DNA of 64,000 bases from Vagococcus luciliae (GTDB lineage Bacteria > Bacillota > Bacilli > Lactobacillales > Vagococcaceae): the NCBI RefSeq assembly GCF_024637875.1, contig NZ_CP102451.1:2049001-2113000 (forward strand). The letters run 5' to 3'. Each line of letters begins with the position of its first letter. The first letter of the stretch is position 1. Shown one piece after another: positions 1-64,000 of the stretch. The notes beneath the pieces are model-generated. The model had not been told where the DNA came from and searched no databases. It worked only from the letters and a program-made list of their open reading frames with translations. The position numbers and the translations under genes are program-made.

Positions 1-2
1 CG

Positions 3-338
3 CTACACTTTTATATAAGAAAAATGTTGTTGCTGTAACTCAACTAAGCGAAAGACGCCTGAGGGAACTATTTTTATCTTCGTTAAAAAATCACTCGCTT
101 TTATCCCTTGATTTGCCATAGCTTTTTGACAACTTGAAAAAGTAACACATCCCGTTTGGCTAAGATGTTCTATCTTCTGACATACAACACTATCTAGATA
201 CCCTTTTACAGCTGGACCATTAGCGACTACTTCAACCTTGACCTCTTTCTCACTTTGGCTCATCTCTAAAAAATTTTTAACATTTGCTAGACAAGTTGGC
301 CACATCGACTCATCATGAATATGAAAAACGACTTTCAT
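3..338 (-). CDS. DsrE/DsrF-like family protein
   Basis: A complete 111-residue protein whose stop codon sits at the very edge of the window. It has the small alpha/beta fold pattern of the DsrE family: a hydrophobic first strand (MKVVFHIH), a central VEVVANGPAV strand-loop and a VTFSSCQKAM segment that places a cysteine where DsrE/YchN proteins often carry one. Members of the family take part in sulfur transfer or are of unknown role; no function can be assigned from sequence alone. It begins one base after the tmcAL stop, so it is probably the last or near-last gene of the yqe cluster transcript. Family call is by recognition, not by search. Confidence 0.7.
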   Translation of the reverse strand: MKVVFHIHDESMWPTCLANVKNFLEMSQSEKEVKVEVVANGPAVKGYLDSVVCQKIEHLSQTGCVTFSSCQKAMANQGIKASDFLTKIKIVPSGVFRLVELQQQHFSYIKV

Positions 339-339
339 G

Positions 340-1530
340 TTAACACTCCTTTCTTAAATAAATGGGAGCACGATAATAATCTTGCTCACTGACAATACTT
401 TTTTCAACTAACTGATAAATCTGACCAGCACGTATATCTAGAGCCAATTGACTCTCATTTTTTTTACTAATTTTAGTGATAATTGGTAACTCACTCGTAT
501 TTTTTTCTTGTTTTAGATACTGCCTACCTATTTCATTAAAGCCAAGCACTCTTAGATAGGCTTGGTTCCAAACATGCTCAATCTCCTCTTGCCTCACGTT
601 TAATAACAAATAAGTTGCTAATCGCTGTAACCTTGCCCAAGTATATCGCTTTGTTTTTACCATCTCAATGAATTCAAACATATTATGTGCTTTTTTCGCG
701 CACTCTTTCAAACGATATTCAATGCCTTCAGTTAATTGATAGGTTTTAGTTAATTCATCTGTTGAATGACTCAATAATTGATACTTGAGTAATGGCCAGT
801 AATCTTCCCATGAATGAAGTAACAATTGATTTAAATCTGCCAAACTTTCTTTAGGCAATGTATGTGAAATACTGGAAAGATTATTTTCTAATGCTTGTTT
901 TCTTATTCCTGTAGCACTTGAAAATGTTTGCTCTTGTATGTCTTCTTCATGATACCCTGACCCTTCTCGATTAATTGAAATAAGGGACATCGGTCTATTG
1001 TATCTAGCGTTTTCCTTTGCATAAGCCATTCCTAAAATATGATTAGGTGAAGAAAAATCTAATGGGACACTTGGTAATAATTCACGATAAATTTGTGTCA
1101 TTTGTTGCGGATAGCTCTGTCCATTATTTTTTAACTCTTGATACCGTAAATTGATTAATGTTTCCTTCTCCACATACTCTTTTCCAAATTCGCCATAATC
1201 TAGAGATTTTATTGTATCCGTGCCAAAACAAAGCGCCTCTACATGTAAACTTTGAAGTAGTTTCACACCACCTTTTGCAAAATAATCGGCTGATTGAACA
1301 GCATAGGCAAACGGCAATTCAATCACTAAATCAGCACCATGTTTTAAAGCAACTTCTGCCCGATGCCATTTATCAATAATAGCCGGTTCTCCTCGTTGTA
1401 AAAAATTACCACTCATCATAGCAACCAAGACATCTGCTTTTGATTTTTTTTTAGCTTGTTCTAAATGATACTTATGCCCATTATGAAATGGATTATATTC
1501 CACAATCACGCCACAACTCGTTAATCTCAT
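340..1530 (-). CDS. tmcAL: tRNA(Met) cytidine acetate ligase TmcAL (YlbM family)
   Basis: A 396-residue nucleotidyltransferase-like protein. The N-terminus has GVIVEYNPFHNGHKYHL, the HxGH-type motif of the cytidylyltransferase fold, followed by MMSGNFLQRGEPA and SPNHILGMAYA, both typical of TmcAL. In Bacillus the enzyme uses ATP and acetate to form N4-acetylcytidine at the wobble position of elongator tRNA-Met. I start it at the ATG at 1530, which has GGGAG upstream at reasonable spacing; a GTG one codon earlier is too close to that site. It lies in the usual Lactobacillales place at the end of the yqeG-tmcAL cluster, and its length is normal for the family. Confidence 0.93.
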   Translation of the reverse strand: MRLTSCGVIVEYNPFHNGHKYHLEQAKKKSKADVLVAMMSGNFLQRGEPAIIDKWHRAEVALKHGADLVIELPFAYAVQSADYFAKGGVKLLQSLHVEALCFGTDTIKSLDYGEFGKEYVEKETLINLRYQELKNNGQSYPQQMTQIYRELLPSVPLDFSSPNHILGMAYAKENARYNRPMSLISINREGSGYHEEDIQEQTFSSATGIRKQALENNLSSISHTLPKESLADLNQLLLHSWEDYWPLLKYQLLSHSTDELTKTYQLTEGIEYRLKECAKKAHNMFEFIEMVKTKRYTWARLQRLATYLLLNVRQEEIEHVWNQAYLRVLGFNEIGRQYLKQEKNTSELPIITKISKKNESQLALDIRAGQIYQLVEKSIVSEQDYYRAPIYLRKEC

Positions 1531-1584
1531 CACGTTCTCCCAACATAGTAAAATAGCTTAGAGAACAAGTCTCCAAGCCATTTT

Positions 1585-2325
1585 TTATTTTTGACAAATG
1601 AAAAACCAACGTTTTGACTCATCTTCTGGTTGATTATCGGTAAAATCTGCACAGACTTTTACTTCTGAAAAACCAGCCTGTTTTAATAACGATTGGTAGG
1701 TTTCAATTGTATAGGTTCTTTCTTCATGTAACTCATCATAACGTCTAAATAGCTCATCTTGATTATTTTCTTTAACAAAAAATGTCAAAAAGTGCTCGAC
1801 GCTATAAGGAACATCTCCTGGATAGCTTTCCCATAAAAAAGCAAACTCATCTGTTTGATAGTGATAACTATATTCTGAAAATTCTTCTTCTATTTTAAAA
1901 ATAGAATGAACGTCAAATAAAAATGTTCCATCTGATTTTAAAGAGCGATAGACTTCGTTAAAAACAGTTTGGACGGCTTCCTCATCTGGCATATAACATA
2001 ATGAATCAGAATAACACGTAACCACATCATAGTCTTCGTTTTTATTCAAATCAAGCATATCCCCTACTTCAAAAGATAATAAGTCATCTTCTGGCGTGGT
2101 TCTCTCTTTGGCAAGCTCAATCATTTCTTTGGATAAATCCAATCCGACAACTTGATGACCTAAATTAGCCAATTCAACAGATAATATGCCTGTTCCACAA
2201 GCTAATTCTAATATTTCTTTGGGATTATCACCTATGTGACGGGTTGTAAAATTCAACCAATCTTCATAAACCGTTTCATCCATGACTTCATCATAGATTT
2301 TGGCAAATGTTTTATACGTGGTCAT
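1585..2325 (-). CDS. Class I SAM-dependent methyltransferase (YqeM-like)
   Basis: A 246-residue protein with the Rossmann methyltransferase motifs: ILELACGTGILSVEL (motif I, SAM binding), VGLDLSKEMIELAK (motif II) and VVTCYSDSLCYM. Its substrate is unknown. It matches the methyltransferase commonly found between rsfS and tmcAL in Bacillales and Lactobacillales (YqeM). Its ATG overlaps the rsfS stop by one base (TAATG), implying translational coupling. The conserved context with ribosome and tRNA maturation genes hints at an RNA or translation-related substrate, but that is inference only. Confidence 0.85.
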   Translation of the reverse strand: MTTYKTFAKIYDEVMDETVYEDWLNFTTRHIGDNPKEILELACGTGILSVELANLGHQVVGLDLSKEMIELAKERTTPEDDLLSFEVGDMLDLNKNEDYDVVTCYSDSLCYMPDEEAVQTVFNEVYRSLKSDGTFLFDVHSIFKIEEEFSEYSYHYQTDEFAFLWESYPGDVPYSVEHFLTFFVKENNQDELFRRYDELHEERTYTIETYQSLLKQAGFSEVKVCADFTDNQPEDESKRWFFICQK

Positions 2326-2681
2326 TAACTTACTACCATGTTATCAATATTTACTAATGGGGCATCTGACCATAATTTTTCTAAATTATAGAATTCACGT
2401 TCTTCTCCATAAAAGACATGAGCGATCACATCACCTAAATCGATTAATACCCATCGAGCTGACTCTTTTCCTTCAACACGTCTAACCTCAATATTATGTT
2501 TGTATGCTTCATCTACGATTTCTTTTGCGATAGCTAATACCTGTTTATCACTATTTCCATGACAAATCACAAAATAATCTGCTAATAAAGATACCTTAGA
2601 TACATTTAATCCCACGATATCCTCAGCACGTTTGTCATCTGCTGCTTTTACTACTAATTCTAAAATCTGCTCACTATTAAT
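2325..2681 (-). CDS. rsfS: Ribosomal silencing factor RsfS, probable ATT start
   Basis: RsfS binds ribosomal protein uL14 and blocks subunit joining when nutrients are scarce. The core (LADYFVICHGNSDKQV, VEGKESARWVLIDLGDVIAHVF) is unmistakable. The first ordinary start codon, a GTG at 2615, would remove the conserved N-terminal helix. Reading upstream in frame gives INSEQILELVVKAADDKRAEDIVGLNVSK, ended by the in-frame yqeK stop at 2694-2696. No ATG, GTG or TTG exists in that stretch. AGGAGG (2690-2695) precedes two ATT codons, and the ATT at 2679-2681 is spaced 8 nt from it. Starting there gives 118 residues, the normal family length. Confidence 0.88.
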   Translation of the reverse strand: MNSEQILELVVKAADDKRAEDIVGLNVSKVSLLADYFVICHGNSDKQVLAIAKEIVDEAYKHNIEVRRVEGKESARWVLIDLGDVIAHVFYGEEREFYNLEKLWSDAPLVNIDNMVVS

Positions 2682-2693
2682 AATGAATCCCTC

Positions 2694-3293
2694 CTAATTA
2701 CTTACAACCCAATAATTATATGTTTCCAATGTTTTTGGGTAAATCTTTTTTTTGCTTTTTAACAAATAATTTAATGTATGATACGTTTCATATGCTACTG
2801 CTTCATCTAAATCACGATTAGCACACTCTCTTGCTTCAATTACACCAGGAAAATCACGACCATCTTCAATATAGTCTGCTACATAAATGACTTTTGCTAA
2901 CTCTGTCATCTCTTTAGCACCTGTTGTATGAAGTCTAATAGCATCGAGAATTTCTGGATTTATAATACCTAATTCTTTTTCAACTAAATAAGCACCTAAC
3001 ACACCATGCCAAATAGCATTTCCATAATCCAGTAAGTCATTAGAAAAATCATGTGATTCAATCAAATCTATCATCTCATCATCCAATCTTTCTTTAGCAT
3101 AATCATGCGTTAAAGCCGCAATACTCGCTTCTTCTTTATCGACATGATACTTTTCTGCTAACTCAAGTGCTTTTTTTTCTACTCGTAAGACATGTTGAAA
3201 TCGTTTTTCTGACATTTGTTGTGATATTTTATCCATTAATTCTTCACGGGTTAAATCAGTATTTTTTTTACCATAAACTAACTCAGTTGTCAT
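2694..3293 (-). CDS. yqeK: Bis(5'-nucleosyl)-tetraphosphatase YqeK (HD domain)
   Basis: A 199-residue HD-superfamily phosphohydrolase. Metal-ligand motifs are visible as RFQHVLRVEKKALELA, then ALTHDYAKE (the HD pair), IWHGVLGAYL and VIYVADYIEDGRD. Family members cleave Ap4A symmetrically to ADP, removing a stress alarmone. It overlaps nadD by 11 bases, and its stop TAG lies inside the Shine-Dalgarno sequence of rsfS, so nadD, yqeK and rsfS are tightly coupled. Length and position are typical for Firmicutes. Confidence 0.92.
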   Translation of the reverse strand: MTTELVYGKKNTDLTREELMDKISQQMSEKRFQHVLRVEKKALELAEKYHVDKEEASIAALTHDYAKERLDDEMIDLIESHDFSNDLLDYGNAIWHGVLGAYLVEKELGIINPEILDAIRLHTTGAKEMTELAKVIYVADYIEDGRDFPGVIEARECANRDLDEAVAYETYHTLNYLLKSKKKIYPKTLETYNYWVVSN

Positions 3294-3921
3294 GTTTGTA
3301 CAAGTCCTTTTTCTGTATATAGTCTATTACATCGTCTGGCACAAGATACTTAATCGGACAACCTCTTTGGATATTTCCTCTTATTAATGATGAACTCACA
3401 TCAATTCTAGGAGAATCTACCCATATTAGAGGATATTTCGACACTTCTGGGTAACCACTACGCTTAATCGCAACAAACTGAACCATTTGAACCAATTCGT
3501 CAATTCGATACCATTTTGGTAGATACTCAACCATATCTCCACCTATAACAAAATAATAATCTGTATTAGGATTTTTTGCAATTAAAGACTCCATTGTGTC
3601 AAAAGTATAACTTTTACCTTCTCGAAAAACTTCTTCTAATTCAACATTTAAATAGGAACTTGACTCTGTTGCTAACGTCAACATATCTACTCTGTGAGTG
3701 GCATCAATAACTGTTTTTTTATCTACATGTGGTGATTGATATGTCGGCATTAAATAAAATTCATCTAATCCTAACTGACCATAAACTTGATCAGCCATCA
3801 CTAAATGTCCTATGTGAACAGGATTAAATCCGCCACCTAAAATGCCCACGCGTTTTCTATGTTGATTTAATGTGTCAACTTCTTCCTTAACAAGCGCATG
3901 TTCTTGTTGTTTAGTCATCAT
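3283..3921 (-). CDS. nadD: Nicotinate-nucleotide adenylyltransferase NadD
   Basis: A 212-residue enzyme that joins ATP and nicotinate mononucleotide to make deamido-NAD in NAD synthesis. The nucleotidyltransferase signature GILGGGFNPVHIGHLVMAD and the C-terminal DVSSSLIRGNI (ISSTxxR-type) ATP-binding motif are both present, as is YYFVIGGDMVEYLPKW. The N-terminus carries about 24 residues ahead of the first strand, somewhat longer than many homologues. Two consecutive ATG codons follow GAGGG; the first is used here. It sits between yhbY and yqeK as usual. Confidence 0.95.
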   Translation of the reverse strand: MMTKQQEHALVKEEVDTLNQHRKRVGILGGGFNPVHIGHLVMADQVYGQLGLDEFYLMPTYQSPHVDKKTVIDATHRVDMLTLATESSSYLNVELEEVFREGKSYTFDTMESLIAKNPNTDYYFVIGGDMVEYLPKWYRIDELVQMVQFVAIKRSGYPEVSKYPLIWVDSPRIDVSSSLIRGNIQRGCPIKYLVPDDVIDYIQKKDLYKHDN

Positions 3922-3932
3922 AAAAAATCCCT

Positions 3933-4244
3933 CTACATTTTTTTAACAAGCGGTGAAATTTTTTGATATTTATCTTTAGAAGATGGTCGGTATAACACAA
4001 TAATGCGTCCAATAATTTGAACTGCTGAACAACCGAGTTCTTCTTCCATACGCCATGCTACATCTTGAATGTCCTCATCAGTATTTTGTAATAACGTGAT
4101 TTTAATCAATTCACGTCTTTCTAAAATATCATCCACTTGATCATAAACTGTATCAGTTAATCCATTTTTTCCAATTTGAACGATTGGGTCTAAATGATGT
4201 GCTTGACTTCTTAAAAATCTCTTTTGTTTTCCACGTAATTCCAT
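3933..4244 (-). CDS. yhbY: Ribosome assembly RNA-binding protein YhbY (CRM domain)
   Basis: A 103-residue single-domain CRM protein. It opens with MELRGKQKRFLRSQAHHLDPIVQIGKNGLTD, the hallmark YhbY start, and has the later AWRMEEELGCSAVQIIGRIIVLYRPS strand. CRM proteins bind pre-50S ribosomal particles. It lies between the YqeH GTPase gene and nadD, the conserved order in this group, which fits a role in ribosome assembly. Length matches the family. Confidence 0.93.
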   Translation of the reverse strand: MELRGKQKRFLRSQAHHLDPIVQIGKNGLTDTVYDQVDDILERRELIKITLLQNTDEDIQDVAWRMEEELGCSAVQIIGRIIVLYRPSSKDKYQKISPLVKKM

Positions 4245-4264
4245 ATATATTTTATCCCTCTTTC

Positions 4265-5374
4265 TTAAATCAAGGCTTTTCTGATAATAACATCAACGCC
4301 TTTTGGTGCCCATCCTGCCACAACACAAGGTTTAGGGATTGTGACCCATCCAAGTCCTGCAAAAACTAAATCTGTTTTTTCTTTCACTGAAAATTCAAAA
4401 CGAACCAACTCTGGAAAATCTGCTACTTCATTTTCTCTCGGTGGTTGTAGTAATCCTCCAACATGTTTTTCATAAAATTCACTTGCCGTTGCAAGCTTTG
4501 TCCGATGAAGAACTAGTTCATTTGAAACATAAGCAATAAATCCCATTTTTTCACCTTGAATCACATCAAAACGAGCTAATCCTCCTAAAAAAAGTGTTTG
4601 CCCATCATTTAATTGATACACTTTTGGCTTGATTTCTTTAGTTGGTGACACTAATCGTAAATCTTTTTTTCCAAGATAATGCGCCATCTGATGACGATGA
4701 ATGATTCCAGGTGTATCAATTAAACAACTACCATCTTCAAATGGAATTTCTATCAAATCAAGTGTTGTTCCTGGAAATTGAGACGTTGTAATAACATTAT
4801 CGACACCTGCTGATTGTCTAATAATTTCATTGATTAATGTTGATTTACCAACATTTGTTACACCTACTATATACACATCTCTACCATCACGATACTTATC
4901 AATCAACTCAAGTAAATCACTTATATCTTGCTTACGTTTAGCACTAGTCAACGTCACATCTACTGGTCGTAAACCAGCTTCGTGAGAGCGTTCCTTCATC
5001 CATTGAATTAAGCGTGGTTTTTTAAGTGATTTAGGTAAAATATCCGCTTTGTTTCCAACTAAAAGAACAGGATTATCACCAACAAATCGATGTAAACCTG
5101 GAATTAAACTTCCATTAAAATCAAAAATATCCACAACATTGACAATTAATGCATCCACGTCACCTATTTTATTTAACAATGCTAGAAAATCACCATCTGT
5201 TAAATCCACATCTTGAATTTCGTTATAGTGTCTTAAGCGAAAACAACGTTGGCAATACAGTTCTCCTGATTCTAATCCTTTTTCCAAAGCAGATTGTGGT
5301 GTGTATCCTATTTTATTTGCGTCTTCTGTTTGTATAGTTGAACCACACCCTATACATTTTAGTTCATCAGTCAT
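4265..5374 (-). CDS. yqeH: Ribosome biogenesis GTPase YqeH
   Basis: A 369-residue circularly permuted GTPase needed for 30S assembly. The N-terminal zinc finger is visible as CIGCGSTIQ and LYCQRCFRLRHY. GTPase motifs run in permuted order: G4 (LLVGNKADILP), G5 (TLTSAKRKQD), then the P-loop VGVTNVGKSTLINEI, then G3 (LIDTPGIIHRH). It overlaps yqeG by 8 bases, so the two are translationally coupled. The C-terminal domain is of the expected length. Confidence 0.95.
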   Translation of the reverse strand: MTDELKCIGCGSTIQTEDANKIGYTPQSALEKGLESGELYCQRCFRLRHYNEIQDVDLTDGDFLALLNKIGDVDALIVNVVDIFDFNGSLIPGLHRFVGDNPVLLVGNKADILPKSLKKPRLIQWMKERSHEAGLRPVDVTLTSAKRKQDISDLLELIDKYRDGRDVYIVGVTNVGKSTLINEIIRQSAGVDNVITTSQFPGTTLDLIEIPFEDGSCLIDTPGIIHRHQMAHYLGKKDLRLVSPTKEIKPKVYQLNDGQTLFLGGLARFDVIQGEKMGFIAYVSNELVLHRTKLATASEFYEKHVGGLLQPPRENEVADFPELVRFEFSVKEKTDLVFAGLGWVTIPKPCVVAGWAPKGVDVIIRKALI

Positions 5375-5897
5375 TTAATGACGTCCTCCATTTCATATCT
5401 GGATGTTTCTTTAATAAATACGACATGATTTTCGTTTCCATCGCACGATTAATACGTGTATTCCATGCATCCGTTTCAACAATTGGTTTCACTAAAATAG
5501 TTCGAATCCCTGCACTATTTGCTCCTTTAACGTCAGTCATCAATTGATCTCCTATCATGACTAAGTGTTTTGCTGGCAAATCATAGCGTTTTTCAACTTC
5601 TTTAAACCCTTTGCTAAAAGGTTTCATCGCACGTGATACATAATCAAGACCTAAATTTTCAACAGCTTTTTTAATGCGAGATTCTTTATTGTTAGAAACA
5701 ACAATCACTGGTATATTTGCTTCTTTCATACATTGAATCCACTCAAGTAGTTCAGGTGTTCCATCAGGATTGTTCCAAGCAATCAACGTATTATCCAAAT
5801 CTGTTAAGACGGCATCAATTCCTTTTGATTTCAACTGAACAGGTGTAATATTATAAATTCTATCTACCATCCACGTTGGTTTATATTGATTAAACAT
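5367..5897 (-). CDS. yqeG: YqeG family HAD-IIIA phosphatase
   Basis: A 176-residue HAD-superfamily protein. The catalytic DxDxT motif appears as AVLTDLDNTLIAWN, with motif II in IPVIVVSNNKESR and motif III/IV in HLVMIGDQLMTDVKGAN. The physiological substrate is not settled; related proteins act on phosphatidylglycerophosphate or on unknown phosphates. It is the first gene of the minus-strand yqe cluster and has a TATAAT box about 55 bases upstream. Confidence 0.9.
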   Translation of the reverse strand: MFNQYKPTWMVDRIYNITPVQLKSKGIDAVLTDLDNTLIAWNNPDGTPELLEWIQCMKEANIPVIVVSNNKESRIKKAVENLGLDYVSRAMKPFSKGFKEVEKRYDLPAKHLVMIGDQLMTDVKGANSAGIRTILVKPIVETDAWNTRINRAMETKIMSYLLKKHPDMKWRTSLND

Positions 5898-6243
5898 ATC
5901 TTCTTCCTTTCAAAAAAAATAGAGGCTCTAGGCACTCTACGTCATTTGTTATTATACGCTATTTTACTTAATATTTCATCCGTTATGATAAAAATATCCT
6001 TAAACATATTCATTAGAAAAGAGAATGATGCATTTATTTACTTTAACTTATGGTATCGTATTCACCTCAATTAATAATCCTGACATTATCACTATTCTAA
6101 CAAAAATTAATAAACAATAACTAATAGTTTCATCAATTAAAAATAAAACAAAATGATAATAAAACGTTATTTAAAAATAAATATTATACACTAATATACA
6201 TTATGTGTATAATAAAATATATAAAAAGGAGGAGATTTATTTT
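5898..6243. other. 346-bp AT-rich intergenic region between divergent genes
   Basis: This gap separates the minus-strand yqe cluster from the plus-strand LysM-CAP gene. On the minus strand a TATAAT (5951-5956) could serve yqeG, though no good -35 is visible. On the plus strand TATACA (6185-6190), a 17-nt spacer and TATAAT (6208-6213) precede the AAAAGGAGG ribosome site of the secreted protein. I see no RNA gene, repeat or small ORF worth reporting in the remainder. Confidence 0.6.
6185..6213 (+). promoter_or_regulatory. Probable sigma-A promoter of the LysM-CAP gene
   Basis: TATACA (4 of 6 to the -35 consensus), a 17-nt spacer, then a perfect TATAAT. The ribosome site AAAAGGAGG and the ATG at 6244 follow within 35 bases. 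A GTG at 6205 is in frame with the gene but overlaps the -10 box, so it cannot be the start. Confidence 0.6.
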
Positions 6244-7635
6244 ATGTTTAACAAAAAAACAATTCTTAAAAGTGTATGTATTTCTGCATTAACTTTAGGA
6301 ATTGGTTTATCATGTTCACAAGGTGTCAAAGCTAATGAAAAAGGTTGGATAGCAAACACTCCAGATATGATTCAAATCGATGAATTTCAATCTGAGTATA
6401 TTATTAAATGGGGAGATACATTATCTGCTATTAGTATTAAAACTGGAATTAGCATTGATACTATAGTTAAAGCAAATAATATTAACAATCCTAATTTAAT
6501 TTATGTTGGAGATAAATTAGTCTTTAATTGGGATAAAAAAACAGTAAGTTATGTTACTTCTGATGGAAAAGTACTGGGAACTACACCAATTGAAAAAAAT
6601 TCTTTCACAAATCAAACTAAACAAATTAAAGGAACTACTTCAAAAACAGTTAAACCAACTAACTCAGTTAAACCAACTAATCCTGTTGAACCAACTAATC
6701 CTGTTGAACCAACTAATCCTGTTGAACCAACTAACCCTGTTGAACCAACTAATCCTGTTGAACCAACTAATCCTGTTGAACCAACTAACCCTGTTGAACC
6801 AACTAATCCTGTTGAACCAACTAATCCTGTTGAACCAACTAATCCTGTTGAACCAACTAACCCTGTTGAACCAACTAACCCTGTTGAACCAACTAATCCT
6901 GTTGAACCAACTAATCCTGTTGAACCAACTAATCCTGTTGAACCAACTAACCCTGTTGAACCAACTAATCCTGTTGAACCAACTAATCCTGTTGAACCAA
7001 CTAATCCTGTTGAACCAACTAATCCTGTTGAACCAACTAATCCTGTTGAACCAACTAATATAGCTTCACAAACTATGCTAGATCTTGTTAATCAACATAG
7101 AAAAAATCATGGATTAAATGCTCTAGTACTATCAAATCGATTAACTGAAGCAACTGATATTCGTGCTAAAGAAAATACTCATGAATTTTCACATACTCGT
7201 CCTAACAACACAAGTTGGGAAACAGTCCTAGATGATATTAATTATGAAACAAAAGCTGGGAGAGAAAATATTGCTTGGAATCAAAATGTAGATGAAAGTG
7301 ATGAATTTATCGCAGATTATTTCTTTAATCAATGGAAAAAAAGTGATGGTCACAACGCTAACATGCTTGGTTCTGAAAATACAGATTTAGGTTTTAGTTT
7401 CACTAAAGATGGAGACCGTGTATATGGTGTTCAAATATTTACTAGTGGTGAAGTAAACCCTAAAAATAATGAAGCAAATAATACTTCAACTAACACAACG
7501 GAAGAAGATAAGAATACAAATAGCACCATAGAAGAAGATAATATTGTTCAAAATAACGAACAATCTACAACTCAATCTCCTTCATTAGATAATGATGAAG
7601 CAACTGATTCAGTTAATTCATCTGATAACCAATAA
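6244..7635 (+). CDS. Secreted LysM-CAP protein with (VEPTNP)n spacer
   Basis: A 463-residue exported cell-wall protein. Residues 1-31 form a signal peptide ([19 protein letters not shown], then VKA). Residues about 50-94 are one LysM peptidoglycan-binding module ([28 protein letters not shown]). A hydrophilic repeat of 21 VEPTN units fills about residues 148-272. A CAP/SCP-like domain follows ([44 protein letters not shown]), and the tail is Asn/Thr/Glu-rich without LPxTG. LysM would hold it on the wall and the repeat would act as a spacer. CAP-domain function in bacteria is poorly known. The ATG at 6244 has AAAAGGAGG upstream. Confidence 0.92.
6685..7059 (+). repeat. 18-bp in-frame tandem repeat, 21 copies (VEPTNP)
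   Basis: GTTGAACCAACTAATCCT repeats with exact 18-nt period from 6685; the last GTT is at 7045. The only differences between copies are AAT versus AAC in the Asn codon (AAC in units 3, 6, 10, 11 and 15) and the final unit running into a unique sequence. Two leading KPTN variants precede it. Near-identity at synonymous sites indicates recent expansion by slippage or unequal recombination. Confidence 0.97.
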
Positions 7636-7643
7636 TTTTTTCG

Positions 7644-7677
7644 AAATCACTCACTCAATCTAAGTGAGTGATTTTTT
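7644..7677 (+). terminator. Rho-independent terminator after LysM-CAP gene
   Basis: A perfect 12-bp stem, AAATCACTCACT (7644-7655) with AGTGAGTGATTT (7663-7674), around a 7-nt loop and running into a T tract. It lies 8 bases after the stop codon. Confidence 0.9.
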
Positions 7678-7751
7678 ACTCTAATAATAACACCTTACTT
7701 GAGGTATGATATAAAAAGAAATAAAATAAATCTTGAAAAGGAGATGTTATT

Positions 7752-8045
7752 ATGACCAAAAAAGCAAATAGTCAAGACATTTTAGACATGATTAACGAAC
7801 TATTAACTAAAGAGTTAACTAATAAAGAAAAAAATATTTTTGTCCAAGCAAAACTTGCGTTAGAGTCTAAACATTATCTGCCAAGAGTCACAGCAGACTT
7901 ACGAAGTTCACTGACTCCTTTGGCTATGAGTAACCAATTATCAAAAGAAACAGGAGAATTATATTTAACGATAACTAACTATCCATATACTAATAATAAT
8001 TTAGGTGGCGGATTAATCAGCGTTTTTGGTAATAATCTAAAATAA
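7752..8045 (+). CDS. Bacteriocin immunity-like small protein (EntA-immunity type)
   Basis: A 97-residue, mostly helical, soluble protein: an N-terminal helical hairpin (ILDMINELLTKELTNKEKNIFVQAKLAL), the segment VTADLRSSLTPLAMSNQLSKETGELYL and a glycine-rich end (NNLGGGLISVF). The pattern and length resemble the four-helix immunity proteins of class IIa bacteriocins (enterocin A immunity family). No bacteriocin precursor with a double-glycine leader, ABC exporter or regulator is adjacent, so if the call is right it is an orphan immunity gene. It has its own AAAAGGAG site and is flanked by terminators. The family call is from recognition of the pattern only. Confidence 0.6.
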   Translation: MTKKANSQDILDMINELLTKELTNKEKNIFVQAKLALESKHYLPRVTADLRSSLTPLAMSNQLSKETGELYLTITNYPYTNNNLGGGLISVFGNNLK

Positions 8046-8046
8046 C

Positions 8047-8090
8047 AAAACAAGCTAATTAGGCAAATATCCGCCTAGTTAGCTTGTTTT
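8047..8090. terminator. Bidirectional terminator between immunity-like gene and purD
   Basis: An 18-bp stem, AAAACAAGCTAATTAGGC (8047-8064) with GCCTAGTTAGCTTGTTTT (8073-8090), containing one T:G pair, around an 8-nt loop. T tracts at both ends serve the plus-strand immunity-like gene and the convergent end of the pur operon. It touches the purD stop codon. Confidence 0.92.
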
Positions 8091-9342
8091 ATTTTCCAAT
8101 ATCTGTTCTATAATAAAAATCAGTTAACTGTTGCTCAGATAACCAACCATATACTTTTCCTCTCGCTTTTTCGAGTGTTGCTCCACTACTTTCAGCCATA
8201 AATACTCGACCACCATTTGAGATAAGAGAATCATTTTTACTTGCAACCCCTGCAAAGAAAATATTCACTGCTTTATTCGTTGCATCAATGTTTAAAGGTT
8301 TTCCTTTTTCATAACTATTTGGATAGCCTTTTGCAGAGACAACAACACCTAAGTCAAATCCAGTATCTTTCCAAGAAACTTTCGTTGATTTATCATCAAA
8401 AATAGATTCGATTACTTCAACTAAATCTGTTTCTAATCTTTCAAGCAAGACTTGTGTTTCAGGATCTCCAAAGCGAGCATTATACTCTATTACTTTCGGA
8501 CCATCTTTTGTCAATATTAATCCTGTATATAAAATCCCTTGAAAATCTCTTCCTTCTTTTTTCATCGCGTCTACTGTAGGGTAAACTATTTTTGACAATG
8601 ACTCTTGATACACTGAATCTGTCACATATGGTACAGGACTATATACACCCATCCCACCTGTGTTTGGTCCTTTGTCTCCATCAAAAATAGCTTTGTGATC
8701 TTTAGCTGCAACCATTGGATACACAAAAGATTTTCCAACAAATGACAAGAGAGAGAATTCTTTACCAACTAAAAATTCTTCTATCACAATTTTTGGTTCT
8801 TCACTATCAAAAATATTATTTAACAAATTATCATCTACAGCTTGTATTGCTTCTTCAATGGTTTCTGCAATCACAACACCCTTACCTGCAGCTAAACCAT
8901 CTGCTTTGATGACAATCGGTAATTCTTGTGTTGATAGATAATGAATTGCGTCATCTCTATTGGTAAACGTTTCATAATTTGCCGTTGGAATATCATATTT
9001 TACCATTAGTTGTTTAGCAAAATCTTTTGAACCTTCAATAATGGCTGCATTTTTTTTAGGCCCAAACGCTTTTATCCCTTTTGTCCCTAAAAAATCGACT
9101 AATCCATCTATTAAAGGGACTTCAGGTCCGACAAATACCCAACTAATCTCGTTATCCTGACAAAATGATACAATAAATTCTTGATCACTTTCGTTTCCAT
9201 CTACTAACTGAATCCCATCTATTATCATTCCAGCGTTTCCTGGTAAACAATAGACTGCTTCAACTAGTGGACTTTGTAATAATTTTTTACTAATTGCATG
9301 CTCACGTCCACCACTACCAATTACCAATAGTTTTCTTTTCAT
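8089..9342 (-). CDS. purD: Phosphoribosylamine-glycine ligase PurD
   Basis: A 417-residue ATP-grasp enzyme for step 2 of purine synthesis, joining glycine to phosphoribosylamine. It begins LLVIGSGGREHAIS and contains IIKADGLAAGKGVVIAET (ATP-grasp loop), GPNTGGMGVYSP and VIEYNARFGDPETQ (metal site). The ATG at 9342 follows GAGGAG by 8 bases; a TTG just before it is ignored. It is the last gene of the purC...purD operon, 14 bases after the purH stop, and ends at a strong terminator. Confidence 0.97.
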   Translation of the reverse strand: MKRKLLVIGSGGREHAISKKLLQSPLVEAVYCLPGNAGMIIDGIQLVDGNESDQEFIVSFCQDNEISWVFVGPEVPLIDGLVDFLGTKGIKAFGPKKNAAIIEGSKDFAKQLMVKYDIPTANYETFTNRDDAIHYLSTQELPIVIKADGLAAGKGVVIAETIEEAIQAVDDNLLNNIFDSEEPKIVIEEFLVGKEFSLLSFVGKSFVYPMVAAKDHKAIFDGDKGPNTGGMGVYSPVPYVTDSVYQESLSKIVYPTVDAMKKEGRDFQGILYTGLILTKDGPKVIEYNARFGDPETQVLLERLETDLVEVIESIFDDKSTKVSWKDTGFDLGVVVSAKGYPNSYEKGKPLNIDATNKAVNIFFAGVASKNDSLISNGGRVFMAESSGATLEKARGKVYGWLSEQQLTDFYYRTDIGK

Positions 9343-9356
9343 CAAGTATTCTCCTC

Positions 9357-10901
9357 TTAATGTTTGAAATGTCTTGTTCCAGTGACAATCATTGCAATAC
9401 CATACTCATTTGCTACATCAATTGATTCTTGGTCTTTCACACTGCCCCCTGGATGTATAATTGCTTTTATCCCATGTTTTGCTGCGTATTCAACACTGTC
9501 AGGCATAGGGAAAAAGGCATCACTAGCTAAAACAGCTCCTTTTGCTAAATTACCTGCTTGATCAACTGCCAATTTTACTGACCCGACACGATTCATTTGT
9601 CCAGCACCAATACCTAATGTATGACGGGCGTTACCGACAACAATCGCATTACTTTTTACAGATTTAACTACTAACCACATTTTTTTCAATGCATCAATGT
9701 CTTCAACTGTTGGTAATGTATCCGTAACAACTGTCCATTCTGTCTCATCGTCACTTTTAGTATCAGACTCTTGCACTAGTAAACCACCTGAGACACTGAC
9801 TAATTCCCACTCAGATTGGTTTGGTTTCGTTGTGTCTAATTGAAGCAAACGACGATTTTTCTTTTTCTCTAATATCTCTAAAGCGTCAGCTGTAAAACTT
9901 GGGGCAATAATAATTTCTAAAAACAATTGATTTAAACTTTCAGCCAAATCAGCATCAATTTCACGATTAAAAGCTAGTACGCCACCAAAAATCGAAATCG
10001 GATCACTTTCATAAGCTAGGCTGTAAGCTTCATGTATCGTTTTTCCAAAACCAACACCACATGGATTCATATGTTTCACAGCAACCACTGTTGGTTCATC
10101 AAATTCTTTGACTAAATGTATCGCTGCATTAGCATCTTTATAGTTGTTATAAGATAATTCTTTCCCATGTAATTGTTTTGCTGTTCCTATTCCGATTTCT
10201 GATTGATTATCATCTGATTGGTAGAAATACGCTTTTTGATGATTGTTTTCACCGTATCTTAAAGTATCAACTTTTGTATAGTTTAGTGACAATTGGTTTG
10301 GTAACCCTTTTTCATCATTTTCTTCTGACAAGTAATTAGCGATGCTTGCATCATAGTCTGATGTGGTTGCAAATACTTTTGCTGCTAATGATTGTCTTGT
10401 TTTAAGTGTTGTGTCCCCTGCTTCACTCAATTCATTTAAAATAACCTCATAATCACTACTATCAACAACAACCGTCACACTAGCAAAGTTTTTCGCGGCA
10501 CTTCGTAACATACTCGGGCCACCAATATCAATTTGTTCAATCGCTTCATTTTGTGTCACATTAGGTTGAGCAATGGTTTCTTTAAATGGGTACAAATTGA
10601 TACACACTAAATCAATCATCTCTATATGGTGTTCTTTTAATGTGTTCATGTGTTCTGAATTATCTCGTCTAGCTAATAATCCACCATGAATAAATGGATG
10701 CAGTGTTTTGACTCGTCCATCAAGCATCTCTGGAAACTTCGTTACTTCTTCCACACTCAAACACTTAATCCCCTCAGATTCAAGTATTCGTTTTGTTCCG
10801 CCAGTTGAAATAATGTCATACCCTAACTTAACTAACTCTTTTGCAAAATCTGCTACACCAGTTTTATCATAAACGCTAATGAGTGCACGCTTTTTAGACA
10901 T
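9357..10901 (-). CDS. purH: Bifunctional AICAR transformylase/IMP cyclohydrolase PurH
   Basis: A 514-residue enzyme for the last two steps to IMP; it uses 10-formyl-THF. The N-terminal cyclohydrolase domain shows [24 protein letters not shown] and [14 protein letters not shown]. The C-terminal transformylase domain shows [23 protein letters not shown] and the ending [10 protein letters not shown]. The gene overlaps purN by 8 bases. Length is standard. Confidence 0.97.
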
Positions 10902-11472
10902 TCTTAAATTCCTCCAAGATAAATTGATTTAAAATAATTGGTAATACATGATGCTCTAATTGATGCATCTCTTCCTCAAATTCTTCTAAAGAAAGCTCAC
11001 GGTTAATTGCTAAACTTTCTTGATAGATAATTGGGCCAGTATCCACACCTTCATCCACTAAATGAATCGTCACACCAGTCTTTTCATCAGTGCTTTCATA
11101 GGCTTCTTTTATGCTTTTATTTCCCGGATATTTTGGTAATAAGGATGGATGCAAGTTAATGATTTTCTTTTTATATTGATTCAAAAGTGTTGGGCCGATA
11201 ATTTTCATATAGCCTGCTAACACAATGAGATCTATTTCTTCATTTTCTAGCATCGTCAAAATGTTTTGTTCGTACTCTTCTTTTGTCTGATGTACCTTTT
11301 TTTCCATCACAAAATAAGGCACATCATACTTTTTTGCTCGTTCAATCACGTAGGCATCTTTTTTATCACAAAATAAACAGACCAATGTTCCAGCAATATT
11401 TCCTTGTTGACTCGCTTTAACTATTGCTTCAAAATTTGATCCGTTTCCTGAAGCAAAAATGGCAAATCTCAT
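10894..11472 (-). CDS. purN: Phosphoribosylglycinamide formyltransferase PurN
   Basis: A 192-residue folate-dependent GAR transformylase (step 3), transferring formyl from 10-formyl-THF. Diagnostic motifs are [41 protein letters not shown] (catalytic Asn-His region) and [13 protein letters not shown]. It overlaps purM at its 5' end by four bases (ATGA) and purH at its 3' end, consistent with translational coupling. Confidence 0.96.
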
Positions 11473-12515
11473 CGACTCTCTCCTTTAATGTGAACAGATC
11501 CTGTCGCACCTAGTTCAACTTGTCCAATTGTATAAGCAAGTTCATCATGATCATTGATATAATCTAAAACTGTCTGAGCATCTCTTTTATCAACTGCTAG
11601 TACCATACCAATTCCCATATTAAATGTACTAAACATATCTTTTTCGCTGATATTTCCAAGTTTTTGTAAACAATCAAAAATAGGTAGTACTGGCCACGTG
11701 CCTTTTGTTATAGTGGCTGATATATTCTCTGGTAACATTCTAGGAATATTTTCATAGAAACCTCCACCAGTAATATGAGCAATGCCTTTAATTTTTTGCA
11801 TTTTAATTAATGGTAAAACACTTTTTATGTAAAGTTTTGTTGGCGTTAATAACACATCACCTAAAGTTTTTCCATTTAACTCATCCAAAACTGTGTCTAA
11901 AGAAAAATCATGATCTTTAAATAAAATTTGTCTAACTAAAGAAAAACCATTTGAATGAATCCCGCTTGATGCAATACCGATTAATACATCACCTTCAGAA
12001 ATAGTCGATGAATCGATTATTTCTGATTTTTCTGCTAACCCAACTGCAAACCCTGCTAAATCGTAATCATTTTCACCATACATATCAGGCATTTCTGCTG
12101 TTTCGCCACCAATTAAGGCCATTTTAGATTCAACACACCCATTAGCAACACCTTCAACAATTTTTTCTATTTTTTCAGGATAGGTTTTTCCTGTTGCAAT
12201 ATAATCCAAAAAGAATAAGGGTTCTGCTCCTTGAGCTAAAATGTCGTTTGCACACATCGCAACACAATCAATCCCAATTGTGTCATGTTTGTCTGCTTCA
12301 ATGGCAATCATTAATTTTGTTCCCACACCATCTGTTCCAGAAACAAGGACGGGCTCTTTCACATCATACTGACTTAAATCAAAGCAGCCACCAAATCCAC
12401 CTAATGCACTCATCATTCCTAAACGTTCTGTTTTTTTTGTGTGAGCTTTAATTCTTTCTACGACTTCGTATCCTGCTTCAACATTGACTCCTGATTTTTC
12501 ATATGCTGTTGACAT
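11469..12515 (-). CDS. purM: Phosphoribosylformylglycinamidine cyclo-ligase PurM
   Basis: A 348-residue AIR synthetase (step 5). It opens [19 protein letters not shown] and contains [46 protein letters not shown] and [14 protein letters not shown]. The frame stays open 32 codons further upstream into purF, but the ATG at 12515 has AAGGAGGA at ideal spacing, gives the usual family length and starts directly after the purF stop. Confidence 0.96.
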
Positions 12516-12516
12516 A

Positions 12517-13935
12517 CTAGTCCTCCTTGTTTTCTCTGTATTCATAATCATATAAAGGTGTTGGATAATCACCATTGAAATACGCCATACATAACCCGTT
12601 ATAAGGGGCATCTAACTTTAATCCTATAGAATTAATCAAACCTTCTTCTGTTAAAAATTCTAACGAATCAGCTTCAATGATTTCTCTGATTTTTTCGGTT
12701 GAATAATTAGCAGCGATCAACTCTTCTTTTGTTTGAATATCAATCCCATAAAAACATGGATATGCTAATGGAGGTGATGAAATTCTAACATGAACTTCTT
12801 TTGCACCAGCCTCTTTTAACAAACGAACAATACGTTTTGAGGTTGTCCCACGAACGATTGAATCATCCACTAAAATCACACGTTTTCCTTCCACAACACC
12901 ACGAACAGCAGATAGTTTTAATCGAACACCTTCTTCTCGCAGTTCTTGTGTTGGTTGGATAAACGTTCTAGCGACATATTGGTTTTTTACTAATCCCATT
13001 TCATAAGGAATAGAACTTGCTTCAGCATACCCACTAGCCGCTGAAAGAGAACTATTAGGCACACCAATGACCATATCTGCTTCAACAGGATGTTCTTTAG
13101 CTAATGTTTTTCCCATGCGTTTACGAGCAGAGTGAACATTAATTCCTTTGATGTTTGAATCAGGTCGTGCAAAGTAAATGTACTCCATTGAACAAATTGA
13201 ATACATCGTCTCATCAGTGTAACGATAGCTTTTTAATCCGTTATCGCTAATCTCAATAATTTCACCAGGTTCGACATCTCTGACAAACGTTGCCCCAATT
13301 GTATCTAAAGCACACGTTTCACTTGTTACGACGTAAGCACCACTATTCATACGACCAATAGATAAAGGACGAAAAGCATTTGGATCAAGCGCTGCATACA
13401 TGGCATTATCTGCTAATAATAAATAAGCAAAGCCACCTTTCACAGTATTTAATGCTTCAGACAACTTATCAATAAATGTTTCTTTGTTGCTACGACGAAT
13501 TAAATGCATCAAGATTTCTGTATCGGAATTCGAATGAAAAATAGCCCCATCTTCTTCTAGTTCTTTACGTAATGTTTTCGCATTAATCAAATTTCCATTA
13601 TGTGCTAATGCTACATCTCCATCATAAAAACGAAATAAAAAGGGTTGGATATTAATAATATCTCCCTCACCACTTGTGCCGTAACGAACGTGTCCAATAG
13701 CAGAATGCCCTTTTAAATTAGCTAATAAATCTGGGTTAGCAAACACTTCATGTAACAGCCCTAATCCTCGATGACCATGCAGACGATTGTTTTCTAATGA
13801 CACAATCCCCGCACCCTCTTGTCCTCTATGTTGTAAACTATGTAAGCCATAATAAGTCATTTGACTGGCATCTTTATGATCCCATACTCCAAACACACCA
13901 CATTCTTCATTAATCCCTTTTATTTCATGAGACAT
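12517..13935 (-). CDS. purF: Amidophosphoribosyltransferase PurF
   Basis: A 472-residue enzyme for the committed step of purine synthesis. It has a short propeptide ([10 protein letters not shown]) before the N-terminal nucleophile cysteine of CGVFG, the glutaminase motif GHVRYGTSG, and the PRPP loop [16 protein letters not shown]. The C-terminal region reads YNGLCMAYF, with one cysteine where, as I recall, the Bacillus enzyme has a CxxC pair that binds a 4Fe-4S cluster, so the cluster may be absent. The ATG at 13935 has GGGAGGAAGC upstream; an earlier ATG at 13953 does not. The start overlaps the end of purL by 16 bases. Confidence 0.96.
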
Positions 13936-16142
13936 GGTATTGCTTCCTCCCATACTTCTTTGGCTTTTGCAACTGGTAATTCTAATGAATCATCGGCTGT
14001 ACTAACTTTTATCACACCATCATTTGTCACTTCACCTAATAAAGTAGCATCTTTCTTTAAAACAGATTCAAATGCTTCTTTATTTTCAGGTGACACACTG
14101 ACAACAAATCGTCCTGATGTCTCAGCAAACACTAATTCTGTTGCTAGGTTCGTCTTAATATCAACACCTAGTCCATTTCCAAATGTTGATTCAATCACAC
14201 TAATTAATAGTCCACCTTCAGCACAGTCATGAGCACTTTTTACATAACCTGATTGAATCGCTTGTAATAGTTTTGCTTGGATAATAACTTCTTCTTCTAA
14301 ATCAACAGCTGATATGGTTCCAGAAATCTTACCAGTTAGTAATTTTTGAATTTCACTACCTGAAAAATCAGCATTCGTTTCACCTAATACATAGATTAAG
14401 TCTGATGCTTCTTTAAAATCTTGAGTTGTAACATGTGATAAATCCTCAACTACACCAACCATTCCTATCATAGGTGTTGGGTAAATAGACTGATTATTCG
14501 TTTCATTGTATAACGAAACATTACCTGAAATAACTGGCGTATCAAATGCTTCACACGCTTGAGCAATTCCTCTTGCTGCTTGATCTAACTCATAGAATCC
14601 TTCTGGTTTTTCTGGTGAGCCAAAGTTTAAACAGTCTGTAATAGCTAATGGTCTTGCCCCACTTGCCACAATATTTCTAGCAGCTTCACTCACCGCCATT
14701 TTTCCGCCTTCTTTTGGATCTAAGTACAAGTATCTCGCATTACAATCGGTTGTCATGGCAAGTGCTTTTTGTGTTCCTCTCACACGTAGGACAGCAGCAT
14801 CACTACCTGGACCAACGACAGTATTAGTTCGTACTTGTGAATCATAGGTTTCATACAATGATTGTTTCGACGCAATCGTTGGCTGTGCTAAAAGAGATAA
14901 CGTTGTTTGTTTAAAGTCTTTTATTTCAGGTTTATATGCTTCTTGTTTTTCAAATTCGATGATGCGTTTTGGTTTTTCTTGTTCATTATGATACACCGGG
15001 GCATCTTCTGCTAATGAGTCAACCGGAATATCAGCAACTTTTTCACCTTGGAAAAATAATTTATATCGCTTATCATCTGTTACATGCCCAATCGTCACAG
15101 CATCTAAATCGTAAGATTCAAATAGTTCGATGACTTGTTGTTCTTTTCCTTTTTTGATACAAAGTAACATTCTTTCTTGTGATTCAGATAACATCATTTC
15201 ATAAGGTGTCATCTCTGTTTCACGCTGAGGTACATCATCTAAATAGAGTTCTAAGCCTGACCCAGCTTTTGATGCCATCTCTGAACTAGAAGACACCAAC
15301 CCAGCAGCTCCCATATCTTGAATTCCAACTAAACAATCTGAATGATTTAAAATCAAATCAAGACAGGCTTCCATCAACCCTTTTTCCATGAATGGATCAC
15401 CTACTTGTACAGCAGAACGTTGTTGTTCTTCTCCCTCTACAAATTCTACTGAGGCAAACGTGGCACCATGAATCCCGTCTCGTCCTGTTTTGGCCCCCAC
15501 GTACATAATTGGATTGCCAATGCCTTTTGCTTGTCCTTTTTGGATGTCTTCATGTCTAATTAAACCAACACACATAGCATTCACTAATGGATTGCCTTCA
15601 TAACATGCGTCAAATGCAATCTCACCACCAACTGTTGGAATCCCAATACTATTGCCATAACCACTAATTCCTGCGACTACTTTTTCGATTAAATATTTTG
15701 TCCGATTCGTTTCTATCTCACCAAAACGTAAAGAATTTAACATTGCAATTGGTCTAGCACCCATACTAAAAATATCACGAATAATTCCACCAACTCCTGT
15801 AGCTGCTCCTTCATAAGGCTCAACCGCTGATGGATGATTGTGACTTTCTGCTTTAAACACTACTGCTAGTCCATCTCCAATATCTACAATCCCAGCACCT
15901 TCACCTGGACCTTGTAAAACATGTTGATTTGATGTTGGAAAATGTTTTAACACAGGTTTACTATTTTTGTAAGAACAATGCTCACTCCACATGACAGCAA
16001 ACAAACCTGTTTCTGTGTAGTTGGGTAAACGACCTAAAATTGAATCAGCTATGTACTCATACTCAGAATCTTTCAAACCCCATTCTTGATAAATCTTAGA
16101 TTCTTTTACTTCTTCTGGAGTCATTGTTTGTGCTTTTACCAT
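13920..16142 (-). CDS. purL: Phosphoribosylformylglycinamidine synthase subunit PurL
   Basis: A 740-residue small-type PurL that works with separate PurS and PurQ subunits (step 4). It shows [60 protein letters not shown] and the second-half [16 protein letters not shown]. Absence of the glutaminase domain and the presence of purS and purQ just upstream mark the three-subunit Bacillus-type complex. It starts one base after the purQ stop and overlaps the start of purF. Confidence 0.97.
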
Positions 16143-16143
16143 G

Positions 16144-16824
16144 TTATGCTGTCACCTTTCTTAAATGATTTACGATTGATTGAAATAATTTTTTTCCATC
16201 AGAACTTCCAAGTAAATCTTCCATTGCACGTTCTGGATGGGGCATCAACCCAATCACATTGCCTTCTTTATTTGTAATCCCTGCAATGTCTTCCACACTG
16301 CCATTTGGATTTGTTTGGTCATAAGTAAAAATGATTTGATTATTCTCTTTTAATTCTTTTAATGTTTCTTCATCACAGTAGTAATTTCCTTCACCATGAG
16401 CAATTGGCAAGGTGATGATTTCATCCTGTTCATATTCATTTGTGAACATCGTTTGGTTATTCTGCACTTTTAATGGTTGCATACCACAAATGAATTTTAG
16501 TGATGTATTGTTTAACAAAACACCTGGTAAAAGGCCTGTCTCTGTTAATATTTGGAATCCATTACACGTACCGAAAACTGGTTTCCCTTCACTGGCAAAT
16601 TGTTTAACTGCTTCCATCACAGGACTTGATTTAGCGATAGCTCCACACCTTAAGTAATCACCATAAGAGAAACCACCTGGTAATAACATGACATCATATT
16701 CTGACAAATCAGCTGCTCTGTGAGAAACATATTCTGCTTCTTCCCCAATTACATCTTGAATAGCTAACAACAAATCTTGATCACCATTTGAACCAGGGAA
16801 AACAACTACACCAAATTTTGCCAT
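16144..16824 (-). CDS. purQ: Phosphoribosylformylglycinamidine synthase subunit PurQ
   Basis: A 226-residue class I glutamine amidotransferase supplying ammonia to PurL. The nucleophile lies in [18 protein letters not shown] and the His-Glu of the triad in [11 protein letters not shown]. The N-terminus [14 protein letters not shown] is typical. It sits two bases after purS and one base before purL, in the order S-Q-L. Confidence 0.97.
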
Positions 16825-16826
16825 GA

Positions 16827-17078
16827 TTAGTTAACCTCCGTAACAGTAAAGTCATATGTCTCCATATTTGGGTTGGCTAGTAAATTATCACTAATATAAT
16901 CAACTTTTTCTTTTGCTTCTTCTTTGCTTTGGGCTTGGATGAAGAAATCAAATACTTTCCCCACTCGAATGTCTGACACTCCTTCTTCATCTAAACGTTT
17001 GATTGCTCCTTCAATCACCGCAGCTTGGGGATCTAAAATGGATGCTTTGTAATTGACGTATACTCTTACTTTAAACAT
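16827..17078 (-). CDS. purS: Phosphoribosylformylglycinamidine synthase subunit PurS
   Basis: An 83-residue protein with the PurS pattern ([51 protein letters not shown]). It bridges PurL and PurQ and is needed for ammonia channelling. Genes on both sides are two bases away. Length is normal. Confidence 0.96.
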
Positions 17079-17080
17079 GG

Positions 17081-17794
17081 TTATTCTCCTTTTATTTCAT
17101 TTAATCTTTTGGCCACTTCTTTATAAACACTCACCAAATCTCCTGTATCCTTACGATAAACATCTTTATCTAATGACGCTAATGTTTCTTTATCCCATAA
17201 GCGACAAGTATCTGGTGTCACTTCATCTGCTAAAATGATTTGTCCACTACTATCTCGTCCAAACTCTAATTTAAAATCGACTAACGTCAAACCAATAGAC
17301 GAAAACAGGTCAATTAAGATGTTATTTATTTTCAATGCTTGCTCTTTAATCAATGCTATGTCTTCTTTTGAAGCAATTTTTAAATAATCAATATGGTCTT
17401 CATTTATAAAAGGGTCATCTAACGCATCATCTTTATAGTAAAATTCCAGAATCGGTGTTGGTAATTTTAGTCCCTCTTTAATACCAAATCGTTTTGAAAA
17501 ACTTCCAGCTGAAATATTTCTGACAACAACTTCTAAAGGTATAATCGTTACAGATTTAACCAGTTGTTCAGTATCACTTAATTGTTTAATCCAGTGATTG
17601 TTAATACCTTGTTCAGTTAAATAACTAAATATTTTAGAGCTAATTTCGTTATTCAATTGACCTTTACCTAAGATTTCATCTTTCTTTTTCCCATTTAATG
17701 CTGTCGCTTGATCCAAATAGACTAATCTCAACTCATCTAACTTATCCGTAGAATGTACGCTTTTAGCCTTACCTAAGTATAAAACTTCTGACAT
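17081..17794 (-). CDS. purC: SAICAR synthase PurC
   Basis: A 237-residue enzyme joining aspartate to CAIR. Motifs include LYLGKAKSVHST (the SAICAR synthetase start), VVRNISAGSFSKRFG, LVDFKLEFGRD and LADEVTPDTCRLWD. It is the first gene of the nine-gene purC-S-Q-L-F-M-N-H-D unit and is preceded by a strong promoter and a PurBox-like element. Confidence 0.97.
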   Translation of the reverse strand: MSEVLYLGKAKSVHSTDKLDELRLVYLDQATALNGKKKDEILGKGQLNNEISSKIFSYLTEQGINNHWIKQLSDTEQLVKSVTIIPLEVVVRNISAGSFSKRFGIKEGLKLPTPILEFYYKDDALDDPFINEDHIDYLKIASKEDIALIKEQALKINNILIDLFSSIGLTLVDFKLEFGRDSSGQIILADEVTPDTCRLWDKETLASLDKDVYRKDTGDLVSVYKEVAKRLNEIKGE

Positions 17795-17866
17795 TTAAAA
17801 ACTCTTCCTTTCTTATTAAAGAACATTAAAATATAAAAAACATAATATCATTCACTTATTAAATAT

Positions 17867-17895
17867 ATAGTAACAAGAGTTTTTTTTGACGTCAA
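17867..17895 (-). promoter_or_regulatory. purC operon promoter
   Basis: On the minus strand: TTGACG (17890-17895), a 17-nt spacer and TACTAT (17867-17872). The leader to the purC ATG is only about 65 nt, too short for a purine riboswitch plus terminator. Confidence 0.82.
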
Positions 17896-17929
17896 TTTTT
17901 TATTAACATTTAAACGATTAAAACTTTCT

Positions 17930-17942
17930 AATGTTCGCTTTT
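17930..17942 (-). promoter_or_regulatory. PurBox (PurR site) upstream of purC
   Basis: AAAAGCGAACATT matches the PurBox consensus AWWWCCGAACWWT at 12 of 13 positions. The central G lies 41 bp upstream of the first base of the -35, about -76 from the expected transcription start. That is the arrangement known for PurR-activated promoters in Lactococcus. Confidence 0.75.
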
Positions 17943-17965
17943 TAATAGTTTTTATATTTTAAGAA

Positions 17966-18002
17966 ATAAAAAAAAGCTCGTGAAAATTAATTTCACGAAC
18001 TT
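17966..18002 (-). terminator. Terminator after purB
   Basis: On the minus strand a 12-bp stem (AAGTTCGTGAAA with TTTCACGAGCTT, one G:T pair, 5-nt loop) is followed by eight T. It lies about 10 bases after the purB stop and separates the purEKB unit from the purC promoter. Confidence 0.9.
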
Positions 18003-18011
18003 TTTCATGTT

Positions 18012-19307
18012 TTATGATAATCCAACACGATTGAATAAATCACCCACATGTTTTAAATGGTAATTATAATCAAAGGCATCATCTAAATCATCACTAGATA
18101 ATACTGACATAATTTTTTCATCTGACTCAAGAAGCGGTCTAAAATCTGTTTGTTCATCCCATGCAATAGCTGTTTTAGGTTGAACTAAATCATACGCTTC
18201 CTCGCGAGACATTCCTTTATCAATTAATTTTAATAAAACACGTTGACTATAAATTAATCCAAAGGTTGCTCCCATATTACGTTTCATATTTTCTGGGAAT
18301 ACTGTTAAATTCTTAACAATATTAGTAAATCGTTGTAACATATAATCTAGTAAAATAGTTGAATCAGGAATAATAATACGTTCTGCTGAAGAATGAGAAA
18401 TATCCCTTTCATGCCATAAAGACACATCTTCATAAGCTGTGACAACATGACCTCTTAGTACACGTGCTAACCCTGTCATATTTTCAGAGCCGATTGGATT
18501 ACGTTTGTGCGGCATTGCAGAGGAGCCTTTTTGACCTTTTGCAAAAAATTCTTCTACTTCGCGTGTTTCAGATTTTTGTAATCCTCTAATTTCTGTTGCA
18601 AATTTTTCGATACTTGTTGCAATTAAGGCGATAGTCGCAATATATTCTGCATGTAAATCACGTGGTAAAACTTGTGTTGAAATCTCTTGTGCTCTAATCC
18701 CTAACTTTTCACAAACAAACGCTTCTACTTCAGGTGGTGTATTGGCAAACGTCCCTACAGCACCTGAAATTTTACCAGCTTCAACACCACGAGCTGCATG
18801 ATCAAAACGCTCGATATTACGTTTCATCTCTGAATACCATAATGCCAATTTAAGACCAAATGTTGTTGGTTCTGCATGAACACCATGCGTTCTTCCCATC
18901 ATAACAGTGTATTTATGTTCTAATGCTTTTTCTTTGATAACTTGTAAAAAATTATTTAAGTCTTTTCGTAAAATATCGTTTGCTTGCTTCATTAAATAAC
19001 CGTATGCAGTATCTACAACATCTGTACTGGTTAAGCCATAATGTACCCATTTTCTTTCTTGACCTAAACTTTCAGATACAGCACGTGTAAAAGCAACCAC
19101 ATCATGACGTGTTTCTTGTTCGATTTCAAGAATGCGATCAATATCAAATGTTGCCTTTTCTCTAATTAATTTTGTATCTTCTACAGGAATTTCTCCCAAA
19201 CTAGCCCATGCTTCAGAAGCTAATATTTCCACTTCTAACCATGCAGCATAACGATTTTCATCTGACCATATGTTTCCCATTTCTTCGCGAGTATAACGTT
19301 CTATCAT
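18012..19307 (-). CDS. purB: Adenylosuccinate lyase PurB
   Basis: A 431-residue fumarase-superfamily lyase acting on SAICAR and adenylosuccinate. Motifs: [20 protein letters not shown] at the start, [28 protein letters not shown] and the signature [17 protein letters not shown]. The frame is open eight codons further upstream, but the ATG at 19307 gives the usual length and has AAAGGATAGGG before it. It starts 14 bases after the purK stop and ends the purEKB unit. Confidence 0.96.
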
Positions 19308-19321
19308 TGCCCTATCCTTTC

Positions 19322-20455
19322 TTATTTCCAAATATCCTGACGATGAATATCTTCAAGTGTCTCTGACACACTATTTGATAATATCGTAATGTGTCCCATT
19401 TTTCTACCTGGTTTTTCAACTTTTTTTCCATAAAAATGAAAATGCCAATAACCTTTTTCACTCACTTGAGCAATCGCTTTTGTTTGTTCATCTCCTATAA
19501 GATTCACCATGATTGCTGGAGAAAGTAATTCAACAGTTGGCATCGCCCACTGACAAATCCCTAAAATATGAGCATCAAATTGACTAATGGAACAAGACTC
19601 AATTGTGTAATGACCTGAATTATGAGGTCGAGGGGCTATCTCGTTCACGAGTATTTCTTCTCCATCTGTGACAAACATTTCAATAGCAATTGTTCCACAC
19701 GCCCTTAATTCCTGACTAATTCGTTTAGCTAAGCCAACCGCCTTTTTTTCACACACTTGGCTTACTCTAGCAGGAGCGATACTAGTAAACAAAATATTAT
19801 TGACATGTTTATTTTCTGCCAAAGGAAACACACTGACTTCTCCAGCTAAATTATTAGAAATAATCACTGATACTTCTTTCTCAAAAGACACCCATTTTTC
19901 TAAAATACATATCGCTTGATCCAATAAATCACGACACTTATCCATATCTGATTCCGACTTTAAAACAACCTGACCTTTTCCATCATACCCACCAACAATT
20001 GTTTTTAATACACTTGGAAAACCAATTTTCTTACAAGCTTCTTTTAACTCATCAAAAGAAGAAACAATGTTAAATGGCGCAACAGGTATGTCATGTTTTA
20101 CTAAAAATTCTTTTTCTAATTGTCTATTTTGAGATATTTTTAATAATTCCGTTCCTTGAGGTAATTTACCTTGTTGTTCATACGGTTCAAGTACGGTAGC
20201 ATTAACATTTTCAAACTCATACGTTAACACGTCTGACTGACTGGCTAAAGTGTTAACTGCAGCCTCATCATCATACTCAGCCACAATATGCCAGTCACTT
20301 ACTTGAGCTGCTGGGCAATCTTCACTCGGATCTAATATTCCAACAACAAAACCTTTTTCTTTAGCACTTTGAGCCATCATTTGTCCTAGTTGTCCACCAC
20401 CAATAATTCCAATTGTTTTTGAAGGAATAATCACATTAGTCAAACTGTTCACCAC
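19322..20455 (-). CDS. purK: N5-carboxyaminoimidazole ribonucleotide synthase PurK
   Basis: A 377-residue ATP-grasp enzyme converting AIR to N5-CAIR. It has [38 protein letters not shown] and [15 protein letters not shown]. The exact start is uncertain: two consecutive GTG codons at 20455 overlap purE by 20 bases, and TTG or GTG codons a few positions later are also possible. Coupling to purE translation is likely. Confidence 0.95.
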
Positions 20456-20921
20456 TTTCTAAAACGTTTTTTTCCAATGATTCTCGGTAAGTGTGAATTT
20501 TTTTTCGTACAACGTCATTACTGATACCTAATATCTGTGTTGCTAAAAGCCCTGCGTTTTTAGCACCTGACTTACCAATAGCTGTCGTTGCTACTGGTAT
20601 ACCACCCGGCATTTGAACAATAGACAACAATGAGTCCATGCCTTTTAGTGTTCTTGACTCTACTGGTACACCAATAACTGGCAAGGTTGTTAAAGCTGCC
20701 ACCATACCAGGCAAATGCGCTGCACCACCTGCTCCAGCAATAATAACCTTGTAGCCTTTTTTCTCAGCTTCTTTAGAAAAAGCGAACATTAATTCAGGAG
20801 TACGATGAGCAGATACAATTTTTTTATCAAAAGATATACCAAAATCATCTAATACGTCACATGCTTCCTTCATCGTTTTCCAATCAGATATACTACCCAT
20901 TATAACAGCAACATCACTCAT
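20436..20921 (-). CDS. purE: N5-CAIR mutase PurE
   Basis: A 161-residue class I PurE. It shows VAVIMGSISDWKTMKEA, VSAHRTPELM (catalytic His) and IAGAGGAAHLPGMVAALTTLPVIGVP. It acts directly after PurK. It is the first gene of the purE-K-B unit and has a near-perfect promoter 30 bases upstream. Confidence 0.97.
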   Translation of the reverse strand: MSDVAVIMGSISDWKTMKEACDVLDDFGISFDKKIVSAHRTPELMFAFSKEAEKKGYKVIIAGAGGAAHLPGMVAALTTLPVIGVPVESRTLKGMDSLLSIVQMPGGIPVATTAIGKSGAKNAGLLATQILGISNDVVRKKIHTYRESLEKNVLESGEQFD

Positions 20922-20950
20922 AATGATTCTCCATTTCTCTCTTTTTTATC

Positions 20951-20979
20951 ATTGTAACAAGTGATATTTCTACTGTCAA
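20951..20979 (-). promoter_or_regulatory. purEKB promoter
   Basis: On the minus strand: perfect TTGACA (20974-20979), a 17-nt spacer and TACAAT (20951-20956). It lies between the stop of the FGGY kinase gene and purE. The leader is about 20 nt. Confidence 0.87.
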
Positions 20980-20994
20980 AATTATACGTAGATT

Positions 20995-22401
20995 TTAATT
21001 GTTTTTTTTAATAAAGTTCGTGTTTAACTCTTTTTTGAATAATTCATAGCTCTTGGTATACAGCTGATGATTATCTTCTGTATAAAACGTACGTCGATGA
21101 TCTGATAATAAATGTGTTTTTACTGGATTTATCAAACTCACTGCACCAAAATTAGGCTCATTATAGATTGATTGGACTATGTTTTGACCAAATATATCGG
21201 CTGTCATCATAGACAATAGTTCATTCGAGAAGAATCCACCATTAATTGTAATTTCTCTTGGTTCTAATTCAACAAGTTCACTGATATAACGTAAATTATA
21301 TAATATTCCCTCAACTAAGCTTCTTACTAAATGATATTTTGTGTGTTTAAGACTTAATCCTATATATTGACCTTGTGGTGTTGCTTGCCAGATTGGTGCT
21401 CTTTCACCAGTTAAGTATGGGAAAAATAATAAGCCATCACTTCCGACTGGAGCTTTTTCTAAAGCATCATTTAAGTTTTGATAAATGGATTCTCCGTTAA
21501 AAAATACTTCTTCCGCCCAGGACATAATTTGACCACCATTATTAGTTGCTCCACCAACAACCCAATAAGTATCATTTAAGTAATAACAAAATGTTTGGCC
21601 AGTTTCATCTAATTCAATTTTTTTAGATAATTTTCTAACTGCTCCACTAGTTCCTATCGTAATAGTATTTAATGTGCCATTAGCAACATAACTAGCGTAA
21701 CTAGCTAAGCAACCATCACTTGCTCCAATGTAAACGGGTATATTAGGTGTTAAAAACATGTCGTCTGCAATTTTTTCTAAAAGAGGGGCTGAATAATTAG
21801 TATCCACAAGTGATGCTAATAAGGATACCCCAATCCCTACTTTTTGTAGTATCTCTTTATCCCATTTTTTTTCATGAATATTAAATAATCCTGTTGCTGA
21901 AGCAATGGAATAATCCACCACAAACTCCCCTGTTAATTGCTCCATTAAGTAGTCTTTCATTCCTACCCAACGAGTGACATCTTTAAACCATTTTTCTTTT
22001 TGAAAATGTCCAATTTTAGCAAAGGGAGACATTTCATGAATTGGCGTTCCAGTTTTTCTATAATATTTTAAATAGTCTTTTTCTAATTTTATGTCGTCAA
22101 TAAATGGTTTACTCTGAGTATCTAACCAAATATACATCTCCTCATCTTTTCCCTCAACAATTGGCATGATTCCATGCATCGCTGTTGTTAACACAAGCGA
22201 ATCTATTTGATACCCTTTTTGCGTCAACGAGCGTACACCTCTTACAATTTGACGATAAATATGTACTGGACTTTGGTATACTTTATTTCCTCTACCTGTA
22301 TAAGTCTCTATAGGTAAGCATAATTGCTCAATAATAATATCTTTTTCAAAAATTTGTAATTTTATATTTGTTGTTCCAACATCAATAGCTAAAGGATACA
22401 T
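20995..22401 (-). CDS. FGGY-family carbohydrate kinase, gluconokinase type
   Basis: A 468-residue sugar kinase. The N-terminal phosphate-binding motif is LAIDVGTTNIKLQIF. The segment GTPIHEMSPFAKI is characteristic of gluconokinases in the FGGY family, and ITIGTSGAVRK and GLLFFPYLTGERAP are the second-domain motifs. It would phosphorylate gluconate or a related sugar acid. No gluconate permease or dehydrogenase is nearby. It stands between the SARP-type regulator and purE, in the same orientation, and its last codons contain the purEKB PurBox-like site. Substrate is inferred only. Confidence 0.8.
   Translation of the reverse strand: MYPLAIDVGTTNIKLQIFEKDIIIEQLCLPIETYTGRGNKVYQSPVHIYRQIVRGVRSLTQKGYQIDSLVLTTAMHGIMPIVEGKDEEMYIWLDTQSKPFIDDIKLEKDYLKYYRKTGTPIHEMSPFAKIGHFQKEKWFKDVTRWVGMKDYLMEQLTGEFVVDYSIASATGLFNIHEKKWDKEILQKVGIGVSLLASLVDTNYSAPLLEKIADDMFLTPNIPVYIGASDGCLASYASYVANGTLNTITIGTSGAVRKLSKKIELDETGQTFCYYLNDTYWVVGGATNNGGQIMSWAEEVFFNGESIYQNLNDALEKAPVGSDGLLFFPYLTGERAPIWQATPQGQYIGLSLKHTKYHLVRSLVEGILYNLRYISELVELEPREITINGGFFSNELLSMMTADIFGQNIVQSIYNEPNFGAVSLINPVKTHLLSDHRRTFYTEDNHQLYTKSYELFKKELNTNFIKKNN
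21013..21025 (-). promoter_or_regulatory. PurBox-like site upstream of purE, inside the kinase gene
   Basis: AAACACGAACTTT matches AWWWCCGAACWWT at 11 of 13 positions, keeping the CGAAC core. Its central G is 40 bp upstream of the first base of the -35, within one base of the purC arrangement. It falls inside the last codons of the upstream kinase gene. Confidence 0.6.
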
Positions 22402-22483
22402 GATATATCCACCCTTCTTTTTCGTTATGCTTTTATTTTAACATCATTTTCTCACTTTCACTAAGTTTCTTAAATGATAAAAT

Positions 22484-22523
22484 AAAAAAACCTATTTTTT
22501 GACTTCCATTCAAAAAATAGGTT
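22484..22523 (-). terminator. Terminator after the SARP-type regulator
   Basis: A perfect 14-bp stem (22489-22502 with 22510-22523, 7-nt loop) followed on the minus strand by a run of T. It lies just after the regulator stop codon at 22530 and insulates the kinase gene. Confidence 0.9.
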
Positions 22524-22529
22524 GATTCA

Positions 22530-25500
22530 TTAATAATAATTTATAGTCTTTAATTGATTGATTTCATAAGCATCTTGATAAACATTTAAATAACTACAAA
22601 TTTCTTCAATCGACAAAACATCTTCCAAATCATCATGATGATACTGATGATAGTTCATATATTTAGCATACTCTATCATCCCAATATCTCGGCAATTTCC
22701 CATGTGTTTAGCATGTTTTTCTCCTTGAGTCAGATAAAATTGTGCCTTTTGAACGTGATTTTTTTGTGCATATAAAATAGACAAGTAAGCATCAAGTTTT
22801 GCACGTTTCCAATAGAAATTTAAACTTGAAAAAATTTCCTCTGCTTTTAAGAAATAAATTTCTGCTTCATCATAATTTTCTAGCGCAAACAAAGCAACTC
22901 CCTCATTAATATAAAATATTGTTAAACTAGAGAGAGCTTTATTGCTTTGACATAAGCAAATGGCTTTTTCAAACATCTCAACCGCTTCTTTATACTCACC
23001 TGAGTTCATTCGGATTTCTCCCAAGTAGTTGTAAGCTGCCGCGATGCTTACTGAATATTTTTTGCTAATCTCTTCTGTTAGCATAAACGTGTTAATGGAC
23101 TCTTGCAATAATTTTTCGGCAACCGTATTATTGCCACTCATCATATGGTACAGTCCTTTTAACCTAAGTAAAATACCAATTGATTGATGATTGTTTTCTC
23201 TAATGGATAAATCTAGTGCAAGCTCGATATAATAAATCATCTCTTTTGGCTCATTTATTTGAATATAATAATAAATCATTTGCTTATAGCCGTTTAATAA
23301 ATACGCTTGCTCATTCAACTCTTTTGCTCGATGTAACACACTTTGGATGTTGGATACTCCTCTATCATACTCACCATATTTAATTAAAAATCGCCCTTCA
23401 AGATATAAGTATTGTAACTGCAACAAATTGTATAAATCAGTCTGTTTTTCTTCTTGACTTAATTGAGATAAACGCTGATTAATTTTTTCAAATTGTTCGG
23501 TTGCCCACTCTTTGTTAAAACTAAATGGATCAACACCATACTGTCCTTCTACTGGAAATAGCTCATGATAAAAGCCTAAATACCCTTCAAAATATTTAAG
23601 ACGATACTTTAATCCTTTTAATTCATCTTTCCCATGTTTATAGTGATAAGCAATCGTATCATATTGCAATATATCATTACCACCAGGTTTTAATTGTGAT
23701 TCTAGAAATTCTGCAATACGGTGATGTAAGACTCTTTTTTTTGCCAACGATTGTGTCATATAAACAAATTCTCTTAACTTCACATGAGTAAAACTTGTCG
23801 CAATCTTATCACGAACCACTTTTTCTACCAAAATATTTTTAGAGACCAGTCGTTCAATCATTGCCACAATATCATAGCTTGATTTATCTGTTAAAAAAAC
23901 CAAACTATCAATTAAGGCATAATCATAAAAATAAGAGATAATAGATACTAATTCTTGCTCTTCTTCTGATAAATATAAGAAACGGTTGCGTAAAGCATCT
24001 TTCATCTTAACAGTCATCGTATTCAAATTCGTGTTACTTTTTAATAGAGAGACATATTCGATTAAAAAGAATAAATTTCCCTCTGTATGTTGATAAACAT
24101 TGTCAACAATCGTAGTGGTCACATCAACATCAGGTAATTTTTTCCGAATAAATCCATCTGTTTCTTCATAAGAAAATGGCTCCAAATTAATAACAGCTAA
24201 TTTTCCACTTTGCTTCAATGTATTGATAAACTTATCAAGTGGGTATCTCTCAACGCTTCGTGCTGACATCAAAAACATCGCATTTGTGTGACAATGAAGC
24301 ATCACAGTTGTTAGTAAATCTAAACTCGATTCATCCATCCACTGTATGTCGTCAAATAAAAAAACTAATTGTTTCTGTTCTGACAACTTGTTAATCGCCT
24401 CAATCATCAGATCTGACAACATTTTTTCCTTGTAAGGTTCCGTATCACTATGGGAAATCACATCTAAAAAAGGTTGGGTGAAATTGGGAAAAACTTTTCG
24501 AATAACTTTTTGCCAAAGTATGGGGTCAATTAATTCTTGTTCTTCAATCATTTCGCTCAACTGATCAATTATTTTTTTCCATGGACGCAATAAATGTTTT
24601 TCTTCTGCTTGATAGCACTGAGTTTCAATCACTTTAAACTCATCTTCTACACTATCAATCGCTCGATTAATTAAGGCACTTTTCCCTATCCCAGCTTCTC
24701 CTCTAACCACTACTGATTGATAAGCGTGATGTCGTTTAAACGCTGCAAAGTTAACTGATAATTGTTGCAACTCACCTGAACGCCCGTAAAATAATGAAGA
24801 AAAGCGTTGATTTTTCGTAGTATTTTCAGAAACAATTTTCTCAAGAGAAGCATCATAAATTGCTTTTGTCTGTTTATTAGGCGTCACCCCTAATTCTGAC
24901 TTCAAAAGATTAGATAATTTATGATACACATCGACTACTTTATTATCTCGTCCTTGTTGTTGATAAAACGTCATTAAATATTGGTAATTAATTTCATTAA
25001 ATTCATCAATAAACATTAACTGTTCAATGGTTTCTTCTACATGTTCATTAATTCCTTCGGCTATGTCTTTTTTAATTCGTCGATGCACTGTCTCAATAAA
25101 TTTTTTTTCATAAAAACTTTTCATACGAACAACCCAAAAGTCAAATCCTTCACATTCTTTTAGATAAAATCCCTTTAAAAACTCGCCTTTATAAAGGTAA
25201 TAATATGTTTCAGAATCTTGTGTAAATTGTTCCACATCACTGGTTAAATTGATTGAATCATTCAACATCAATATTGATTTATTAGGAGAAATAATAAGCT
25301 CCATTCCTAAACTTTTATTGGCTTGATAGATAGCATTTCTCAAGTTTTTTTTAGCATTTTTATCACTTTTATCTGGCCACAACAAACCAGACAATTCATC
25401 TCGGCTAACTGTTTTATTGATTAATAAGTAATAAAGCATCGCATTAATTTTAGAAAAAGAAAACAACACTATCTCACCATTCAAACTGACTTCTGGTGTT

Positions 25501-25532
25501 CCAAACAATCGACAATTCAAATAATTCCCCAT
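22530..25532 (-). CDS. Large SARP-type regulator (winged helix-BTAD-AAA-TPR)
   Basis: A 1000-residue multidomain transcription factor. Residues 1-95 resemble the OmpR/PhoB winged helix as found in SARP proteins (CRLFGTPEVSLNGE, SRDELSGLLWPDKSDKNAKKNL). Residues about 100-235 match the bacterial transcriptional activation domain, ending in LKSELGVTPNKQTKAIYDA. Residues about 250-500 are a STAND-like ATPase with Walker A (RGEAGIGKSA, about 277-286) and Walker B (LVFLFDDIQWMD, about 389-400). The C-terminal 350 residues are helical repeats of the TPR type (YNYLGEIRMNSGEYKEAVEMFEKA). Such proteins are common in Actinobacteria. It lies directly downstream of hutU and upstream of a gluconokinase-like gene; its targets are unknown. 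Confidence 0.85.
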   Translation of the reverse strand: MGNYLNCRLFGTPEVSLNGEIVLFSFSKINAMLYYLLINKTVSRDELSGLLWPDKSDKNAKKNLRNAIYQANKSLGMELIISPNKSILMLNDSINLTSDVEQFTQDSETYYYLYKGEFLKGFYLKECEGFDFWVVRMKSFYEKKFIETVHRRIKKDIAEGINEHVEETIEQLMFIDEFNEINYQYLMTFYQQQGRDNKVVDVYHKLSNLLKSELGVTPNKQTKAIYDASLEKIVSENTTKNQRFSSLFYGRSGELQQLSVNFAAFKRHHAYQSVVVRGEAGIGKSALINRAIDSVEDEFKVIETQCYQAEEKHLLRPWKKIIDQLSEMIEEQELIDPILWQKVIRKVFPNFTQPFLDVISHSDTEPYKEKMLSDLMIEAINKLSEQKQLVFLFDDIQWMDESSLDLLTTVMLHCHTNAMFLMSARSVERYPLDKFINTLKQSGKLAVINLEPFSYEETDGFIRKKLPDVDVTTTIVDNVYQHTEGNLFFLIEYVSLLKSNTNLNTMTVKMKDALRNRFLYLSEEEQELVSIISYFYDYALIDSLVFLTDKSSYDIVAMIERLVSKNILVEKVVRDKIATSFTHVKLREFVYMTQSLAKKRVLHHRIAEFLESQLKPGGNDILQYDTIAYHYKHGKDELKGLKYRLKYFEGYLGFYHELFPVEGQYGVDPFSFNKEWATEQFEKINQRLSQLSQEEKQTDLYNLLQLQYLYLEGRFLIKYGEYDRGVSNIQSVLHRAKELNEQAYLLNGYKQMIYYYIQINEPKEMIYYIELALDLSIRENNHQSIGILLRLKGLYHMMSGNNTVAEKLLQESINTFMLTEEISKKYSVSIAAAYNYLGEIRMNSGEYKEAVEMFEKAICLCQSNKALSSLTIFYINEGVALFALENYDEAEIYFLKAEEIFSSLNFYWKRAKLDAYLSILYAQKNHVQKAQFYLTQGEKHAKHMGNCRDIGMIEYAKYMNYHQYHHDDLEDVLSIEEICSYLNVYQDAYEINQLKTINYY

Positions 25533-25666
25533 ACTTTAAAACGCTCCCTACTATTATCATTCTTACCTTTGTCTGTATAAAAAAAGACACACATAATACA
25601 TCTTCAATATAATTATACTATTTTATAACATTAAAAGAAATCGTTTTCCAAATAAACAATAACAGA

Positions 25667-25697
25667 TAAAAAAACCTTCACAATTTTCGTGTGAAGG
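25667..25697 (-). terminator. Terminator after hutU
   Basis: On the minus strand CCTTCACA, a 7-nt loop and TGTGAAGG are followed by a T run. It lies 37 bases after the hutU stop, so hutU appears to be monocistronic and the regulator downstream has its own transcript. Confidence 0.85.
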
Positions 25698-25733
25698 CTA
25701 TTAGAAATTTGGATAGGAAGTCCACTCTAATCG

Positions 25734-27758
25734 TTATTTAAATAATTCGCTTACAGCTGATTTCACTTTTTGATCATCAGCTAAGTATGGAATCGTGATA
25801 TGGTCTGAACCTTTTCTCATTTCATTGTATTCCATTGACGTTTCGATTGCATGGTCATTTCTTGCCCAACTACGACGAGCCACGCCACCCATAGTGTCCC
25901 ATGCAATAGCAGATTTAATGATGTCATCTGTCAATTCAGATCCATCTAATACTAAACCAAATCCACCATTAATAGATTTACCAATACCAACACCACCACC
26001 GTTATGTAGTGCGATTAAACTCATACCACGAGCAGCATTTCCTGCATAACATTGTGTTGCCATGTCAGCTGTCACGTTACTTCCGTCTTTAATATTTGAT
26101 GTTTCACGGAATGGAGAGTCAGTTCCTGATACGTCATGATGATCACGACCAATCATAACAGGACCAATTTCACCACGGCGAACCATTTCATTAAATTTAA
26201 GGGCAATATTAACTCGACCCATAGCATCTTGATAAAGAATACGAGCTTCTGTCCCAACCACTAATTTGTTATCTTCAGCGTCACGAATCCAGTTATAGTT
26301 ATCACGATCTTGATAACGACGAGTTGGATCAATAACTTCCATAGCGGCTCTATCAGTCGCCATTAAATCTTCATGCTTACGTGATAAACATACCCATCTA
26401 AATGGACCATAACCATAGTCAAATAACATAGGTCCCATAATATCTTCTACATATGATGGCCAGATAAATCCATCTTTATCGTCCACACCATTTTTAGAAA
26501 TTTCTTTAATTCCTGTATCGTAGATAGCTTTCATAAATGAGTTACCGTAATCAAAGAAGTAAGTTCCTTTGCTTGTTAATGATTTGATCACGTTAAAGTG
26601 ACGTTCTAATGTATCATCAATCATTTTTCTAAATGTATCTTGATCTTCAGCAAGCAAACGAGTTCTTTCTTCAAATGTGATACCTACTGGACAATATCCA
26701 CCTTCATACACATTGTGACAAGAAGTTTGATCTGATAATAAATCAACATGGATATCATGTTGGTCAACATATTCAAGTAAGTCAACAATATTACCGTGAT
26801 AAGCAATAGATGTTGAATCTTTATTGTCTAAATATTCTTTTGCTAATGTCATTGTTTCTTCTGGCGTTTCAGTCACATGACTAATCCAACCTTGTTCTAG
26901 ACGAGTGTCGATACGAGAGCGATCAACTTCTGCTACGATTGTCACTGATTTAGCAATTTCACCAGCTTTACCTTGAGCCCCACTCATACCACCTAAACCA
27001 GATGTTATAAATAATTTTCCAGTTAAATCACCATCATCTGGAATCCCTAATTTCAAACGACCAGCATTTAATAATGTATTAAATGTTCCGTGAACAATTC
27101 CTTGAGGACCAATGTACATCCATCCTCCAGCAGTCATTTGACCATAGTTTGTTACACCCATTTGTTCTGCGATTTCCCAATCATGAATGTTATCATACTC
27201 ACCAACAAGTAAACCATTTGTAATGATAACTCTTGGTGCATCTTTTTTAGAAGCAAATAACCCTAATGGATGACCTGATTCAAGAACTAACGTTTGTTCA
27301 TCTGTCATCTCTTCTAAGTAACGTTTAATTAATTGATATTGCATCCAGTTTGAACAGACTTGACCTGTTTCACCGTAAGTTACTAATTCGTAAGGATATA
27401 ATGCAATGTCAAAGTCTAAGTTATTATCAATCATCACTTGCATTGCCTTAGCTGCGGTACATTTTCCTTTGTACTCATCTATTGGTTTACCATAGATACG
27501 TTCTTTTGGATACCAACGATAGCCATAAATACGACCTCTTGTTTTTAATTCTTCTAAGAATTCTGGAATCACTTGATCATGAAATTGTTCTGGTACATAA
27601 CGAAGCGCATTTTTTAATGCCAATTCAGTTTGTGCTTCAGTTAAACGAAATCCTCTATCTGGGGCACGACGAATGCCTTCTTCAAATTTCGGCATATCTG
27701 GTAACACATCTGGCAATTTAATCGTCATTGCTTTACTAATATCAGTATTTTTAATCAT
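25734..27758 (-). CDS. hutU: Urocanate hydratase HutU (long form)
   Basis: A 674-residue enzyme converting urocanate to imidazolone propionate with NAD as tightly bound cofactor, the second step of histidine degradation. Family motifs include YGQMTAGGWMYIGPQGIVHGTFNT, FITSGLGGMSGAQGKA, SDQTSCHNVYEGGYCPVG (conserved Cys) and IGRDHHDVSGTDSPF. It is about 120 residues longer than the classical Bacillus/Pseudomonas HutU (about 550), as in the long urocanate hydratase subclass seen in some anaerobes and Firmicutes. It is divergent from hutI across a 247-bp region. Confidence 0.94.
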   Translation of the reverse strand: MIKNTDISKAMTIKLPDVLPDMPKFEEGIRRAPDRGFRLTEAQTELALKNALRYVPEQFHDQVIPEFLEELKTRGRIYGYRWYPKERIYGKPIDEYKGKCTAAKAMQVMIDNNLDFDIALYPYELVTYGETGQVCSNWMQYQLIKRYLEEMTDEQTLVLESGHPLGLFASKKDAPRVIITNGLLVGEYDNIHDWEIAEQMGVTNYGQMTAGGWMYIGPQGIVHGTFNTLLNAGRLKLGIPDDGDLTGKLFITSGLGGMSGAQGKAGEIAKSVTIVAEVDRSRIDTRLEQGWISHVTETPEETMTLAKEYLDNKDSTSIAYHGNIVDLLEYVDQHDIHVDLLSDQTSCHNVYEGGYCPVGITFEERTRLLAEDQDTFRKMIDDTLERHFNVIKSLTSKGTYFFDYGNSFMKAIYDTGIKEISKNGVDDKDGFIWPSYVEDIMGPMLFDYGYGPFRWVCLSRKHEDLMATDRAAMEVIDPTRRYQDRDNYNWIRDAEDNKLVVGTEARILYQDAMGRVNIALKFNEMVRRGEIGPVMIGRDHHDVSGTDSPFRETSNIKDGSNVTADMATQCYAGNAARGMSLIALHNGGGVGIGKSINGGFGLVLDGSELTDDIIKSAIAWDTMGGVARRSWARNDHAIETSMEYNEMRKGSDHITIPYLADDQKVKSAVSELFK

Positions 27759-27851
27759 TGTTACTTCCTCCTTAGTTTATCTTGAGTTACTTATCTCTTT
27801 TCCTGTAGACATAAGTGAATGAATCATTAAGTTATGGCCTTAGTTTATCCT

Positions 27852-27869
27852 CCCATAGTCTATTATGGG
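27852..27869. promoter_or_regulatory. Dyad CCCATA-N6-TATGGG in the hutU/hutI control region
   Basis: A perfect 6+6 inverted repeat. On the minus strand it overlaps TTGACC (27868-27873), which could be the -35 of hutU with GATAAA 18 bp further on. The position suits an operator for a dimeric regulator. The promoter elements are weak, so this is tentative. Confidence 0.45.
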
Positions 27870-28005
27870 TCAATTCACATCAAAAAGTCTCTTTTTTTCT
27901 CTTTTTTTTCTAAACAATTTTTTTTGACCCTTTTTAGATGATACAAGACTACATTATATTCATTAAATGGTTATAATTAGTGTAAGAATAAAAGGAGGAA
28001 TATTC

Positions 28006-29271
28006 ATGAGAGCAGATAAACTATTAGTACACTTTAGTCAAATTTTTTCACCGATAGATAAACAACGAGCATTAAAGGGAGCAGAAATGTCTGAAGCAAC
28101 CATTATTGAAGATGGTTACATTGCCATTAAAAATGGTAAAATTTTAAAAATTGGTAGTGGGACTCCTGACGAATCTCTAATAGGTGATCATACAAAAATT
28201 CATGATTATACTGGAAAACTTGCAACACCAGGATTGATTGATTGCCATACACACTTAGTTTATGGTGGCAGTCGTGAAAATGAATTTGCCAAAAAATTAA
28301 ATGGTGTCTCTTACCTAGATATCTTAAAAGAAGGTGGCGGTATTTTAAGTACTGTACGCTCAACAAAGAGTGCTTCTTTTGACACGCTTTATAATAAATC
28401 AAGTCATTTATTAGATGAAATGTTAATCCATGGTGTGACAACAGTCGAAGCAAAAAGTGGATATGGTCTTGATTGGGAAACAGAAAAAAGACAAATGGAA
28501 GTAGTCAAAGAACTCAACCACACACACCCTATTGATTTAGTATCTACTTTTATGGCTGCACATGCTATTCCAGAAGAATTTAATGGTGATGGTGATGCAT
28601 TTATTGACCAAATCATCAGTGAGATGTTACCAAAAGTAAAAGAAGAGAAATTAGCTGATTTTTGTGATATCTTCTGTGAAACTGGTGTATTTACAGCAGA
28701 ACAATCACGTAAATTGCTACAAGCTGCAAAAGATTTAGACTTTAAATTACGAATTCATGCTGATGAAATTGATTCAATCGGTGGCGTAGACGTTGCAGCT
28801 GAACTTGAAACAGTGAGTGCGGAACATTTAATGGCTGCTACTGATGAAGGGATTAAAAAAATGAGTGAATCAGGTGTTATTGGTAACTTATTACCAGGAA
28901 CAACATTCAGTTTAATGGCGGATACTTACGCCCCAGCTAAAAAAATGTTAGATGCTGGTATGGCAATTACATTGTCTACTGACTCAAACCCTGGAAGCTG
29001 TCCAACAGCAAACATTCAATTTATTATGCAACTTGGTTGTTTCAAAATGCATTTAACACCAATACAAGTATTTAATGCTGTGACAATCAATGCTGCTTAC
29101 TCAGTTGGTTTAGGGGAATCAATCGGAAGTTTCACAGAAGGAAAACGTGCTGACATTGCCGTATTTGATGCTCCAAATATTGATTATCCATTGTATTTCT
29201 TTGCAACAAACTTAGTCAAAGATGTTTATAAAAATGGAGAATTGGTTTCAAAAAATCGTCAACTTGTATAA
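28006..29271 (+). CDS. hutI: Imidazolonepropionase HutI
   Basis: A 421-residue amidohydrolase opening the imidazolone ring to give N-formimino-glutamate, step 3 of histidine degradation. Metal ligands are seen in [14 protein letters not shown] and [12 protein letters not shown], with the [11 protein letters not shown] loop near the C-terminus. The ATG at 28006 has AAAGGAGGA at good spacing; the frame is open 13 codons further upstream but without a ribosome site there. It is the only hut gene on the plus strand. Confidence 0.96.
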
Positions 29272-29307
29272 GTCTTATTTTTACCTGTCATGTGAAAATG
29301 AGTTTAT

Positions 29308-29341
29308 AAAAAGCCACCTAGCAAATCGCTAAGTGGCTTTT
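29308..29341. terminator. Bidirectional terminator between hutI and yitT
   Basis: AAAAGCCACCTAGC and GCTAAGTGGCTTTT form a stem with one mismatch around a short AAATC loop, with A/T tracts on both sides. It serves the two convergent genes. Confidence 0.88.
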
Positions 29342-29349
29342 CTATTTAT

Positions 29350-30228
29350 TTAAAATTCAAAATCATCAAATTTTCCAATTGTGTGGACATTTTCTGAGAT
29401 ACTAACAAAGGCCTCGTTATCCGCTTCTTTGATTGCTTCTTCCAATAGTGGCATTTCATAGCGCGTAATAACCGTCAAAAGAACTACTTTTTCACGATGA
29501 TCATACGCCCCTTCTGCTTCATTTAAAATTGTCACACCTCTAAGCAAACGAACTTTGAGTTCTGCAATCACTTTTTCAGGTTGTCTAGTAATAATTAATG
29601 CTTGCATTTTTTGTTGTTTGGTAAAAATAAAATCTGTTACTTTACCACTTACAATGATAGATAGCAAACTATAAAATGCATATGGAAAACCAAATAAGTA
29701 ACCTGCTGCTAACACAATAAGTCCATTAATAATCATTGAAATAGAGCCTATACTACGACCAGTTTTACGTCGAATAGCAATGATTCCAATATCCAATCCA
29801 CCTGTAGCAATACCATTTTTTAGTGCTAACCCTAAGGAACTACCACCTATTGCCCCACCAAACAGTGCACAGATAATTGGGTCTTTTGTCAAAACAATTT
29901 CAGGTACAATACTGATAGCAATAGAAGCTGCTGTAACACTTAATAAAGTAAAAATAACAATTTCTTTATTCATTTTTTTCCAACCATATAATAAAAAAGG
30001 TAAGTTCAATAAATAATAAATGACAGAGATAGATAAACTTATACCAAACCATTTTTCAACAACCGTATTTATAATCTGTGAAAATCCAGTAATTCCTCCA
30101 GTATAAATAGAGGCCGGGTGCCAAAACATATTAAGTGCAATCGCATATAACAATGCATACAAGAAAATAACCGTTAGTTTACGCGTATAATCAGCAATAG
30201 AGTTGGAGTCTTTGTTAAACTGTTTCAT
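29350..30228 (-). CDS. YitT family membrane protein (DUF2179)
   Basis: A 292-residue integral membrane protein. About five hydrophobic segments (FLYALLYAIALNMFW, ISVIYYLLNLPFLLYGW, IINGLIVLAAGYLF and others) are followed by a soluble C-terminal DUF2179 domain (MQALIITRQPEKVIAELKVRLLRGVTILNEAEGAY). Such proteins are widespread in Firmicutes; their function is not established. It follows hisS by 24 bases and may be cotranscribed with it. Confidence 0.9.
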   Translation of the reverse strand: MKQFNKDSNSIADYTRKLTVIFLYALLYAIALNMFWHPASIYTGGITGFSQIINTVVEKWFGISLSISVIYYLLNLPFLLYGWKKMNKEIVIFTLLSVTAASIAISIVPEIVLTKDPIICALFGGAIGGSSLGLALKNGIATGGLDIGIIAIRRKTGRSIGSISMIINGLIVLAAGYLFGFPYAFYSLLSIIVSGKVTDFIFTKQQKMQALIITRQPEKVIAELKVRLLRGVTILNEAEGAYDHREKVVLLTVITRYEMPLLEEAIKEADNEAFVSISENVHTIGKFDDFEF

Positions 30229-30252
30229 GATAAGCCTCCTCCAAAACCTCTT

Positions 30253-31557
30253 TTATTCTCCTATAATGTCGTGATAAACATCTGTAAAAGAAGTATAGAT
30301 ATCAGCTAAAGGAACGGTTGATTCCTCACCTGTCACCATATTTTTAACTCGAACATTTTTCTCTGCCAACTCAGACTCACCGATGACTAAGACCATTCTG
30401 GCATTTAATTTATCTGCCGATTTAAATTGTGCTTTAGCTTTACGATTTAAAAAATCACGTTCACAAACAAATCCAGCTTGTCTAGCTGCTTGTGCTAATT
30501 TTAAACTTTCACAATTGGTTTCTTCACCTAAACCAACTACATACACATCGACATTTGTCGCAGCAGGAATTTCTACCCCTTCTGCTTCCATTGTGATTAA
30601 CACACGTTCAATTCCCATACCAAAACCAAAACCTGAATCATGACTATCTGGTCCATTAAACTCTGAAACCAATCCATCATATCGTCCACCAGCACAAATT
30701 GTGGTAATCGCTCCATTAAATCCTGGGGCATTACTCATAATTTCGAATACTGTGTGATTGTAGTAATCAAGACCTCGAACCATTCTATGATCGACTACAT
30801 ACTCAACACCCATTGCATCAAGCAACGTTTTCACTTCAGTAAAGAAGGCATTTGACTCTTCATCTAGATAATCTAAAATTGACGGTGCATTTTTGACAAT
30901 TTCTTTGTCTTTTTTATCTTTACTATCTAATACACGTAATGGATTAGTATGTAAACGACGTTTTGAATCATCACTTAGTTGATCGCTTAATGGTTCTAAA
31001 TAATCAATTAACGCTTGACGATAAACCATACGATTTTCTCGTGTTCCTAATGAATTAATCACAAGTTGTGTGTGCGTTACACCCAAACGTTTAAAGAAAT
31101 CTAGTGCGACTAAAATCCCTTCAACATCAGTTGCAGGATTGCTACTCCCTAATACTTCAATCCCCATTTGATTAAATTGACGCAAACGTCCAGCTTGTGG
31201 GCGTTCATAACGAAACATTGGTCCAATATAAAATGCTTTAAATGGGTTTTGATGTTCTGGTCCAAATAATTTATGTTCGACATACGAACGAACTAATGGT
31301 GCTGTTCCTTCAGGACGTAAGGTGATGTGTCGATCACCTTTATCTTTAAAATCATACATCTCTTTTGTTACAATATCTGTTGATTCACCCACACCACGCA
31401 TTATGACTTCAATATGTTCAAACATTGGCGTTCTGACTTCATGAAAGTCATATTTTTTTAATACATCACGAGCAGTTGATTCAACAAACTGCCATTTTTC
31501 TGATTCACCTGGTAAAATATCGTTGGTTCCTTTTGGTTTCTGATATTTCATCGTCAT
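30253..31557 (-). CDS. hisS: Histidyl-tRNA synthetase HisS
   Basis: A 434-residue class II aminoacyl-tRNA synthetase. Motif 1 is [17 protein letters not shown], motif 2 [22 protein letters not shown], the histidine motif LVINSLGT and motif 3 [12 protein letters not shown]. The ATG at 31557 ([13 protein letters not shown]) has AAAGGATGG upstream at workable spacing. Unusually it is not beside aspS but just downstream of hutH, with yitT following. No T-box is visible; a 16-bp palindrome lies 39 bp upstream of the start. Confidence 0.95.
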
Positions 31558-31595
31558 ACACCATCCTTTTCTCATTATATTCATACTACATAAAA

Positions 31596-31611
31596 TTGAG
31601 TCGATACTCAA
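31596..31611. promoter_or_regulatory. Perfect palindrome TTGAGTATCGACTCAA upstream of hisS
   Basis: A 16-bp perfect inverted repeat. Read on the minus strand, its first half could be a -35 (TTGAGT), with TAGTAT 17 bp on; a TATAAT follows soon after. It therefore overlaps the likely hisS promoter and could be an operator. Confidence 0.5.
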
Positions 31612-31638
31612 TAGTTATCAAAACTTATTTATAAATAA

Positions 31639-31666
31639 AGCTCTGAATCTTAAACAATTCAGAGCT
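31639..31666 (-). terminator. Hairpin after hutH, probable terminator
   Basis: AGCTCTGAAT (31639-31648) and ATTCAGAGCT (31657-31666) form a perfect 10-bp stem 19 bases after the hutH stop. The following minus-strand sequence is TTATTTAT rather than a pure T run, so termination may be partial. Confidence 0.65.
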
Positions 31667-31684
31667 AAAATATTTATAATATAA

Positions 31685-33238
31685 TTATTTTGCAAAATCA
31701 AATTCAATTTCTAAATCAACCACTTCTTCAACAGCTTTTAATAATTCTCCGTTGATTAAAACATCTGTTGCTTTTTCTAACTCATCATACATTTCAATGT
31801 CTTTATCTAAGTCAATAAATTTCACATATTTTCTAAAGACATCATAAGCAACTTGAGTTCCTTTACCTAATACACCGCGATCTTTGATGAAGTCAATAGC
31901 TTGACATGCTGCCATCATTTCAGTTGCGACGATACGACGAGAATTTTTAGTAATGTCTCTAGCAGTTCTTGCAGCTGTTGTTCCCATACTCACAAAATCT
32001 TCTTGGTTTTCACAAGATGTAATTGAATCCACACTTGCTGGATGTGATAAGATTTTGTTTTCTGATGCTAATGAAGCAGCTGCATACTGTGTAATCATGA
32101 ATCCTGAGTTAACGCCAGGATATTTCACTAAGAATGAAGGCAAGCCACTTAAGTTAGTATTTACTAAACGTTCCACACGACGTTCTGATACATTACCAAT
32201 TTCAGCAGATCCAATTCCTAAATAATCAAAAGGTTGTGCCATTGGTTCACCATGGAAGTTACCTCCAGAGATAACATCACCACTACGAGTGATGATTGGA
32301 TTATCTGTTACAGAGTTAATTTCGATTTCAACTTTTTTCTTCACATAAGCCACAGTGTCTTTACTTGCTCCATGGATTTGTGGCATACAACGTAATGTAT
32401 ACGGATCTTGTACACGTTCAGCTGTCGCTTGAGTTGTTAAGGTACTTCCTTCAAGCATTTGACGAATATTTTTAGCAGTTGCTAATTGTCCACTTTGAGG
32501 ACGAATAATATGTAATTCTTCATCAAAGGCATTTACAATCCCATTATGCACTTCTAAAGATAATGCTCCGGCAATGTCTGAAAGTTTTAATAATTCAATG
32601 GAGTCATGTGTTGCTAATGCTCCGATTGCTGTTAAAACGGTTGTACCGTTAATTAAGGCTAAACCTTCTTTTGCTTCTAAGTGAATCACTTCAACGCCTG
32701 CACGCGCCATTGCTTCTTTACCTTCTAGTAATTCACCGTCATAATAAGCACGACCCAATCCTAACATTGGCAATACCATATGAGATAATGGAGCTAAGTC
32801 CCCTGAAGCTCCTAAAGATCCTTTTTCTGGAATATGTGGTACAACGCCATTATTTAACATAGCCATTAAGGTTTCAATGGTACTTAAACGAATACCTGAA
32901 TAGCCTTTTAATAAAGAGTTAATACGAATTAACATAATCGCACGAACTTCATCTTCTCCTAATGGATCACCAAAACCACTTGAGTGAGTACGAATTAAGT
33001 TTTCTTGTAATTGTCTAGTTTCTTCTTGTGGAATACTTACTTTAACAAGGGAACCAAATCCTGTATTGACACCATATGTTACTTTTTTACTCGCTACAAT
33101 ATCATCAATAATTTTTCTTGATGCATTTACCGCTTCAATTGCTTCTTGTGATAACGTGATTTTAGCCCCTTTTCTAGCTACTTCTACCACTTGTTCCAAT
33201 GTTAAATCGTTACCTGTTAATGTAATTACTTCAGTCAT
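31685..33238 (-). CDS. hutH: Histidine ammonia-lyase HutH
   Basis: A 517-residue enzyme removing ammonia from histidine to give urocanate, the entry step of the pathway. The self-forming MIO cofactor comes from Ala-Ser-Gly in GSLGASGDLAPLSHM. Other motifs are VTYGVNTGFGSLVKV, ALINGTTVLTAIGALA and GGNFHGEPMAQPFDYLGI. It is the last gene of the ftcD-fchA-fhs-hutD-permease-hutH array and ends before a hairpin. Confidence 0.97.
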   Translation of the reverse strand: MTEVITLTGNDLTLEQVVEVARKGAKITLSQEAIEAVNASRKIIDDIVASKKVTYGVNTGFGSLVKVSIPQEETRQLQENLIRTHSSGFGDPLGEDEVRAIMLIRINSLLKGYSGIRLSTIETLMAMLNNGVVPHIPEKGSLGASGDLAPLSHMVLPMLGLGRAYYDGELLEGKEAMARAGVEVIHLEAKEGLALINGTTVLTAIGALATHDSIELLKLSDIAGALSLEVHNGIVNAFDEELHIIRPQSGQLATAKNIRQMLEGSTLTTQATAERVQDPYTLRCMPQIHGASKDTVAYVKKKVEIEINSVTDNPIITRSGDVISGGNFHGEPMAQPFDYLGIGSAEIGNVSERRVERLVNTNLSGLPSFLVKYPGVNSGFMITQYAAASLASENKILSHPASVDSITSCENQEDFVSMGTTAARTARDITKNSRRIVATEMMAACQAIDFIKDRGVLGKGTQVAYDVFRKYVKFIDLDKDIEMYDELEKATDVLINGELLKAVEEVVDLEIEFDFAK

Positions 33239-33309
33239 TATTACTTCCTCCTAAACTCATTTTCAACTTAATAACTCACTTTAGTCACTTAATACCTTTT
33301 AATTACTTA

Positions 33310-34659
33310 TTATTCACTCGCTTTTTTACCATTTAATACAAAATAGAATATTGCAGCAATCACAATACCAATACCACCAGCAATTAAACTCTTACTATTG
33401 GCACCCATTGCAAGCATCCACACACTAACTGCGACAGCTAATAGTGGAATAACTGGGCCAAATGGTAGTCTAAAGGCTGTTTCAACGCCAGGATTTTTCT
33501 TACGTAAGAAAATAACGGCAATCGCTGTTGGGATATATTGAATAAATCTAAATACAACGCTCAATTCTGCTAATTGTTCGAAACTTCCACTTAATAATAG
33601 TAAACAAGTTAATACACAAGAGATAATAATTGCTACATAAGGTGCATCTTTTTTATTTTTCTTAGAAACAATTTTTGGTAATAATCCTTCATCAGAAATA
33701 CTTGCACCATAACGAGGAATCATCATTGAGTCCCCAACATTTAAGCCAAGAATTGAAATGAGTGCACCGATGGAAATAATCCATCTACCAGCAGGTCCTA
33801 TCATCATAGCAAATGCATCTTGTACAGGTGCATTTGTTTCTAAAATACCTACACCAAGCATGGCAATTGTTCCGGCAATAATCATAAAGTAAAGGATTGA
33901 TACAATACTAATTGATCCAATAATTGCTTTTGGAACATTTTTCTTCGCATTTCTCATCTCACCAGCGACAACTGGTAAAGCTTCAAATCCGATAAATGCA
34001 TAGAATACTGTCATTGAGGTTCCTGCCATCGCTTTTGATATTGTCATACCTTCTTTAAGTTGTAGGAATGGCGTAAAGTTACCAGCGTCAAATCCATTTT
34101 TAATAAAAAATATACTCATGAATGTGAAAGCAATAATAGGAATCAATTTTGCGATTGTGATACTTATGGTAAAAATTTTGGATGTTTTAAGTCCTGTACT
34201 ATTAATAATAGATAATAATATCACTAAAATAACACTAATCGCTTTGTTATGTCCTTCCAAAGCAGGAATTGTTACTATCAATAGTTTAGCAAATCCTGCA
34301 GCCATTGCTGACCATGCAATAATCGTTACAAACCATCCTAATAATCCAACAACAAACCCAACTAAATCACCAAAAGCTGATTTAGAATATTGGAACGCAC
34401 CACCATTTTTGTCAAAATAACATGCCACTTCAGCAAAACATACTGCCAAAAGTAACACCAACACCGCATCAAATACCATGGCTAATAGAGAAGCTGGTCC
34501 TAAATCTCGATAAATTGTTTGTGGTAATAAGAAAATACCTGAACCAACTACTGCATTAATACCGTAAAGCGTTGCACCACCTAAACTAAATTTTGAACTC
34601 TCTGAGTCTATTTCGGTTAATTTAATCCCATCAACCGGTGTTTTTGTTTCGGTAATCAT
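33310..34659 (-). CDS. APC-family amino acid permease, probable histidine transporter
   Basis: A 449-residue membrane protein with about 12 hydrophobic segments. The first (LYGINAVVGSGIFLLPQTIY) has the GSGIF motif of the amino acid-polyamine-organocation superfamily. Lying between hutD and hutH in the histidine catabolic operon, it most likely imports histidine, but urocanate is possible; this is inferred from context. The ATG at 34659 is used because AAAGGGG precedes it; an in-frame start seven codons earlier overlaps that site. Confidence 0.9.
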   Translation of the reverse strand: MITETKTPVDGIKLTEIDSESSKFSLGGATLYGINAVVGSGIFLLPQTIYRDLGPASLLAMVFDAVLVLLLAVCFAEVACYFDKNGGAFQYSKSAFGDLVGFVVGLLGWFVTIIAWSAMAAGFAKLLIVTIPALEGHNKAISVILVILLSIINSTGLKTSKIFTISITIAKLIPIIAFTFMSIFFIKNGFDAGNFTPFLQLKEGMTISKAMAGTSMTVFYAFIGFEALPVVAGEMRNAKKNVPKAIIGSISIVSILYFMIIAGTIAMLGVGILETNAPVQDAFAMMIGPAGRWIISIGALISILGLNVGDSMMIPRYGASISDEGLLPKIVSKKNKKDAPYVAIIISCVLTCLLLLSGSFEQLAELSVVFRFIQYIPTAIAVIFLRKKNPGVETAFRLPFGPVIPLLAVAVSVWMLAMGANSKSLIAGGIGIVIAAIFYFVLNGKKASE

Positions 34660-34673
34660 AAGGGGCCCCTTTC

Positions 34674-34687
34674 CGATCATCTGATCG
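34674..34687. promoter_or_regulatory. Perfect dyad CGATCA-N2-TGATCG upstream of the permease
   Basis: A 14-bp inverted repeat 15 bases upstream of the permease start, immediately before a second self-complementary run, AAGGGGCCCCTT, that contains the ribosome site. Folding could mask the Shine-Dalgarno sequence, or the dyad could bind protein. No function is known. Confidence 0.4.
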
Positions 34688-34745
34688 TTAACATAATTTG
34701 TTCATTTTTAATATTTAAAAATGCTTCCTATCCAAATTATTTTTA

Positions 34746-35357
34746 TTAGAGCGACTTTTCATTTTTCCAAACAACAACTTCGACAACTGCTGGTGATTGT
34801 TGTGGTTGATGAGATTCTATACTAATCATCGAAATCGTACGACCCTCTTCTACCATGACACAATCTCCGGCTTCCAACTTGGCAACATGTTTTTCTTCTT
34901 GGTCTATATACGTCATGACTCCATCAACTAACATATAGTAAAAGTATCGAACACAAGGTAATAACTGTCTATCACGAATACTTGAAACAGCAGACATTTC
35001 ACTAGTGTAGGTTGGTTTAAAGATAACGTTAAAGTCTTGACATTTTCCTACACTATTTGTTTTATCTGCTCCATCAAACGCATCAACTTCAAACGGTTTC
35101 ATTTTTTTATTAACAGTAAACGATTCTGATTCATGTGTTAGTTCTAATGGATGATTCAATGACATCAACAAACGCTTATAGCCAGGTAACGCTGAAAATG
35201 TACTTTCTTCGATTTCTACTGAAGCCGTAGAAATGCGGTAGTCAAATTTTCCAGGCTCATACTTACCCGTTGGTGGGTAGAGAAACACTTGGGTCGTTTC
35301 TCCCCCACTCCAACGAGATGTTTGATGATCATTCTTTTTAAATAAATGATACGACAT
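34746..35357 (-). CDS. hutD: HutD family protein
   Basis: A 203-residue double-cupin-type protein. The N-terminus has the HutD signature SRWSGGETTQVFLYPP and FDYRISTASVEIEESTFSALPGYKR. HutD is found in hut operons of many bacteria and is thought to tune the pathway, perhaps by binding an intermediate such as formimino-glutamate or urocanate; its mechanism is not firmly known. It lies between fhs and the permease. Confidence 0.9.
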   Translation of the reverse strand: MSYHLFKKNDHQTSRWSGGETTQVFLYPPTGKYEPGKFDYRISTASVEIEESTFSALPGYKRLLMSLNHPLELTHESESFTVNKKMKPFEVDAFDGADKTNSVGKCQDFNVIFKPTYTSEMSAVSSIRDRQLLPCVRYFYYMLVDGVMTYIDQEEKHVAKLEAGDCVMVEEGRTISMISIESHQPQQSPAVVEVVVWKNEKSL

Positions 35358-35374
35358 ATTTTTTCCTCTACCTT

Positions 35375-37051
35375 TTAGAACAATCCGGTAATGTTACCTT
35401 CTTCATCAATATCAATTCTTTCAGATGCAGGTGATTTTGGTAGTCCTGGCATTGTCATAACTGCGCCAGTTAACGCTACAATAAATCCTGCTCCAGCTGA
35501 TACTTTAAGATTTTTAATCGTAATGGTGAAATCTTTTGGTGCGCCAACAAGTGTCGCATCATCAGAGAATGAATATTGTGTTTTTGCCATACAAATTGGC
35601 AATTTATCATAGCCTAATTCTTCTAATTGTTTTAATTGTTTTTTAGCTGGTCCAGTTAATTCAATTCCTTTACCACCGTAAACTTTTTGCACAATCTTAG
35701 TTAATTTTTCTTCGATTGAGTCTTCTAAGTCATATACATAGCTGAAACTATTATCTTGCTCTGCTAATTCCATAACTTTTTCAGCTAACTCAATACCACC
35801 TTCGCCACCATTAGCCCAAACGTCAGATAAGACCACTTCAACACCACGTTCTTTACATGCTTTTTCAACTGCTTCGATTTCAGCATCTGTATCTAATGGG
35901 AATTTGTTAATTGCGACAACAACAGGTAATCCATAAACCTCTTGAATGTTTTCAATATGTTTATCTAAGTTAGTTAATCCTTTAACAACGGCTTCTACGT
36001 TTTCTGGTTCTAATTCTTTCTTAGGAACACCACCATGCATTTTTAGTGCGCGAATTGTTGCCACTAACACAACGGCATCAGGTTTGATATTTCCTAAACG
36101 ACATTTAATGTCGATGAATTTTTCAGCACCTAAGTCTGCACCAAATCCAGCTTCTGTAATCGCGTAATCTGCATATTTCATTGCCATTTTTGTTGCGATA
36201 ATACTGTTACAGCCATGTGCAATATTGGCAAATGGTCCACCATGAATAATTGCTGGTGTGTGTTCTAATGTTTGAACTAAGTTTGGATGAATCGCATCTT
36301 TAAGTAACGCTGCCATTGCGCCTTCTGCTTTCAAATCGCCAGCAGTAACTGGTTTTCCTTCAAAATTATATGCTACTACCATGTTTTTAAGTTTTTCTTT
36401 TAAGTCATCAATATCATTTGATAAACATAACACAGCCATAATTTCTGATGCTACAGTAATGTCATAACCATCTTCTCTCGGAACACCATTGACGCGTCCT
36501 TGTAATCCATTCACAATATGACGTAATTGACGGTCATTCATGTCAACAACACGTTTCCATGTAATGTTACGGCTATCAATACCTAACGCATTACCATGAT
36601 GAATATGGTTATCAATCAAAGCAGCTAATAAGTTATTTGCTGCACCAATTGCATGGAAGTCACCTGTAAAATGTAAGTTAATATCTTCCATAGGGACAAC
36701 TTGAGCATGTCCACCACCTGCTGCCCCACCTTTAACACCAAATACTGGTCCTAATGATGGTTCACGTAAAGCGATCATTGCCTTTTTACCTAATTTAGTA
36801 AAGGCATCAGCTAACCCAACAGATGTGGTTGTTTTTCCTTCTCCAGCTGGAGTTGGTGTAATAGCTGTGACTAAAATTAATTTACCGTCTTTTTCATTTT
36901 CTAGCCTAGTTAATTCACGAGCATCTAATTTCGCTTTATAATTACCATAAAGTGTTAAATCCTCTTCTTTTAATCCTAATGGAGCCGCTACCTCTTTAAT
37001 TGATTTCATTTCAACTGAATTTGCGATTTCGATATCTGATAAATGTGTCAT
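35375..37051 (-). CDS. fhs: Formate-tetrahydrofolate ligase Fhs
   Basis: A 558-residue P-loop enzyme that interconverts formate, THF and ATP with 10-formyl-THF, ADP and phosphate. The ATP loop is [21 protein letters not shown]; other motifs are [19 protein letters not shown] and [20 protein letters not shown]. Placement inside the hut operon after ftcD and fchA suggests it runs toward formate plus ATP, harvesting the one-carbon unit released from histidine. It can also supply 10-formyl-THF to PurN and PurH. Confidence 0.96.
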
Positions 37052-37094
37052 AACTTTTTATTCAACCCTTCCATTTAATTAATTAACATCTTTT

Positions 37095-37721
37095 TTAAAC
37101 GACTTTTAATGTTTCCTCATAAATTTCATCTGCTAATAAACAACCCTTAGCTAATAATGCTTCACCGTCTTGTCGATAAGACGCAACAAATTCTTCATTC
37201 TTAATACCTGATAAATTAATTAAAACATTCAGCCATGCGCCTTGAATTCCAGCTTTTAAGCTAAGTGCGGCAACACCTAAGTCACTTGCTGCATTAGTAT
37301 TTGATTTTCCAATAGCACGTTTTGTCACTTCAAGTGCTTCTAACATTAATTTCATCATATCTAGTGGTGATTTAGCTGCTCCTTCTAAAGCTGATTGCAT
37401 AGCCGCACGTCTAGCTGCTTTTTCATCATCTGTGTCTTTTGGCATACTAAACACTGCTGAAACTGCGTTAAATGCTTCTGTATCTTTATCTATTGCTTCA
37501 AGTAAATTCTTTTGGAGTTGTTTTGTTTCATCGAACACTAATTTAATTTCATCTTCGTATTCAGCATATTTCTTTTTACCGATTGTTAATTCACAAACCA
37601 TTTTTGTTAAAGAAATTCCCATTGTTGCAGATAATGCCGCTGCTGATCCTCCACCAGGAGCGGGAGCATCTGATCCCAATGTTTCAATAAATTCACTTAC
37701 CGTTAATTCGACTAATTTCAT
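37095..37721 (-). CDS. fchA: Formimidoyl-THF cyclodeaminase (FchA family)
   Basis: A 208-residue all-helical protein of the cyclodeaminase/cyclohydrolase family. The characteristic start is VSEFIETLGSDAPAPGGGSAAALSA. In histidine degradation it converts 5-formimino-THF to 5,10-methenyl-THF and ammonia. Here it is a separate gene 13 bases after ftcD, whereas animals fuse the two activities. Length and context fit. Confidence 0.92.
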   Translation of the reverse strand: MKLVELTVSEFIETLGSDAPAPGGGSAAALSATMGISLTKMVCELTIGKKKYAEYEDEIKLVFDETKQLQKNLLEAIDKDTEAFNAVSAVFSMPKDTDDEKAARRAAMQSALEGAAKSPLDMMKLMLEALEVTKRAIGKSNTNAASDLGVAALSLKAGIQGAWLNVLINLSGIKNEEFVASYRQDGEALLAKGCLLADEIYEETLKVV

Positions 37722-37734
37722 CTTTAGCAGCTCC

Positions 37735-38634
37735 TTAGTTTAATAAATGATTTTCTAATACTTGTTTACCGTAATCAAAGTCTTCTACTTGTAAGTAGTA
37801 TTCCGCACAATCAATCAATGCTTTTGCTGGTGTTAAACCAATGATTTCACTACCAATAATATTTACACCATAACGTTTTGCTTCAAAACGGATTGTTTCA
37901 AATGTACGATAAAGTGGTGTTCCTTCAAAGTTAACCATGTTCATAGAAACTTGGGCGATATTTCTATCTTCTAGCATTACGCCGATACCTTTACAATATT
38001 TAAATCCGCCACCTGATGCACGAATGATACGAGCAATTTTGTTAGCAATGTCAATGTTATCAGTATCTAAATTCACATTAAAGGCTACTAATGGCATTCT
38101 TGCTCCAACTGCTGTAATTCCTGCTGTAGGATGGATAGCTCTTTCACCAAAGTCTGGAGCCCATTCTTCTTCTTTTAATTTTTCTGGCATGCCTTCAAAT
38201 TGTCCTTTACGAACTTTTGCCAAGTTTTTACGAGTTGGTGCAGATGCTGATTCTTCATATAAGAAAATTGGAATATCTAATTCATCGTTGATACGTTTTG
38301 CTACTTTTTTTGAAATGTCGACACATTCTTCTAACGTTACATCTTTAATCGGAATAAACGGAACAACGTCTGTTGCACCCATTCTAGGATGTTCTCCTGT
38401 ATGTTTTGTCATATCTATATTTTCACTTGCATATTTTACTAATTGAAAAGCAACTTCTTGAATACCATCTTCATCCCCAACTAGTGTAAACACACTTCGG
38501 TTATGACTTTTATCTGAAGAGTGATCTAATAAAGTAACCCCGCCAACACTTTTTGCCACTGAAACTAACCCATTAATGACTTCTTCATTTTTACCTTCAC
38601 TAAAATTTGGGACACATTCAATAATTTTTGCCAT
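37735..38634 (-). CDS. ftcD: Glutamate formimidoyltransferase
   Basis: A 299-residue enzyme moving the formimino group of formimino-glutamate to THF, releasing glutamate. It begins AKIIECVPNFSEGKNEEVI and contains DHSSDKSHNRSVFTLVGD and HTGEHPRMGATDVVPFIPI, diagnostic of the formiminotransferase fold. The ATG at 38634 follows AAAGGATG; an earlier ATG at 38646 overlaps that site. It is the first gene of the six-gene hut operon. Confidence 0.95.
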   Translation of the reverse strand: MAKIIECVPNFSEGKNEEVINGLVSVAKSVGGVTLLDHSSDKSHNRSVFTLVGDEDGIQEVAFQLVKYASENIDMTKHTGEHPRMGATDVVPFIPIKDVTLEECVDISKKVAKRINDELDIPIFLYEESASAPTRKNLAKVRKGQFEGMPEKLKEEEWAPDFGERAIHPTAGITAVGARMPLVAFNVNLDTDNIDIANKIARIIRASGGGFKYCKGIGVMLEDRNIAQVSMNMVNFEGTPLYRTFETIRFEAKRYGVNIIGSEIIGLTPAKALIDCAEYYLQVEDFDYGKQVLENHLLN

Positions 38635-39230
38635 TATAAACAACATCCTTTCAATTTATGGTTTGATACACGTAAAAACTATGTACAAATACTATAACCT
38701 ACTTTTACAATAAAAAGTAAGAATTTACATTTTTCACTCCCTTACTTTTATTAAAATAAAGCACAACTTTTTGGGTAGCGCTTTCAATCGACACCCAAAG
38801 AATAGCACCCTTTAAATAACAAGTCAATAACACTTTTATATAAAAAGACAACTTGTGAAACAATTAGTAATAGTCATTTTTTGTACAATTTTTTAATTTT
38901 ATTTGCTAACAAAAACCAAGTTAAAAAAATCGTTTTTTCTAGTCTTAATCTTTTGACCTTTTTTTGACAATTTTGCCGTTGAATAAGATGAAGAGTTAAA
39001 TTAACATTGTCATATCAACATTTATTATATAGTAAAGCTAGTTTATCAATAGAATTTTTTTATCATATTAACCATTTAAAAATCTTATCAAAAATAAAAT
39101 GATTTTTTATTCTAGTTTTACTCATTAAAATTTCATCGTGTTTAAAAAAGGATTTTGACGATTATTAGATAAAAAAATTGTGTTAAAAAAATAATTAAAT
39201 AACAAAAAAATATTTTTAGAGGTGGTAAAA
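38635..39230. other. 596-bp divergent control region between ftcD and the GlmL-like gene
   Basis: A very AT-rich gap. It contains a cre-like site (38773-38786), a 9-bp inverted repeat (CTTACTTTT/AAAAGTAAG, 38713-38721 and 38741-38749) and TATAGT boxes facing both genes, but no convincing complete sigma-A promoter. I see no RNA gene or credible small ORF. The length is unusual for this compact chromosome and suggests complex regulation. Confidence 0.55.
38773..38786 (-). promoter_or_regulatory. cre-like CcpA site upstream of ftcD
   Basis: On the minus strand TGAAAGCGCTACCC matches the cre consensus TGWAARCGYTWWCW at 12 of 14 positions. Flanking TTGGGT and ACCCAA form an additional inverted repeat across it. 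Carbon catabolite repression of hut genes by CcpA is known in Bacillus. Confidence 0.6.
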
Positions 39231-40613
39231 ATGGCGATATATTTACTAGCAGATTTTGGAAGTACCTACACTAAATTGACTGCGATTGATGATGTGAAAC
39301 AAGACATTATTGCAACTAGCAAAGCCTATACAACAGTTAAAACAAATGTATTAGATGGATACAACCAAGCCTATAACGATTTGTTTTCTGGTGTTAACAA
39401 ACCTCATATAGATAAAGTATTAGCTTGTTCCTCAGCTAAGGGAGGGTTTAAAATGATCGCTATCGGTTTATCTCCTACTTTAACCGCAGAAGCTGCTAAA
39501 CGAGCGGCTTTAGGTGCTGGTACTAGAGTGTTAAAAGTCTACAGTTATGGATTAAAGCCTCATGATATAGAAGAAATAGAACAACTTCAACCAGACGTTA
39601 TCCTTTTAAGTGGGGGAACAAATGGAGGAAATGAAAAAAATATTTTAAAAGACGCTAAATTATTAACCGAACTTTCATTAGACATACCTATCTTAGTAGC
39701 CGGAAATGAAGAAACTTATCCGGAATTAAAAGCGATTTTCAAACAATTTTGTGTTAATTTCTATTTAACAGAAAATGTAATGCCGCAAATCAATCAACTA
39801 AATGCTGGACCAACTAGACAAATATTACGCCAAATATTCATTCATAATATCGTGAAAGCAAAAGGAATGGGTGACATACAAGCTACATTATCTAACGACA
39901 TTATTCCTACCCCCTCCTCTGTTTTATATGCTGCAGAGCTTTTATCAAAAGGAACAAAAAAAAATAAAGGTTTTGGAAATATCCTTATTGTTGATGTAGG
40001 TGGAGCCACGACGGATATCCACTCCATTGGTAGCGGCAAAAAACAACAAACAAACGTCCAATTTGATGGATTAGAAGAACCCTTTAGTAAGAGAACTGTC
40101 GAAGGAGATTTAGGAATGCGTTACTCTGCTACTAGTTTATTAGAAAGTACCTCTTATCAGTCATTTGCTACTTATACTTCTTTTGATGAGGAAACGATTA
40201 AAGAAAAATGTCATTTTAGAAGTCAACATCCTGAATACATTGCTGATACTATAGAAGAAAAAATCATAGATAATACTATTGCAAAAATCGCTATTAAAAC
40301 AGCGATTAGTCGCCATGCTGGCTACTATGTAAAAGAGCAAACACCTTCTCGTAAGATTTATCATCAATATGGCAAGGATTTACGGCTCTTCACGACAATT
40401 ATTGGTACAGGTGGAATTCTTGTTCACAATGATCACCCTGAGGATGTTTTATCAGCTGCTCTTTCACCAACTAATAAGACTCTCTTAACACCTGAACAAA
40501 GTTCTTTATACTTAGATAAAGCATATATACTTTCAGCAATAGGGTTATTATCAACAGTGGATAAAGATTTAGCTTTTAACATTGCGATGAAATATCTTAC
40601 TAAATTAAACTAA
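39231..40613 (+). CDS. GlmL/MutL-type ATPase (glutamate mutase accessory family)
   Basis: A 460-residue protein of the ASKHA ATPase fold. It has the phosphate-1 motif LLADFGSTYTKLTAID, an ILLSGGTNGGNEKNI segment and phosphate-2 motif ILIVDVGGATTDIHSI. These match GlmL (MutL), the protein encoded between the two subunits of coenzyme-B12-dependent glutamate mutase in clostridia and believed to reactivate it. Neither mutase subunit is in the window. It is divergent from the hut operon, whose product is glutamate. The ATG at 39231 has AGAGGTGG before it; a GTG three codons earlier overlaps that site. Confidence 0.82.
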   Translation: MAIYLLADFGSTYTKLTAIDDVKQDIIATSKAYTTVKTNVLDGYNQAYNDLFSGVNKPHIDKVLACSSAKGGFKMIAIGLSPTLTAEAAKRAALGAGTRVLKVYSYGLKPHDIEEIEQLQPDVILLSGGTNGGNEKNILKDAKLLTELSLDIPILVAGNEETYPELKAIFKQFCVNFYLTENVMPQINQLNAGPTRQILRQIFIHNIVKAKGMGDIQATLSNDIIPTPSSVLYAAELLSKGTKKNKGFGNILIVDVGGATTDIHSIGSGKKQQTNVQFDGLEEPFSKRTVEGDLGMRYSATSLLESTSYQSFATYTSFDEETIKEKCHFRSQHPEYIADTIEEKIIDNTIAKIAIKTAISRHAGYYVKEQTPSRKIYHQYGKDLRLFTTIIGTGGILVHNDHPEDVLSAALSPTNKTLLTPEQSSLYLDKAYILSAIGLLSTVDKDLAFNIAMKYLTKLN

Positions 40614-40616
40614 AAA

Positions 40617-40646
40617 AATCCTCCGAGAATAGCTTCTCGGGGGATT
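40617..40646. terminator. Bidirectional terminator between the GlmL-like gene and the 97-residue gene
   Basis: AATCCTCCGAGAA (40617-40629) pairs with TTCTCGGGGGATT (40634-40646) around a 4-nt loop. Minus-strand reading ends in ATTTTTTTA, a strong terminator; the plus side has a looser T-rich tract. Confidence 0.87.
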
Positions 40647-40658
40647 CTCATTTTCTTT

Positions 40659-40952
40659 TTAGAAGTAATTAGTGATAAACGCAACTGTTTCTACATCTAA
40701 TCCTAATCCTTCAAAATCTTTTTCAAACTGTTCTAATTCTTTTGCTTCATACTTATCATATTTATCAACATCATGCAATAGACGTTTAATCTCATGTAAT
40801 GCTCTACGTTGAACATACCATTTTTTAATTTCACGTTTTTTATCAGGAGTATCTTCTAAACTAACTTCTTCATCTAAGTATTTGTCTAATTTTTCCATTA
40901 CTTTAGCAATATCATCTAATACTTTTTCTTCTTTCTTATCATAGTTTGTCAT
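40659..40952 (-). CDS. Conserved-looking charged helical protein, unknown function
   Basis: A 97-residue acidic/basic protein predicted to be almost wholly helical with heptad-like spacing (KVLDDIAKVMEKLDKYLDEE, RALHEIKRLLHDVDKYDKYEAKELEQFEKDF). No signal peptide, membrane segment or recognised domain. It has a good AGGAGG ribosome site and a shared strong terminator, so it is very likely a real monocistronic gene. I do not recognise the family. Confidence 0.75.
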   Translation of the reverse strand: MTNYDKKEEKVLDDIAKVMEKLDKYLDEEVSLEDTPDKKREIKKWYVQRRALHEIKRLLHDVDKYDKYEAKELEQFEKDFEGLGLDVETVAFITNYF

Positions 40953-41062
40953 ATAAATCTCCTCCTAAAATAGCACATTTATTATTACATGGTTAGTCTA
41001 CTACTATTTAGTCAAAATTGAAAATGATAACCTATAAAAAACGGCTATCTATTCACATTTAA

Positions 41063-42589
41063 TTAAAAATCAAAATATGATGTTGGGTTTAAATAATGTT
41101 TCCACATATCTGTACTTATCCCAAAATGTAAATGACTTCCTGTTGAATTTCCAGTGCTACCAACTAATCCAACAATATTGCCACTTGTTACTTTTTCTCC
41201 AAGAGACACACTAATTGAATTTAAATGGAAATAATTTGTGTATAAATCATTTAAATGTTTGATAATCACATAATTTCCTGCAGACGGATCAAATCCTGTT
41301 CCAACAACCACACCATCACTAGAAGCAAGTACAGGTGTATTAGCAGCAATAGCTAAATCGATTCCATCATGATGTTCACTTCCCCTTTGTCCAAATGGGC
41401 TTGAAATAATGTATTTTTCATCCAATGGTAATGTAAAGATGGCTTTTTTCTTTGATTCTGGATTCATAATTTCATAAGTATCTACTTGTTTATTATGTTT
41501 TGTTACACGCTTACCTTTTTTCACTGCTTGATCAAAATAAGTTAAATCATATGTTTCAATTAAAGAATTTAATTTTTCATCATAACGTGTATCTGTCGCA
41601 TATTTTCCTGTTAAAAAAGCAGTTGCTTCTTTATATGACTTAGCTTCCTTTTTACTGACTCCTTTATAAAAGTTTTCATTAGATGCTAGTCCTGACTTCA
41701 TTAATTTTGCATAATCTTCAAGAGATTCTTTTGTTGAAGGGTATTTTCTAAATTTTGCTTGAATACCATATAATTGACCAGAACCATTATCTTCTAATGT
41801 ATAAAAAGAAGCTGATTCACCCTTATATTCGCCTTTTATGCCAAATAAATTATAATTTGGATAAGCTGATAAAGAGCTTTGACCACTTCCAGATTCTAAA
41901 ATAGCTTGTGCAATCATGACTGAAGCATATAAGTCATATTCTTGACCAATTTTTCTAGCATATTCACCTATCTCATTAATGAACTCTTGTGTTGTTTTTG
42001 TGACTGAAAAATGAATTGGTGAATTTTCTTTATTACTAGTTATTTGACTGGCATCACTAAAATAAGTAGCTTCTGACTGAGCAGGATAACTAACAACTGG
42101 TTTTTGCTCTGGTTTTTGTTCCGGTTTTTGTTCCGGTTTTTGTTCCGGCTTTTGTTCTGGTTTTTGTTCTGGTTTTTGTTCTGGTTTTTGTTCTGGTTTT
42201 TGTTCTGGTTTTTGTTCCGGCTTTTGTTCTGGTTTTTGTTCCGGCTTTTGTTCTGGTTTTTGTTCCGGTTTTTCTTCTGGCTTTTGTTCTGGTTTTTGTT
42301 CCGGCTTTTGTTCTGGCTTTTGTTCTGGTTTTTGTTCCGGTTTTTCTTCTGGTTTTTCTTCTGGTTTTTCTTCTGTCGCCTGGGTGTCATTAGGTATATT
42401 TTCACTTATGCCATTTGTTTCATTTTCAGAAACTCTCTCTACTGATTGGTCTATTTCTTCAATAGATTTTAGTTGTGATACATTACTATCTGTTTGAGTT
42501 GATACATCTACTGCATCTGATAAGATCCCAACAGATAAACTTTGACATATTAATGTCGATACAAGCAAGTATGGTGCAATTTTTTTCAT
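41063..42589 (-). CDS. Secreted glucosaminidase-M23 peptidoglycan hydrolase with (KPEQ)n spacer
   Basis: A 508-residue exported wall enzyme. A signal peptide occupies about residues 1-22 (KKIAPYLLVSTLICQSLSVG). Residues about 72-164 are 23 four-residue KPEQ/KPEE units. A glucosaminidase domain follows at about 195-355 (YASVMIAQAILESGSGQSS with catalytic Glu, YPNYNLFGIKGEY). The C-terminus is an M23 metallo-endopeptidase at about 395-500, with zinc ligands in HHDGIDLAIAAN and GSHLHFGIS. It could cut both glycan and peptide bonds. There is no LPxTG, LysM or other anchor. The first codon follows AAGGGG. Confidence 0.93.
   Translation of the reverse strand: MKKIAPYLLVSTLICQSLSVGILSDAVDVSTQTDSNVSQLKSIEEIDQSVERVSENETNGISENIPNDTQATEEKPEEKPEEKPEQKPEQKPEQKPEQKPEQKPEEKPEQKPEQKPEQKPEQKPEQKPEQKPEQKPEQKPEQKPEQKPEQKPEQKPEQKPEQKPVVSYPAQSEATYFSDASQITSNKENSPIHFSVTKTTQEFINEIGEYARKIGQEYDLYASVMIAQAILESGSGQSSLSAYPNYNLFGIKGEYKGESASFYTLEDNGSGQLYGIQAKFRKYPSTKESLEDYAKLMKSGLASNENFYKGVSKKEAKSYKEATAFLTGKYATDTRYDEKLNSLIETYDLTYFDQAVKKGKRVTKHNKQVDTYEIMNPESKKKAIFTLPLDEKYIISSPFGQRGSEHHDGIDLAIAANTPVLASSDGVVVGTGFDPSAGNYVIIKHLNDLYTNYFHLNSISVSLGEKVTSGNIVGLVGSTGNSTGSHLHFGISTDMWKHYLNPTSYFDF
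42099..42374 (-). repeat. 12-bp in-frame tandem repeat, 23 copies (KPEQ/KPEE)
   Basis: An unbroken 12-nt period runs from 42099 to 42374. Copies differ only by Gln/Glu (CAA or GAA) and by synonymous AAA/AAG and GAA-context changes (plus-strand GGTTTTTGTTCT, GGCTTTTGTTCT, GGTTTTTCTTCT). It codes for a charged, proline-containing extended linker between the signal peptide and the catalytic domains. Confidence 0.96.
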
Positions 42590-42724
42590 TTTTCGTTCCC
42601 CTTAATAATTTATTTTTATTGGTACTACATTTAAGTTACTACTAAGATAATAGCTTTGATTGTATTATCATTTATTTATTTAAAAAAAACAAGTTAATAA
42701 CACTAAAAGCATCATTATTACAAT

Positions 42725-42767
42725 AAAAAAGCTACTAAGTGACATGCATCACTTTAGTAGCTTTTTT
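42725..42767. terminator. Bidirectional terminator after glpF
   Basis: AAAAAAGCTACTAAGTGA and TCACTTTAGTAGCTTTTTT form a long stem with one bulged base around CATGCA. It ends the glpKOF transcript 14 bases after the glpF stop. Confidence 0.9.
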
Positions 42768-42780
42768 AATGAATAATTTA

Positions 42781-43500
42781 CTATAGTGGTATCATCATCC
42801 ACACAGCTGCAGCTAACGCGCCACCCACTAATGGCCCTACAACTGGTACCCAAGAATATGACCAATCAGACTCACCTTTATTTTTGATTGGCAACATTTG
42901 ATGTGCAATACGTGGACCCAAATCACGAGCTGGATTAATTGCATATCCTGTCGGACCTCCTAGAGACAGGCCAAGTGATAAAATTAATATTCCAACAACA
43001 ACTGGATTGAATCCATCTGCAAATGTATTTTGTCCAAATGCTAACAAACCAAACACTAAAACAAATGTTCCAATTGCTTCAGTCACAACATTTGATGTAT
43101 AATTACGAATCGCTGGTCCTGTTGCAAATGTTCCAAGAATAGCTGCTTCATCTTTTGTTGCTTCAAAATGTGGTAAATAAGTAATCCAAACTAAAATTGC
43201 TCCTACTATACCACCTAAAACTTGTGCGATAAAGAATGGTGCCACTAAATTCCAAGAAAAATCACCTACTATTGCTAATCCTAATGTCACAGCGGGATTT
43301 AAATGAGCCGGTCCCATAAATCCAGAAATATAAACTGCGATCGTTACAGCTGCTCCCCATCCTAATGTTACAGCTACCCATCCAGCTCCTTGAGCTTTAC
43401 TCTTATTTAAACTAACAGCAGCTACTACACCATCACCAAGTAATACCAAAATCAATGTTCCTAAAAACTCACTAAAAATTTGTAAACTCGTTGCGTCCAT
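42781..43500 (-). CDS. glpF: Glycerol facilitator GlpF
   Basis: A 239-residue aquaglyceroporin with six membrane segments. The two pore motifs are HLNPAVTLGLA (NPA) and YAINPARDLGPRI (NPARD; the trailing Asp marks the glycerol-conducting subclass). It lets glycerol enter for GlpK. It is the third gene of glpK-glpO-glpF, 10 bases after glpO. Confidence 0.95.
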   Translation of the reverse strand: MDATSLQIFSEFLGTLILVLLGDGVVAAVSLNKSKAQGAGWVAVTLGWGAAVTIAVYISGFMGPAHLNPAVTLGLAIVGDFSWNLVAPFFIAQVLGGIVGAILVWITYLPHFEATKDEAAILGTFATGPAIRNYTSNVVTEAIGTFVLVFGLLAFGQNTFADGFNPVVVGILILSLGLSLGGPTGYAINPARDLGPRIAHQMLPIKNKGESDWSYSWVPVVGPLVGGALAAAVWMMIPL

Positions 43501-43510
43501 TATATTTAAC

Positions 43511-45343
43511 TCACCCTTCTATTTTCAAGTCTGATAAAAATGATTCTGACATTGCATTATCTAATTCTTTTGTATAATTGCTCACTTCTTCTTGTGTCCA
43601 CTCAAAATATTGAGACATAGCATTTATAATAGCCTCTTTTATCTTCTCTAATCGATCACGTTTAAATAATAAATAATTTGTACGTCTTAACACATAATCA
43701 ACTGGCGTTAATGTCATCTCTTCTTCAAGCGCATACATTAAACTCATCGATTCTGCTTTTGTTAATCCCATAAAATCAACTTTATCATATGACAAGACTT
43801 TATTTATATTTGCTCCATAAAGATTAGCTAAATCACTAGCTTCTTCTTTACTCAAGCCTTGTTCTATAGCTAATTTTGTAAATACTTCAGTCATTTCTTC
43901 GACTTTTGTTGGATCAAATTCTCCACCTGAGACAGGATAACTCTTAGAGTCAACCAAATGATACTCTCTACCAAAGTTTTCTTTTAAAATTGAAGCAATC
44001 AAATTTAATGCTCCTTCTGCCATCAAGCGATAATCGGTAATCTTTCCACCTGCTAATGTCACTAATCCATCTTTTGTCACATCTAAGCTACTTCCACGTG
44101 ACACAGAAGAAGCAGATACCTCTTTTTCACCACTACTTGTCTTAGCTTTTTTGATGGTCTGTTCAATGGATTCTTTTGACCCTATCCCTGCTTCAAAATC
44201 TTTTACAGATCGAATGACTAACTCTAAACTTTCATCTGACAACGATGCTTTTGATCCACCATTATAATCTGAACCAGCATTTCCAGATAAAAGCGGTCTC
44301 AATCCTGCCCAACTTGCTTCAATATCTTCTAGTGTAATATCTCGTTTAGGGAAACGATTATTAACAACTTTTAACAAATAATCAACATCTTCTTGTGTCA
44401 CTGTTGGGTGCATCAAATCTCCTGTATAATCGGTATCTGTTGTGCCGAAATACGTTTTATTCTCTCTTGGTATGACAAAGACCATTCGACCATCAGATAA
44501 TCCTGTATCAAAATAGACTGGTTGTGTCACAGGTAACTTATCATAATCAACCACTAAATGAACCCCTTTAGTTGGTCTCATTTGGTTTGTCACAGTCTGA
44601 TCTTTTGATAGTCCACGAATAGTATCACTCCATGGTCCAGTTGTATTTACCACAATATTTGCGTGAATTTCATACGTTTCACCTGTTAACACATCTTCTA
44701 CATGGACACCTGATATTTTATGATGATTATCATAAATCAATCCTATCACTTTCGTTTTGCTTAATAAATGAGCTCCATCTTCATGTGCTTTTTTAATATT
44801 TTCTATCACTAATCTGGCATCATTATTTTTAAAGTCAAGATAAATGCCACCACCAAGAAGTTTGTCTTGATTTAAATGAGGGCTAACTTCCAATACTTCT
44901 TCTTTTGTTAGTACACGATTTTCATATTTTGTTCCGGTAACGTGTGCTAAATTATCATATAAATCCATTGCTACTTTTAAAGAAAATAGAGAAAATGTAT
45001 TGTTTGGTTCATCATAGATTGGTAATAACATTGGATTAGGCTTTGGGATATGAGGAGCTATTTTTTGGACATTTGCCCGTTCACTCACTGTATCAGATAC
45101 CACTTCAACATCAAATGTTTTAAGGTATCTGATACCTCCATGTACTAGTTTAGTCGAACGTGAAGATGTTCCTTCAGCAAAATCTTGCATCTCAACTAAT
45201 GCGGTACTCATACCAGAAGCAGCGGTCTGTAAAGCCAGACCCGCTCCTGTAATACCGCCACCAATAATTAATACATCAACCGGATGATTTTTTAAATAAT
45301 TAATACTTTCTTGTCTTGTTTTTAAAGAAAAACTCATTGTCAT
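43511..45343 (-). CDS. glpO: Alpha-glycerophosphate oxidase GlpO
   Basis: A 610-residue FAD enzyme oxidising glycerol-3-phosphate to dihydroxyacetone phosphate. The FAD motif is VLIIGGGITGAGLALQTAASG, with TSSRSTKLVHGGIRYL and TLAGGKITDYRLMAEGA. The segment at about residues 350-410 (GIGSKESIEQTIKKAKTSSGE) corresponds to the flexible insert of the oxygen-using oxidases of enterococci and streptococci, which make hydrogen peroxide, rather than the respiratory dehydrogenase GlpD. Second gene of the glp operon. Confidence 0.93.
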   Translation of the reverse strand: MTMSFSLKTRQESINYLKNHPVDVLIIGGGITGAGLALQTAASGMSTALVEMQDFAEGTSSRSTKLVHGGIRYLKTFDVEVVSDTVSERANVQKIAPHIPKPNPMLLPIYDEPNNTFSLFSLKVAMDLYDNLAHVTGTKYENRVLTKEEVLEVSPHLNQDKLLGGGIYLDFKNNDARLVIENIKKAHEDGAHLLSKTKVIGLIYDNHHKISGVHVEDVLTGETYEIHANIVVNTTGPWSDTIRGLSKDQTVTNQMRPTKGVHLVVDYDKLPVTQPVYFDTGLSDGRMVFVIPRENKTYFGTTDTDYTGDLMHPTVTQEDVDYLLKVVNNRFPKRDITLEDIEASWAGLRPLLSGNAGSDYNGGSKASLSDESLELVIRSVKDFEAGIGSKESIEQTIKKAKTSSGEKEVSASSVSRGSSLDVTKDGLVTLAGGKITDYRLMAEGALNLIASILKENFGREYHLVDSKSYPVSGGEFDPTKVEEMTEVFTKLAIEQGLSKEEASDLANLYGANINKVLSYDKVDFMGLTKAESMSLMYALEEEMTLTPVDYVLRRTNYLLFKRDRLEKIKEAIINAMSQYFEWTQEEVSNYTKELDNAMSESFLSDLKIEG

Positions 45344-45354
45344 CAGTCCTTATA

Positions 45355-46908
<1,554 letters not shown>

Positions 46909-46934
46909 TCATTCTACCTTTTTTTTGATAATAC

Positions 46935-46977
46935 AAACAGTCAATAATTATTTAATTTTAAAAATTATTGACTGTTT
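46935..46977. repeat. Perfect 15-bp inverted repeat upstream of glpK
   Basis: AAACAGTCAATAATT (46935-46949) is exactly repeated in inverse at 46963-46977 around 13 nt. It is not followed by a T run on either strand. It lies just upstream of the likely glpK promoter and downstream of the Mga-like regulator gene. Confidence 0.85.
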
Positions 46978-47012
46978 CAAGTTATCTCTATACCAAACAT
47001 GAGTTATACCAA

Positions 47013-48506
47013 TTATAATTGAATTTTTTTAACAGTCATATCTTTTTTCATTTTACGAGTTGATATGTTCCTAATGAGTTGTATAATATGAGCCATATCA
47101 TAGCTTGTCCCTAATTCTGAAAGTAAATATACTTCAGTATTGATATGCGTCAATGGTTTGTTAGTAATAACTAAATCAAAAGATTGATTATCTTTATATT
47201 TACTACAACTAACTCCATTTAAACAATTAATTTTTTTTATTAATCGTGTAGTGGACACTTCCTGGTAAACATCCTCTAATAGTAATTTCACACCTATTTT
47301 AACATTTTTATTAATCTGACTATCGATTAAAGCTATGACATGTAAATATTGTAATTTAGAATAAGCAATCAGCTGAGCATTGTTCTCGCTTGAAAACCCA
47401 ACATAGTCACCTTCAACTGAGTCGAATAAGTTCTCAACTAAAGGATAAATAACATGTCCTGACCATTCTTTCTCCGTTTCTAAAATATACTCTCTAGATA
47501 AAGATTCAATCATTCCATAAAAAAAGTATAATCTTGAATGAATACGAGATAAATAGTAATTAATTTGACTTTCTAATTGGTGAGATAATTTAAGTGGTGC
47601 ATAATATAATATCAAAGATTCTAAAATATACGTATCAACTAATCCCACAGGTGTAAATTTTGATCTAATAATGGCATACTGATGGTAGTCTTGCTGAGAT
47701 AGTACTTGAAAACTCATAAGAAAACTAAAATGAATCATAGCTTCTTCTTCATCTACCTCAACAGCATAATGTCCCAACAGACGTAATACAATCGATTTTA
47801 GCTCTAAAAACAAATAATCTTGTTCATAAGGAATCATTTTTTCTTTTAATTCTGTGTAAATAGGTGACATAAAACTAATTCTTTTTTTGGAGATAAGTAG
47901 CCACAAATTGATTCGTTTCATGTTTTCTTCTGAAAAAGAGACACCCAATCCCCTCTGAATTGCCTGAATTAATGATTGTTGCTTGAAGGGAATATCTTTT
48001 TGTGCGTAATTATCTAAATACCAATAAAAACAATAGTAAAAATATCGTATCTGACTTTCTTCTCCAATCAACTTTCCTTGCCAAATAGTTAATCTAAATT
48101 CTTTTAATAAGATATTTAATTCTTTTATTTTTCTAAAAAGAGTGGACTCACTAATACCAATGCGTGTTGTTAAGGCTGCTGTTGAGTAATCAAAGTGATG
48201 ATATAAATAATTCATAATTTGATACTTGATTGACTGTTTATATAAGTTAAGTTCAATCATTTCTAATGAAAAACTTGGAGCTAACTCTAAAGACACCAAG
48301 TATCCATCATAAGTTAAGGTTGCTAGTCCTTTGTATTCATCATTAATCCAAACTAAATCAGCGATGTATGTTTCAAGAGATGATTTTGTAATATCAAGTT
48401 CTTTTGCTAATGTACTGATTTGTGACATGCTATCCTTTAATAGCAAATGCTTTAACAACATTAACTGCTTTGCCTCTTTTTTTTCAAGTAGATCCTCAAA
48501 TTTCAC
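47013..48506 (-). CDS. Mga-like helix-turn-helix transcriptional regulator
   Basis: A 497-residue regulator. The N-terminus has a helix-turn-helix (MSQISTLAKELDITKSSLETYIADL) and a second, Mga-type one at about residues 80-160 (LTTRIGISESTLFRKIKELN). The middle and C-terminal parts resemble the PRD-like and EIIB-like portions of Mga/AtxA proteins. The GTG start at 48506 has AAGGAG at 9 bases and overlaps the flavoprotein gene by 11 bases. It lies directly upstream of glpKOF, making that operon a plausible target; this is inference. Confidence 0.82.
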   Translation of the reverse strand: MKFEDLLEKKEAKQLMLLKHLLLKDSMSQISTLAKELDITKSSLETYIADLVWINDEYKGLATLTYDGYLVSLELAPSFSLEMIELNLYKQSIKYQIMNYLYHHFDYSTAALTTRIGISESTLFRKIKELNILLKEFRLTIWQGKLIGEESQIRYFYYCFYWYLDNYAQKDIPFKQQSLIQAIQRGLGVSFSEENMKRINLWLLISKKRISFMSPIYTELKEKMIPYEQDYLFLELKSIVLRLLGHYAVEVDEEEAMIHFSFLMSFQVLSQQDYHQYAIIRSKFTPVGLVDTYILESLILYYAPLKLSHQLESQINYYLSRIHSRLYFFYGMIESLSREYILETEKEWSGHVIYPLVENLFDSVEGDYVGFSSENNAQLIAYSKLQYLHVIALIDSQINKNVKIGVKLLLEDVYQEVSTTRLIKKINCLNGVSCSKYKDNQSFDLVITNKPLTHINTEVYLLSELGTSYDMAHIIQLIRNISTRKMKKDMTVKKIQL

Positions 48507-49806
48507 TCAAGTCATCTCCTTTTCCAAACGCATCGCCGAAACTCAGAGATGTATTTGCAAAGACTGCATGATAAAAATGCGGTAGTTGATTTAATGTCCT
48601 AATATCTATTTTTTCTTTAATCATTAAGGCGAAGGTATTAATTTTATCTAGTACAGGCTCTTTCGAAATAAGTTGAACGCCTAACAAATGATACGTTAAG
48701 GCATTATATACTAGTTTCACTGTAACATCTTTTTTATAAATAGTTGATATAGGTAACGTCATCATGACACTTTTGACTCTCTCATCATATAAAAAAGCCT
48801 CTGACTCCATTAATCCTGTACTAGCTAAATAATAATCAAATAACTTTACACCAATCGTCTTCAACATTGGTCTGAGTATTTCTTTTTTTTCTATCATATT
48901 TTTAGCACAAGTTAAGCTTGTCTGAACAGCATTAACAATCAGAGGTGCGTACACATTAGTTTGAAAAATAAAGCTTGGCACTTGAATCAAGTCTCCTACA
49001 GCAAACACGTCTTTAACAGATGTTTCTAGATAATCATCTACGAAAATAGTATTATCGCTATTAGATTTTAATTGATTATCAAAAATAGATAACTCTGGTC
49101 TCACACTGTTAGCGCTTAACACTAGTTTCTCTTTAATGTCTATAGCATTTCCACTAGAAAAAAGAAGTATTGAGTCGTCAATTTGCTTGACAGTTTCATT
49201 AAAGTAAAACGTCAAGCCTTCAATTTTTCCTGTTGTAGTATAAAACGATTCCAAAAAATCTTTATCAAAATATTTATACAAAGGATAATCCATCGTTTCA
49301 ATCACATGAACCGTTTTTCCATGATGAATTAATCCGCTTGCTAATTCCATACCAGCCTGTCCAGCCCCTATGACAACAACTTCTTGTACTTCAGTAAGAG
49401 ATTTTAAAGTGATTTCCGCTGATTCTCTATCTTTATATGTTTTGATATCACTAAATTCATCAAACATCTTCGATGATTTTTGTGAAGAACCAGTTGCCAA
49501 TACCAATTTATCAAATAGTTTAATGCCATTAGAAGTTTGAATCATTTTATTCGATAAATCATATGATGTCACTTCTGTAGAAGTTAACACTATGATACCA
49601 CTTTTTTCAAGTTCCTCTTTTGTCATGAAATAGGCTTCATCTAAAGTATCAATTTCACCGTTTAATAACATAGATAAACCACTTGGGATGTATCCTATCT
49701 TTTCCTTTTTTTCAATTAGTAATACATCAAATGAAGGATATAATTCTTTCACTTTTATGGCACAATAAACGCCAGCAAAAGACCCTCCAACTATTGTCAC
49801 ATTCAT
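48496..49806 (-). CDS. NADH oxidase-like flavoprotein lacking the redox cysteine
   Basis: A 436-residue pyridine nucleotide-disulfide oxidoreductase of the NADH oxidase/CoA-disulfide reductase group: FAD motif VTIVGGSFAGVYCAIKV, NADH motif EVVVIGAGQAGMELASGL, FAD motif DVFAVGDLIQVPS and a C-terminal dimer domain. Where the family has SCG with the active cysteine (about residue 42), this protein reads GYIPSGLSML, so the sulfenic-acid chemistry of NADH oxidase is not possible as usual. It is coupled by an 11-base overlap to the Mga-like regulator. Activity is unknown; a sensor or alternative reductase are options. Confidence 0.82.
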   Translation of the reverse strand: MNVTIVGGSFAGVYCAIKVKELYPSFDVLLIEKKEKIGYIPSGLSMLLNGEIDTLDEAYFMTKEELEKSGIIVLTSTEVTSYDLSNKMIQTSNGIKLFDKLVLATGSSQKSSKMFDEFSDIKTYKDRESAEITLKSLTEVQEVVVIGAGQAGMELASGLIHHGKTVHVIETMDYPLYKYFDKDFLESFYTTTGKIEGLTFYFNETVKQIDDSILLFSSGNAIDIKEKLVLSANSVRPELSIFDNQLKSNSDNTIFVDDYLETSVKDVFAVGDLIQVPSFIFQTNVYAPLIVNAVQTSLTCAKNMIEKKEILRPMLKTIGVKLFDYYLASTGLMESEAFLYDERVKSVMMTLPISTIYKKDVTVKLVYNALTYHLLGVQLISKEPVLDKINTFALMIKEKIDIRTLNQLPHFYHAVFANTSLSFGDAFGKGDDLSEI

Positions 49807-49827
49807 TTAAACACCCCCTATTCCCGT

Positions 49828-49862
49828 AAAAAATCGATTGATTGACATCATCAATCGATTTT
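49828..49862 (-). terminator. Terminator after the GNAT gene
   Basis: AAAATCGATTGAT and ATCAATCGATTTT pair over 13 bp around a 7-nt loop; on the minus strand a T run follows. It lies 34 bases after the stop of the GNAT gene. Confidence 0.88.
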
Positions 49863-49896
49863 AGCAAATTTTTATCTCAATTAACAATCTTTTATT

Positions 49897-50409
49897 TTAT
49901 GATGTCATAACTAATTCATAGGCTAATCGTTCTCTATCTATAGTTGAATCAACAAGTACTAGCCCTCTATACGCAAAATTAAATTTTTCCAATAAATTTT
50001 GCATCGTTTTGTTCATTCGATGTGTATCAATTCTAACAGATTGGTACCCTTGACTTAGTGCAATACTAATACTATTGGAAAAGAAATAAGAGGCTAGTCC
50101 TTTTCCTTGATAGTTTGAAGAAATGGCTACCCGATGTATCACAACATAATCATTAGTTTGTATCCAGTTATCTAATATGCTATAGTCTTTATCTTCTTGA
50201 TTAATCATCGCCAAGTATCCTACAACATCGTTATTATAAACTAACACATAACCATAATTTTCTTCTATGTCTGAATAAATTAATGACTCATCAGGCTTAC
50301 CTTCTTGCCATTGAGGACTTCCTGTTTTCCTCAATACCTCTTTTGCCTCTTCAATAATTGTCATAATTTGTGGAACATCTTCTCTTTTGGCTAATCGTGT
50401 ATAAATCAC
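49897..50409 (-). CDS. GNAT family N-acetyltransferase
   Basis: A 170-residue acetyltransferase. The acetyl-CoA motif A appears as VIHRVAISSNYQGKGLASYFF and motif B as VRIDTHRMNKTMQNLLEKFNF. The substrate is unknown. The frame is open five codons further, to a GTG at 50424, but GGAGG lies inside those codons, 8 bases before the GTG at 50409, which is therefore the probable start. It sits alone between two terminators. Confidence 0.85.
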   Translation of the reverse strand: MIYTRLAKREDVPQIMTIIEEAKEVLRKTGSPQWQEGKPDESLIYSDIEENYGYVLVYNNDVVGYLAMINQEDKDYSILDNWIQTNDYVVIHRVAISSNYQGKGLASYFFSNSISIALSQGYQSVRIDTHRMNKTMQNLLEKFNFAYRGLVLVDSTIDRERLAYELVMTS

Positions 50410-50454
50410 TTCTTTTTCCTCCACATTCAGTTTTAAAAATTATACCATATAAAC

Positions 50455-50482
50455 AAAAAAAGTATCCTCTCAGATACTTTTT
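50455..50482. terminator. Terminator between AEC transporter and GNAT genes
   Basis: AAAAAAGTATC and GATACTTTTTT form an 11-bp stem around CTCTCA, four bases after the AEC transporter stop. It is symmetric and may act in both directions. Confidence 0.87.
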
Positions 50483-50486
50483 TCGT

Positions 50487-51389
50487 TTATATTAATGACA
50501 TAATAATTGGTAATGTTACCATACTTGTGACAGTTGTCAATGCAATATATTGTGATACTTTTGTTCCTTCACCAGCGTATTCTTCTGCCAAAATAGCATC
50601 CAGTGAACCCACTGGCATTGAAGCAAGAAGCACTAAAACACCTAAAATAATTGGATCTACGATAAAGAATTTCAATACTGGAATAAAAATAATTGGTATA
50701 ATAATTGCTCGAACAAATAAAAATAACAAATTATCTTTATCTAAAAACAATTCTTTTAGTTTAACTTGAGAAAATAAACTACCATTGATAATCATTGATA
50801 AAGAAGCTGTCATAATAGACAAATCAACATTAAACGTATGAATTGGCTTTGGTAACTTAATACCTATCATAAACAATAAAAAACCAACTACAGCTGCTAA
50901 AATTGCCGGAGTTGTTAGGATACTTCTAATTCGAATTTCTCGGCTATTTGATAAAAACATAATTCCTACAGTGAATAAAAACAGACTTGTTACAGTATTG
51001 CAAACAACTAATACAATCAATCCAACTTCTCCATAAAGTTTCCCAACAATAGGAATACCAATAAATAAGATATTAGAGAAAGTTAAACTTACTACCCACA
51101 AACTTCGTAACATCTCTTTTTTCTTAAATAAAGTTGCAATTAAATACGTAATAAGTAATGTTGCCACAATCATAATAAATGTATAAATAGCCGTTTGTTT
51201 CATCATAATTAATAACTTATCACTTTTATCCACTTGAAAACTATTAATAATGGCTGCAGGTAAAGCAACTGTTGTCAGTAAATAACCAATATAAATATTG
51301 GCTCCTGGTGAATATTTCCCCCGTTTATTTAACCAGACACCGACAAACATAAAAAAAATCAATACGATTGTTTCATTGAACACAGTCAT
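50487..51389 (-). CDS. AEC family transporter (auxin efflux carrier type)
   Basis: A 300-residue membrane protein with about ten hydrophobic segments in two homologous halves (IVLIFFMFVGVWLNKRGKYS, YIGYLLTTVALPAAIINSF, later VLVLLASMPVGSLDAILAEEYAGE). The AEC family includes malate, malonate and other organic anion carriers in lactic acid bacteria. Substrate cannot be told. The start is uncertain: ATG 51389 lacks a well-spaced ribosome site, while TTG at 51395 is 7 bases from GGGGGA. It has a near-consensus promoter. Confidence 0.87.
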   Translation of the reverse strand: MTVFNETIVLIFFMFVGVWLNKRGKYSPGANIYIGYLLTTVALPAAIINSFQVDKSDKLLIMMKQTAIYTFIMIVATLLITYLIATLFKKKEMLRSLWVVSLTFSNILFIGIPIVGKLYGEVGLIVLVVCNTVTSLFLFTVGIMFLSNSREIRIRSILTTPAILAAVVGFLLFMIGIKLPKPIHTFNVDLSIMTASLSMIINGSLFSQVKLKELFLDKDNLLFLFVRAIIIPIIFIPVLKFFIVDPIILGVLVLLASMPVGSLDAILAEEYAGEGTKVSQYIALTTVTSMVTLPIIMSLI

Positions 51390-51450
51390 TCCCAACTTAT
51401 TTTCCCCCAATTCTTGACGTTACACCCTTACTTACTAAACGTCTGAACTT

Positions 51451-51479
51451 ATTTTATAGCTCACTTAAAACACTGTCAA
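51451..51479 (-). promoter_or_regulatory. Promoter of the AEC transporter gene
   Basis: On the minus strand TTGACA (51474-51479), a 17-nt spacer and TAAAAT (51451-51456), about 60 bases upstream of the coding start. Confidence 0.78.
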
Positions 51480-51628
51480 TGTGGACTTTATAAAGAATAG
51501 GCTTACATTCAATTATTTTTTTATTTGTGGGTTAATAAGATAGATAGAAACAAAAAGAAAAAGTTGATAAATCTAATAATGTTGTACCAACATACTATCT
51601 TTATACCTTATAACATCTCTAAATAATA

Positions 51629-51661
51629 ATAAAAAAGACCTAGATAATTACCTAGATCTTT
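51629..51661 (-). terminator. Terminator downstream of the beta-helix gene
   Basis: On the minus strand AAAGATCTAG and CTAGGTCTTT pair over 10 bp with one G:T, followed by a T run. It lies about 80 bases after the beta-helix stop codon. Confidence 0.75.
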
Positions 51662-51740
51662 GTTCATATCAATGACTTATTAAGTTTTAGACTCACATAA
51701 TTTAGCATAAGTGTCCTTTTAAAACTATTCTATAAATAAA

Positions 51741-53237
51741 TCAAAACCAACTTTTTATTTTCGTTATAATTCTTTCAAATAGACTGTCTTTTTTTAATTC
51801 CTTATCAATTTTTGAAACAGTACTATCCACTTCACCATCGACTGATTTTTTAAAATTTTTGTCTTGTGTAACATCAGGTTTATTTTTTCCTTCTTCAGCC
51901 AAAACAACTTCTTTTAAATCATTATTTCCGATAACGATATTAGTCGAATTAGAGTAAGCAAATGTACCTTCTGGTGACCATTGATTAATAACGGAAATAT
52001 TCTGATTTTTCATTTGATTATCCCAAATATTGACACTATCACTATAACCAACTAATATTCCAGCATAAGGATTCGAATTAGCTTTAAATTGAGCATTTGT
52101 ATTATCCATACTACCTAATGGCTTTGGATTGGTTAATTTATTATTATGAACATCAACATTAGAAGCACCTACAATCATTATTTGACCATTATATGCCCCT
52201 ACCCAAGCGCCATCTTGGACATTTTGGTGATTAGTATTGTTTCCATCAAAGTCATTTTCTGAAATTAAAATATTATCAATTTGAGCTTTTTGTTGGTTAC
52301 CATCGTCATCTTTATCATAAAACACCTTTTCTCCCATACCATAAAGAAGTACACCAGCATCATCATTGTTCAAAAATTTATTTTTTCTTATAATGACGTC
52401 TTTCACAGCTCTAAGCGAATGATTTTTAAAATCTGCTGGTTCTATATTAATCCCTGCGGAAGGATCTGTTCCTTTTGTTTTTTCAATGACATTATTTTCA
52501 ATTAATAAATTCTCAGCATTTTCAATTGATATACCTTGTCGTCTGTTATTCGAAATATGAGAATTTTTAATTTTTATATTACTATTTGATGTCTTTGATT
52601 CTTTATCTGCAAATAAATCAATTCCATCTCCCCACATATCAGAGATAGTAACATTATCTATTATAATATTGCTAGAGGATACCATTAAAATCCCCCAACC
52701 AGTTTCACCGTTATATTCAGGATTTCCACGTCTAAGTTTAGCATATTTATATATATGATCTTCTCTGTCACCTAGTATCTGCCCACCATAAATGGATACA
52801 TTACTAGACTCTTTAAGATTTAGCACAGTATAACTATAAAATTCATTTGGAATAGCTTTTAAAATAGCATCATCATCCATAAGAATCGTTGTATTAGATT
52901 TAACCTTTAATCCGACTGATGTGTTAACAAAACGTTGGACATTCTCCTTTGTCGATTCAGAGTCATTAGTATTAATCATGTAAGTTCCCTTAGGAAAATA
53001 AACCACTTTTTCTTTACTACCACCAACTTCATCTAAAGCTTTTTGAATATTTTTAGTGTCGTCATCTTTTCCATTTCCTACTGCTCCAAAATCGGAGACA
53101 TCAATGACATTTTTTTCTTCAACTTCAATATTATATTTTTTCATAAGATCTTTTGAACTAACTGCCTCTACTTTAATACTCATAAAAAAGAAAGTAGCTA
53201 TCATACCTAACAACACAAAATATTTAGTGTATTTCAT
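51741..53237 (-). CDS. Secreted right-handed beta-helix protein (pectate lyase-like superfamily)
   Basis: A 498-residue exported protein. Residues 1-24 form a signal peptide (KYFVLLGMIATFFFMSIKVEA). Then comes the pectate-lyase-3/GH28-type entry VIDVSDFGAVGNGKDDDTKNIQKALDE with VVYFPKGTYMIN. Repeated parallel beta-helix rungs follow (ILMVSSSNIIIDNVTISDMWGDGIDLF, ISIENAENLLIENNVIE, VLLYGMG, ILVGYSDSVNIWDNQM). It most likely binds, cleaves or epimerises a polysaccharide outside the cell. The ATG at 53237 has AAAGGAG at 9 bases. It lies downstream of the glycopolymer genes, but a terminator and its own promoter intervene. Confidence 0.85.
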   Translation of the reverse strand: MKYTKYFVLLGMIATFFFMSIKVEAVSSKDLMKKYNIEVEEKNVIDVSDFGAVGNGKDDDTKNIQKALDEVGGSKEKVVYFPKGTYMINTNDSESTKENVQRFVNTSVGLKVKSNTTILMDDDAILKAIPNEFYSYTVLNLKESSNVSIYGGQILGDREDHIYKYAKLRRGNPEYNGETGWGILMVSSSNIIIDNVTISDMWGDGIDLFADKESKTSNSNIKIKNSHISNNRRQGISIENAENLLIENNVIEKTKGTDPSAGINIEPADFKNHSLRAVKDVIIRKNKFLNNDDAGVLLYGMGEKVFYDKDDDGNQQKAQIDNILISENDFDGNNTNHQNVQDGAWVGAYNGQIMIVGASNVDVHNNKLTNPKPLGSMDNTNAQFKANSNPYAGILVGYSDSVNIWDNQMKNQNISVINQWSPEGTFAYSNSTNIVIGNNDLKEVVLAEEGKNKPDVTQDKNFKKSVDGEVDSTVSKIDKELKKDSLFERIITKIKSWF

Positions 53238-53265
53238 AAAAATATACTCCTTTCTGATAAAGTAC

Positions 53266-53294
53266 ACTATTACACAAGTGACATTTAAAGTCAA
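53266..53294 (-). promoter_or_regulatory. Probable promoter of the beta-helix gene
   Basis: On the minus strand TTGACT (53289-53294), a 17-nt spacer and AATAGT (53266-53271), with the coding start about 30 bases downstream. Confidence 0.6.
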
Positions 53295-53306
53295 ACATCT
53301 TATATT

Positions 53307-53347
53307 AAAAAAACATCCAATCAATCTCATAGTAGATTTGGATGTTT
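53307..53347 (-). terminator. Terminator after the TagF-like gene
   Basis: AAACATCCAA (53311-53320) pairs with TTGGATGTTT (53338-53347) around a 17-nt loop; on the minus strand seven T follow. Confidence 0.8.
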
Positions 53348-53404
53348 GTATTTTAATATAAAAAAGAAAATTAATTATTACAATGGTGTCATAATATTAC
53401 ATAA

Positions 53405-55342
53405 CTACTTGTTTAATTGATGATACAAATTTAAAGATGCGTCTAATATACGTTTTCTAGCATTTGTATCTTGATATTTATATAATTTCTTCAATTTTCT
53501 CTCGTGTTTTTTCAACATGTGCTCTCTTTGAAAAGCCTTATCTAATTTTTTAATCATTCTTTTTCTATTTCTCACTATATCACCAGGTAAAAATCTACCT
53601 AGCTTTGCATCTTTTTTTGCTTCAACTAATTTAGTATCAAATTGATAATAGACAATTGATTTTCTTAACAAAGCAAAATCCAAAGCTGCACTTGAATAAT
53701 CAGTCAATAAATAATCATTCTCTACTAACTCATTTTGCAAAATATAATTATCATAGCTAGTATCAATATATTCTGAGGTAAATAAATGTCTATATTGATT
53801 AAAATTAGGATGTAATAAAAATTTAGCTTTTATGTTATATCTTTTTAATAGTTCAATAAATTCTTCATCATTCAATAAACTTTGAAATTCTTGATAAAAC
53901 TCTGTTTCCATAAATTTTTCATCACTTAATCTATTTTGTCCTTTTCTCCATGATGGAAAAATCAATAATTGCTTATAATCTTTTGAAATAGACTTCCATA
54001 CCTCATACTTTGCAAATAATTCATCAAATCGAGATAAACCAGTTAGAGCTATCTCATCTTCAGAGTAAAAATAATCATTTTTTATAATTTTCTTTTCTCT
54101 ATCAGAACTACATATAAATAAATTAGTAAATTCTTTTTCTTTTTTCGCATACATAAAAGATAAATCACGTACACCTAAAATACCATGTTGTAAGAAGACT
54201 TTAAATGTATTATCTAATTTATTTTGGAATTTTAACATTTTAGTTGGCTCAGCATACATAGAACTGTGAGAATGAAAAATCATGTCAGCATCCATAAACT
54301 TTTCAAAATGTTTCATACTCTTATAATAAACAACATTATCAGGATAGTCAGTAAGATTAACTAAATCTGGAGAATGCTTATCAATAATATAAAAACAATC
54401 AAATTGGTCCGAATGATTATCCACCATAAATTTAAATTGATTAAATGCAGTATCCTGTGCTTTTTCAGGATATTCACAAAAAAGAGCTGTTAATTTCTCC
54501 GACTTATGAGTCTTCGCTTCTAAATTAAATCCCTCGCGAGACGCATATGGAATACTTTCAACAATAATAGAAGACATCTCATTTAATGTTTGATAAAATT
54601 TCATTCCAGTTAAATTTTCTTTATATTCTTGTAAAAAATAAAATTCCTGACTATTTTCATTTCCGACCCGATGTCTTCTAGCAAATAAATAATTAATTTG
54701 CGTTTGAAACATAACGGATAAATCAATAATATTATTAAAATAATTAGAATATCCTTCAAACTCTTTAAAATGAATCGAAATCTCAGGTGTAATATGAAAA
54801 TACAATCTAGAAACATATTCTAAATCTTCTTTTAAGATAAATTCTGCTCTATTAGAAGCGATACACCATCGATTGATTGTTCCTCTAAACGTAAAAAATA
54901 AGTCCCCACTAATGACAGGTGATACCAGCGTTCTAAGTTCAACAGCTACTTCAACAATACCTTCATCTATTTGATTAACGGAATAAATTTGAGGATTAGA
55001 TCTAATAAAACGATGACTTATTGGTAACTCTCCAACTAAAATTCTCATATATTTTTGTTTGGAAGGATATAAAGAAATGACCGTATCTTTAAAACTATCA
55101 TACAAATTTTCATTTTCTTGTAATACTAACTCAGAAAGATCAATTAATTCATTTCCTTCATCATCTATAATTTTTAAAATACTTGCTTTTCCACTAGTTA
55201 ATTCATAAATATCTGTAAATGGAATGACGATGATTCCTTCATGTTCCATATACTTCATTCTATTTTGTTTAAATTCTACATTAACATAATCATTTGGACA
55301 ATTACTTATATGAAATCCATTATTTTTTATTAAAACTTCCAT
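53405..55342 (-). CDS. CDP-glycerol glycerophosphotransferase family protein (TagB/TagF-like)
   Basis: A 645-residue transferase. The C-terminal half is the glyphos-transferase domain: MIFHSHSSMYAEPTK, VFLQHGILGVRDLSF, LIFPSWRKGQ, KFLLHPNFNQYR and NDYLLTDYSSAALDFALLRKS. The first 280 residues are an extra beta-rich and helical region with no recognised domain. It would transfer glycerol-3-phosphate from CDP-glycerol to a sugar or growing polymer at the membrane. TagD, the enzyme that makes CDP-glycerol, is encoded three genes upstream. The ATG at 55342 has GGAGG before it. Confidence 0.88.
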   Translation of the reverse strand: MEVLIKNNGFHISNCPNDYVNVEFKQNRMKYMEHEGIIVIPFTDIYELTSGKASILKIIDDEGNELIDLSELVLQENENLYDSFKDTVISLYPSKQKYMRILVGELPISHRFIRSNPQIYSVNQIDEGIVEVAVELRTLVSPVISGDLFFTFRGTINRWCIASNRAEFILKEDLEYVSRLYFHITPEISIHFKEFEGYSNYFNNIIDLSVMFQTQINYLFARRHRVGNENSQEFYFLQEYKENLTGMKFYQTLNEMSSIIVESIPYASREGFNLEAKTHKSEKLTALFCEYPEKAQDTAFNQFKFMVDNHSDQFDCFYIIDKHSPDLVNLTDYPDNVVYYKSMKHFEKFMDADMIFHSHSSMYAEPTKMLKFQNKLDNTFKVFLQHGILGVRDLSFMYAKKEKEFTNLFICSSDREKKIIKNDYFYSEDEIALTGLSRFDELFAKYEVWKSISKDYKQLLIFPSWRKGQNRLSDEKFMETEFYQEFQSLLNDEEFIELLKRYNIKAKFLLHPNFNQYRHLFTSEYIDTSYDNYILQNELVENDYLLTDYSSAALDFALLRKSIVYYQFDTKLVEAKKDAKLGRFLPGDIVRNRKRMIKKLDKAFQREHMLKKHERKLKKLYKYQDTNARKRILDASLNLYHQLNK

Positions 55343-55364
55343 GACATCCTCCAATAAAAAACCT

Positions 55365-56786
55365 TTACACTAAGTTATCTGGGTTATTTCTTTTTATTTC
55401 TCCCCATTCATGTTTTTTCTCTTTGCTTGTAAATAAGAATTTTAACGTCCCTAATAACTTAGCGTATAGAGAAATCCAATGGTAAGAAAATGCTTCTATT
55501 ACTGCTAAAAATAATAAATAAATTCTATCTAAATAGGAAATTCTTTGTATTTTTGTATTTTGAGCTATAACTGTAAAAGTAAAGAACAAGTTAATAAAAT
55601 AAGATAGAAGGAAAACAAACACTGCCTCTTGCCATGTTACAACACTTACCATAACAAAATATATACCTAAGCCTAATCCAATTGTTTCCATAAAGAAACT
55701 AATAATTTCTGTAAAAATAAATAAAGGTAGTCCAATAATCCCAACATTTTTATAATTTTTATTAAATATCATTTTTCTATATTTAAATATCGTTTGTAAG
55801 AAACCTATTTGCCATCTAGAGCGTTGCTTAACTAAATCGCCAATTGTTGAAGGTGGTTGTGTCCAACAAACAGAGTCATAAATAAATATCTGTTTACTAG
55901 ATAAATTATGATCATCAATATATTTTCTAATACCTAAAGTTAAATCAAAATCTTCTCCGATTGAGTATGTATCATATCCATTTATTTCTCTAAGCATATC
56001 TAATTTATAGACACCAAAAGCCCCTGATATAATAACTGTACTATCTATATTACTTAAACTAGATCTAAATACTAATACACTTCTTAAATATTCTAAATAT
56101 TGGAAACCAGTTAATAAATTCCACGTTCTAACTTTAATTGATCTTTGTGCAAAGTTTTCTTGTCTTGTCATTGGTCTAATAAGTCCACCAATAGAAGCAA
56201 TATCATCTGAAAAATAAAAAGGCGTCATAAGTGTCAATAACGCATTTTTTTCTAAGAAAGAATCAGCATCAACAAACGAGATATAAGGCGTTCTAGCATA
56301 GTTGATTCCTACATTTAATGCATCAGATTTTCCACCATTGACTTTATTAATTAAATAGATATTAGGGTATTCCTCACTTTGATAAAAGCCAAGAACCTTT
56401 TCAGTTTCTATACTGCCGATTTTTTCTAAAAAATCAATTTTTTTCATATTCAATTCATTGATACAAATATCCATGGTATGATCTTTTGATCCATCATTAA
56501 CAATATACAGTGTTAAATCCTTATAGTTTTGTTGAATAAAACTATTAACAGATTGTATAATCGTTTCTTTTTCATTATAAGCAGGTATAACCACAGTTAA
56601 CGGCAAGCTATTTTGTCGACTAATACTTGAATTTGAATCTAATAAATTGTCTGATAGGATAATCCTATCAGACTTTACTTTTTTCATTTCTCTTCTTGAT
56701 AATATAATCTGAAAACCATATATCGTAAAAAATATATAATTTATTACAAGGGCTGCAATCCCTACAAATATTACTAAATTACTCAT
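55365..56786 (-). CDS. Membrane glycosyltransferase family 2, PgaC/IcaA-like synthase
   Basis: A 473-residue processive-type GT2. One N-terminal membrane segment precedes the catalytic domain: PLTVVIPAYNEKETI, LYIVNDGSKDHT, YISFVDADSFLEKNA (DxD), YSIGEDFDLTLGIR (ED) and LVKQRSRWQIGF (QxxRW). Three to four C-terminal membrane helices follow. This D, DxD, ED, QxxRW set is that of synthases making beta-linked polysaccharides such as poly-N-acetylglucosamine, cellulose or hyaluronan. It lies between the unknown membrane protein and the TagF-like transferase. The sugar it uses is not predictable. Confidence 0.9.
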   Translation of the reverse strand: MSNLVIFVGIAALVINYIFFTIYGFQIILSRREMKKVKSDRIILSDNLLDSNSSISRQNSLPLTVVIPAYNEKETIIQSVNSFIQQNYKDLTLYIVNDGSKDHTMDICINELNMKKIDFLEKIGSIETEKVLGFYQSEEYPNIYLINKVNGGKSDALNVGINYARTPYISFVDADSFLEKNALLTLMTPFYFSDDIASIGGLIRPMTRQENFAQRSIKVRTWNLLTGFQYLEYLRSVLVFRSSLSNIDSTVIISGAFGVYKLDMLREINGYDTYSIGEDFDLTLGIRKYIDDHNLSSKQIFIYDSVCWTQPPSTIGDLVKQRSRWQIGFLQTIFKYRKMIFNKNYKNVGIIGLPLFIFTEIISFFMETIGLGLGIYFVMVSVVTWQEAVFVFLLSYFINLFFTFTVIAQNTKIQRISYLDRIYLLFLAVIEAFSYHWISLYAKLLGTLKFLFTSKEKKHEWGEIKRNNPDNLV

Positions 56787-56800
56787 TATTTTTTATCCTC

Positions 56801-57388
56801 TCAATTTAAATAAAGTTCTGTTTCTAATTTATTAAATAAGTCAGCATTAAACTTATGATTTTTTTCCTGTTTAATTAAATTATAGAAATCCATATTTTTC
56901 GACTTCATCATTGAATAAAGAATAAAAAATTGTGCTTGTCCAGTGTATTCATCAAAATTATCAACAAGAATATCTTTACAATCATCTAATTGAAGTAAAT
57001 CAGCTAAGTAAAGAACTTCATAAACAACAGCATCATCTGCACTATAAAAATAATTCATTATTTTTGGTTCTAACTTTATGTCTTGTATAAACTGTTTTCT
57101 ATCTATCCCACAAATTTGTAAACTATTATCAATATCTTGTTCAATTGATTTACAACTAAAAACTATAGAAATTAAATCAGCAACTGAACTTTTTTTCACT
57201 ACGCGTCTCATCTTTTTAGAAAAATACTTATATTTATTTTTCACAGTAAATTTATCTACATACTTTCTAACTTTTTTAATTTGTTTATTTTTTTTATTTC
57301 GACTGATTGCCATAGGTATTGGACTAAATAAAATATAAATCAGCATTAATAAACTAAGAAAAATAGCTACTCCTAATAAAAAAAGCAC
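56801..57388 (-). CDS. Membrane-anchored protein of unknown function in the glycopolymer locus
   Basis: A 195-residue protein with one N-terminal membrane helix (FLLGVAIFLSLLMLIYILFSPI), a strongly basic juxtamembrane stretch (KNKKNKQIKKVRKYVDKF) and a helical cytosolic domain resembling paired-helix repeats (AVVYEVLYLADLLQLDDCKDIL). I do not recognise the family. It sits between tagD and the GT2 gene, 14 bases from the latter, so it may be a partner or regulator of the synthase, as small membrane partners are for PgaC/IcaA-type enzymes. Confidence 0.75.
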   Translation of the reverse strand: MLFLLGVAIFLSLLMLIYILFSPIPMAISRNKKNKQIKKVRKYVDKFTVKNKYKYFSKKMRRVVKKSSVADLISIVFSCKSIEQDIDNSLQICGIDRKQFIQDIKLEPKIMNYFYSADDAVVYEVLYLADLLQLDDCKDILVDNFDEYTGQAQFFILYSMMKSKNMDFYNLIKQEKNHKFNADLFNKLETELYLN

Positions 57389-57417
57389 AAAATCACTCCA
57401 AATTTTTTATTTAAATA

Positions 57418-57813
57418 TTATTTGTTACCGATATCTTTTTTGATTTGTGTTGTTGAAATTTCAGGCGTTCTCTCAAGATAGACAACATCTGCTCCTGTTT
57501 CTTTCACAAAATCAAATTGGCCTTTCCAATCGTCTCCCATCACAAATACATCCACTTTAAATTCATCAATATCGGTTATTTTTTGGTCCCACGCTTGTTC
57601 TGGTATAACTAAATCCACATAACGTATTGCTTCTAGCAACATTTTCCTTTTTTCATATGAAAAATAACACTTTTTTTGTTTTTCATTCCAATTGAATTCA
57701 TCAGTAGATAAAGCAACAATCAGATAATCACCTTGTTCTTTTGCACGACGTAGTAAGTTAATATGTCCGTAGTGTAACAAATCAAATGTTCCATATGTAA
57801 TCACTTTTCTCAT
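57418..57813 (-). CDS. tagD: Glycerol-3-phosphate cytidylyltransferase TagD
   Basis: A 131-residue enzyme making CDP-glycerol from CTP and glycerol-3-phosphate. It has VITYGTFDLLHYGHINLLRRAKEQGD (HxGH motif) and YLERTPEISTTQIK (the RTxGISTT signature), with FVMGDDWKGQFDFV. It provides the donor for the TagF-like transferase. It begins 19 bases after the CNNM-type gene, so transcription may partly read in from there. Confidence 0.96.
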   Translation of the reverse strand: MRKVITYGTFDLLHYGHINLLRRAKEQGDYLIVALSTDEFNWNEKQKKCYFSYEKRKMLLEAIRYVDLVIPEQAWDQKITDIDEFKVDVFVMGDDWKGQFDFVKETGADVVYLERTPEISTTQIKKDIGNK

Positions 57814-57832
57814 GTTAATCCCTCACTGTCTA

Positions 57833-59185
57833 TTAATCATCATCACGTGATTTGTAATATTTGTCATCTTCATCTTCTTCAACTTCATTGATTGTCACAA
57901 GTATTTCTAATAATCGTGTTCCTTCTGCTTTATACGTTGTCAAATCAATATGATCGATATGAATGGTTAAGTGTTCATCCTTTTCAGGAATCACTCCCAA
58001 TTCAGTAATCATAAATCCAGCCATTGTATCAACATCTGTCATCGAAATAGTTGTTCCAAATTTTTCATTAAAATCATTAATTAACATACGTGCTTCAATG
58101 AGATATTGATTATCACTTACTTGTTTTAATAAATGATCAATCGTTAATTCATCTGATTCATCGTCAATCTCACCAACAATCTCCTCTAATAAATCTTCAA
58201 ACGTTACTAAACCAGATACACCACCATATTCATCTAATAAGATGGCCATGTGATTTTGTGTTTTCTTTAACTCTCTTAATAAATCATCAATAAAAATCGT
58301 TTCTGGTACATATAATGGTTCATGTATCACATTCAACAGATTTAAATTTTCAAATCCTTTTTCTCTGGCTTCTTTTAGTAAGTTTTTCAAATGTAGAATC
58401 CCGATGACTTTATCTTTATCGTCATCATAAACTGGAATTCTTGAGAAATTGTTTCCTAATACTTTATCAATATTATCTTCTGCTGAGTCGTGAATATCAA
58501 TCATGAAAGCATCAGTACGTGGTACCATTACTTCTCTAGCCATTGTAGTGTCTAATCCAAAAATCCCTTGCACCATTTCCAACTCATCAGAGTCTAAGAC
58601 TCCTTCATTAGTTAGCATATAGGCCATTTCTTCACGAGTCATACGTTCTTTTTCATCATCAAACTTCATTGGCGTAATACGACTTAAGATATTTGTTGAA
58701 CTTGATAATAACCATACAAACGGTCTCATCACTTTACCTAACAATGAAATAGGTCCCATTACAAATCTAGCAACCTCTTCAGGTTTATTTAAAGCAATTC
58801 GTTTTGGATATAATTCCCCAAATACAATAGAAATATACGTTAATAACACTAGCACAATCACTTGTGATGCTTGTTTTGCCCAAGCAACATCACCAAAAAC
58901 AGGTGCTAACTCTCTAGCAAAAGAATTTGCCAAAGAAGCCCCTGACAAGATAGTAACTAACGTAATCCCTACTTGAATAGTCGATAAAAAATTTCCTGAA
59001 TCATTGATTAGACCCAACAATTTAATAGCTGATTTGTCTCCTTCTTCAGCCTTATTTTCCAATCTGTTTCTATTTACCGAAATAACGGAAACCTCCGCAG
59101 CAGCAAAAAACGCATTAAGTAACGTTAAAACAACCAAAATAATAATATTGATAAAAATAGACTGACTCTCAGGGTCAGCGTTCAT
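57833..59185 (-). CDS. CNNM/HlyC-CorC family membrane protein
   Basis: A 450-residue protein with a CNNM (DUF21) domain of about four membrane segments (IIILVVLTLLNAFFAAAEVSVIS), two CBS domains (VMVPRTDAFMIDI, HMAILLDEYGGVSGLVTFEDLLEEIVGEI) and a C-terminal CorC_HlyC domain. Bacterial relatives are implicated in magnesium or other cation efflux; 'hemolysin' in older names is misleading. It stands between the AI-2E-family gene and tagD. Confidence 0.9.
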   Translation of the reverse strand: MNADPESQSIFINIIILVVLTLLNAFFAAAEVSVISVNRNRLENKAEEGDKSAIKLLGLINDSGNFLSTIQVGITLVTILSGASLANSFARELAPVFGDVAWAKQASQVIVLVLLTYISIVFGELYPKRIALNKPEEVARFVMGPISLLGKVMRPFVWLLSSSTNILSRITPMKFDDEKERMTREEMAYMLTNEGVLDSDELEMVQGIFGLDTTMAREVMVPRTDAFMIDIHDSAEDNIDKVLGNNFSRIPVYDDDKDKVIGILHLKNLLKEAREKGFENLNLLNVIHEPLYVPETIFIDDLLRELKKTQNHMAILLDEYGGVSGLVTFEDLLEEIVGEIDDESDELTIDHLLKQVSDNQYLIEARMLINDFNEKFGTTISMTDVDTMAGFMITELGVIPEKDEHLTIHIDHIDLTTYKAEGTRLLEILVTINEVEEDEDDKYYKSRDDD

Positions 59186-59276
59186 AAGCTTTTCTCTCCT
59201 AACATTTATTCGTTCTTTTTAATATTCCTCCGAAAATCGTATCATAAATGACAGTTAAATTCAATATAAAAGATAG

Positions 59277-59304
59277 ATACTCCCATATTACTTAACGGGA
59301 GTAT
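59277..59304 (-). terminator. Possible terminator overlapping the end of the AI-2E-family gene
   Basis: ATACTCCC and GGGAGTAT form an 8-bp stem around 12 nt, partly within the coding end. The tract downstream on the minus strand (CTATCTTTT) is only weakly T-rich. Confidence 0.5.
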
Positions 59305-60400
59305 TTTCTTCTTTAATGCGCTTATTTAATTGAATCATATCATAGACATAAACGACAATTGTTTTACACACTGCATAAAAAGGAACACCTAAAATCATCC
59401 CTAAAAGACCTGCAATGTTTCCTGCCACTAACAAAATAATAATAATAGTAAGGGGATGAATGTCCAAACTTTTCCCTATAACATTTGGATAAATAATATT
59501 TCCATCAATTTGCTGAACAATCAATACGACGATACAAGCTAAGACTGCTTTGATTGGATCAGTAAATATCGTAACAAACAGCGCAGGTGCTAGCCCAATA
59601 TAAGGTCCAATGTAAGGAATCATATTAGATAGTCCGGCAATGACACCAAATAAAAAGGCATAATTCACACCAATTAGCATGTACCCTACACTAGTTGCCA
59701 CTCCAACAAACAAACACTCTATCATTTGACCACTGATATATTTTGAGATTGTTTGACTCATTTTTATAAGTAATCCTGTCATCTCTTTTCTATGTGTCTC
59801 AGGGAAAAAACGTGTGACATTTGGTAAAAACTTATCTCCATCTTTTAACATATAAAATAGAATAAATGGAACAGTAATTATCAGCATAACAACACCTGCC
59901 ATAGATGAAATAAATGAACCTAATCCATTTCCTAGATTAGATAAAGTTGTTTTGATAATATTTCCAAAAGAGATGTTCCATTGCTCTAAATACTGTTGAA
60001 TATCAACATTCTTCATAACAGGGTGATGAGCAACCTCGTTAATTGTTTTTTCAATCGCCACATAAAAATCTGGTGCTGATTTGGTCAACATGGTTATCTG
60101 TTTTATTAAATTAGGAATCACTGACATAATAAGTAGCAGCACTATCCCCACTAAAAATAGCATAATAATGGATACAGCCCATGTTCTTTTAACTCCTTTT
60201 TTTAACATAAATAATAAAATTGGATTTACACAATAAAATAAAAAACCTGATATAATAATTGGTGCAAACATTGTGGTAAATAATGTCCCTATTGGTTTGA
60301 ATAAAAAGTTAATTTGTGTTCCTACTAAAATTAACGTTGCTATAATAAGTAATTCAAGTGACCAAAACATTAGTTTAGATGATTTTAATTTTCGTAGCAT
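59288..60400 (-). CDS. AI-2E family transporter
   Basis: A 370-residue membrane protein with about seven to eight hydrophobic segments. The central amphipathic region (MTKSAPDFYVAIEKTINEVAHH) and the C-terminal VQQIDGNIIYPNVIGKSLDIHPLTIIIILLVAGNIAGLLGMILGVPFYAV pattern are typical. Family members include TqsA-like exporters and sodium/proton antiporters; the substrate is not predictable. Confidence 0.9.
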   Translation of the reverse strand: MLRKLKSSKLMFWSLELLIIATLILVGTQINFLFKPIGTLFTTMFAPIIISGFLFYCVNPILLFMLKKGVKRTWAVSIIMLFLVGIVLLLIMSVIPNLIKQITMLTKSAPDFYVAIEKTINEVAHHPVMKNVDIQQYLEQWNISFGNIIKTTLSNLGNGLGSFISSMAGVVMLIITVPFILFYMLKDGDKFLPNVTRFFPETHRKEMTGLLIKMSQTISKYISGQMIECLFVGVATSVGYMLIGVNYAFLFGVIAGLSNMIPYIGPYIGLAPALFVTIFTDPIKAVLACIVVLIVQQIDGNIIYPNVIGKSLDIHPLTIIIILLVAGNIAGLLGMILGVPFYAVCKTIVVYVYDMIQLNKRIKEENTPVK

Positions 60401-60509
60401 ATAATCCCCTCACTTTATTTAAATTCACGTATATTTATTATAATCTATTTGTTTAAAAAAAACTGCTAATTTGCTAAAATTATACAAACCACAAAAAGGA
60501 GGAACAACT

Positions 60510-60944
60510 ATGTCACCATTACTTCATACAAACGATCTTAACTCTACTATTTATCACGATGCAAAAGAAATTCGATTAAATGTTTTTGTAAAAGAACAAA
60601 ACGTTCCTAAATCTATTGAAATAGCTGATGAAGAGTTAGCCATTCATTGTGTCTTATATAATGAAAATAAAAAACCTTTAGGAACCGTTCGCTTACTACC
60701 AATTGATAAAACTACTATGAAAGTACAACGTATGGCTGTCGCTAAAGAAGCTAGAGGAAAAGGAGTAGGTAAACAGCTGATGACTTACGTAGAAGATGTC
60801 GCTAAACAATATCATGTCTCTACTCTTATTTTAGGAGCACAACTTCATGCTTTTGATTTTTATCAATCACTAGGTTATAAACCTTTTGGTGATACCTATC
60901 TAGAAGCCAATATTGAACACCAAAACATGAAAAAAATAATATAA
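60510..60944 (+). CDS. GNAT family N-acetyltransferase (ElaA-like)
   Basis: A 144-residue acetyltransferase. EIRLNVFVKEQNVP near the start and VQRMAVAKEARGKGVGKQLMTYVE (acetyl-CoA motif A) plus HAFDFYQSLGYKPFGDTYLE (motif B) fit the ElaA/YjcF type. The substrate is unknown. The ATG at 60510 follows AAAAGGAGG; the open frame extends 13 codons further upstream without a ribosome site. Confidence 0.9.
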   Translation: MSPLLHTNDLNSTIYHDAKEIRLNVFVKEQNVPKSIEIADEELAIHCVLYNENKKPLGTVRLLPIDKTTMKVQRMAVAKEARGKGVGKQLMTYVEDVAKQYHVSTLILGAQLHAFDFYQSLGYKPFGDTYLEANIEHQNMKKII

Positions 60945-60987
60945 AAAATAACAAGATAAGGAATATCGCCTTGTCTTGTTATTTTTT
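60943..60987. terminator. Bidirectional terminator between the GNAT gene and a small membrane protein gene
   Basis: AAAAAATAACAAGATAAGG and CCTTGTCTTGTTATTTTTT pair over 19 positions with one wobble, around a 7-nt loop, with T tracts at both ends. Confidence 0.92.
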
Positions 60988-60993
60988 AATCCC

Positions 60994-61203
60994 TTACAAT
61001 TCTTTAATCGACATCACTTGTTTTTCTTTACTATAATCAATAGATGCTTCCTTTGGTATTGTCATTACTTTCTTTTCTGGCTCAATGACTTCTCGAATGA
61101 TTTTTTTAGAGGAAAAATTATCTGAAGGAGACAACTTTAATATCACCAAGCCAACACAAAGAACGGCACTGATTAAGAATAGGATAGATAGTTTTTTCTT
61201 CAC
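60994..61203 (-). CDS. Small membrane-anchored protein, unknown function
   Basis: A 69-residue protein with an N-terminal lysine cluster and one hydrophobic helix (LSILFLISAVLCVGLVILKLS), then an extracytoplasmic basic/acidic tail. It has a GGAGG-type ribosome site and ends at a strong terminator, so it is probably real. No family recognised; it could be an anchored or secreted small protein. Confidence 0.6.
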   Translation of the reverse strand: MKKKLSILFLISAVLCVGLVILKLSPSDNFSSKKIIREVIEPEKKVMTIPKEASIDYSKEKQVMSIKEL

Positions 61204-61297
61204 TTAAATACCCTCCTTTATTCATCTTGTAAAAAGTATAACACAATAAATTCAAACAAAATGGTTATTTTTTTCGTTTCAAAAACAAAAAAAATAA

Positions 61298-61330
61298 CAA
61301 AAAATGATGATATTCTCTCATCATTTTTTG
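61298..61330. terminator. Terminator downstream of the Ntdp-like gene
   Basis: CAAAAAATGATGA (61298-61310) and TCATCATTTTTTG (61318-61330) form a perfect 13-bp stem around a 7-nt loop, about 50 bases after the stop codon of the minus-strand gene. Confidence 0.85.
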
Positions 61331-61382
61331 TTAACCTCTTCATTGCTTATCAAACCCTGAATTTACGAAACAGACAGTTACT

Positions 61383-61916
61383 TCATTTTCTTGATAATTG
61401 TTGATACCGTTTATACCAAATATCGACGTACTCATCAGAGAAAGGACCTTTTCCTTCATTAATCCAGTCTACTAAAATCTTCACATTTTCTTTAAGAACA
61501 ATATCAATTTCGTTTGGGTAATTCATTAGTCTTCGATGATCTTCATATTCATCAACATCTAATAAGCGTTTTTCTCCATCAGGAAACACTTTTATATCCA
61601 AGTCATAATCAATATACTTTAAAGCTTCCTCATCCAAGACATAAGGTGAGGCAAGATTACAATAGTAGGAAACTCCTTTCTCTCGTATCATAGCAATTAT
61701 GTTGAACCAATATTTTGTATGGAAATATACAATAGCAGGTTCACGCGTCACCCATCGACGTCCATCTGATTCTGTCACAAGTGTGTGGTCATTCATGCCA
61801 ATTATCGAACACTCACTTGTTTTTAGGACCATTGTGTCGCGCCAAGTTCGATGTAAACTTCCGTCATGCTTGTAACTTTGGATTGTGATAAACTCTCCCT
61901 CTTTAGGAACACGCAT
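61383..61916 (-). CDS. Nucleoside tri-/diphosphate phosphatase, DUF402 (Ntdp family)
   Basis: A 177-residue DUF402 protein. It has [28 protein letters not shown] at the start and [49 protein letters not shown], which carry the acidic metal-binding residues of the Staphylococcus Ntdp enzyme. Relatives hydrolyse nucleoside tri- and diphosphates. The ATG at 61916 is preferred; a GTG one codon earlier is equally well spaced from AGGA. Confidence 0.88.
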
Positions 61917-62031
61917 CACTATTTAATCCTGCTTTCTTTGACAATGTTTGCCAATTTTTCACATGGGCATTAAATTTGTTATTTAACACCAATATCAGGA
62001 TTATTATAGCATACCTTCCTCTATTATATCA

Positions 62032-63168
62032 CTAGTTATTCATACTTTTCTTTAGTAATTCAACCATCTTTTGTTGTGGTTTTGGAAAAACATACTGTGG
62101 AAACTCGTCTAAATAGACCCACTTTTGATTGGTTAGATGAGTATCTTTTAGCCCATTTAACTTATCTTGAACAACTAATATATGCCATTTTCTATGACTA
62201 AAGATATGCGTTACAATTCCTAAAAGATTTTTATCTTTTATATTTTCTACTTCATCATATAAATTTAACTGCTCAGCTACCATTCCTGTCGATACATCAT
62301 GTGAGTCATAAATTTGTGAGAAACGATCGTAATCTTTTTTTGTCACTTCTCTCATTGGAAAAGTCCACATATCAGCTAACAACCCATCTGATGGTCGTTT
62401 TTCTAATAAAAAAGCACCTGTATCATTTTGTAAAATATCCGCTACATAATAAAGAGGTTTTGCTTTTTCTTTTTTCTTTTTCACTGGGTATTTGGATATC
62501 GTATTTGTTTTTTTGGCTTCACAGTACGCTTGTATAGGACATGTTTCACACGAAGGCTTAGTTGGCGTACAAATCGTAGCACCTAAATCCATTAAGGCTT
62601 GATTAAAATCGCCCGGTTCACTTTGAGACATGGTGTCTCTTACATAACGATCAAATACTTTTCGTGTTTTAGGTAAAGCAATATCATCAGCCAAACAAAA
62701 TAAGCGACTATAGACTCGCATCACATTTCCATCAATTGCTGGCTCTGGTAATGAAAACGCAATACTCCCAATCGCTCCACCTGTATAAGGTCCAACCCCC
62801 TTTAAAGATAAAATATCCTCTATTTTATTTGGCATCTTTCCATCAAATGTTTTTACTATTTCTTTTGCAGCATGTTGCATGTTTCTTACACGTGAATAAT
62901 AACCCAGTCCTTCCCACGCTTTTAACAATTTATCTTCATTAGCATTGGCTAACGCTTCAATTGTTGGAAACCACTCCATAAACCGATTAAAGTAAGGAAT
63001 CACCGTGACAACTTGTGTTTGTTGCAACATAATCTCAGACACCCATACTCTATAAGGATCTGTTGACTCTCTCCAGGGTAAGTCTCTTTTTTCAAGACGA
63101 TACCACGTTAATAAATCCTCTTGAAAACTTGTTTTTTTTTCTTGTGTCCAAGTTATCTCTTTACTCAT
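62032..63168 (-). CDS. mutY: A/G-specific adenine glycosylase MutY
   Basis: A 378-residue DNA repair enzyme removing adenine opposite 8-oxoguanine. Catalytic Glu is in WVSEIMLQQTQVVTVIPYF and catalytic Asp in PAIDGNVMRVYSRLF, with the helix-hairpin-helix LKGVGPYTGGAIGSIAF. The iron-sulfur motif is C-x6-C-x2-C-x5-C (CTPTKPSCETCPIQAYC). The C-terminal NUDIX-like domain recognises oxoguanine. It starts 3 bases after recX. Confidence 0.95.
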   Translation of the reverse strand: MSKEITWTQEKKTSFQEDLLTWYRLEKRDLPWRESTDPYRVWVSEIMLQQTQVVTVIPYFNRFMEWFPTIEALANANEDKLLKAWEGLGYYSRVRNMQHAAKEIVKTFDGKMPNKIEDILSLKGVGPYTGGAIGSIAFSLPEPAIDGNVMRVYSRLFCLADDIALPKTRKVFDRYVRDTMSQSEPGDFNQALMDLGATICTPTKPSCETCPIQAYCEAKKTNTISKYPVKKKKEKAKPLYYVADILQNDTGAFLLEKRPSDGLLADMWTFPMREVTKKDYDRFSQIYDSHDVSTGMVAEQLNLYDEVENIKDKNLLGIVTHIFSHRKWHILVVQDKLNGLKDTHLTNQKWVYLDEFPQYVFPKPQQKMVELLKKSMNN

Positions 63169-63171
63169 TTT

Positions 63172-63963
63172 TTACTCTAACTCCATCTCTTTTTCTTCTA
63201 TATAACGATTAATATCATCAAATGAAAAGCCCTTTTGATATAAACTTTGTTTCATCTTCTGATTTCTTTTTCGCGAATCCAATCGCTCATGCCGACGCCA
63301 TAATTTATCTCCTTGTTTCACTAATAAGCTATATTCATCTTCTTCCTCATCAAATTCTAGCTCGTCAATCAATTGAGTAATCACATCACCATGAAATCCT
63401 TTTATAAATAATTGTTGTCGAATTTTATTAGTCCGTTCTTTTTGACTTTTTTGTTGATATTTTCGCAACATTTTTTCTGTTAATTTTTTTCCTAAAACCA
63501 ACTGATGCGTGTGATCAAATAAGCCCAATGCTTCATCAATCGTCCCACCATCTACCCCTTTTTTCATTAAAAACTCTTTGACACCTTGAGGGCCTTTATC
63601 AGTGGTTCTAATTGCTGTGCGAACATAACTTTCAGCAAACACCTGATCATTTAATAGAGATAATTCTTTTAATTTATCAATAATCTTCACTATTTGTGGG
63701 TAACTAATCTCTTGTTTTTTTAAATAATCTTTTATTTCTTGTTCGCTTCGTAATTGATAGCTTAGGTAATTTAGTGCTTTTTGATACCCTATATCAAAAC
63801 TTGCTTCCTCTTTTACTTGATTTAATAACTCTTCTGATACCTCACTACCTTTAAGTAGACGATGTTTGACTAGTGAATCTTCTGAAATCGTCATCTTCAA
63901 TCCACTTTTGGTTGTTAAAAGATACCCTGTTTTTTCTTTTTTGATGCTTTGAATGACTTCCAT
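63172..63963 (-). CDS. recX: Regulatory protein RecX
   Basis: A 263-residue RecA modulator built of three-helix repeats: ALNYLSYQLRSEQEIKDYLKKQ, VFAESYVRTAIRTTDKGPQGVKEFLMKKGV and NKIRQQLFIKGFHGDVITQLIDE are the typical signatures. Length and pattern match the Firmicutes RecX. It is just upstream of mutY and likely cotranscribed with it. Confidence 0.93.
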   Translation of the reverse strand: MEVIQSIKKEKTGYLLTTKSGLKMTISEDSLVKHRLLKGSEVSEELLNQVKEEASFDIGYQKALNYLSYQLRSEQEIKDYLKKQEISYPQIVKIIDKLKELSLLNDQVFAESYVRTAIRTTDKGPQGVKEFLMKKGVDGGTIDEALGLFDHTHQLVLGKKLTEKMLRKYQQKSQKERTNKIRQQLFIKGFHGDVITQLIDELEFDEEEDEYSLLVKQGDKLWRRHERLDSRKRNQKMKQSLYQKGFSFDDINRYIEEKEMELE

Positions 63964-64000
63964 CTCTTTTAGCCCCCTTGCATCTTTTTACTATATCATA

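Follow-up and report, generated by a model that had tools for sequence, protein, structure and literature searches.

A candidate four-gene surface-glycan cassette with a family 2 glycosyltransferase and a TagF-like protein in Vagococcus luciliae

In the 64,000-nucleotide stretch of Vagococcus luciliae DNA analysed here (the window), four genes behind tagD may form an accessory surface-glycan cassette. They encode a membrane protein without a family assignment (UNK), a membrane glycosyltransferase of family 2 (GT2), a member of the CDP-glycerol glycerophosphotransferase family (TagF-like) and a right-handed beta-helix protein (BH). In the explanation that we favour, at a probability of only about 0.4, GT2 would extrude a glycan with UNK as its partner, the TagF-like protein would add glycerol phosphate to the same product, and BH would act on it outside the cell. 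The proposal draws on computed gene families, motifs, modelled folds, gene order, conservation and the distribution of TagD.

Results

Organisation of the locus

As the initial annotation had claimed, five open reading frames lie on the minus strand in the order tagD, UNK, GT2, TagF-like, BH. The tagD gene (57418..57813) encodes a glycerol-3-phosphate cytidylyltransferase (TIGR01518, 210.7 bits; cut-off 165.4). Next to it on the same strand is a gene for a membrane protein with Pfam CNNM, CBS and CorC_HlyC matches (57833..59185), a conserved flank outside the cassette. UNK (56801..57388; 195 aa), GT2 (55365..56786) and TagF-like (53405..55354, with an ATG at 55342 as a possible start instead of the TTG at 55354) are separated by gaps of 14 bp (UNK-GT2) and 10 bp (GT2-TagF-like). 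A hairpin with a T-run, a probable terminator (53295..53345, minus strand; -10.2 kcal/mol), lies between TagF-like and BH (51741..53237; 498 aa), and BH is therefore probably a separate transcript. This hairpin was modest, 11 of 200 shuffles folding at least as well. The same gap in genome G009 (locus L034) showed a folding z of -5.15 and a 14-pair hairpin with a T-run. Downstream of BH is a probable intrinsic terminator on the minus strand (51634..51661; 12-pair stem and T-run, -13.8 kcal/mol) that none of 200 shuffles matched. The ORF list and Pfam scan revealed no flippase or transporter genes in the cassette.

The initial annotation had counted TagD among the members of a special five-gene system. 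TagD above the TIGR01518 cut-off was found once in the V. luciliae genome and once in each genome of the genus (14/14), and 10 of these 14 had no GT2 match at E<=1e-20. The CNNM gene directly adjoins tagD in five genomes, two with the cassette (that of the window and G013) and three without it (G003, G010 and G014); in those three, the same spot holds other surface-glycan-type genes. A dedicated five-gene system that includes TagD was rejected on this distribution: tagD is a housekeeping supplier of CDP-glycerol, not a cassette gene, and probably serves teichoic acid too. It is also a caution, for its position next door mimicked that of a dedicated precursor gene.

The lack of tagO, tagA and tagGH, noted initially, was true of the locus but not of the genome. 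At the cassette site, neither the ORF list nor Pfam gave tagO, tagA, tagB or tagGH. Elsewhere the genome encodes ABC-transporter subunits of the TagG/TagH type and two PF00953 genes. Its second contig gave matches to two Vagococcus plasmids (78% and 96%, covering 13% and 7% of the contig) and to two Leuconostoc plasmids (72%, covering 7%). A teichoic-acid-type locus with WecG/TagA, PF04464 and ABC genes was found at 2129-2138 kb of contig C1, about 20 kb beyond the window end, and the idea of a genome without teichoic-acid machinery was rejected on that account.

Conservation and distribution

UNK, GT2, TagF-like and BH were complete and in the same order in 3 of 29 family genomes (the window's own, G013 and G009), and none of their reading frames was broken. 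Since the four genes recur in order in two other species, the cassette is not a chance array, and the surface-glycan cassette first proposed stands in so far as a processive-type GT2, a TagF-fold protein and an exported BH occur together in three species. A fourth genome, G012, carried UNK and GT2 only. Identity between the window and G009 was 60-63% for GT2, TagF-like and BH and about 40% for UNK; among flanking proteins it was 63-64% for MutY and RecX, 75% for AI2E, 81% for CNNM and 92% for TagD. The gene names MutY, RecX, DUF402, AI2E, rml, tyrosyl-tRNA synthetase and UDP-GlcNAc 2-epimerase are assigned from the sequences. GC content was 27% in the cassette and 33% in the window (31.9% against 34-35% in G009). 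The cassette is missing from G003, G010 and G014 although their CNNM proteins, at 92-94% identity, are closer to that of the window than is the CNNM of G009.

Co-occurrence of the families held for the four-gene order in three species but not beyond it; the independent scattering named initially as a refutation was therefore seen in part. In 395 genomes of the order, sampled from a larger group and scored on the top 3-8 candidates per genome (so that absences are not absolute), GT2 was found in 28 (E<=1e-50, own genome included) and TagF-like in 21, and the two sets shared the three cassette species only. Outside these species both genes were present in 0 of 18 TagF-positive and 0 of 25 GT2-positive genomes; about 1.2 genomes would be expected by chance, which makes this non-overlap weak evidence. 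A literature search recognised no publication on the cassette.

The GT2 synthase

GT2 scored over cut-off with PF00535, PF13641 and PF13632. It carries D98, D173xD175, E278D279 and Q321xxR324W325, residues kept in all 41 aligned rows, and hydropathy placed hydrophobic segments before and after the catalytic domain. The motifs D, D, D and QxxRW mark synthases of the processive type. Processivity is a putative assignment from these motifs and predicted segments, and none of the evidence pointed to a particular sugar.

The label 'PgaC/IcaA-type' given initially fits as a broad likeness to the poly-N-acetylglucosamine synthase, with which GT2 shares the D, D, D, QxxRW motifs and flanking segments. 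It does not fit as family membership, which was rejected on a TIGR03937 score of 101.8 bits, far under the cut-off of 422.3. Membership in the XrtG-associated glycosyltransferases was likewise rejected (TIGR03111, 109.6 bits; cut-off 363.95). The locus also differs from PgaC/IcaA loci in its lack of a deacetylase, as had been observed: PF01522 was absent among the nine proteins scanned (five cassette-region genes and four neighbours). Two PF01522 genes occur in the genome, away from the locus. Among the matches listed, relatives of GT2 span Bacillota to archaea. In a tblastn search of plasmids, 20 of 263 records covered 80% of the query, all below 60% identity. The literature search found no characterised member of the family.

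UNK as a probable HEAT-repeat partner

Hydropathy gave UNK one N-terminal hydrophobic segment, and its AlphaFold model (mean pLDDT 81.6) was an all-helical domain. No Pfam family exceeded its cut-off, and Foldseek with the model returned nothing at E<=0.001; the best structural Z was 8.5, a value that is not decisive for repeat proteins. Whole-length relatives were found in 4 of 395 order genomes, its own included, when the top candidates of each genome were scored.

The upstream neighbours of GT2 relatives offered another route. Pfam HEAT_2 matched 29 of 35 of them at E<=0.01, in a partner study that drew on the best 10 of at least 80 loci from a profile search of genome contigs. The UNK profile was compared by hhalign with 28 HEAT partners, picked by eye from 37 non-genus loci after exclusion of seven neighbours and two loci without a neighbour. 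The score was 39.0 (P 4.1e-5; best of 100 column shuffles, 26.4), and with '-glob 0' the identical comparison gave 36.7 (P 7.2e-7). The match was weak once the membrane segment was removed (P 0.006) and also against single HEAT subgroups (P 0.0019, 0.0093 and 0.11). Together with the modelled helices, these profiles suggest that UNK is probably a shortened HEAT-repeat membrane partner of GT2.

The TagF-like protein

TagF-like scored 90.4 bits with PF04464 (cut-off 22.1), and its model (pLDDT 88.3) has the TagF fold. A beta-rich N-terminal region (about residues 1-280) precedes a GT-B-like catalytic domain (about 285-649). The model aligned with TagF (3l7j) at Z 28.4 over 367 residues at 4.7 A, and with the capsule synthesis multienzymes 8qoy, 8a0c and 8a0m at Z 27.2, 27.0 and 25.6. 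Like TagF, TarL and the capsule multienzymes (3l7i-m, 8va1, 8a0c, 8a0m, 8qoy), the protein combines PF04464 and the TagF fold with a conserved TDYSS region. It is unlike them in its 13-19% identity in the structural alignments and in the 280-residue N-terminal beta region, and its gene, unlike those of TagF and TarL, adjoins a GT2 synthase and is not in a teichoic-acid locus. H390 and H515 were invariant across 10 aligned rows, and presumably have the roles known for the histidines of TagF. A phmmer search of the PDB returned nothing at E<=0.1; the ten-row profile retrieved TarL and TagF. Family and model thus make TagF-like a predicted PF04464 glycerophosphotransferase that would use CDP-glycerol. 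Hydropathy gave no hydrophobic membrane segment, and the protein is predicted to be cytosolic.

Seven neighbourhoods of TagF-like relatives were inspected, and in several the gene was alone or beside teichoic-acid genes. G005 has a lone relative (27% identity) in the equivalent chromosomal neighbourhood. No plasmid record spanned 80% of the query by tblastn, and at two Staphylococcus plasmid loci that encode TagF relatives a search for relatives of GT2 (E<=1e-30) found none.

The beta-helix protein

BH matched PF13229 (51.8 bits; cut-off 25.9) and PF12708 (42 bits; cut-off 27). Its description as a secreted beta-helix protein agreed with the family and with a hydrophobic, signal-like N-terminus, but its start had to be moved. 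The listed start at 53330 is 31 codons too early: both homologues begin at residue 32, and the corrected start at 53237 lies directly behind AAAGGAG, a ribosome-binding site. The best sequence matches were a phage tail fibre, glucanases and C5-epimerases. Because phage tail-spike and tail-fibre proteins appear among the matches besides enzymes, BH may act by binding alone; any activity on the glycan is putative. In tblastn searches of plasmids and of phages, no record spanned 80% of the query.

Discussion

In the proposed scheme, GT2, as a synthase of the hyaluronan/chitin/PgaC type, would link sugars at the cytosolic face and extrude the chain through its own helices. UNK, as a shrunken HEAT-repeat membrane protein, would give it a structural or regulatory partner. 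TagF-like would draw on the shared CDP-glycerol pool made by TagD and put glycerol phosphate on the GT2 product, its putative acceptor. The exported BH, from its own transcript, would bind, trim or epimerise the glycan. GT2 synthases of the PgaC/hyaluronan type extrude the chain during synthesis. Decoration of the glycan with glycerol phosphate along its length, as first suggested, is doubtful for such a synthase and a TagF-like protein predicted to be cytosolic. Because the chain would be extruded while it grows, the most plausible site for glycerol phosphate is the chain start, as a primer or linker, or the growing end, as a cap, rather than side chains. The narrower claim of a glycerol-phosphate-ended exopolysaccharide, extruded by a HEAT-type GT2 with a TagF-fold enzyme on the teichoic CDP-glycerol pool and limited to a handful of species within a single genus, seems to us rather unlikely as a whole. 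If it were true, the product would combine the chemistries of exopolysaccharides and teichoic acids.

A serious competitor, tentative like the scheme above, is that two functions lie side by side: GT2 and UNK would make a plain extruded polysaccharide, and TagF-like would rely on the same TagD to modify a lipid-linked polymer, either wall teichoic acid or a different one. The genes would then be neighbours because the spot behind CNNM-tagD gathers surface-glycan genes, as the other genes of this type in G003, G010 and G014 would suggest. The genus-wide single-copy TagD, the teichoic-acid-type locus shortly past the window, the relatives of TagF-like that stand alone or in teichoic-acid clusters and the lone gene of G005 all fit this explanation. 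We consider teichoic acid nearly as likely a target of TagF-like as the GT2 product of our best explanation. Against a common product stand G012, which keeps UNK and GT2 but has neither TagF-like nor BH, and the separate occurrence of the two families in the other order genomes, although the latter evidence is weak. For it speaks that TagF-like directly follows GT2 in three species, including one with an identity of about 60%; a shared neighbourhood by itself would not predict identical order.

It is improbable that GT2 is non-processive and adds one or more sugars to a lipid carrier in alternation with glycerol phosphate from TagF-like, to give a poly(glycosylglycerol phosphate) exported by a TagGH-type transporter. 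TagF-like capsule polymerases for polymers of this type are reported (PMC8262930). In the structural comparison the multienzymes 8qoy, 8a0c and 8a0m rank near the top for TagF-like, and the genome has ABC subunits of the required type. QxxRW and the hydrophobic segments on either side of the catalytic domain speak for a processive GT2 instead, and the cassette has no flippase or transporter of its own. We give as little weight to the reading that an AT-rich block was gained by horizontal transfer and now decays or persists neutrally, with no function at present. Such cargo would account for the low GC content, although the difference is smaller in G009, and for a patchy distribution in which genomes nearer than G009 by CNNM identity lack the genes. 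It would not account for four intact frames in three species or for invariant catalytic motif residues.

On the favoured reading of a common, extruded product, the closest analogy for TagF-like would be the transition transferases. CpsA, also of PF04464, builds a glycerol phosphate linker that a capsule polymerase extends, with export of the polymer from a Kdo glycolipid through an ABC transporter (PMC11666461). A linker role by analogy is what is proposed here, with a self-extruding synthase instead of ABC-transporter export. If TagF-like primes or caps an extruded chain, this would bring synthase-dependent glycans together with chemistry of the teichoic type.

For GT2 and UNK the comparison is with pairs of a HEAT-repeat protein and a GT2. 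One belongs to the type with CotH, polyphosphate polymerase and DUF4956 at the C. perfringens necrotic-enteritis locus CP4_0466-CP4_0468 (PMC2879425). Another lies beside CotH, polyphosphate polymerase and DUF4956 genes on the Planococcus plasmid NZ_CP059541. In all of them a membrane HEAT protein, here a probable one, is encoded directly upstream of GT2, the C. perfringens pair being likened by gene arrangement only. CotH, polyphosphate polymerase, DUF4956, response regulator and GGDEF were absent among the nine proteins scanned around GT2. The V. luciliae locus differs in that a probable short partner of 195 aa is followed by TagF-like and BH. A natural partner of this size would make the function of the HEAT subunit easier to probe.

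Gene order and transcription at the locus

Family scans upheld the four families named in the initial annotation, and five minus-strand frames lie in the order it had claimed: TagD (57418-57813; over the curated cut-off), the 195-aa protein UNK (56801-57388; no match above cut-off, one hydrophobic segment at residues 1-29), a membrane glycosyltransferase of family 2 (GT2; 55365-56786), a TagF-like PF04464 protein (53405-55354) and a right-handed beta-helix protein (BH), the last three over Pfam cut-offs. BH had been listed at 51741-53330. Both of its homologues (2/2) start at residue 32 of that frame, and a Shine-Dalgarno-like AAAGGAG lies just before the ATG at this residue; we therefore corrected the gene to 51741-53237.

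Intergenic gaps measured 19 bp between CNNM (the conserved membrane-protein gene flanking tagD) and TagD, 29 bp between TagD and UNK, 14 bp between UNK and GT2, 10 bp between GT2 and TagF-like and, with the corrected start, 167 bp between TagF-like and BH. The last gap contains a hairpin with a T-run (-10.2 kcal/mol; 11/200 shuffles equally good), and the same gap in the relative G009 contains a much stronger one, also with a T-run (131-nt stretch, z -5.15). These hairpins suggest that BH is probably transcribed separately from the upstream cassette genes. Promoter-like matches in the region were not above chance (51 vs a shuffle mean of 61.7). An inverted repeat with 11-bp arms (GTCTGATAGGATAATCCTATCAGAC) was seen at 56649-56673, near the 5' end of and within the GT2 gene; on the plus strand a T-rich stretch comes after it.

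A four-gene cassette behind a genus-wide gene

TagD had been proposed as a member of a five-family system, which proved too wide. TIGR01518 passed its cut-off in 23 of 29 family genomes. Each of the 14 genus genomes has a single such match; G009 and G015 each showed one extra match, far under cut-off. No GT2 match at E<=1e-20 was found in 10 of the 14 TagD-bearing genus genomes. In G003, G010 and G014 TagD lies behind CNNM as in the window, without the cassette downstream. In G009 the cassette lies directly behind CNNM, with TagD ~9 kb off and adjoining a UDP-GlcNAc 2-epimerase-like gene. Because of the TagD distribution and the occurrence of CNNM-TagD without the cassette, we treat the cassette as four genes, UNK-GT2-TagF-like-BH, set behind a genus-wide gene. 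TagD very probably also supplies the genome's teichoic acid.

Other surface-glycan-type genes, read from the sequences with no family scan, follow CNNM-TagD in G003, G010 and G014; they include rhamnose-type sugar-nucleotide genes in G003 and G014, and in G014 are preceded by transposase-like genes. The genes after CNNM-tagD at these loci (L218, L219 and L220) vary by species, comprising sugar-nucleotide genes, glycosyltransferases and large secreted proteins. Envelope genes may be exchanged at this spot.

The reported absence of tagO, tagA and tagGH held at the locus and failed for the genome (G000; 2.15 Mb, two contigs). PF04464 matched four times: the cassette gene and three genes at C1 2131787-2136753, about 19-24 kb beyond the window end. 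A WecG/TagA-family protein is encoded there together with two PF04464 proteins (377 and 389 aa), one of 1176 aa that combines PF04464, GW and glycosyltransferase domains, and a pair of TagG/TagH-type ABC-transporter subunits; a capsule-type locus adjoins. Two PF00953 (TagO/MraY superfamily) genes are also present, one at the extreme start of contig C1. The capsule-type locus carries a polysaccharide pyruvyl transferase; L171 (G000:C1:2118001-2138000, ~5-25 kb past the window) takes in the teichoic-acid-type locus and this neighbour.

The second contig of the source genome matched two Vagococcus plasmids (78% and 96% identity, over 13% and 7% of the contig) and two Leuconostoc plasmids (72%, 7%), from which we take the host to be probably a Vagococcus. 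Strong GT2 matches (>=541 bits) occurred in four of the 29 family genomes: the source genome, G013 (96% identity), G009 (63%) and G012 (54%); a fifth held a 77-bit relative. The complete cassette order was found in the source genome, G013 and G009, as was full-length BH (3/29). G012 has UNK-GT2 alone, downstream of a gene read from sequence as tyrosyl-tRNA-synthetase-like. In the class sample BH was matched at E<=1e-10 in 16/398 genomes, at full length solely in the source genome and G013; G009 was absent from these matches. Identity between window and G009 was 60-63% for GT2, TagF-like and BH, 63-64% for MutY and RecX, and 81, 75 and 92% for CNNM, AI2E and TagD. Since the three cassette proteins are equally diverged, about like MutY and RecX, and their order is kept, these sequence comparisons speak for joint function or joint inheritance.

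The cassette is missing from G003, G010 and G014 (CNNM 92-94% identical to that of the window) and present in G009 (CNNM 81%). Its GC content is 27% vs 33% (31.9% vs 34-35% in G009). Patchy presence and low GC together suggest either transfer or loss from part of the lineages. The small surface-glycan cassette is real and was seen in three species, all of one genus.

GT2 and its probable HEAT-type partner

At E<=1e-50, GT2 was matched in 28 of 395 order genomes; a gap separates the four genus members, which score at least 541 bits, from the next match at 254 bits. We studied 40 loci of GT2 relatives: 28 came from the order search, three of them in genus members, and were joined by the best 10 of at least 80 loci and by two plasmid loci. 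D98, D173, D175, E278, D279, Q321, R324 and W325 were kept in all 41 GT2 rows, window included. The scan of upstream neighbours left out the genus members (three) and two further loci that had no same-strand neighbour within 150 bp; of the 35 neighbours scanned, 29 matched Pfam HEAT_2 at E<=0.01. Among the other six, three are probably ODP/response-regulator proteins and two GH16 proteins. Typical HEAT partners have ~330-400 aa, many with a membrane-like N-terminal segment (by eye).

At selected loci elsewhere, HEAT-GT2 relatives adjoin response regulators, GGDEF or HD-domain proteins, or CotH; no signalling protein of the response-regulator, GGDEF or HD type was found among nine proteins scanned at the window locus, and the one GGDEF protein of the genome lies away from it. 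Companions at a Planococcus plasmid HEAT-GT2 locus are polyphosphate polymerase, DUF4956 and CotH, which also neighbour Gram-positive pel loci (PMC7112168). At a C. perfringens necrotic-enteritis locus, CotH is listed with a 685-aa protein, then a HEAT protein, then a GT2 named chitin synthase, in consecutive genes (PMC2879425); this GT2 may be of the same family as ours. The cassette is probably a new form of HEAT-partnered GT2 synthase loci, in which an enzyme of TagF fold and BH replace the usual companions.

UNK occupies the HEAT-partner position upstream of GT2. A four-sequence UNK profile aligned over its whole length to 28 HEAT partners (probability 85, score 36.7, P 7.2e-7). Dropping the -glob option gave 39.0 (P 4.1e-5; 100 shuffles keeping the membrane segment, <=26.4), and minus the membrane segment 24.3 (P 0.0063; shuffle maximum 16.9); single HEAT subgroups matched weakly (P 0.0019, 0.0093, 0.11). 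The predicted structure was all-helical (pLDDT 81.6). Foldseek with this model returned nothing at E<=0.001. A second structural look gave top rows that were mostly HEAT/ARM-type and designed helical repeats, including the PP2A A subunit at Z 8.5 (151 residues, 3.6 A), a Z that is not decisive for repeat proteins. From position, profile match, helical model and structural look, UNK is quite likely a shortened HEAT partner. The short form was whole in 4/395 order genomes, our own included, with weak partial matches in 13 more.

TagF-like and beta-helix proteins

A TagF-like model built from ten aligned rows (pLDDT 88.3, pTM 0.81) was beta-rich up to ~residue 280, with a GT-B-like domain after. 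The catalytic part matched TagF 3l7j (Z 28.4, 367 residues, 4.7 A), capsule synthesis multienzymes (8qoy, Z 27.2; 8a0c, 27.0; 8a0m, 25.6) and S. aureus TarL (Z 25.6, 427 residues, rmsd 17.7 A); these matches bear on the catalytic part and barely probe the N-terminal beta region. H390, H515 and the TDYSS region, which we take to be catalytic, were conserved or nearly so across the ten rows.

With the three cassette sequences as query, relatives at E<=1e-40 occurred in 21/395 order genomes. The best outside the cassette species were C-terminal parts of 1358-1398-aa proteins, which in G023 and G027 aligned across almost the full length, N-terminal region included; the rest were ~660 to 1130-aa frames. 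The 1358-1398-aa proteins of G007, G023 and G027 (L267, L268 and L269) are single genes with PF04464 matches at both ends, and no teichoic-acid cluster was seen in the 14-17 kb read around them.

BH looks exported from its sequence and belongs to the glycan-binding or glycan-cutting kind of beta-helix protein; its named relatives are tail fibre gp22, glucanases and alginate C5-epimerases. It also resembles phage tail-spike or tail-fibre proteins: 349 phage records matched at E<=1e-5, though in none did the match extend over 80% of BH. Contig C2 of G013 holds two further beta-helix frames (L216, 4540-5379; L217, 44006-44845; 677 and 651 aa, both 65.9 bits vs BH), possibly tail-spike-like copies.

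Joint or separate function

In a processive GT2 the active site is cytosolic and the growing chain enters a membrane channel. Because the chain is threaded during growth, a cytosolic glycerol phosphate transferase cannot reach side positions once the chain has been exported. Should the GT2 product be what TagF-like acts on, the enzyme would be predicted to prime or cap it with glycerol phosphate. A PF04464 enzyme making a glycerol phosphate linker for a capsule polymerase is on record (PMC11666461).

Alternatively, the locus may combine two separate functions, a GT2-UNK pair and a TagF-like enzyme working independently. We hold this almost level with joint action, since each half can occur by itself: G012 has the UNK-GT2 synthase pair without TagF-like or BH, and G005 a lone TagF-like enzyme (27% identity). 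Among 105 non-genus loci, HMM searches found neither UNK nor TagF-like at E<=1, and BH as one weak hit (E 0.0048). Seven neighbourhoods of TagF relatives outside the cassette species, some a lone gene and some adjoining teichoic-acid genes, held no GT2 relative beside the TagF relative (0/7). The GT2 and TagF-like lists from the order sample (28 and 21 genomes) share the source genome, G013 and G009 and no others; as ~1.2 shared genomes were expected by chance outside these three, the missing overlap shows only that the families are not mutually dependent.

The G005 enzyme (L172:8655-10637, 660 aa) aligns over its whole length. Its gene is flanked by one lipoprotein-like and one DUF402-type gene and shares its AI2E/CNNM/MutY/RecX neighbourhood with the cassette.
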